The position numbers were made by a program, and so were the translations under genes. The notes under the pieces were generated by a model. The model was given only the letters and a program-made list of their open reading frames with translations, was not told the origin of the DNA and made no database searches. 23,257 nucleotides of DNA from a virus. The DNA lies in the IMG/VR virus record IMGVR_UViG_3300011254_000441, positions 1-23,257 of that record; one strand, 5' to 3'. Positions 1 through 23,257 of the stretch are shown one piece after another; the stretch's first letter is position 1; each line of letters begins with the position of its first letter.

Positions 1-45
1 CCACCTATATCTACACTCTTTCCCTACACGACGCTCTTCCGATCT
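1..45 (+). other. Illumina sequencing adapter remnant
   Basis: These bases match the 3' part of the Illumina TruSeq universal adapter, which ends ...CGACGCTCTTCCGATCT. Only positions 6 and 8 differ from the adapter as I remember it. This is artificial sequence left at a contig end and should be trimmed. Biological sequence begins at about position 46, and the first gene is cut there. Confidence 0.97.
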
Positions 46-46
46 G

Positions 47-241
47 AGTGACATTGCTGTTGAGATTGACCTCGATGACCTTGCAGGGTACTTTGACACG
101 GGCGACATTGCTTCCAACATGAGCACATATGATGTGGCTAACGACATTGACACAGATGAGATTGCAGAAAGCATTGTTGACAACCACTTCGATGTCATCC
201 TTGAGGCACTCAAGAATGCAAAGGAAGGCGAAGAAGAATGA
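47..241 (+). CDS. C-terminal part of an acidic nonapeptide-repeat protein (5' truncated)
   Basis: An open frame runs out of the adapter junction and stops at 239-241. About 64 residues remain and the start is lost. The product is very acidic and ends in E-G-E-E-E. It is built of a 9-residue repeat of the form D-x-x-[DE]-[ILV]-A-x-x-[hydrophobic]; examples are DLDDLAGYF, DTGDIASNM, STYDVANDI and DTDEIAESI. The phase carries through to VDNHFDVIL. The stop overlaps the next start (ATGA), so it is co-translated with the gene at 238 and belongs to the same transcript. Its base composition looks somewhat more GC-rich than the genes after it. I do not recognise the family. The regular acidic helices could suit a structural, DNA-mimic or protein-binding role, but that is a guess. 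Confidence 0.75.
   Translation, partial: SDIAVEIDLDDLAGYFDTGDIASNMSTYDVANDIDTDEIAESIVDNHFDVILEALKNAKEGEEE
68..202 (+). repeat. 27-nt-period coding repeat (nonapeptide units)
   Basis: Five successive 9-codon units start at 68, 95, 122, 149 and 176. A partial unit (SDIAVEI) lies before 68 and is cut by the adapter. The repeat is conserved as protein, with Asp at position 1, acidic at 4, aliphatic at 5 and Ala at 6, and less so as DNA. The fifth unit keeps the phase but has lost most of the consensus. Confidence 0.7.
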
Positions 242-462
242 TTGACACAGACAAATACGAAGGACATGATAATTGGGAAGGCACTAAAGTCAATATGGCT
301 AACGAGGCAAATAAATTACTCATCGCAGACGCACCACTTCTCCTTGAAGAAGTCAAGCGGTTGCGTTCAATTGCAGATGATTTGTATGCTTACATTGTAA
401 GTGATGCAGGTATTTCACTAAAGATAATTGAAGAACAGATGGATTGGAGAGAGGAAGAATGA
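238..462 (+). CDS. Small protein of unknown function, helical
   Basis: This gene encodes 74 residues. It starts at the ATG that overlaps the preceding stop (ATGA), with a purine-rich GGCGAAGAAGA stretch upstream. The protein is acidic and mostly helical in character, with a Leu/Glu-rich central segment (L-L-L-E-E-V-K-R-L-R) that could form a short coiled coil, and it ends E-W-R-E-E-E or similar. There are no cysteines and no transmembrane segment. Its end lies just before the GroES-like gene. A 16-bp stretch around its start is repeated exactly around its stop. Small acidic ORFs of this kind are common in phage early regions, and no function can be assigned. Confidence 0.7.
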   Translation: MIDTDKYEGHDNWEGTKVNMANEANKLLIADAPLLLEEVKRLRSIADDLYAYIVSDAGISLKIIEEQMDWREEE

Positions 463-500
463 TTGACACTTTAAATACTGTTAAAGACGGTGGTAAAAAT

Positions 501-719
501 ATGAAAGCGGTTGGAGAATGGGTAGTTATTAAGAAAGACAAGACAACAAGTGCCTCCGGCATTATCTCGATTGGAGATAACATTGGAGTAGTGCATGATT
601 GTTCTATTGATAAAACCTTGATAGGAAAGAAGGTAGTGTTCAATGCCGAAGACAAACACTTTACTTATGAAGAATATACCTTTGTAGATTATTCTAAAGT
701 CTATGGGTTGGTTCTATGA
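501..719 (+). CDS. groES: GroES-like co-chaperonin (Cpn10), short form
   Basis: This would be the heptameric lid of a group I chaperonin. The 72-residue product begins like Cpn10 proteins: M-K-A-V-G-E-W-V-V-I-K-K resembles the 'RPL-DRVLVK' start. It then has S-A-S-G-I-I, which resembles the S-A-G-G-I-V mobile-loop edge that docks on GroEL. The I-G-K-K-V-V-F-N segment resembles the GroES 'VGD-V-F' strand, and the C-terminal strand is Y-S-K-V-Y-G-L-V. The usual length is about 95-100 residues, and the roof loop appears shortened. The start at 501 has GGTGGT six bases upstream. An ATG at 459, overlapping the previous stop, would add 14 residues that do not fit the family. The stop overlaps the GroEL start (ATGA), which strongly supports the pairing. 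It was identified by motif and by its neighbour. Confidence 0.82.
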   Translation: MKAVGEWVVIKKDKTTSASGIISIGDNIGVVHDCSIDKTLIGKKVVFNAEDKHFTYEEYTFVDYSKVYGLVL

Positions 720-2227
720 TTCTACATGGAGAAGAAGCACGAAAGAAAATCCTTGAGGGTATTAATCTAGTGGCAAATACAGTCAAGCCCACTTTAGGGC
801 CACAGGCTAGAACAGCCATACTTCAAGGAAATCCTCCTGTAGTTATTAATGACGGAGTTACTATCTCTAAATATGTATCTAGCAAAGACCCTTATGTTCA
901 AATGGGTGTTCAACTTGTTCAAAATCTAGCGAGCAAAGCACAGTCTAAAGCAGGAGACGGCACTACTACCGCATGTGTATTAGCACAGGCTCTTTGTAAC
1001 AACATGTCCGAAGAAGAACTAAAGAACATAACATCTACTAGACAGAAACTACAAGAAGACAGAGACACTATCCTAAGAAACTTAGACAAGTATTCTAAAC
1101 CCGTTAAGGATGAAGACATTGGTAAAATTGCCACGATTGCATCAAATAACGATGAAGAACTAGGTTTGATTATTTCGGAAGTATTCAAAGAAGTGGGTAG
1201 AGATGGAGTAGTAAGCGTAGAAGAAGGACACGGCTTACATACTGAATATGAAATTAGAGAAGGACTAGAATTAGATAAAGGATTTATCACACATCTATTT
1301 GCTAATCAAGACAATGGAGATTGTTTATTAGAGAAACCATTGGTATTTGTAACAAACAGAATAATTCGTAAGTTTCAAGACATTCTTCCGGCATGTGAAT
1401 ATGCGGCAAAGGAAGGAAGACCATTGTTCTTAATTTGTAGAGATTTACAAAACCTAGCCCTTCAAAACATTCTAGCCAATGTCATACAGGGTCGCCTTAA
1501 CATTGGTGTTATTCAAGCACCCAATTACGGAGACAGTCAATTGGATGAGTTAAAGGATATTACTGCTATTGTAGGAGGCCGAGTTTATTCGGATGAGGCT
1601 GATGATGACCTTCGTATTATCAATGAAGAATCATTTGGCTCATGTGATAGAGTTGTTATAGACCAACTAAAGACTACTATAATTGGAGGAGACGGTGGTA
1701 ATGTCGAAGAAAGAATAGCCACACTTAGGAATATCTATGAATTAGGTACGAATGATTGGGCTAAAGAGAGCATCTCTAATAGAATTAGTAAGTTGAAGGG
1801 AGGAGTAGCCGTAATCAAGGTTGGAGCAGGTTCAGCAGTTGAAATGAGAGAGACTAAAGAAAGACTTGACGATGCTCTTAATGCAACTAAAGCCGCACTA
1901 GATGGTGGCTATATTGTCGGTGGTGGGTTGTCTATCATCAAAGCATCTGTTGGTCTAGGTCTAGGTTCAACAACTATGGCATCAATGTTTGCTCCACTAA
2001 ACACCCTTTTAGAAAATAGTAATGCTGACATTGACGAAGTATTCGGAGACATGATATACGAAATACAAAAAGACATTGGGTTCAATGCCAAGAATGGTAA
2101 AAAAGAAAACCTTCTCAAAGCAGGTATTATTGACCCTACGAATGTAACAAAGAGTAGTCTAAGTGCGGCCTTCTCGATTGCACTAATGTTTTTAACTACA
2201 GAAGTAGCGGTTCTAATTGAGGAATAA
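716..2227 (+). CDS. groEL: Group I chaperonin (GroEL/Hsp60-like)
   Basis: This is an ATP-driven double-ring folding chaperone of 503 residues, against about 545 in GroEL. The equatorial P-loop-equivalent region is intact: V-K-P-T-L-G-P-Q near residue 23, N-D-G-V-T with the Asp at about 46 (GroEL D52), and A-G-D-G-T-T-T at about 79-85 (GroEL D87). A GroEL-like apical domain spans about 185-340. The E-R-L-D-D-A-L-N-A-T-K segment supplies the hydrolytic Asp at about 386 (GroEL D398). The C-terminus stops at E-V-A-V-L-I-E-E, so the GGM-rich tail of GroEL is missing. It resembles group I (bacterial) rather than the thermosome, which is notable beside archaeal-type replication genes. It overlaps groES by ATGA. 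A role in folding viral structural proteins is likely by analogy with phage-encoded GroEL/ES. Confidence 0.95.
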   Translation: MILHGEEARKKILEGINLVANTVKPTLGPQARTAILQGNPPVVINDGVTISKYVSSKDPYVQMGVQLVQNLASKAQSKAGDGTTTACVLAQALCNNMSEEELKNITSTRQKLQEDRDTILRNLDKYSKPVKDEDIGKIATIASNNDEELGLIISEVFKEVGRDGVVSVEEGHGLHTEYEIREGLELDKGFITHLFANQDNGDCLLEKPLVFVTNRIIRKFQDILPACEYAAKEGRPLFLICRDLQNLALQNILANVIQGRLNIGVIQAPNYGDSQLDELKDITAIVGGRVYSDEADDDLRIINEESFGSCDRVVIDQLKTTIIGGDGGNVEERIATLRNIYELGTNDWAKESISNRISKLKGGVAVIKVGAGSAVEMRETKERLDDALNATKAALDGGYIVGGGLSIIKASVGLGLGSTTMASMFAPLNTLLENSNADIDEVFGDMIYEIQKDIGFNAKNGKKENLLKAGIIDPTNVTKSSLSAAFSIALMFLTTEVAVLIEE

Positions 2228-2229
2228 TT

Positions 2230-2628
2230 ATGAAAAGAGCCGTCACAGTGACACTACCCGCTCCATATGCGGCAAACATATTATGCCCAATATGCGAAGG
2301 CAATAAGTGTAAAATATGCGAGATGTCCGGCAAATTGAGCATTAAAGTAGCACCTAAAATACCAATACAAAGGGCGCACATCATCAAATATGTTGTAGAC
2401 AATTTAACAGATGTCGCCTCGGAGATAACTAAAATGTACGGTTTAGTTCCCGAAATAAATACTAGAGAAGTAATTGAATTAGGGTCTTCTCAATACGAAG
2501 TGGTTCAAATATCTAGTTTAGGCGGTGCTTGTTGGGTAGTAAACTGTTTAACGGAATTAGAAGTACCTAGATATTTCTTAAATAGAAAAGAACTTCAAAA
2601 ATTTAAGGAGGGAAACTTCATTGAGTGA
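2230..2628 (+). CDS. Zn-cluster protein with DnaJ-like C-P-x-C-x-G motif
   Basis: The product has 132 residues. Near the N-terminus C19-P-I-C22-E-G-N-K-C27-K-I-C30 forms two CxxC knuckles. The C-P-x-C-x-G spacing resembles the DnaJ cysteine-rich zinc-binding region or a rubredoxin-type knuckle. The remaining 100 residues match nothing I know: a mixed region with I-E-L-G-S-S-Q-Y-E-V-V-Q-I and a lysine-rich end. The gene starts two bases after the groEL stop and its stop overlaps the PC4-like gene, so it sits directly in the chaperonin operon. A co-chaperone role is conceivable from the motif and position, but there is no J-domain. A nucleic-acid-binding zinc ribbon is equally possible. Confidence 0.8.
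   Translation: MKRAVTVTLPAPYAANILCPICEGNKCKICEMSGKLSIKVAPKIPIQRAHIIKYVVDNLTDVASEITKMYGLVPEINTREVIELGSSQYEVVQISSLGGACWVVNCLTELEVPRYFLNRKELQKFKEGNFIE
2605..2612 (+). promoter_or_regulatory. Shine-Dalgarno that fixes a TTG start
   Basis: AAGGAGGG lies eight bases before the TTG at 2621. No in-frame ATG follows closely, and the ATG at 2628 opens a different, very short frame. The strength and spacing of this site support TTG initiation for the PC4-like gene. Confidence 0.75.
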
Positions 2629-2833
2629 TGACAAAGAAGGTTTGGTTTTCAACAATCAAATAGTAAGAAACGAAATAGATTCTTTGAAGGTTCACTCCGG
2701 CAAATACTATTCAATAGATGTCTTAGACATTAGATGGTATAAGGACGACAAACCCACTCGAAAAGGAGTTCGTCTAAACAAAAAAGAAGCAAAGATTCTC
2801 TTGAATATATTAGAGGAAGTTTTAGGTGATTAG
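2621..2833 (+). CDS. PC4/Sub1-like ssDNA-binding protein
   Basis: The product has 70 residues and initiates at TTG behind a strong AAGGAGGG, overlapping the preceding stop by eight bases. The core fits the PC4 (p15) fold: G-K-Y-Y-S-I-D-V-L-D-I-R-W-Y, then a basic turn K-P-T-R-K-G-V-R-L, then a C-terminal helix of about 18 residues (N-K-K-E-A-K-I-L-L-N-I-L). PC4 proteins dimerise and bind single-stranded or melted DNA, and act in transcription and repair. Short PC4-like proteins occur in bacteria, archaea and phages. Here it could bind replication intermediates or influence viral transcription. The identification rests on the strand-turn-helix pattern and the R-K-G-[VI]-x-L signature only. Confidence 0.65.
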   Translation: MSDDKEGLVFNNQIVRNEIDSLKVHSGKYYSIDVLDIRWYKDDKPTRKGVRLNKKEAKILLNILEEVLGD

Positions 2834-3184
2834 ATGAAACAATTAAGAAAAAGAATGAAGCCCAAGCAATTTGCTGTTTGGTGTATTAACGCTGAAAAGA
2901 AAATGCCAAGTGTTCACACGGAAGCATTCAAAGAACTTTGGCCGACAATACAAAACACCAACGATACTACTAGAGGGGCATTTATTGTTCATTGGAGTAT
3001 GGTTATGGGTGGTACAATAAATGAAGTATCAATGCCAATTACTATTGGTACATTGACTTACTTACAACTAGCGGCCATGTTTATAGAAAGAGATGATTTG
3101 GTAGAAGTCTTGAACAGCATGATAGCAAACATTCCTAGGATTCGACATGAAATTGACGGAGGAATGGTAAATGAAGAGGAGTGA
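2834..3184 (+). CDS. Hypothetical protein, helical, lysine-rich N-terminus
   Basis: The product has 116 residues. The ATG directly follows the preceding TAG with no spacer. It begins M-K-Q-L-R-K-R-M-K-P-K, a strongly basic stretch, and then appears alpha-helical with several tryptophans (V-W-C-I-N, L-W-P-T-I, H-W-S-M-V). It ends in an acidic tail. There is no known catalytic motif and no transmembrane segment. It overlaps the next gene by 14 bases and lies between the PC4-like protein and DNA ligase, so a DNA-metabolism role is plausible by position only. Confidence 0.75.
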   Translation: MKQLRKRMKPKQFAVWCINAEKKMPSVHTEAFKELWPTIQNTNDTTRGAFIVHWSMVMGGTINEVSMPITIGTLTYLQLAAMFIERDDLVEVLNSMIANIPRIRHEIDGGMVNEEE

Positions 3185-3395
3185 ATGGGATGAGTTGGCA
3201 AAGTATTTGTGGAAACTTTCTACGATGAAAAGCAAACACTCTCAACCAATTAAAGATTTGATAGCAATGGTCTATCAAAACATATTCTACCAAGAAGAAA
3301 TATACGAAGTGATTTTAGATGACAATGAGCAGACTAGCGAGACTATTAGAAACGACACAAGACTTAACCCCAACAGGGAAAACTCAAGCAATTGA
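3171..3395 (+). CDS. Hypothetical small protein overlapping the ligase start
   Basis: The product has 74 residues. The start at 3171 lies behind a GGAGGA element and overlaps the preceding gene by 14 bases. It is helical at the N-terminus (W-D-E-L-A-K-Y-L-W-K-L) and hydrophilic at the C-terminus, where the frame overlaps the ligase gene by 77 bases. That overlapping tail (R-N-D-T-R-L-N-P-N-R) is low-complexity and may be tolerated rather than functional. The family is not recognised. Confidence 0.6.
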   Translation: MKRSEWDELAKYLWKLSTMKSKHSQPIKDLIAMVYQNIFYQEEIYEVILDDNEQTSETIRNDTRLNPNRENSSN

Positions 3396-4881
3396 TAGAG
3401 CATGGGAGAACTTTAACCCAATACTTCTAAGTAAAATATTGACTTTAGACTTGAAGAATAACAACATCGGAATGCAGAAAGGAATTAAGTGGATTGCTAA
3501 GGCTTTCGACATATTCGATGATGAAGTGACTGCTCTTTATTCCGCATTTGAAGACATAGGCACAGCAACAATGTATTTAGAAAGTGATAAAGAAAAGGAA
3601 GAGGACTATAGTTTGAAACAAATAATTACAATGCTAGAGCATGATTGCATGGGTCATGCTAATTCATTCTTAATGATAAAAGAGATTCTACTTTCGCTGT
3701 CATCCTTAGAAAGAAAATGGTTTGTTCGCTACTGGCTAAGAAACCCAAATAACGGAATAGGTTTGGGGGTCATAACTAAGTCTATAGCAAAACACTACGG
3801 TAAGAAAGTCACTCAAGTAAAGAAGGACATGACTATGAATAGTGTTGAGACAATAGTTACTCATTATGAAAATGGGACAAATCCTCCACTTAATCTAGTT
3901 CATGGTAAGTTTGTAAAACCAATGTTGGCAAAGGAAGTGGCAATTACAGAATGGCCGGAAGAACAAATAGTGGACTACAAGTATGATGGTAATAGGTATC
4001 AAATACATTTGAATTATACTATCCTTGGCCCATCAGTTATCATATTCAATAGAAAGGGAAAGGTTGTTACCACGCAATTCCCCGATGTGCAAAAGCAAAT
4101 AGGAGATTATAACAGAAAGGAAAAATACCCGACTGGTTTTAATTGCATATTAGATGGAGAGATATACCCAATCAATAGAGACGGCTCTCCCGCTCCTCAT
4201 AAGTTAATGGCTACTAGAGTCCATTCTAAAAACAAGGAAGAAGCAGTAGAAAAAGTCCCCGTCAAGTGGGTAGTATTCGATTGTTTGAAGTATAACAATG
4301 AAGTTTTAATTGACTTACCGTACAAGGAAAGACTTGAGAAGTTCAAAGAATTGCCCGACCAAGCACATAGAATGGAGGAAGGAGGAGATGCTCTAGCGTT
4401 TTACAACCAAGCAATAAGTCACGGTTTTGAGGGCATTATTGTAAAGGATGCAAACATGGCTTATGAGCCTTCTAAGCGTTCAAAAGGTTGGGCTAAATAC
4501 AAGCCACCTAGAATAGAATTAGATGTTGTTATACTTGGTGCTACTTATGGAGAAAACTCAAAGTCTTCTGTATTTAGCAGTTTTGAAATTGCGGTAAAGG
4601 ACGGAGATGGGTTTGTTTCTTTAGGAAAAGTCGGTAATGGTTTTTCCGATATGGAGTTATTATCAATGACAGGTTCTCTTAGAAAAATAGTAGATGTTTA
4701 TGAGAACGACATGTATCGTTTTCTTCCTAGAAAAGTAATTACCGTGACTGCTGATTTAATTACACAGAATAAAGATGGTTCTTTAGGTCTTAGATTCCCT
4801 AGAAAGACAAGGCTTAGAGACGATAAATATGTTCAAGACATTGACACTATTCAAACTGTTGAGAGATTGATGTTCGGGTGA
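3319..4881 (+). CDS. lig: ATP-dependent DNA ligase (archaeal/eukaryal type)
   Basis: This enzyme seals nicks, for example between Okazaki fragments, using ATP. The product has 520 residues, slightly shorter than the roughly 560 typical of archaeal enzymes. It carries an N-terminal helical DNA-binding domain (about 1-195), then the nucleotidyltransferase core: motif I K221-Y-D-G (the adenylated Lys), motif III L-D-G-E-I-Y at about 278, motif IV F-E-G-I-I-V-K-D at about 370, and motif V W-A-K-Y-K-P at about 391. The C-terminal OB domain ends with the usual L-R-F-P-R-x-x-R-x-R-D-D-K signature. All key residues are present, so it should be active. The first ATG is used here; an in-frame ATG two codons later is equally possible, and neither has a strong Shine-Dalgarno. 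The preceding gene overlaps its start by 77 bases. Confidence 0.96.
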   Translation: MTMSRLARLLETTQDLTPTGKTQAIDRAWENFNPILLSKILTLDLKNNNIGMQKGIKWIAKAFDIFDDEVTALYSAFEDIGTATMYLESDKEKEEDYSLKQIITMLEHDCMGHANSFLMIKEILLSLSSLERKWFVRYWLRNPNNGIGLGVITKSIAKHYGKKVTQVKKDMTMNSVETIVTHYENGTNPPLNLVHGKFVKPMLAKEVAITEWPEEQIVDYKYDGNRYQIHLNYTILGPSVIIFNRKGKVVTTQFPDVQKQIGDYNRKEKYPTGFNCILDGEIYPINRDGSPAPHKLMATRVHSKNKEEAVEKVPVKWVVFDCLKYNNEVLIDLPYKERLEKFKELPDQAHRMEEGGDALAFYNQAISHGFEGIIVKDANMAYEPSKRSKGWAKYKPPRIELDVVILGATYGENSKSSVFSSFEIAVKDGDGFVSLGKVGNGFSDMELLSMTGSLRKIVDVYENDMYRFLPRKVITVTADLITQNKDGSLGLRFPRKTRLRDDKYVQDIDTIQTVERLMFG

Positions 4882-4885
4882 TTGT

Positions 4886-5191
4886 ATGGATGAAGTTTCT
4901 AGTTTTATTGATGAATACGGTGCGGCGACTATTTTCGCATTCGAGATGATTGATGAATTAGACGAAATCCATATAGGAAAAATGGCATATGTTAATGGCT
5001 TAATGTTAAACAATAGAGGAGTAAATGTACCTCAATTTGTTATTATAGAAGAACATGACACATGTAAAATACTAAAGTTTGTATTGGCAGGAGATGTTTC
5101 TAAACATTCCGACTTTATTTACATGAATATATCAGTTGGTTTTTTTGAAAGAAAGCACGAATATTTAGGGATGAGTGTAAATAATGTTTAG
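4886..5191 (+). CDS. Hypothetical protein
   Basis: The product has 101 residues and starts four bases after the ligase stop. It is acidic at the N-terminus (F-I-D-E-Y-G, E-M-I-D-E-L-D-E-I) and then alternates hydrophobic and polar residues in a beta-rich way (Q-F-V-I-I-E-E, K-I-L-K-F-V-L-A-G). It has one cysteine and no transmembrane helix. It overlaps the next gene by eight bases. No family is recognised. Confidence 0.7.
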   Translation: MDEVSSFIDEYGAATIFAFEMIDELDEIHIGKMAYVNGLMLNNRGVNVPQFVIIEEHDTCKILKFVLAGDVSKHSDFIYMNISVGFFERKHEYLGMSVNNV

Positions 5192-5600
5192 TAAAGAGGT
5201 CTTGATAGGAATAATAATTTCAAAGGCAGTATTTGAAATACACTTTTCTAGAACAGACTCTTCTAAAATAGGCTACAGCGTTTCTCCTTCGGTTTGCATA
5301 AGAGCCGACAAACGCTTTCTAAGAGACTTGGAAAGAAGCCTAGCCCAACACCAAATAAAATCAAAGTATCGAGAGATAGAGAGCATACAACGCTCAAAAC
5401 CAATACTTAGAATAAAGGGTATCAAAAACACAGACAAGTTGTTGAGAATGATACCCGACTATTATTCCGACGCAAATAGTAGTCTTAACACATATAAAGG
5501 AATTATACAACAACTTGTTAATAAAGAACACCTTACTTTAGAAGGTTTAGAATCAATAATGAAAATAAGAGGAATTATAAATGGGATTGACGACGATTAA
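5184..5600 (+). CDS. Possible degenerate LAGLIDADG-fold protein
   Basis: The product has 138 residues. It opens with a hydrophobic helix (L-I-G-I-I-I-S-K-A-V-F-E-I) followed by beta-strand-like segments: G-Y-S-V-S-P-S-V-C-I, a basic helix K-R-F-L-R-D-L-E-R-S-L, and then P-I-L-R-I-K-G-I and K-L-L-R-M-I-P. This order (hydrophobic helix, hairpin, 'K-D-x-x-L-L-x-x-I' helix, strand) resembles one LAGLIDADG repeat. The catalytic acidic residue of the motif is absent, with Ser-Lys in its place, so it would be an inactive, DNA-binding version if the resemblance is real. It lies upstream of the clamp-loader-like ATPase and overlaps it by 20 bases. This is a low-confidence structural guess; the ORF itself is secure. 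Confidence 0.7.
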   Translation: MFSKEVLIGIIISKAVFEIHFSRTDSSKIGYSVSPSVCIRADKRFLRDLERSLAQHQIKSKYREIESIQRSKPILRIKGIKNTDKLLRMIPDYYSDANSSLNTYKGIIQQLVNKEHLTLEGLESIMKIRGIINGIDDD

Positions 5601-6426
5601 AAAAGAAAGAACAATAGTGATTACTGGCAAACACGGAACTGGTAAGACGACTAAAGCACTAGAAATTATACCTAATGCTCTAGTGTACTATGCTAATGAA
5701 ATGGATATCAAAGACCCCTCTTCATTGCCTAGAGATAATGGTATAATAATTGAAGACTTACACTACAAACCTAAGAAAGAAATTATTATTGATGTTCTTA
5801 GAAAATACAGGGGTAAAATTGTTATGACAAGTTTAAATCAAAAATCAATACCCAAAGAAATTAAGAACATGATTAAGTTTAAGAGGGCAGGTAGTGTTTC
5901 ACATCTAAGGGATAGTATTAGAGAAATAGCACCTAGAAGTGAAACTCCCTATCCATTTGAAAGAGATATGTTTTCTTTGGTGCAGGAGTATTTACAAGAA
6001 AGTGATAGAGATAAAATACTGGCACTATTGAAATACAACAAGCCTTCGGACACTCAAATAATTAATTGGCTAGCCGTTAATCAACACCCCAATAAACTAG
6101 TTTTTATTGATGGTGTTGTTAAAAGACGATGGAATGCTGACTATTTTTACGAAATGTTGGCATACAACCATAATGGTAAAGCCCTTGGAAGACCTAGAAT
6201 GCCTCATCGAAAAACCTATTCTAAAGTCCCTTCTCTTTGTAGAAGACTAGGTATTAAAACTGGTGGAGAGAGACTGTTAAAGCAATTGATTGAAGACGAA
6301 GAGTTTAGAAAATATGCAAAAAAGAAACTAAACAATGGAGAATGTAGACTCCTAGGCTTAGGCGAGAAAAGAAAAACAAAGCCTAAAGTTAAAAAAATAA
6401 AACAACTTAAATTAGGTGATTTTTAA
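5581..6426 (+). CDS. Divergent clamp-loader large-subunit-like ATPase (RFC-L-like) with C-terminal PIP box
   Basis: The product has 281 residues; archaeal RFC-L is usually 400-500. Walker A is T-G-K-H-G-T-G-K22-T-T. A Walker B-like strand G-I-I-I-E-D lies at 54-59. A sensor 1-like V-M-T-S-L-N-Q is followed by I-P-K-E-I-K-N-M-I-K-F-K-R, the same order as the 'N-D ... L-R-x-x-C-x-x-I-x-F-K-R' segment of RFC-L. The middle segment R-R-W-N-A-D-Y-F-Y-E-M-L-A recalls the RFC-L collar. The basic tail ends exactly in Q-L-K-L-G-D-F, a Q-x-x-[hydrophobic]-x-x-[aromatic] PCNA-interaction motif of the kind found at RFC-L C-termini. It is encoded close upstream of the RFC small subunit, which supports the role. 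The start lies behind AGAGGA. It could instead be another small AAA+ ATPase. Confidence 0.65.
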   Translation: MGLTTIKKERTIVITGKHGTGKTTKALEIIPNALVYYANEMDIKDPSSLPRDNGIIIEDLHYKPKKEIIIDVLRKYRGKIVMTSLNQKSIPKEIKNMIKFKRAGSVSHLRDSIREIAPRSETPYPFERDMFSLVQEYLQESDRDKILALLKYNKPSDTQIINWLAVNQHPNKLVFIDGVVKRRWNADYFYEMLAYNHNGKALGRPRMPHRKTYSKVPSLCRRLGIKTGGERLLKQLIEDEEFRKYAKKKLNNGECRLLGLGEKRKTKPKVKKIKQLKLGDF

Positions 6427-6668
6427 TGGCGGCTAATGTAGTAGCAATTAGAAAAATGAAAGCATTCTTGGCAAGTGGGCCTAAGTCCACCGACCAAGTT
6501 TACAATCATTTGAACACTGAAATGAAATGGGGTGTATCTATGTCCGAATTAGGTAGACTCCTAGCGAACCACGCTGAATTAGTAGGAATACAAAACAATA
6601 CAGGGTATTGGAGGAATAAAAATGAAACACAAAAGAACACAAGCAATAATAGTAAAAATATTAAATGA
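6426..6668 (+). CDS. Small winged-helix-like protein A
   Basis: The product has 80 residues. The start overlaps the preceding stop (TAATG). The segment K-S-T-D-Q-V-Y-N-H-L, then M-S-E-L-G-R-L-L-A, then V-G-I ... G-Y-W-R looks like a winged-helix domain: a 'D-Q-V-Y' helix, a recognition helix with L-G-R-L-L, and a beta wing. The same layout appears in the next gene. The C-terminus is Asn/Lys-rich and overlaps the next gene by 47 bases. Likely roles are transcription control or DNA binding; the target is unknown. Confidence 0.65.
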   Translation: MAANVVAIRKMKAFLASGPKSTDQVYNHLNTEMKWGVSMSELGRLLANHAELVGIQNNTGYWRNKNETQKNTSNNSKNIK

Positions 6669-6885
6669 AGAAGGCGAAATGACTACAGGTCAAATATATG
6701 AACGATTAGTGAATTATCAAGCACATTCTTCTAAGACTAGAAGAAAGAACAAACACATTAATGTTACAATGTGTTCACTAGGTCAAATCCTAAAAAGAAA
6801 GGACTTCCGAAAGGTAGGTTTTGTTGAAAGAGACTACCGTAAAGGAATCAAAGCCCAAGTTATATGGGCGACTAAGGAGGAATAA
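6622..6885 (+). CDS. Small winged-helix-like protein B
   Basis: The product has 87 residues. It starts behind GGAGGAATAAAA, the recurring ribosome-binding pattern of this operon. The segments M-T-T-G-Q-I-Y-E-R-L, M-C-S-L-G-Q-I-L-K-R and V-G-F-V align with those of the preceding protein (S-T-D-Q-V-Y-N-H-L, M-S-E-L-G-R-L-L, V-G-I), so the pair looks like an old tandem duplication. Between the helices is a basic stretch S-K-T-R-R-K-N-K-H. It probably binds DNA; the exact function is unknown. Confidence 0.65.
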   Translation: MKHKRTQAIIVKILNEEGEMTTGQIYERLVNYQAHSSKTRRKNKHINVTMCSLGQILKRKDFRKVGFVERDYRKGIKAQVIWATKEE

Positions 6886-6887
6886 TA

Positions 6888-7112
6888 ATGTCAATTAAAG
6901 ATAGAGCAATAGAAAAAATAGAAGAAATACATAACAGATTAGTAGGTTACAAAGAACTACTTGAAAAACTGACTGATATAGAAATGATTTATGATGGCTT
7001 AGATTGGTTTGATGTTTACAAACCCCATCATATAGATATTGAATTACCTAGAGCAATGTACGAAGTCGAATCTAAAATAGAACAATTAGAATCTAAGTTG
7101 GAGAGGATATAA
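6888..7112 (+). CDS. Small coiled-coil protein
   Basis: The product has 74 residues behind a strong AAGGAGGAATAATA. Heptad-like hydrophobics occur at both ends (I-E-K-I-E-E-I-H-N-R-L and V-E-S-K-I-E-Q-L-E-S-K-L). A central aromatic patch G-L-D-W-F-D-V-Y separates two predicted helices. It stops at a TAATG overlap with the RFC small subunit gene and is therefore translationally coupled to it. It may be a small partner of the clamp loader, by position only. Confidence 0.7.
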   Translation: MSIKDRAIEKIEEIHNRLVGYKELLEKLTDIEMIYDGLDWFDVYKPHHIDIELPRAMYEVESKIEQLESKLERI

Positions 7113-8020
7113 TGCTATGGACTGAAAAATATAGACCAAGTAAATTAGGAGATGTAGTCGGACAAGAACACTTTGTCATGGATGCTACACATTGGGCAAT
7201 AAACAAAGAGATGCCAAACCTACTAATCTATGGAGGTTCGGGAACAGGTAAAACTACCGTAGCCCTAGCCTTGGCAAATAGTGTCCTAGGTAAAGACACT
7301 CCAAGTAATTTCTTTGAAGTCAATGCTTCCGATGACAGGAGACTAGAAACGGTAAGAACAAGAATAAAAGAAATTGCTCAAAGTGGTAAAATTGGAGATG
7401 TTCCTTTCCGAATAATCCTGTTGGATGAAATGGATGGAATGACTAATGATGCTCAAGCGGCACTGAAAAGAATGATGGAGAGATATTCAAAGAACATTAG
7501 ATTCATAATTACATGTAACAACCGAAACAAAATCATCTATGCTTTACAGTCTAGATGTGCTAATTACCATTTCAAAAGAATAGGGTTTGAAGTTGTTGAA
7601 GAGGTAGTTGCCAAGATTCTCAATGATGAGGGGCAGTCCTTCAACGCTGATGAATTGAGACAGTTTATATATGCCTTTAACGGTGATTTAAGACGGACAA
7701 TCACTGAACTTCAAGCCTCTATCGCAACGGGTAGTCGGTTGAGCGTTCAAGTTGAAAATGGACTCAAACAGTATGAAAAAATAATAATTGAAATAACAAA
7801 TAAAAACCCAAATGAAGTTTTAACAAATCTACATGATTTAATCTATGACGGATTCTCCATCAAGGAAATCTGTATAGGTTTACATGACTATGTTATTGCA
7901 TCCGAGATGGATAGCAATACAAAATTAAAATTCCTGCGAGTAATTGGAGAAGGCGAATGGCGTTCCCTAAACATGACCCCGAAGTTACTCGCTTCATGGA
8001 TGGTGGGAAACCTAATATAA
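7112..8020 (+). CDS. rfcS: Replication factor C small subunit (clamp loader ATPase)
   Basis: This AAA+ ATPase opens the sliding clamp and loads it at primer ends. The product has 302 residues, a little shorter than the roughly 320 of cellular RFC-S. It begins with the family signature M-L-W-T-E-K-Y-R-P. Walker A is G-G-S-G-T-G-K47-T-T. Walker B is L-L-D105-E-M-D, with D-E-M in place of D-E-A-D. Sensor 1 is T-C-N-N and the trans-acting arginine motif is S-R-C at 147-149. The C-terminal helical collar follows. The start overlaps the preceding stop (TAATG). It pairs with the RFC-L-like ATPase at 5581 and the clamp at 10590. It is expected to be active. Confidence 0.95.
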   Translation: MLWTEKYRPSKLGDVVGQEHFVMDATHWAINKEMPNLLIYGGSGTGKTTVALALANSVLGKDTPSNFFEVNASDDRRLETVRTRIKEIAQSGKIGDVPFRIILLDEMDGMTNDAQAALKRMMERYSKNIRFIITCNNRNKIIYALQSRCANYHFKRIGFEVVEEVVAKILNDEGQSFNADELRQFIYAFNGDLRRTITELQASIATGSRLSVQVENGLKQYEKIIIEITNKNPNEVLTNLHDLIYDGFSIKEICIGLHDYVIASEMDSNTKLKFLRVIGEGEWRSLNMTPKLLASWMVGNLI

Positions 8021-8034
8021 GGAGGAAAAAAAAT

Positions 8035-9246
8035 ATGCAAAACGAAATAAGTAAAGCGGCAGAGAAGTTGGGTATCAGTGTTACTGATGCTCAATCGAAA
8101 TTTGAAAGTATATGTGAAGAAAATAAGGTATCTACGGATTCACCTTTAGCAAAAGGATTGTGGCGAAGTTATGCTTCTCAACAATTGCGAATGATGCGAA
8201 CAGACAGTACAGAAGGACAGACAGGAAAGAAAGGATTCGGAGACAATGCGTTTGGATTCTTTATCTCACTTGAAGAACCTAGAGACATGATGGCATACAA
8301 TCGAAAGCGAGCAATTGATGAATGGGGTCGTGACCCTTACAATGCACATAATACTGGCTTGGTAGCAACAGCAGAAAAGAATGAACAAGGCAAATATGTT
8401 GTCTCTAGATACTACCAAGGTGAAGAACAGACTAGAATAATGAATCAATTAGCCGATGGTGCTGAATACCTAGAAGACGGTAGCATTATCATTCCTTTGG
8501 ATTCTCAACAACGCTATCAAAATGGCGGAGAGAATAGAAACTACGGAAAGCCTCTAGCAAAGGAACTTATGCGCCGAAGCGGAGTGTTCATTGGTAAGAT
8601 TGGAGATGATACCGAATACAAGAAGTATTACTTTTCATACAAGAACGAAGGTGGAGAAAAGTTCTCACCAAACACCTTTGAGTGGCTACATATGAGTGTT
8701 ATTAAGGACTCTAATAGAGACGGATATATCTACGGATATTCTATGAAAACTTTAGGAAGTTTGGCTTTGAATGCGGAACAAGACCCCGACGGTGATGTGT
8801 TCCGAATTACAGAAGGTCTAAGTCCTTTGGATATGGCTAGTTCTATCGTTGCTGATAATGTTGCTTCTTTGACTCTACTTGATGCAAAGCACTTGGAGTT
8901 AAGAGACATGCCATCAGCAGATAGATTCGTCTTGACAATGGGGACTGTTTGTAATATGAACATGACTCCAACATCAAACGGTAATAGAATCATTAACTTG
9001 ACAGACTTAAATGCTGACTTCGATTATGATACAGACGGAATGACAACTTGTTGGATTCCTAAGCACATCAACATTGACTTTGGTATTGGTTCGGAAGTGG
9101 TAGTAGTAGGTAGAACCTCTCAAAGAGAAGGTGAAGACGGCTACGAACCCGCTACAATCAACCTTTCGGGACTATTGGTTACTGAAAGAAAGGGACAAGT
9201 AGAAGAAATTTCGGAGGCTCAAGAAGAGAACCTAGATTGGTTTTGA
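8035..9246 (+). CDS. Probable single-stranded DNA-binding protein (RPA/SSB-like)
   Basis: The product has 403 residues from the ATG at 8035, which has AAGGAGG upstream; an in-frame ATG at 7957 would run back into the RFC gene. The N-terminal 60 residues are helical. A central region is rich in aromatic and basic residues (R-R-S-G-V-F-I-G-K-I, K-K-Y-Y-F-S-Y). A C-terminal part has OB-like strands (G-S-E-V-V-V-V-G-R-T, I-N-L-S-G-L-L-V-T-E). The last residues are acidic and end D-W-F, like the acidic aromatic protein-docking tail of bacterial and phage SSBs. Its position between the clamp loader and clamp genes suits an ssDNA coat protein. This is inferred from tail, layout and context; no classical RPA zinc motif is present. 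Confidence 0.55.
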   Translation: MQNEISKAAEKLGISVTDAQSKFESICEENKVSTDSPLAKGLWRSYASQQLRMMRTDSTEGQTGKKGFGDNAFGFFISLEEPRDMMAYNRKRAIDEWGRDPYNAHNTGLVATAEKNEQGKYVVSRYYQGEEQTRIMNQLADGAEYLEDGSIIIPLDSQQRYQNGGENRNYGKPLAKELMRRSGVFIGKIGDDTEYKKYYFSYKNEGGEKFSPNTFEWLHMSVIKDSNRDGYIYGYSMKTLGSLALNAEQDPDGDVFRITEGLSPLDMASSIVADNVASLTLLDAKHLELRDMPSADRFVLTMGTVCNMNMTPTSNGNRIINLTDLNADFDYDTDGMTTCWIPKHINIDFGIGSEVVVVGRTSQREGEDGYEPATINLSGLLVTERKGQVEEISEAQEENLDWF

Positions 9247-9360
9247 TTAACACTCATGCTATTTTGTGATAACACTAGGCGCAATAATAGTAGCCGTGTA
9301 AGTGTGGCGGTTGAATGACACTCAAATAGGTGCAAAGCCTATATCTTAAGAGGAATAAAT
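9247..9360 (+). promoter_or_regulatory. Longest gap inside the replication operon; possible promoter or RNA element
   Basis: This 114-base stretch interrupts an otherwise gapless gene train. TAACACT occurs twice (9248-9254 and 9270-9276). Two short pairings are possible: TAGGC 9276-9280 with GCCTA 9337-9341, and inside it AGTGT 9301-9305 with ACACT 9318-9322. A TATATC stretch lies near 9341 and AAGAGGAATAAAT precedes the next ATG. It may hold an internal promoter, operator or leader. I see no convincing gene; a 20-codon ORF at 9256 lacks a ribosome-binding site. Confidence 0.4.
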
Positions 9361-9588
9361 ATGATAACATTAGCAGATAAATTAATTATGACAGATAGAG
9401 CGACGATTCCGGTAGACAAATTACAACATGTGTCTTATCAGTATTTGACAAACATAGAAGGAAAGAAAGAAGTTGAAGTAAAACTATACACGGCAAATCC
9501 AAATCCGGTAATACAAACTTGTAGTGGTAAAGTTCTAGAGGATTTTCTACACATGCTGAAACTAGAAAAAATGGGGTATTCGGAATGA
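9361..9588 (+). CDS. Small protein, tandem pair member 1
   Basis: The product has 75 residues, starting at ATG behind AAGAGGAATAAAT. It is beta-rich: D-K-L-Q-H-V-S-Y-Q-Y-L, then E-V-E-V-K-L-Y-T-A, then a C-terminal helix V-L-E-D-F-L-H-M-L-K. The next gene has the same order of segments and similar length, which suggests a duplicated fold. It has one cysteine and no membrane segment. It overlaps the next start (ATGA). The function is unknown; it sits just after the operon gap and before the RecA-like ATPase. Confidence 0.7.
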   Translation: MITLADKLIMTDRATIPVDKLQHVSYQYLTNIEGKKEVEVKLYTANPNPVIQTCSGKVLEDFLHMLKLEKMGYSE

Positions 9589-9818
9589 GTGATGTAATTA
9601 CTATTACGGATTCCTTTATTGAAAAGGACAACACTTGGATTGTAGATTTCAAGAATATTGACTTCATTACATGGAAAGAAAACTATGATACAAAGTCTTA
9701 CTTCGTTAAGTTGCACATAGGAGCAAAGGAAACTAGACTACAACTAGGATATAAAGAAGAAGTAGAGGAATTAATTACTTCTTGGAAAAAAAGTAGAGGT
9801 GAAAACAATGATGAATAA
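9585..9818 (+). CDS. Small protein, tandem pair member 2
   Basis: The product has 77 residues and starts at the ATGA overlap with the preceding gene. The segments W-I-V-D-F-K-N-I-D-F-I-T-W, Y-F-V-K-L-H-I-G-A and E-E-V-E-E-L-I-T-S-W are in the same order as strand, strand and helix segments of the previous protein. Identity is low, but the pattern and length fit a diverged duplicate. Its end overlaps the Sak4-like gene by 11 bases. No known family is recognised. Confidence 0.7.
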   Translation: MSDVITITDSFIEKDNTWIVDFKNIDFITWKENYDTKSYFVKLHIGAKETRLQLGYKEEVEELITSWKKSRGENNDE

Positions 9819-10593
9819 AAATAAAAAAACAGAAATAAACATAGAAAGTCTTAGAAGCAAACTTCTAAAACAAACTGAACAGCATAAGAATGCCCCTAAG
9901 AGAATTAGAGTTGGTATTGAAGGAGATGCTAAGACAGGTAAAACTGGTCTAGCAATGGATATGACAAAGAAAACATTCTATTTAGATGTAGACAACGGTT
10001 CAGTTCCGACTTGGCAAACAAACCATGAATCAACAGATAGAATTATTATTTTCAATCCTGCTGAACATAATGAAGACGGAGAGTTCCTACCTTACGAAAC
10101 TCAAGGAAACATTCGTTCTTTTATTGCGTTGGCAAAACAGACAGCGAAAACAGAAGAGATTGTATTTGTTTGGGATGGCGTAGATACTTGGCTAGATTAC
10201 TGTACACTGTACATGGCAGGAATGGAGACTTCAAGAATGCGACCTATGAAGACTTCTAAGCAACAAGACTGGTTTCATAGAAACCAACCTTTCAAAGAAG
10301 TTATGAAAGAGATGGAAGCAATAGATTGCGACCAAATCTACATAACTCATACTAAGCCACCTTTTAGAGATGAACCTGCCCAACCCATATGGAATCGTTG
10401 GGACTCTCATCTATGGACTGTTCTACAAACGACTCAAAGAAACACACAGAAAGGAATGGAGTACTTTGTTACTGTTAAAAGCAGTAAATACAATCCTTCT
10501 CTTCTTGGTAAAAGAGTTTCTTTCCTTTCAGTTAATCGAACAGGAGAAGTTGTTTGGACTGGGTTCAAAGAATTAAAAGAGGGAAATGTATGA
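9808..10593 (+). CDS. Sak4/RecA-like ATPase (phage AAA_24-type nucleotide-binding protein)
   Basis: The product has 261 residues. The ATG at 9808 follows GAGGTG; a GTG at 9799 is a weaker alternative. After a charged N-terminus, the core begins R-I-R-V-G-I-E-G-D-A-K-T-G-K45-T-G (Walker A). The first acidic strand is F-Y-L-D-V-D-N-G. Walker B is I-V-F-V-W-D123-G-V-D. A sensor-like strand I-Y-I-T-H-T-K-P-P follows. This order matches the single-domain RecA-like Sak4 ATPases of phages, which assist annealing and recombination with an SSB partner. Its closeness to the probable SSB gene fits that role. It overlaps the sliding-clamp gene by four bases. Confidence 0.75.
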   Translation: MMNKNKKTEINIESLRSKLLKQTEQHKNAPKRIRVGIEGDAKTGKTGLAMDMTKKTFYLDVDNGSVPTWQTNHESTDRIIIFNPAEHNEDGEFLPYETQGNIRSFIALAKQTAKTEEIVFVWDGVDTWLDYCTLYMAGMETSRMRPMKTSKQQDWFHRNQPFKEVMKEMEAIDCDQIYITHTKPPFRDEPAQPIWNRWDSHLWTVLQTTQRNTQKGMEYFVTVKSSKYNPSLLGKRVSFLSVNRTGEVVWTGFKELKEGNV

Positions 10594-11375
10594 AATTTAC
10601 AATAGACGCAAAGGATTTTAGAACAGGATTAGAAGACATAATGGGTAGTGGCAAATACGCTCAAACCGGAGGAATCAAAGCCGGTATTTTATCCGAATAT
10701 GTTTTCCTAGACTTGACAGAAAACAACGACGCTAATTTAGCACTATGGAATGGTGATGGTAGTTACATCAACAAAATAGTTCTTGATGCTACAATACTAG
10801 ACGACACTATAAACAATGCAACTGTAAACATCAAAACACTACTTCCCTTCTTGAAAAAAATGTCGGGTGAAATAGAAATAGCAATTCGAGATAGAGTGGT
10901 TATTTCTTCTCTCGGTGATGGTAGTAATACTGAAATTACTTTGCCTAGAGTTAATCAACACCCTCACCACGAAGTTATTCAAAGACTTTACTTAATGGAT
11001 TTAAAGTTGGAAGGTGAAATGCCTCAATTTAATGGTACTTCATTCGAGGGAAGTTTTGAAATGCCTACTTCTGTTTTTAAAGAAGTAATTAACCAATGTG
11101 AATTGATAGGAACAGGGGTCTATAAATTAGATTTTGTTTTCGATAAAACGGATTTAAGTAAGGTTGAGATTTCCTCAACGGTAGTTGGAGTTAAAGGATA
11201 TACTACTACAGTAGATGTAGAAAACGGAAAGGGTTATTCAGCAACAGTGGCTTTTACAGGCCCACTTCATAGATTCTTCAAAGGAGAAACAATTACCTTC
11301 TATGTTAAAGACGAGTTCCCTATACTAATGGTGGGAGAAAACAGGCTTCTAGTAAAAGTGCCTCACACGGAATAA
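10590..11375 (+). CDS. pcn: PCNA-like sliding clamp
   Basis: This ring protein would tether polymerase and other replication enzymes to DNA. The product has 261 residues, near the family's 245-260. The ATG at 10590 overlaps the upstream stop (ATGA) behind GAGGGA; an ATG at 10554 is less likely. The N-terminal M-K-F-T-I-D-A-K-D-F is clamp-like. The protein shows the repeating strand/helix halves of a two-domain clamp, including P-F-L-K-K-M-S-G-E-I-E-I-A-I in the middle and V-F-K-E-V-I-N-Q-C in the second half. The C-terminal K-D-E-F-P-I-L-M-V matches the conserved 'P-L-x-I' segment of PCNA. Sequence drift is high, so the identification rests on fold pattern plus context: clamp loader upstream, polymerase downstream, and PIP boxes in two other proteins. 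Confidence 0.8.
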   Translation: MKFTIDAKDFRTGLEDIMGSGKYAQTGGIKAGILSEYVFLDLTENNDANLALWNGDGSYINKIVLDATILDDTINNATVNIKTLLPFLKKMSGEIEIAIRDRVVISSLGDGSNTEITLPRVNQHPHHEVIQRLYLMDLKLEGEMPQFNGTSFEGSFEMPTSVFKEVINQCELIGTGVYKLDFVFDKTDLSKVEISSTVVGVKGYTTTVDVENGKGYSATVAFTGPLHRFFKGETITFYVKDEFPILMVGENRLLVKVPHTE

Positions 11376-11383
11376 GTGAAAAA

Positions 11384-13129
11384 ATGATAATTACAAATAA
11401 CAATAACAATATTTACCTCTCTTGGAGAGACAACAAAGGAAACAAAGTGATTAAGAATGATACTTACAAGCCTTATTTTTATATTAAAGAAAGTTCTAGA
11501 GAACCTGCTACTTACAAAGTAAGCAAAACAATCATTAGAGACTTTGAATATGAGCGTGGAGACTGGACTAATTTAGAAGGTGACAAACTAAAAAAGGTAT
11601 ATGTTGATATGCCAAAGGATATTTACAAGGCCAAAGAAAACTTTTCTCAAACCTATGAAGCAGATGTTCCCTTTCACTATAGGTATGCAATTGACAACAT
11701 TACTTCTATGCCGGAATACAATATGCGAAAGTGGTATTGGGATATGGAGTGGCAACAAGGTGGAGAACATGATGGAAAAATTACCGCCATTGTTTGTTAT
11801 GATAATTTTGATAAGCAATTTTATACTTGGTCTTGGCAACCTGTTGAAAACAAGAACATTGTAGAACCTACTGTTGAAGAACATAATTGTATTATGTTCA
11901 TGGAAGAAACAGAAGAAGCAATGATTCGTCAATTCTTAATGTGTATTGAAATGTGCGACCCCGACATGTTAATTGCTTGGTTTGGTTTGAAGTTCGATTT
12001 ACCCAAGTTATTAGAAAGGTGTTGCGCTTTAGATATAAACCCACTAGGGATATCACCACTAAGAGTAGTTGATGGTATTTACTTCAAGGATGAAAAGTGG
12101 GTGTTTACTAAGGGAGACGGATATGGCCCAACAGCCCAACCAATAAAGGGTAGAATTACTCTTAACTTGGACTTGGCTTTTGAAAGGCAATGGAATGATG
12201 CCCAAAGAGGAACACTACCTAGCCTATCATTAGACTATGTTTCAAAGACATTATTCGGAGAAGGAAAGCATACCGAGACTAAGTTTCAAGACCCAAATGA
12301 GTTCTACAGAAGAGGTTGGATTGAAGACCCATCAGCCTACTTACAATACGCAATAATAGATGTTGAATTGCTTAGAAAAATAGACGAAGAAAACTTTACT
12401 TCCGAGGCTATTCTTTCTTTACAAAGACTACTTCTAGCACCATTCGATGCTTGTTTCTTTGCATCTAATATGGGTTCTATGTATTTTATGCGTAATGCTT
12501 GGTGGAAAGCACCAACAGGTAGTAAGCCTAAACATAAAGTATGTGATTCATGCGGCTACAAAAACCCCAATGATAAGAAACTAAAAACATGTAAGCGGTG
12601 TAAAGAAAGTCTTTCTTATTCCGGTGCTATGATTTACAATCCGTTGGATGAAAACACTAATGGTTTGCATAACAATGTTGCGGCATTTGATTTTGCAGGA
12701 CTATATCCAAGTATGATTATTGCTAGGAATATTTCTTTTGAAACTAAGAGTAATGTAGAAACCGTATTTGGTGCTGATTTGAATACTCCTCAAAACTTGA
12801 AAAGTGTTGGTGAAGACTACAAAAGAAAAATGTTGTATTACACTACAGAAGAATTGGGACTATTGCCTAAGTCTTTGTTGGCCTTGAAAGACTTGAGAAA
12901 CGAATACAAGGCTAATATGAAAGAGGCTAGAAACAGTGGAGACAAAGAGCAAACTGCTAAGTGGAATAATAATCAAATGGCGGTCAAGCGACTCATGGCA
13001 TCCTTCTACGGAATCCTCGCTTACAAGGGGTTCGGTTGGGCTGATGTTGATTTAGCGGCTAGCATTACTGCTAGTGCGAGAGAGGCGATTAGACTAGCGG
13101 CATTTAAAGCAAAGGAGATGAAAGTATGA
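11384..13129 (+). CDS. polB: Family B DNA polymerase, N-terminal part (exonuclease, palm motifs A and B)
   Basis: The product has 581 residues and ends before the catalytic motif C, which is encoded 2 kb downstream at 15179. Proofreading motifs are present: Exo I W-D120-M-E122, Exo II W-F-G-L-K-F-D205 (the usual Asn is replaced), and Exo III Y322-x-x-x-D326. A four-cysteine zinc knuckle (C387, C390, C403, C406) is inserted just before motif A, D436-F-A-G-L-Y-P-S-M. Motif B reads K535-R-L-M-A-S-F-Y-G, with Ala where family members have Asn. The protein stops after K-A-K-E-M-K-V, exactly where the strand before motif C would begin. It must associate with the downstream part to be a polymerase, like the split PolB of Methanothermobacter. 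No intein ends are visible. Confidence 0.95.
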   Translation: MIITNNNNNIYLSWRDNKGNKVIKNDTYKPYFYIKESSREPATYKVSKTIIRDFEYERGDWTNLEGDKLKKVYVDMPKDIYKAKENFSQTYEADVPFHYRYAIDNITSMPEYNMRKWYWDMEWQQGGEHDGKITAIVCYDNFDKQFYTWSWQPVENKNIVEPTVEEHNCIMFMEETEEAMIRQFLMCIEMCDPDMLIAWFGLKFDLPKLLERCCALDINPLGISPLRVVDGIYFKDEKWVFTKGDGYGPTAQPIKGRITLNLDLAFERQWNDAQRGTLPSLSLDYVSKTLFGEGKHTETKFQDPNEFYRRGWIEDPSAYLQYAIIDVELLRKIDEENFTSEAILSLQRLLLAPFDACFFASNMGSMYFMRNAWWKAPTGSKPKHKVCDSCGYKNPNDKKLKTCKRCKESLSYSGAMIYNPLDENTNGLHNNVAAFDFAGLYPSMIIARNISFETKSNVETVFGADLNTPQNLKSVGEDYKRKMLYYTTEELGLLPKSLLALKDLRNEYKANMKEARNSGDKEQTAKWNNNQMAVKRLMASFYGILAYKGFGWADVDLAASITASAREAIRLAAFKAKEMKV

Positions 13130-13239
13130 AATGTAAAAAACCACTAAAACACAACCCTCAATTTGAAGGAAAGCACCATTGTAAACTATGTGAACAAGAA
13201 GCAAAAGAAGACGCATACAAATACTTAGGTGGTGAATAG
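13126..13239 (+). CDS. Cys/His microprotein
   Basis: The product has 37 residues and starts on the ATGA that overlaps the PolB N-part stop. It contains C3, then H-H-C19-K-L-C22, with His residues nearby, so it could bind one zinc ion. It is basic at the N-terminus and acidic at the C-terminus, and ends in Y-L-G-G-E. It is the first gene in the stretch that separates the two PolB halves. Confidence 0.6.
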   Translation: MKCKKPLKHNPQFEGKHHCKLCEQEAKEDAYKYLGGE

Positions 13240-13240
13240 A

Positions 13241-13585
13241 ATGGGTAGAGGAAAAACCAAAAAATTACACTCCGAAGTTATTCGAGAAGCAATAACAAAA
13301 ACATTAGAAGGTTTAGATATAAATAAAGAATATCCAAAGTCAAAACTCTATGATGAAATTATTGCATCATACCAAGAGATTCACAAAGACAAATATGGGA
13401 AATATAGTTCTCAACTTAGTCATAGAAACAGTAGTCCTAAAAGAAGAGTCTCGCAATTCTTTAATGCAAAAATTTGTAAAGAACATGGTTGGAAAACAGT
13501 TTATAAAAAGAGAGCCTGTTTTATTGATGGTGTTAAAATAAGTTACTTAGAGACCCCATATCTAGTGAGGATTAAAAATGAATAA
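13241..13585 (+). CDS. Basic hypothetical protein, possible DNA-binding
   Basis: The product has 114 residues; the ATG at 13241 has GGTGGTGAATAG just upstream. The protein is strongly basic (M-G-R-G-K-T-K-K at the N-terminus, S-P-K-R-R-V in the middle, V-Y-K-K-R-A). A helical first half (V-I-R-E-A-I-T-K-T-L) is followed by a region with S-K-L-Y-D-E-I and a strand-rich C-terminus. A winged-helix or other DNA-binding fold is likely but not certain. It overlaps the next gene by eight bases. Confidence 0.65.
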   Translation: MGRGKTKKLHSEVIREAITKTLEGLDINKEYPKSKLYDEIIASYQEIHKDKYGKYSSQLSHRNSSPKRRVSQFFNAKICKEHGWKTVYKKRACFIDGVKISYLETPYLVRIKNE

Positions 13586-13778
13586 AATATTTGAAAAATG
13601 GATTATAGATGAAATACAGAAGACTCAAGGGGTTTTTACCGCTAGAGAAATAGTAGAGAGGATTCTTGATAAGAGGGGTACTTCCCGTCATATTGGAGAT
13701 GTCTACTCAGCAACTTGGATTTGTAAGAAGCATTCAAAAAGGATAGGTCGTGGCCTGTTTGTTAAGGAGTCGGTTTGA
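13578..13778 (+). CDS. Small winged-helix-like protein C
   Basis: The product has 66 residues. The segments F-T-A-R-E-I-V-E-R-I-L (helix), S-A-T-W-I-C-K-K-H (recognition-like helix) and R-I-G-R-G-L-F-V (wing) follow the same layout as the two small proteins at 6426 and 6622. It is basic and short enough to be a single winged-helix domain. Its stop overlaps the next start (TGATG). A regulator or DNA-binding accessory protein is likely. Confidence 0.65.
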   Translation: MNKIFEKWIIDEIQKTQGVFTAREIVERILDKRGTSRHIGDVYSATWICKKHSKRIGRGLFVKESV

Positions 13779-13882
13779 TGAGTGACAAAGTAGTAATTTG
13801 CCAAGAATGTAATATCCATCTATATGATAAGGATATTGAAAAGAATAAATGTGTAGCATGTGGCGTGGAGGTGAAGGTGTGA
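13778..13882 (+). CDS. Zinc-ribbon microprotein 1
   Basis: The product has 34 residues. C8-Q-E-C11 and C25-V-A-C28 make a complete four-cysteine zinc ribbon. The tail G-V-E-V-K-V is encoded within the first 21-bp repeat, and the same peptide (G-V-E-V-K-A) ends the methyltransferase. Its stop overlaps the GTG start of the methyltransferase. It probably binds nucleic acid or a protein partner. Confidence 0.7.
   Translation: MSDKVVICQECNIHLYDKDIEKNKCVACGVEVKV
13862..13882 (+). repeat. 21-bp direct repeat, left copy, upstream of the methyltransferase gene
   Basis: GGCGTGGAGGTGAAGGTGTGA. It carries a GGAGGTG ribosome-binding site and a GTGA start/stop overlap. The right copy at 14605-14625 differs at one base, and the copies are 743 bp apart. 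Confidence 0.9.
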
Positions 13883-14625
13883 AGTGTGAAGTGATACAGG
13901 CTGATTGCATCGCTTACATGAAGGGCATGGATAATGAGTGTGTGGATTTAATTTGCACCTCTCCACCATACAAGGCGAACAAGTCCTACGAGTCATGGGA
14001 TTCGTTTGAAGACTATGAGGACTTCGCTGACCAATGGATTGAACAAGCCTCAAGGATTCTTACACCAACAGGCACGATGATGCTTAATGTCGGCTACACC
14101 AAAATTGCTCGCAATGAAACCTTACCATTGACTTATCTTTATCACAGAATTGCCTATAAATATGGACTGAAATTAGTCCAAGAAATTGTATGGAGATACT
14201 TCGGGGGGATGTCATACAAACTGCGCTACACCCACAGAACCGAGCGCATCATGTGGCTTACCAAAGACCCCGATAATTGCACATTCAACCTTGACGATGT
14301 GAGAGTCAAAGAATGGAAAGCGATTGATAAGCGAAACAACCCTCTCGGTAAAAATCCGAGTGATGTTTGGGAAATTAAACGAGTCGTTGGTGGGACTGGT
14401 GCTGTTGATATGAAATACAATCACCCTGCTCAATTCCCAAAGGCTCTTGTTGATAGAATTATCAAAGGTCATTCAAACGAAGGTGACTTGGTGTTCGACC
14501 CCTTCTTAGGAACAGGAACAACTTGTGTTGTCGCTAAAGAACTGAACAGAAATAGTATTGGTTGCGAATTGATTGACGAATACATTGATGTGTGCAAAGA
14601 ACGAGGCGTGGAGGTGAAGGCGTGA
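13879..14625 (+). CDS. Beta-class DNA methyltransferase (likely N4-cytosine)
   Basis: The product has 248 residues from the GTG at 13879, which overlaps the zinc-ribbon stop and follows GGAGGTG. The catalytic motif IV T-S-P-P-Y (27-31) comes first. The SAM-binding motif D-P-F-L-G-T-G-T-T (about 207-215) is near the C-terminus, so the motif order is that of the beta class. T-S-P-P-Y is more typical of N4-cytosine than N6-adenine enzymes. A basic middle part (about 100-190) would be the target-recognition region. No restriction enzyme gene is visible, so it may be an orphan protecting viral DNA. The gene looks more GC-rich (CGC, CGA and CTC codons) than its neighbours and is bracketed by 21-bp repeats, which suggests it was acquired separately. 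Confidence 0.93.
   Translation: MKCEVIQADCIAYMKGMDNECVDLICTSPPYKANKSYESWDSFEDYEDFADQWIEQASRILTPTGTMMLNVGYTKIARNETLPLTYLYHRIAYKYGLKLVQEIVWRYFGGMSYKLRYTHRTERIMWLTKDPDNCTFNLDDVRVKEWKAIDKRNNPLGKNPSDVWEIKRVVGGTGAVDMKYNHPAQFPKALVDRIIKGHSNEGDLVFDPFLGTGTTCVVAKELNRNSIGCELIDEYIDVCKERGVEVKA
14605..14625 (+). repeat. 21-bp direct repeat, right copy, at the end of the methyltransferase gene
   Basis: GGCGTGGAGGTGAAGGCGTGA, identical to 13862-13882 except one base (C for T). In both copies the frame reads G-V-E-V-K then stop, and the stop overlaps a GTG start for the next gene. Confidence 0.9.
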
Positions 14626-14711
14626 CTGCTGAATACTGTAAAAAATGTGGTGCAAAGGTAGTATTGCCAATAGAACACTCCCTAATTTGTAATGGAGATG
14701 ATGAAGAATGA
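14622..14711 (+). CDS. Cys-containing microprotein 2
   Basis: The product has 29 residues, starting at the GTG that overlaps the methyltransferase stop, with GGAGGTG upstream in the right repeat. C6-K-K-C9-G-A plus a later Cys (I-C-N-G-D-D-E-E) suggest a minimal zinc site. The acidic tail overlaps the next start (ATGA). It is very short; translation is supported by coupling at both ends. Confidence 0.5.
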   Translation: MTAEYCKKCGAKVVLPIEHSLICNGDDEE

Positions 14712-14815
14712 TTTGCCATACATGTAGAAAAAGAAAAAGGGTAGTACACCCAAACAAAAGAGAATGCCATAGTTGTATCTCTTGGAAAAATAAAAGGAGA
14801 AATAAAAATGTTTAA
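14708..14815 (+). CDS. Zinc-ribbon microprotein 3, highly basic
   Basis: The product has 35 residues. C3-H-T-C6 and C20-H-S-C23 form a CxxC/CxxC zinc ribbon, surrounded by Arg/Lys-rich stretches (R-K-R-K-R, W-K-N-K-R-R). It starts on an ATGA overlap and its end overlaps the next gene by eight bases. The charge suggests nucleic-acid binding. Confidence 0.6.
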   Translation: MICHTCRKRKRVVHPNKRECHSCISWKNKRRNKNV

Positions 14816-14963
14816 TTTAGATGAATTGATAGAAGTACAAAGAACAACCAACGACACTCTTCAAGAGTTACTGGATAATGTGAAACGAAGCAATAAAATA
14901 TTGATGATGGTTAATATTGTCAATATTGCAACTATCGTTACATTGCTAGTGGTGGTACTATGA
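14808..14963 (+). CDS. Small single-pass membrane protein
   Basis: The product has 51 residues, starting at ATG behind AAAGGAGAAATAAAA. The N-terminal 30 residues are amphipathic (L-D-E-L-I-E-V-Q, L-Q-E-L-L-D-N-V-K). A hydrophobic C-terminal stretch of about 20 residues (I-L-M-M-V-N-I-V ... V-T-L-L-V-V-V-L) should span a membrane. The layout, soluble helix then C-terminal anchor, is that of a tail-anchored peptide. It overlaps the next start (ATGA). Confidence 0.65.
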   Translation: MFNLDELIEVQRTTNDTLQELLDNVKRSNKILMMVNIVNIATIVTLLVVVL

Positions 14964-15178
14964 AGTTGCCTTTGTATGAAGAAGTAGAGTCTTTTTTGTA
15001 TTGGTTTCATGGCGAAAACATCATTATTGAAACAATAATGCCATACTATGCTTATTTTATGTATTTACTATTGATAATAGCGATAGTAAAGAATATATTC
15101 TACGCCCCAATAAAAGTCTTAAGAAAGAAAAACAAGAAAGAAAACTTTTGGAGTCAATACGATACAGGAGGAATATAA
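14960..15178 (+). CDS. Small membrane protein
   Basis: The product has 72 residues and starts on the ATGA overlap. A hydrophobic segment Y-A-Y-F-M-Y-L-L-L-I-I-A-I-V around residues 30-46 is followed by a basic cytoplasmic-type tail (K-V-L-R-K-K-N-K-K), so one transmembrane helix is expected. Directly after its stop comes the ATG of the PolB C-terminal part, whose ribosome-binding site (AGGAGGA) lies inside the end of this gene. Together with the preceding membrane protein it may act at the host envelope, but nothing specific can be said. Confidence 0.7.
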   Translation: MKLPLYEEVESFLYWFHGENIIIETIMPYYAYFMYLLLIIAIVKNIFYAPIKVLRKKNKKENFWSQYDTGGI

Positions 15179-16054
15179 ATGGAAGTAGTTTACGGACACA
15201 CAGATTCAATCTACATCAAAGTAGATTCTATAGAACAAGCACATGAAAGCCTAAAAGATATAAACGACTATGTAAGGGAGTCCTTCCCTAATATACTAGG
15301 CTTAGAAGAACACCCCGTAGTTCTAGAGTTTGAAAAGTATTATTCATCTCTAGGAGTAGGTGTAACTAAGAATAGAAACGCAGGACTAATCTCATGGGAA
15401 GACGGTGTATTCTTGGATGAGCCTAAGTTTACAATGACCGGCTTCACTGCCAAGAGAGTTTCCGAAAGTCCACTTTCTAAAAGAATACAAACAGAGGTAT
15501 TGAAAAGGTGGGTAGATGGTAAGGGAGAGGATGATATTGTTAATTATTGTCGAGAAGAATACTTGAAGACACTTAACGGAGAAACACCCATTACTGATGT
15601 TGTTAAGAGAAGTAGACTTAAAGAAAACAGGTTTGCATTAAAATGTTCTTGTGGGAAAAAATACAATCTATTAGAGATATATGATTTACAATATTGCAGT
15701 AAATGTGCAAAACTAAAAAAGACCTTTACTACATTAGACGGTAAAAGGCCAAGTGTCGGAAGTGGTATTGCAGGTATGCTTTACGGACATGAAGAACTTG
15801 ATTTTACATATGATGATTCATATGTTTTTATGAAAATAATTCCTATTGGGTTCTATACTAATCCAATTACTGATGAAAGAAAATCGGCTGAATGGGTTGC
15901 AGGAACAACCTTTAGTGATTTAGAAAGGTTTAGTCCCGATTGGGCGCACTACTCCGAACAAGTAATTAGTAAAGCCAAACCTATTTTTGATGCAATGGGT
16001 TGGCAAACATCAAGTATTAAAAACAAACAAAGAAAATTAGAAGAATGGTGGTAA
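15179..16054 (+). CDS. polB: Family B DNA polymerase, C-terminal part (motif C, thumb, PIP box)
   Basis: The product has 291 residues, starting at ATG behind AGGAGGA. It opens M-E-V-V-Y-G-H-T-D9-S, the strand and turn of motif C, with His in place of the first Asp of Y-G-D-T-D-S; the second, catalytic Asp is kept. It continues with F-E-K-Y-Y-S-S-L and K-N-R-N-A-G-L (a variant of the K-K-R-Y motif), then a four-cysteine knuckle (C156, C158, C173, C176) inserted in the thumb, and a typical thumb end (H-Y-S-E-Q-V-I-S-K-A ... I-F-D-A-M-G-W). The last eight residues Q-R-K-L-E-E-W-W are a perfect PCNA-interaction box. Joined to the product of 11384-13129 it gives a complete PolB with almost no residue lost at the break. 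Confidence 0.95.
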   Translation: MEVVYGHTDSIYIKVDSIEQAHESLKDINDYVRESFPNILGLEEHPVVLEFEKYYSSLGVGVTKNRNAGLISWEDGVFLDEPKFTMTGFTAKRVSESPLSKRIQTEVLKRWVDGKGEDDIVNYCREEYLKTLNGETPITDVVKRSRLKENRFALKCSCGKKYNLLEIYDLQYCSKCAKLKKTFTTLDGKRPSVGSGIAGMLYGHEELDFTYDDSYVFMKIIPIGFYTNPITDERKSAEWVAGTTFSDLERFSPDWAHYSEQVISKAKPIFDAMGWQTSSIKNKQRKLEEWW

Positions 16055-16056
16055 AA

Positions 16057-16977
16057 ATGAATGAATATGAAACCGAAATAAAAAGCATGAAAGAATACAC
16101 ATATCAGTGGATGCCGGAAAACTACAGTGACCCGACAGAACCTATATTGAAAATAACAAAGTCCTCTTTAGGAACATTCGATTGGTGTCCTAAAAAATAT
16201 GATTTTAGTTATCAACAGCGTTTGCCTCAAGACCAAACAGAAGCAATGCGTAAAGGAACTATAATGCACAACGCTAGAGAAGACTTTTTCAATGACTTTG
16301 ACATTAAGAAGGCCGAGACAATGACAGAAGAAGAGATATTAGATTATTGCTCTAGCCTGTTTCCTATAGACGACTATGCCGAAGACTACCAAACCATTGC
16401 TGTTTTTGAATCGCAACGATTTATTGATGCAGTAGCGGAAAACAAAACACATGAATATTTGCCGGTTTGCAATGAAGGTAAGTTTGATTGCGAGGTGACT
16501 ATTCCTCAAGGCCCATACAAAGGTGGTGCATGGAATAACTATGAAGAGTTTAGTTTGAGCCGTGATTATGTAGTACACCTACAAGGAATCATTGATAGAA
16601 TATTTCAAGAAGACAACGGCTACATTCCTATGGAGTTTAAGACTGGCCCTTGGAAAGACTACAAGGCGACAGGTATGAGAAAAGAAATGGCTTTCTACAA
16701 AATACTGATAGACAATGCTAGTGATTTGGTGTTGCGTAATGCAGGTCTTGAACCGAATGTGCCTGTAAGTCATTGGTCTTGGTACTATCCAATATCAAAT
16801 CATATACATTGCGAGCCTTCTAAGAAAAGGAATGAGACTTCTGTAATGAATAATATTGCTAGGCTTATTCATGCTTATGAACAGAAACTTTTTGAAACTA
16901 AGTTCTACTACAAAACATGCGCCCACTGTTCTTACTTTGGACTATGTGATGCGGCTGATGAAAATACATGGTTGTGA
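16057..16977 (+). CDS. Cas4/RecB-like PD-(D/E)XK nuclease with Fe-S cysteines
   Basis: The product has 306 residues; the ATG at 16057 follows GGTGG, and an in-frame ATG at 16045 is possible but overlaps PolB. The order is that of Cas4/AddB-type nucleases: C44 in F-D-W-C-P-K-K-Y, H71 in G-T-I-M-H-N-A-R, the active site D180 and E193-F-K195 (I-I-D ... M-E-F-K-T), then C288, C291 and C297 near the C-terminus. Four cysteines in this arrangement usually hold a 4Fe-4S cluster, so all expected ligands are present. Such enzymes resect DNA ends. No cas1, cas2 or CRISPR repeats are in the window, so a role in viral recombination or replication is more likely than adaptation. Confidence 0.88.
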   Translation: MNEYETEIKSMKEYTYQWMPENYSDPTEPILKITKSSLGTFDWCPKKYDFSYQQRLPQDQTEAMRKGTIMHNAREDFFNDFDIKKAETMTEEEILDYCSSLFPIDDYAEDYQTIAVFESQRFIDAVAENKTHEYLPVCNEGKFDCEVTIPQGPYKGGAWNNYEEFSLSRDYVVHLQGIIDRIFQEDNGYIPMEFKTGPWKDYKATGMRKEMAFYKILIDNASDLVLRNAGLEPNVPVSHWSWYYPISNHIHCEPSKKRNETSVMNNIARLIHAYEQKLFETKFYYKTCAHCSYFGLCDAADENTWL

Positions 16978-16981
16978 TTTT

Positions 16982-17110
16982 ATGGATAGTCTACATAGAA
17001 TCGCTAAAGACGCTATAACAATTTTATTGCACCTTGGTAATTATGACGAAGAAATTAAAGGCTATGCCGAAGCCCTATTAAATAGATTTGAGGCGGTTAA
17101 ATATGAATAG
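16982..17110 (+). CDS. Small helical protein
   Basis: The product has 42 residues, with the ATG at 16982 five bases after the nuclease stop. It is predicted to be two short helices (I-A-K-D-A-I-T-I-L-L and A-E-A-L-L-N-R-F). Its end overlaps the next gene by eight bases. An extension upstream would run through the nuclease gene and is not supported. No family is recognised and the ribosome-binding site is weak. Confidence 0.5.
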   Translation: MDSLHRIAKDAITILLHLGNYDEEIKGYAEALLNRFEAVKYE

Positions 17111-17492
17111 AAAAATTATTGAAGCACTGGTTAAATCTAGAACATGGTCTTTTGCTGAAATAAGCAATATGAAAATAACTATATCTAATCTATGTGATGA
17201 AATATATAACGATTCTAAACTAATTGATAGGTTTGAAATGATTCGTGAAGTTAAAATTAATGAGCGATTTGTTGGATATACTTTTGAAGACAGCATTAGA
17301 GAAGCCACTAAAATAAAACTTAGTGGTGAAATAGCAGAAGTCATAACAGAAATGTTGGGCGAAGCAACAATAAGTTTTGGTAATGAAAATAATGGAGGAA
17401 ATGAAAATGAAATATCCGAGAGAAGTGTGGGCGGGGAGTCACATAAAGAACGCTCCACAGATGAAAAGAAAAATAGTAAGAACAAAAAGTGA
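17103..17492 (+). CDS. Hypothetical protein with low-complexity tail overlapping primase
   Basis: The product has 129 residues, starting at the ATG at 17103 after GAGGCGG. The first 95 residues look folded and helical (I-I-E-A-L-V-K-S-R, L-C-D-E-I-Y-N-D-S, I-A-E-V-I-T-E-M-L). The last 30 or so are Asn/Glu/Lys/Ser-rich and overlap the primase gene by 86 bases in another frame. The long overlap is unusual, and the tail is probably constrained by the primase start rather than by its own function. No family is recognised. Confidence 0.6.
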   Translation: MNRKIIEALVKSRTWSFAEISNMKITISNLCDEIYNDSKLIDRFEMIREVKINERFVGYTFEDSIREATKIKLSGEIAEVITEMLGEATISFGNENNGGNENEISERSVGGESHKERSTDEKKNSKNKK

Positions 17493-18453
17493 ATATGTTG
17501 AGTTCATCAAAACTCAAAATAATAGGACTAATGTTTACACTACTGTTTATGATTTTGAACTGTTTGCTGAAACAGCAAAGGTAGAGTCATCAGTAGTGCA
17601 TGACCGTATTTTTTTCGATTTTGATGCACATGAAGAAGACATAGAACCGGCACTAAATGATTTGAAAATAGTGTTGGACTATGTAAGTAACTACCAACAT
17701 ACTATTTTCTTTTCGGGGAGAGGGTTTCATCTCTTTGTTTTCGGAGAAGTGTCCGACAGCATTAGAGGAATACAGGCTTTCTTTAGAGAAGTAAAGAGTC
17801 ACTTAGATTCTAAGGTAGGTAATAAAAACTCACTGGATGAAAGAGTAGGACAAATAACGAGATTGCGTAGAGTACCGAATACTGTAAATCTCGCTAGTGA
17901 TAACGGTAAAGGAATACCTTATTATTGCATACCTATTTTTGATGAAGACCTAGAATTAGGATTAGAACACATACTGAAAACTGCCATGTCACCTAGGCTT
18001 ATACCTAGACGAGTGGCAGGTAGTGATTTAGTTTCTTGGCCCGACATGCCCCCTATTGAAGTAGTGGGTGACGAAGTAAAGCCTGTTAATGTAGAGGGTA
18101 GACTACCGATTCTACCATGTCTATACAATGCAATTATGGTTGAAAACCCATCACACATGGCTAGAGTATATTTGGTATCATGGTATCGAGATTTACTTTC
18201 TCAAAGACAAGACCTATCTACCAAGGAAAATAAAGAAAAAGTCTTGAATACTATTGTTGATGAGATTGAAAAGTTGGTAGAATCATCCGACGAGGTATGG
18301 CTAGATTGGGATAAAGAAACTACAAGAAAACACGCTAGGTTTACAGTATTTGGTAATTACAATGCTCCAAACTGTAAAACAAAATTGATACCCGAAGGGT
18401 ATTGCGTCGGTAAATGTTGGCGTTACCCCGACTACTTAGATAAGGAGGAATAA
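17407..18453 (+). CDS. Archaeal-type DNA primase, PriS catalytic domain fused to PriL-type Fe-S domain
   Basis: This enzyme makes primers for PolB. The product has 348 residues; the ATG at 17407 lies eight bases after GGAGGA, a better spacing than the ATGs at 17401 and 17377. The catalytic AEP domain shows F-F-D71-F-D73, S-G-R-G-F-H108 at 103-108, and a later D144 in L-D-E-R-V with R-L-R-R-V-P-N-T-V-N, the PriS order. The C-terminal part has L-P-C238-L, N-P-S-H-M-A-R, N-C323-K, and G-Y-C333-V-G-K-C337-W-R-Y-P: the four cysteines and the 'S-H-x-A-R' segment of the PriL iron-sulfur domain. Cellular archaea usually encode the two as separate subunits; a fusion is known in Nanoarchaeum. It is expected to be active as a single chain. 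Confidence 0.85.
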   Translation: MKYPREVWAGSHIKNAPQMKRKIVRTKSEYVEFIKTQNNRTNVYTTVYDFELFAETAKVESSVVHDRIFFDFDAHEEDIEPALNDLKIVLDYVSNYQHTIFFSGRGFHLFVFGEVSDSIRGIQAFFREVKSHLDSKVGNKNSLDERVGQITRLRRVPNTVNLASDNGKGIPYYCIPIFDEDLELGLEHILKTAMSPRLIPRRVAGSDLVSWPDMPPIEVVGDEVKPVNVEGRLPILPCLYNAIMVENPSHMARVYLVSWYRDLLSQRQDLSTKENKEKVLNTIVDEIEKLVESSDEVWLDWDKETTRKHARFTVFGNYNAPNCKTKLIPEGYCVGKCWRYPDYLDKEE

Positions 18454-18455
18454 AA

Positions 18456-18800
18456 ATGAAAAAATACAATGAAAAGGTATGGAATGAAATGATAACTGGC
18501 CCGTCTTATTTTGACGACGATTTGGACTCTACTTTTGTAGAGGCATCAACTTTAATTTCGGATGAAGGATGGGAAGTTAAAATAGAAGGAAGAAAGGTAT
18601 ATTGGAAGTATCAAGAGTTTATCATGGGTGTCTTTACATTCAAACCTAAAACATGGGAATCCGAAGGGAATGAGTTTCCGCAAGAGTGGCCTAAATGGTT
18701 GATATTTAGATTCATAGGTTATGTTTGGGGATATTATAAAATAGACAATGCAAAGGAATTGAAGTCACTAGTGGAGTGGGCCGACAATGCTAATAATTGA
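18456..18800 (+). CDS. Hypothetical Trp-rich protein
   Basis: The product has 114 residues, starting at ATG behind AAGGAGGAATAAAA. It is acidic with many tryptophans (V-W-N-E-M, G-W-E-V-K, Y-W-K-Y, Q-E-W-P-K-W-L, V-W-G-Y-Y, V-E-W-A-D). The middle is beta-rich (G-R-K-V-Y-W-K-Y, F-I-M-G-V-F-T-F). It has no cysteines or membrane segment. It lies between primase and the XPF-type nuclease and overlaps the latter by 14 bases. No family is recognised. Confidence 0.75.
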   Translation: MKKYNEKVWNEMITGPSYFDDDLDSTFVEASTLISDEGWEVKIEGRKVYWKYQEFIMGVFTFKPKTWESEGNEFPQEWPKWLIFRFIGYVWGYYKIDNAKELKSLVEWADNANN

Positions 18801-19482
18801 CAGTCGAGAAAAGAAAGGTTCTAAACTTGTTGAACTAGTAGAGTCAAAGGCTAGAGCATTAGCAATACCAATGGAAAAGAAATGGATAGAAGTTGGTGAT
18901 TATGTCTATGATGATGTTTGCTTTGAGGCTAAGTCTTCTATAGACTTCTTAGGCTCGGTACTTTCTAAGAGAATATGGACTCAAATTGATAACATGGATA
19001 GGCACTACAAGACTAATGTAGTAATTATTTACGGAACGATAAAGGAAGCAATAGACGCAGTAATAGACAATTCTTATTCTAAACTACCCAATGCTTCTAG
19101 AAGAGTAATGCTAAACAATAAGTTTCTTGGGGCTATTGGTAGAATTACTCTAGATACTGATGTAAAGGCTTTTTGGACTCCGACAGAAAAAGAAGCCGCA
19201 CTAATAATTACATCTGTTTGTAAAATGAAACCTATGTCTAGAGATGTAATTAGACCACAGGTAATAAAAAGAATATCAACAGATGACCTAAGAATAGATG
19301 TCTTAACAAGCATCAAAGGAATATCGGTGAAAAAAGCCAAGGCTCTCTTGAAGAAGTTTGGCTCTATTGCCGAAATTGCACACACTCCCGCTAATGAAAT
19401 AAACAGCATAGATGGCATAGGGCCGACCATCTCTAGCAGGGTTTTAGAGGTTCTAAACACAGAAAATAAGGTGAAAATATGA
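18787..19482 (+). CDS. XPF/ERCC4-type structure-specific nuclease with HhH domain
   Basis: The product has 231 residues. The ERCC4 nuclease core starts at the N-terminus: I-D5-S-R-E, G-D38-Y, then F-E47-A-K49-S-S-I-D53, where the family consensus is E-R-K-x-x-x-D. Arg to Ala in that motif is unusual; the acidic residues and Lys that bind metal are kept. Two helix-hairpin-helix segments follow: L-T-S-I-K-G-I-S-V-K-K-A and I-N-S-I-D-G-I-G-P-T-I, at about 175-225. The layout equals a minimal archaeal XPF, which cuts flaps and branched DNA, usually together with PCNA. I see no clear PIP box at its end. It overlaps both neighbours. Confidence 0.9.
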   Translation: MLIIDSREKKGSKLVELVESKARALAIPMEKKWIEVGDYVYDDVCFEAKSSIDFLGSVLSKRIWTQIDNMDRHYKTNVVIIYGTIKEAIDAVIDNSYSKLPNASRRVMLNNKFLGAIGRITLDTDVKAFWTPTEKEAALIITSVCKMKPMSRDVIRPQVIKRISTDDLRIDVLTSIKGISVKKAKALLKKFGSIAEIAHTPANEINSIDGIGPTISSRVLEVLNTENKVKI

Positions 19483-20987
19483 ATGAAAATATAGATGATG
19501 ACTGGATGACTACAGATGAATATGATGACAGTATTCTAGATGAAATGCCAATAGAAGAAAAAACAGAAATAGTAAAGGGAGATAAACTACCGGAACTATT
19601 AGAAGGATGGGTTAAGGAAGCAACAAATGTTTCTCACTACAATGATATTCCCGCCGCTATGACGGGCTTAGTTATATTAGGACAAGCAATCAAGGAGTTT
19701 GTAAGAATACCAATTAAGGCTTCGATAGTAGATAGTAGAATACACTTTGTTTGGATTCAAACTTCGGGAACTGGAAAAAGTGAACTGATGAACTTTGTAA
19801 TACCCGTTTCGGAAAAACTTTGGGATAAAATTAATGCCTTAGAAGGATATAGACCAAACGAACAAATAGAATCACATGAGAAACTTGAGAGGTTTGATAA
19901 TTTTGATGTAGTCGAATACACAGATGCCGCCCTTATTGGGTATCAAAAGCAAATTATTCTAAGGGATGCTGATGAAGACCAAGGGCTTGAAGCAGGAGAC
20001 ATTGATTGGGAAGCAGTAAAGGGTTCTCTTGACGGACACGGACTAGCCCGTTGGGATGAGTTTACAAACGCAGGTGTTTTCAAGCAGTCTCAACATAAAG
20101 AGAGTGTAGTTACATACCTAAATACTCTAATGAATCCAATAGGGGGTTCTTCTCAAATAATTACTAAGAAATTAAAAGAAGGCCCAAAGGTATTTTGCCA
20201 CTCCGAGCGTTCTGTACTAGCCACTACCTTTCCTCCCGAAAATTTAGACAAAGCAATCACTGAAACAGGTTTATTTCAAAGAGCAGTATTGTATATTTGG
20301 GAAGTACCCGAACATATCAAGGATGAGATTGATGACATGGTTACTGATAACTTCGGTGTCTTTGAAGACATCAACTTACCAATTGATAAATACACAGATG
20401 GTTTCTTTGAAATATATAAACTAACTAAGGCTAGATATCTAGAAGTCGGTGAAGAAGCAACTAAAACAATTAGGTATTCTAAGGCATTTAAAGAAGCCTT
20501 ACATTTGAGAAAAAGAGATTTGAGGAGAATGGTTTCGGAAGAAGAGGGCGTGATTAGAGATACTGCTAGAACCTTTATGACTAGGCTTCTAATTATGATG
20601 GGGAAAATATCCGTACTTTGTTGTGTAGCCGAATCCAAGGACATAAAAGACCCAAGTAAAAGGTTTATAGTAAGTGCTAGAAATGTGAATCAAGCCTCTT
20701 TTATTATCCGCAACTGCTATAAATCATTGATTGGGTGGTTCATACATAGCCTTAAGGTGCGAAAGTCGGACTTGGTTAAAAACGGAAAGGGTGCGCTGTT
20801 CTTAAAAATCTATAATGAATTAAAGGATAAGGAAGGATGGGCAACTAAAACAGAACTTTTTGAAAGAGTAAAGAAGGATGGGAGAATTGGGAAAAGTCAA
20901 ATATATGCTCACTTCAAACCAATACAAAACCATTTTGAAATTAGAAAGGAAGGAAAAACCGCATACTTAAGACTAAAAGGTGAATGA
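19479..20987 (+). CDS. Likely replicative helicase-type ATPase (DUF3987/MCM-like) with C-terminal winged helix
   Basis: The product has 502 residues and starts on an ATGA overlap after AAGGTGAAA. The N-terminus is acidic. Walker A is Q-T-S-G-T-G-K100-S. The Walker B-like segment L-A-R-W-D193-E194-F-T-N-A carries the acidic pair. A sensor-like strand S-V-L-A-T-T-F-P-P and an arginine-finger-like G-L-F-Q-R268-A-V-L-Y follow. The segment order (D-E-F, N-P-I-G-G, a sensor, then 'G-L-x-x-R') resembles DUF3987-type primase-associated helicases, and more distantly MCM. The last 70 residues (about 430-502: T-K-T-E-L-F-E-R-V, S-Q-I-Y-A-H-F) look like a winged helix for DNA. It is the only helicase candidate in the window and lies after primase, so it is probably the replicative helicase. 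Confidence 0.75.
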   Translation: MNENIDDDWMTTDEYDDSILDEMPIEEKTEIVKGDKLPELLEGWVKEATNVSHYNDIPAAMTGLVILGQAIKEFVRIPIKASIVDSRIHFVWIQTSGTGKSELMNFVIPVSEKLWDKINALEGYRPNEQIESHEKLERFDNFDVVEYTDAALIGYQKQIILRDADEDQGLEAGDIDWEAVKGSLDGHGLARWDEFTNAGVFKQSQHKESVVTYLNTLMNPIGGSSQIITKKLKEGPKVFCHSERSVLATTFPPENLDKAITETGLFQRAVLYIWEVPEHIKDEIDDMVTDNFGVFEDINLPIDKYTDGFFEIYKLTKARYLEVGEEATKTIRYSKAFKEALHLRKRDLRRMVSEEEGVIRDTARTFMTRLLIMMGKISVLCCVAESKDIKDPSKRFIVSARNVNQASFIIRNCYKSLIGWFIHSLKVRKSDLVKNGKGALFLKIYNELKDKEGWATKTELFERVKKDGRIGKSQIYAHFKPIQNHFEIRKEGKTAYLRLKGE

Positions 20988-20988
20988 A

Positions 20989-21222
20989 ATGATAACATGG
21001 GAAAATACATTTATAGTGTTTGATGTAACGAAAGGGCCGAAAGTAATTATTGAAACTCTCAATACTTACGGTGAAGAAGGATGGGAATGTGCGAGTATGC
21101 TCACTGTAGCAAACACGAACATTGTCGCCTTTCTAAAGCGAAAGCAGGGTGAAGAACCTAAAGGCAACGACGAAGCAGAAGAGATTAGTAAATTGTGGGC
21201 CACAAATGGTAAAGGAAAGTGA
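20989..21222 (+). CDS. Small DUF4177-like protein
   Basis: The product has 77 residues; the ATG at 20989 follows AAAAGGTGA, and a GTG at 20980 is an alternative start. The core strand-helix-strand pattern (T-F-I-V-F-D-V, L-N-T-Y-G-E-E-G-W-E-C, N-I-V-A-F-L-K-R) resembles the DUF4177 fold, in which a G-x-E-G-W-E turn is typical. The C-terminus is acidic and disordered. It ends five bases before the exonuclease start. The function is unknown in the family. Confidence 0.65.
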   Translation: MITWENTFIVFDVTKGPKVIIETLNTYGEEGWECASMLTVANTNIVAFLKRKQGEEPKGNDEAEEISKLWATNGKGK

Positions 21223-21226
21223 TTAC

Positions 21227-21820
21227 ATGAATGTAATGGCTTTGGATATTGAAACCAAGAATATGTCGCATGAAATAGGCGGCTTTGGTAATACCCACAT
21301 GTTTCAAGTATCAACAGTTGCAACATGGGATGGTAATGTTGGAACAGTATATGTTGATGAGCCGGTAAACACTTTTGGAAAAAGCGGTCACATAGTTAAA
21401 TCATTAAGTGATTTAAAATATGATTTAGATGAACACTTTGAGAAGGGTGGAGTAATATTAGGACATAACATTGTTTCCTTTGACCTACCCATATTAAAAA
21501 ACTCAATGGATATCTACTGTATTAGAAAGTACTTAGATGAGAAGAGGTATATTGACACTAGCCGACTATTGACGGCAGGTCATGGCGAGAGATTTAGGCT
21601 ACAAAATCTAGGTGAAAATACGCTCAAACAGGATAAACTAATGGATAGTGCTGATGCACCTAAACTTTGGAAAATGGGCCGCTATGACGAAGTAGTAGAG
21701 TATTGTTTGAAAGACACTCAAATCGTTTATGACCTTTGGAAGTATGGTAAAGACAACGGTATTGTAAAGGCGTTTTCGATTGAGAAAGAAGAATTTGTAG
21801 AATTGGAGGTAGATTGGTAA
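21227..21820 (+). CDS. DnaQ-like DEDDy 3'-5' exonuclease
   Basis: The product has 197 residues; the ATG at 21227 has GGAAAG upstream and begins right before the first catalytic motif. D7-I-E9-T is Exo I, G-H-N-I-V-S-F-D86 is Exo II, and Y159-C-L-K-D163 is Exo III of the DEDDy type, so all catalytic residues are present. The order resembles the exonuclease domain of PolB-type enzymes standing alone. It could provide extra proofreading or end-trimming, which may matter because the polymerase's own Exo II motif is altered. It overlaps the next start by one base (TAATG). Confidence 0.9.
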   Translation: MNVMALDIETKNMSHEIGGFGNTHMFQVSTVATWDGNVGTVYVDEPVNTFGKSGHIVKSLSDLKYDLDEHFEKGGVILGHNIVSFDLPILKNSMDIYCIRKYLDEKRYIDTSRLLTAGHGERFRLQNLGENTLKQDKLMDSADAPKLWKMGRYDEVVEYCLKDTQIVYDLWKYGKDNGIVKAFSIEKEEFVELEVDW

Positions 21821-21972
21821 TGGAAACTATGGATTGGTTTGGACTTTTGTTCTTTATTATAATAGTCACATTGTTGTTCTTTGCCGCTTTTGGAGGGTCT
21901 AATTTGACCGACCAAAGCGTAGAAGAATATATGAAGAGATTAATGAAAGAAGCCCAAGATGAAAATAAATGA
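21820..21972 (+). CDS. Small membrane protein
   Basis: The product has 50 residues, with the ATG overlapping the preceding stop (TAATG) and GGAGGT a few bases before. A hydrophobic N-terminal helix (F-G-L-L-F-F-I-I-I-V-T-L-L-F-F) spans about residues 7-24. A charged soluble tail follows (S-V-E-E-Y-M-K-R-L-M-K-E). This is a signal-anchor layout. Its stop overlaps the next start (ATGA). The function is unknown. Confidence 0.65.
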   Translation: METMDWFGLLFFIIIVTLLFFAAFGGSNLTDQSVEEYMKRLMKEAQDENK

Positions 21973-22100
21973 CTTTAAGACAAGAATGTGTAGATTGTGG
22001 TGAATCTACAATAGCCCTTAGAATACAAGGGTTTTACATAGGCTCTTCAAAAAAAGTCAAACTTTGGGAATGTAGAAACTGCGGTAATATTTGGAAGTAA
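21969..22100 (+). CDS. Zinc-ribbon microprotein 4 (last gene of the operon)
   Basis: The product has 43 residues. C7-V-D-C10-G and C35-R-N-C38-G form a full zinc ribbon with a strand-rich middle (K-K-V-K-L-W-E), similar to the zinc ribbons of TFS or RPB9-like transcription factors in spacing and in the C-x-x-C-G knuckles. The catalytic D-E dipeptide of TFS is absent. The gene ends two bases before the terminator hairpin. It may bind DNA, RNA polymerase or another protein. Confidence 0.7.
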   Translation: MTLRQECVDCGESTIALRIQGFYIGSSKKVKLWECRNCGNIWK

Positions 22101-22102
22101 TT

Positions 22103-22156
22103 AGGTCACTCGACTTCACCCCTTAATTGGGCGTGAAATCGGGTGGCCTTTTTTTT
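22103..22156 (+). terminator. Hairpin plus U8 terminator of the + strand operon
   Basis: The arms 22103-22119 and 22133-22149 pair over 17 positions, with 14 Watson-Crick pairs, two G-U pairs and one C-A mismatch. CCC/GGG can pair further inside the loop. Eight T's follow (22149-22156). In RNA from the minus strand the two G-U pairs become A-C mismatches, so the fold favours the + strand transcript. It lies two bases after the last gene and before a convergent gene set. Confidence 0.85.
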
Positions 22157-22192
22157 ATGGCGTTTTTTTCATCTATTATTTTAAAAAATAAT

Positions 22193-22217
22193 AAAAAAAG
22201 AATTTTAAATTTCTTTT
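22193..22217 (-). terminator. Possible weak terminator for the minus-strand genes
   Basis: AAAAGAA at 22196-22202 can pair with TTCTTTT at 22211-22217 around an 8-base loop. In the minus-strand transcript the hairpin is followed by U-rich sequence. It lies five bases beyond the last minus-strand gene. The region is extremely AT-rich, so chance pairing is quite possible. Confidence 0.3.
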
Positions 22218-22221
22218 ATTA

Positions 22222-22311
22222 CTAATCAAAGAAATCTGAAAAAAATAATAACCAAAGTAATGAAAAACCAATAAGACAACTAATAGTAAAAGCAAAAAAT
22301 AAAGGAATCAT
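22222..22311 (-). CDS. Membrane microprotein
   Basis: The product has 29 residues. The start overlaps the stop of the gene before it (TAATG), so it is translationally coupled. Almost the whole peptide is hydrophobic (F-F-A-F-T-I-S-C-L-I-G-F-S-L-L-W), ending D-F-F-D. It would be a single transmembrane helix. Small phage membrane peptides such as holin-like proteins look like this, but no function is shown. Confidence 0.45.
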   Translation of the reverse strand: MIPLFFAFTISCLIGFSLLWLLFFSDFFD

Positions 22312-22418
22312 TAACCACACACCTCACACATTAAATAATGAACACTTGTCATAGCAATAGGAAAAGAAACTATTATTAATAATAATAGTGTTTTTGAAAA
22401 CAATTCATTAATACTCAT
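22311..22418 (-). CDS. Membrane microprotein with terminal Cys pair
   Basis: The product has 35 residues, starting ten bases after the stop of the beta-propeller gene. A hydrophobic helix (T-L-L-L-L-I-I-V-S-F-P-I-A-M) is followed by C-E-V-C-G at the end. It is the middle gene of a three-gene minus-strand run. No strong ribosome-binding site is visible, so confidence comes from coupling and the hydrophobic pattern. Confidence 0.45.
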   Translation of the reverse strand: MSINELFSKTLLLLIIVSFPIAMTSVHYLMCEVCG

Positions 22419-22427
22419 AATATCACA

Positions 22428-23257
22428 TTAAAAAGTATATCTACAAACCTTTGGCCCAATATTACTGTCGAGTGCATCGGGGTGAACCGGCCCAATGAAT
22501 AATTTTGTTCCATCGGAGTTCCAATCAAAACCACCAATAAAAGTAGATGCCGTTGAAGAATATTGCCCTATATCATTATTAACACTCATTGAACGAGCAA
22601 ATGAAGCGGTTGATACATCAAAACCAGTGCTAAGGTCAAACTCGGCTAATTTAGGATGGTTTGCACTTCCCGAAGCAGGATTACCTGCCGAGTTTCTGTA
22701 AGAGATGAACATTTTAGTCCCAGTAGGATTGAATCGAATACCAGTATAATTAATCATATTGTCTCCATCATCATCTGTCGTTCCACTTAAATTATTAGTT
22801 GTTTTACTACCGGCACTTAAATCCCATGCGGTGTTTAGAGTAAGCGTAATTACTGAACTACCATCTGCTACGAATAATTTAGTTCCTGTGTCATTAAATG
22901 CTAAACCCTGCGCCCCCGAACTATACAAAGAAGAACTTACAGTTTGAGTTGAACCAGTAGTAGTTCCGATATCATATGCCGTTGAAAGAGCATAACGCAC
23001 GATATTAGTAGAAGCATTTACTCCACCAATATAGATATAGTTTCCGCTATCGCCAAACACTAATGCTCTACTAGTATTGTTGCCTATACTAAGTGTATCA
23101 TCTGCTGATGAAAAACTAGGAACTGCACTATCATCAAAACTATATGACTTAATAGATGATGACGGATAATCTGCTAAAAGTAGTTCATCCGGCCCATTTA
23201 CTAATTCAGTAATGTTCAGACCAGTCGCCGCCCCATAATCGGAAAATGAAATACCAT
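22428..23257 (-). CDS. Beta-propeller-like repeat protein, likely virion or tail component (5' truncated)
   Basis: The frame stays open to the end of the window, so the N-terminus lies outside; a GTG at 23060 is internal. About 276 residues are visible. Units contain a strand ending G-T-K-L-F or G-N-Y-I-Y: F-G-D-S-G-N-Y-I-Y-I-G, F-N-D-T-G-T-K-L-F-V-A, F-N-P-T-G-T-K-M-F-I-S and W-N-S-D-G-T-K-L-F-I-G. These are blades of a propeller, and the linkers are Ser/Thr/Gly-rich. Such proteins are frequent among marine phage tail fibres and baseplate or adhesion proteins. It is rich in Ser, Thr, Asn and Gly and almost free of Cys, unlike the replication genes. It begins the opposite-strand module, probably the structural genes. 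Confidence 0.75.
   Translation of the reverse strand, partial: GISFSDYGAATGLNITELVNGPDELLLADYPSSSIKSYSFDDSAVPSFSSADDTLSIGNNTSRALVFGDSGNYIYIGGVNASTNIVRYALSTAYDIGTTTGSTQTVSSSLYSSGAQGLAFNDTGTKLFVADGSSVITLTLNTAWDLSAGSKTTNNLSGTTDDDGDNMINYTGIRFNPTGTKMFISYRNSAGNPASGSANHPKLAEFDLSTGFDVSTASFARSMSVNNDIGQYSSTASTFIGGFDWNSDGTKLFIGPVHPDALDSNIGPKVCRYTF

Follow-up and report, generated by a model that had tools for sequence, protein, structure and literature searches.

A family B DNA polymerase split before motif C, with a gene-turnover hotspot between its halves, in a clade of viruses

The polymerase locus

The window, a stretch of 23,257 nt that makes up positions 1 to 23,257 of IMG/VR record IMGVR_UViG_3300011254_000441, encodes Cpn60, a ligase, RFC and a family B DNA polymerase (PolB). 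The polymerase is present as two separate genes, PolB-N and PolB-C, which are 2,049 bp apart in one co-directional cluster (Table 1). The PolB motifs are spread over the two open reading frames and a complete copy is absent, as in naturally split family B DNA polymerases.

Table 1. Genes and repeats at the PolB locus (window coordinates)
Feature	Position	Strand	Description
Upstream neighbour of PolB-N	10554..11375	+	sliding-clamp position
PolB-N	11384..13129	+	581 aa; N-terminal domain, 3'-5' exonuclease, motif A, fingers with motif B; ends in the helix preceding motif C (A-K-E-M-K-V-stop)
PolB-N 3' end, GCAAAGGAGATGAAAGTATGA	13109..13129	+	A-K-E-M-K-V-stop; contains the next gene's Shine-Dalgarno and ATGA start overlap
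37-aa zinc-ribbon-like ORF (MKCKKPLKHN...)	13126..13239	+	directly 3' of PolB-N
114-aa ORF, family F7	13241..13585	+	function not assigned
66-aa ORF, family F0	13578..13778	+	winged-helix-like by eye
34-aa zinc-ribbon-like ORF	13778..13882	+	3' end is GGCGTGGAGGTGAAGGTGTGA
Direct repeat copy 1, GGCGTGGAGGTGAAGGTGTGA	13862..13882	+	first methyltransferase-flanking copy
N4/N6 DNA methyltransferase	13879..14625	+	Pfam N6_N4_Mtase, E 6.8e-54; GTG start overlaps upstream TGA
Direct repeat copy 2, GGCGTGGAGGTGAAGGCGTGA	14605..14625	+	20/21 identical to copy 1; spacing 743
29-aa zinc-ribbon-like ORF	14622..14711	+	GTG start
35-aa zinc-ribbon-like ORF	14708..14815	+	
51-aa ORF, family F1	14808..14963	+	single-pass membrane-like protein
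72-aa ORF, family F8	14960..15178	+	membrane-like; directly 5' of PolB-C; 3' end bears the AGGAGGA of PolB-C
PolB-C	15179..16054	+	291 aa; starts MEVVYGHTDS; AGGAGGA upstream; motif C hairpin (YGHTDS), remaining palm, thumb; conserved zinc-ribbon-like CxC...CxxC segment
PD-(D/E)XK nuclease	16045..16977	+	Pfam; neighbour downstream of PolB-C

PolB-N matches Pfam PF00136 and PF03104 and PHROG 262. It carries the exonuclease residues D120, E122, D205, Y322 and D326, motif A (D436-LYPS) and motif B (K535...Y542-G543), and its invariant residues are common to 58 homologues. Residues C156 and C158 of PolB-C are invariant in the homologue alignment. The Pfam DNA_pol_B profile (PF00136) is divided between the products, with positions 40-193 in PolB-N and 222-344 in PolB-C. 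The profile match of PolB-N runs to around residue 524 in Deep Vent Pol, and that of PolB-C begins near residue 536 in KOD/9N-type Pol. Single-chain AF2 models reached a mean pLDDT of 88.8 for PolB-N (Foldseek match, archaeal PolB) and 76.6 for PolB-C (Foldseek match, PolB). Confidence was low in the motif A region (425-436) of PolB-N alone and at the start and residues 49-94 of PolB-C alone, as expected if the palm requires both chains.

A preliminary description placed the split directly before motif C, proposed that joining the two ends restores the palm, and assigned PolB-C its own AGGAGGA. Each of these observations holds, and simple joining gives a spacing of 22 residues versus 21 in the native enzyme, as read off the alignment. 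The count of nine small genes plus a methyltransferase between the halves is corrected here to nine genes in all, eight small ORFs and the methyltransferase. No Pfam match was found for the F0 ORF, and no database support was found for sliding clamp (PCNA) identity of the upstream neighbour.

One break point across the clade

Magrovirales have genomes of 90-110 kb with PolB, a clamp loader, an ATP-dependent ligase and a chaperonin. Many of the records related to the window are 84-98 kb in length, and the virus clade apparently belongs to this order. These viruses appear to be an ocean family with archaeal hosts.

The break position is identical in all 176 dereplicated related viral loci with both halves. 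Gap content varies among them, as does gap size (-1 to 2,819 bp, median 856), and the break point is constant. Motif C (YGHTDS) is present in 176/176 loci. PolB-C has the start consensus M[EKDQ]VVYGHTDS, with ATG as start codon in 171 loci; PolB-N ends in the helix after motif B, and its stop overlaps a start codon in 156. Locus L313 has no insert, and its halves, which overlap at TAATG, are still split. Thus, the original split need not stem from insertion. Both halves are conserved and under strong purifying selection (dN/dS of 0.05-0.09 for each, window versus relatives), as expected of a naturally split family B polymerase, and the catalytic residues are invariant in both. Exactly two PolB pieces were identified in each of 19 long related records (67-98 kb), and no other PolB was found in them or in the window. 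An apparent open PolB frame of 948-987 aa in three long records was rejected, as it contains in-frame stops. A scan of 84,980 cellular genomes yielded one close relative, L404, on a contig binned as Maricaulis and itself split, and otherwise one weak fragment match. Relatives in the annotated phage collection are distant only and have an intact PolB (haloviruses, T4-like phages).

Rather than being peculiar to this genome, the split is fixed throughout the virus clade. The preliminary description's call for a survey of related viruses and its two objections, misassembly and an intact polB elsewhere, are answered by these loci and long records. All data are assembled contigs, and one apparent chimera, discussed below, looks misassembled, but a single break point in 176 loci from many samples, the low dN/dS and the invariant catalytic residues leave metagenome misassembly or a decayed pseudogene with a negligible probability.

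We infer that the two products assemble without covalent joining into an active heterodimer, in which PolB-N would provide the exonuclease, motif A and fingers, and PolB-C the motif C hairpin, remaining palm and thumb. The break lies in a loop, with the post-motif-B helix on one side and the motif C hairpin on the other, a position at which a cut should cost the fold little. The halves might instead be rejoined, whether as proteins (trans-splicing), as RNA (an unrecognised intron that is spliced out) or as DNA (excision of the block), given that the near-native spacing is restored by joining and that the break adjoins motif C, the vicinity of which is a classical intein site of archaeal PolB. 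We consider this very improbable. As the preliminary description had noted for the window, there are no intein ends: neither half has an intein-like extension in the loci inspected, which sets them apart from split inteins of the Nanoarchaeum type. No Rfam intron match was found in the window, and L313 has no gap, which argues against a group I or II intron. Moreover, the content of the gap is unrelated from one lineage to another and coding-dense (plus-strand ORFs cover 86%), and in two thirds of loci it does not keep the frame. PolB-C also begins with a start codon of its own, preceded in the window by a separate AGGAGGA.

A split is not in itself new, because PolB-NTD and PolB-CTD are labelled on an ICTV map and other polymerases of family B are also known in split form. 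The map is that of Poseidoniales virus YSH_150918 (Aoguangviridae, Magrovirales; PMC10768690), on which the N- and C-terminal domains stand apart as in the window clade. The profile, compared here by its map only, differs from the present analysis in that it does not analyse where the break falls, what the gap holds, how general the split is, or any cassettes and chimeras. Gene 43 of Aeromonas T4-like phages 25 and 44RR is split into 43A and 43B, the halves of which co-purify and are active; the gap holds either a free-standing endonuclease gene of the seg type or untranslated DNA (PMC2988022). As in the window clade, a replicative polymerase of family B is encoded in two parts with DNA between them, but the description covers two phages and one gap element, whereas the window clade has a multi-gene, exchanging block. 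The preliminary description was right to point to Methanothermobacter for a split PolB, although the T4-like phages show that it is not the only case. In M. thermautotrophicus the genes are far apart, and activity reportedly requires both polypeptides, a result attributed to Kelman in 1999. PMC7776575 cites the M. thermautotrophicus enzyme as a natural two-polypeptide PolB. It is a cellular enzyme with distant genes, unlike the viral, clustered genes described here.

Gene turnover between the halves

The gap is a gene-turnover hotspot, with 0.78 gain and loss events per kb compared to 0.054 in the flanks. Overall, turnover is 8-15 times the flank density, and the excess is 7.8-fold under strict filters. 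An accessory block does lie within the palm, as first described, but it is not fixed (it ranges from none to 2.8 kb), and it did not break the gene by arriving whole; it consists of shifting single-gene insertions. In 22 loci the gap holds genes for HNH or GIY-YIG endonucleases; outside the gap such genes were identified in 3 loci, in 12 times more DNA. A recognisable endonuclease is present in only about 10% of loci, and no HNH or GIY-YIG gene was found in the window's own gap.

Unrelated genes are inserted directly 3' of PolB-N and carry at their ends a copy of the PolB-N terminus (~21 nt), the repeat represented by GCAAAGGAGATGAAAGTATGA in the window. These copies pair with empty sites in relatives. 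About nine such pairs were identified (at least 90% over 60 nt), giving occupied and empty alleles with precise insertion, as would be expected at a homing locus. Ends of the AKEM[KE][VI] type occur in 22 of 638 gap ORFs versus 1 of 3,393 other ORFs of the same loci. An IMG/VR motif scan returned 126 matches, 110 of them PolB-N ends and 14 in-gap cassette ends. The unrelated cassette proteins share end identity beyond the Shine-Dalgarno core. In relatives, the 37-aa zinc-ribbon-like ORF stands after the inserted cassettes.

The methyltransferase of the window is an inserted cassette, flanked by a 21-bp duplication and not present in the ~95%-identical locus L003. Its repeat, GGAGGTGA, differs from the PolB-N sequence. 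Toward the PolB-N end, the window and L003 are identical over 123 nt and then differ at 4 positions in the last 27 nt, beside the swapped cassette. The idea that cassette swaps generally leave extra changes in the last 30 nt of PolB-N was rejected, as the average does not separate pairs with the same downstream genes from pairs with different ones; an excess is seen in single pairs only (window/L003, L032/L035, L035/L173). Since the average shows no separation, replacement of the PolB-N end serves as an example only.

We regard it as fairly probable that the polymerase works as two chains held together non-covalently and that cassettes are recurrently exchanged at its break. The occupied and empty site pairs show the insertion pattern: a gene enters directly 3' of PolB-N, its start mostly overlaps the PolB-N stop (ATGA or TAATG), and its end is often a copy of the last ~21-24 nt of PolB-N. 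The copied nucleotides hold the ribosome-binding site of the next gene, so downstream translation should survive. The most likely drivers would be endonucleases of the homing type, HNH or GIY-YIG, with cleavage close to the conserved 3' end of PolB-N and a candidate cut on empty ends near AAGGAGATGAAAGTATGA. Break repair may then insert the endonuclease or other genes and overwrite the PolB-N end, and may sometimes co-transfer the downstream half to yield chimeric polymerases.

It is also possible, and we hold this tentatively, that the gap of a two-chain polymerase is just the loosest place for illegitimate recombination at Shine-Dalgarno and stop-start sequences, with endonucleases as passengers and the shared AKEMKV ends as selected ribosome-binding sites rather than duplications. 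The repeated PolB-N end includes a Shine-Dalgarno sequence, and thus part of the similarity could reflect selection for coupled translation. Consistent with passive turnover, Shine-Dalgarno-like motifs occur in 33 of 45 junction repeats (at least 12 bp) of insertions outside the gap, the methyltransferase repeat is not PolB-N sequence, and endonucleases occupy a minority of gaps. Pointing back to cassette exchange are the concentration of AKEM[KE][VI]-type ends in gap ORFs, the identity beyond the Shine-Dalgarno core, the magnitude of the turnover excess and the example of a PolB-N end replaced together with a cassette swap.

Constant small gap proteins, the 51-aa F1 and the coiled-coil-like F2, might be subunits that bridge or place the halves, hence the retention of a gap. 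F1 is the gap's most constant resident: in the dereplicated set, 105 of 105 matches are inside the PolB gap and 0 elsewhere, mostly near PolB-C. However, many loci are without F1 and L313 is without any gap gene, and we judge this role improbable. The PolB-N tail M-[EK]-V and PolB-C head M-[EK]-V-V were also considered as a target-site duplication of the original split. This is only suggestive, because joining gives about the native length and intact homologues also have MEVVYGHTDS.

Insertion of a free-standing endonuclease gene splits essential genes into two functional chains in Aeh1 (nrdA/mobE) and T4 (topoisomerase gene 60/mobA), and T4 mobE overlaps the upstream stop codon (PMC2988022). 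The window clade differs in that the split is fixed clade-wide, mostly without an endonuclease, and in that inserted genes copy the 3' end of the host gene.

Exchange of polymerase halves

Polymerase halves appear to have been exchanged between lineages at the break, with two good cases (L056 and L069) and one doubtful, judged from contig sequences. The doubtful chimera, L219/L321/L157, was set aside: L219, a 184,733-bp contig, is 100%/100% identical to two contigs of the same sample series and is probably a misassembly. Two more chimera-like signals, from discordance of N1 and N2, reflect rate differences along PolB-N and not recombination. More speculatively, the PolB-N 3' end may be a ~24-nt recombination site through which C-halves are exchanged, so that the polymerase evolves as interchangeable modules. 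By the same conjecture, this sequence would have three roles, as the terminus of the N-half, as the next gene's ribosome-binding site and as the repeat by which single-gene cassettes enter and exit.

Free-standing endonucleases at essential-gene borders have been tied to recombination between phages (Barth, Dunham and Seed 2023; PMC10448857). In the window clade, the boundary cuts through the polymerase itself and half-enzymes would be exchanged. The behaviour of the gap (hotspot, cassettes, half exchange) appears to be the new element. Natural split polymerases have been rare curiosities, and here one is fixed across a widespread marine virus group, cut directly before motif C. The gap permits study, from sequence alone, of how mobile genes enter an essential enzyme without killing it, preserving both the 3' end of the host gene and the ribosome-binding site that follows. 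It also makes it possible to test whether homing-type endonucleases are linked to the modular exchange of replication genes in viruses of archaea, and it supplies a two-chain polymerase ready-made for protein engineering. The chimeric contigs would imply that halves ~45% different can cooperate, a question that can now be asked. In the chimeric relatives, divergence of the neighbour upstream of PolB-N tracks PolB-N, and divergence of the PD-(D/E)XK nuclease tracks PolB-C.

Two polymerase genes and a fixed break point

The 23,257 bp virus record encodes a chaperonin, an ATP-dependent ligase, a clamp-loader-like AAA protein, PD-(D/E)XK and ERCC4-type nucleases, and a family B DNA polymerase (PolB). 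This gene content, together with many relatives that are 84-98 kb records, points to Magrovirales, an order of viruses linked to Poseidoniales archaea of the sea (PMC10768690, PMC12999244). As the preliminary description had it, PolB is encoded by two genes (PolB-N and PolB-C), cut before motif C. The methyltransferase it placed in the intervening DNA (hereafter the gap) and the shared strand of the genes there were also recovered, but the small genes number eight rather than nine. The gap ORFs are tightly packed, with stop/start overlaps. A second DnaQ/PolB-exonuclease-like protein (RNase H fold), separate from the PolB-N exonuclease domain, is encoded downstream.

Polymerase genes, gap features and a downstream exonuclease-like gene in the window
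Feature	Position	Strand	Remarks
PolB-N	11384-13129	+	Pfam DNA_pol_B profile positions 40-193
Gap content		+ throughout	Eight small ORFs, one DNA methyltransferase
Repeat, first copy	13862-13882		Counterpart of the single L003 copy, GGCTTGGAGGTGACGGCGTGA
Repeat, second copy	14605-14625		20/21 identical to the first copy
F1	14808-14963		51-aa membrane-like protein
PolB-C	15179-16054	+	Pfam DNA_pol_B profile positions 222-344
DnaQ/PolB-exonuclease-like protein	21149-21820		RNase H fold

IMG/VR was scanned with both halves from the window and one distant N half, yielding 214 dereplicated loci, and 176 of these contain N as well as C. The split falls at one and the same point in all 176, with gaps of -1 to 2,819 bp (median 856). 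A start codon overlapping the PolB-N stop is present in 156 of the 176, and in one insert-free locus (L313) the two genes share a TAATG overlap. PolB-C starts with ATG in 171; the others (L289, L198, L206, L307, L319) have GTG, TTG or no standard start, L289 having ATC at the usual place. Exactly two PolB pieces occur in each of 19 related records of 67-98 kb, and no further PolB, such as an intact gene elsewhere, was found in them. The split is genuine and holds throughout the clade. The nearest intact enzymes found are from a marine virus clade (L151, L344-L400; 22-37% identity in best segments), where M-[EK]-V-[VI]-Y-G-H-T-D-S lies inside a single ~749-aa ORF, and from haloviruses and T4-like phages. 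A contig with the same kind of split PolB (NZMJ01000151.1), in a bin named Maricaulis sp. (an alphaproteobacterium), is probably a mis-binned virus.

Conservation and predicted structure of the halves

Residues of the exonuclease and of motifs A, B and C do not vary among 57-58 diverse members, and dN/dS relative to relatives is 0.05-0.09 for PolB-N and PolB-C alike. In Deep Vent polymerase the N profile stops at ~residue 524, and in KOD/9N-type polymerases the C profile begins at ~residue 536; this places the cut past the helix that follows motif B and ahead of the motif C hairpin. Modeled alone with AlphaFold2, PolB-N is good (mean pLDDT 88.8) except in the motif A region, 425-436, and PolB-C is moderate (mean pLDDT 76.6), the poor parts being its first residues and 49-94. 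Both models match archaeal PolB in Foldseek. This confidence pattern is consistent with a palm that needs both chains to be complete, and we infer that PolB is very probably a non-covalent two-chain polymerase.

Motif C is YGDTDS in most B-family polymerases. In all 176 loci it is YGHTDS, histidine replacing the first aspartate. PolB-C also has a zinc-ribbon-like CxC...CxxC segment (residues 156-176) conserved across the clade, and in the window's lineage PolB-N carries a separate CxxC...CxxC insert ahead of motif A (residues ~386-409), absent from most relatives.

Gene turnover and copied ends in the gap

Pairwise comparison of the 214 loci gave 144 insertion events across 184 kb of gap and 121 across 2,244 kb of flanks, or 0.78 versus 0.054 per kb, and a density ratio of 7.8 under strict filters, all counts ignoring shared ancestry. 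Gains and losses of genes concentrate in the gap, making it a turnover hotspot. Genes that show HNH or GIY-YIG endonuclease features sit within the gap at 22 loci and outside it at 3. The steadiest resident is F1, which was not found outside the PolB gap in these viruses. In the flanks, gain/loss breaks tend to fall where stop and start codons overlap and at Shine-Dalgarno sequences, with short direct repeats left behind.

The genes immediately following PolB-N often terminate in a repeat of its final ~21 nt, GCAAAGGAGATGAAAGTATGA, translated as A-K-E-M-K-V-stop. These cassettes (inserted genes) are mutually unrelated, including HNH proteins, a GIY-YIG protein, zinc-ribbon-like ORFs and unknown ORFs. 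Counting ORFs of at least 40 aa, 22 of the 638 in the gap have an end of this type, against 1 of 3,393 outside it (Fisher p 3.5e-17, ignoring relatedness). An IMG/VR motif scan returned 126 occurrences: 110 mark the end of PolB-N itself, 12 are in-gap cassette ends downstream of it, 2 are cassette ends on edge-cut contigs and 2 are by chance. For ~9 of the 22 cases a relative has the empty site, the sequence following the second copy lying directly after PolB-N (90-100%, 60 nt); the window is the empty form for two, L003 and L010.

The window's own gap shows one insertion, the methyltransferase. L003 matches most of the window at ~95-96% identity but lacks this gene; it has a single copy of a repeat, GGCTTGGAGGTGACGGCGTGA, where the window has two, 743 bp apart. 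This repeat, too, forms the 3' terminus of the gene upstream, with a Shine-Dalgarno inside. L003 has an additional 730-bp insert after PolB-N, and the last 27 nt of its PolB-N differ from the window at 4 positions, the preceding 123 nt being identical, as if this end had been overwritten together with the cassette.

Exchanged halves and a proposed mechanism

Identities of PolB-N and PolB-C are normally concordant (r 0.88). In L056, however, N matches L058 at 99% and C matches L004 at 98%, with only ~55-63% shared with the other partner; in L069, C matches L004 at 100% and N matches L079 at 88%. The gene upstream in L056 tracks N and the downstream nuclease tracks C, and both halves are constrained against nearest relatives (dN/dS: N 0.03, C 0.05). 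Discordance was absent between N and the upstream gene (0/129), inside C (0/117) and between C and the downstream gene (0/163); break points fall at the PolB-N end or within the gap. These patterns indicate that polymerase halves have been exchanged between lineages. A third candidate (L219/L321/L157) was set aside for its suspiciously long contig: L219 (IMGVR_UViG_3300021958_000021) is 184,733 bp, ~2x the usual genome length, has 100% identity to two different relatives either side of the switch point, and looks chimeric.

Both chains would be made from a single co-directional gene cluster, and the gap may tolerate genes because each newcomer preserves the end of PolB-N and the ribosome-binding site of the gene that follows. 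Homing-type endonucleases may cut the conserved PolB-N end; such cutting would account at once for the turnover hotspot, the copied ends and the exchange of halves. A recognisable endonuclease is present in only ~10% of gaps, and the window's own gap is not among them. The main rival, passive recombination at ribosome-binding sites, is visible genome-wide, though at a lower rate. We modestly favor the combined proposal of a two-chain polymerase whose gap is an endonuclease-driven cassette site.

In the literature searched, which lay outside the main magrovirus papers (Philosof 2017, Zhou 2023, Prabhu 2025), we found no description of a clade-wide fixed break point, of the gap as a cassette site with copied PolB-N ends, or of exchanged polymerase halves. 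Split B-family polymerases are known from Methanothermobacter (cited in PMC7776575) and as phage 43A/43B (PMC2988022). An ICTV magrovirus genome map carries the label PolB-NTD/CTD (PMC10768690).
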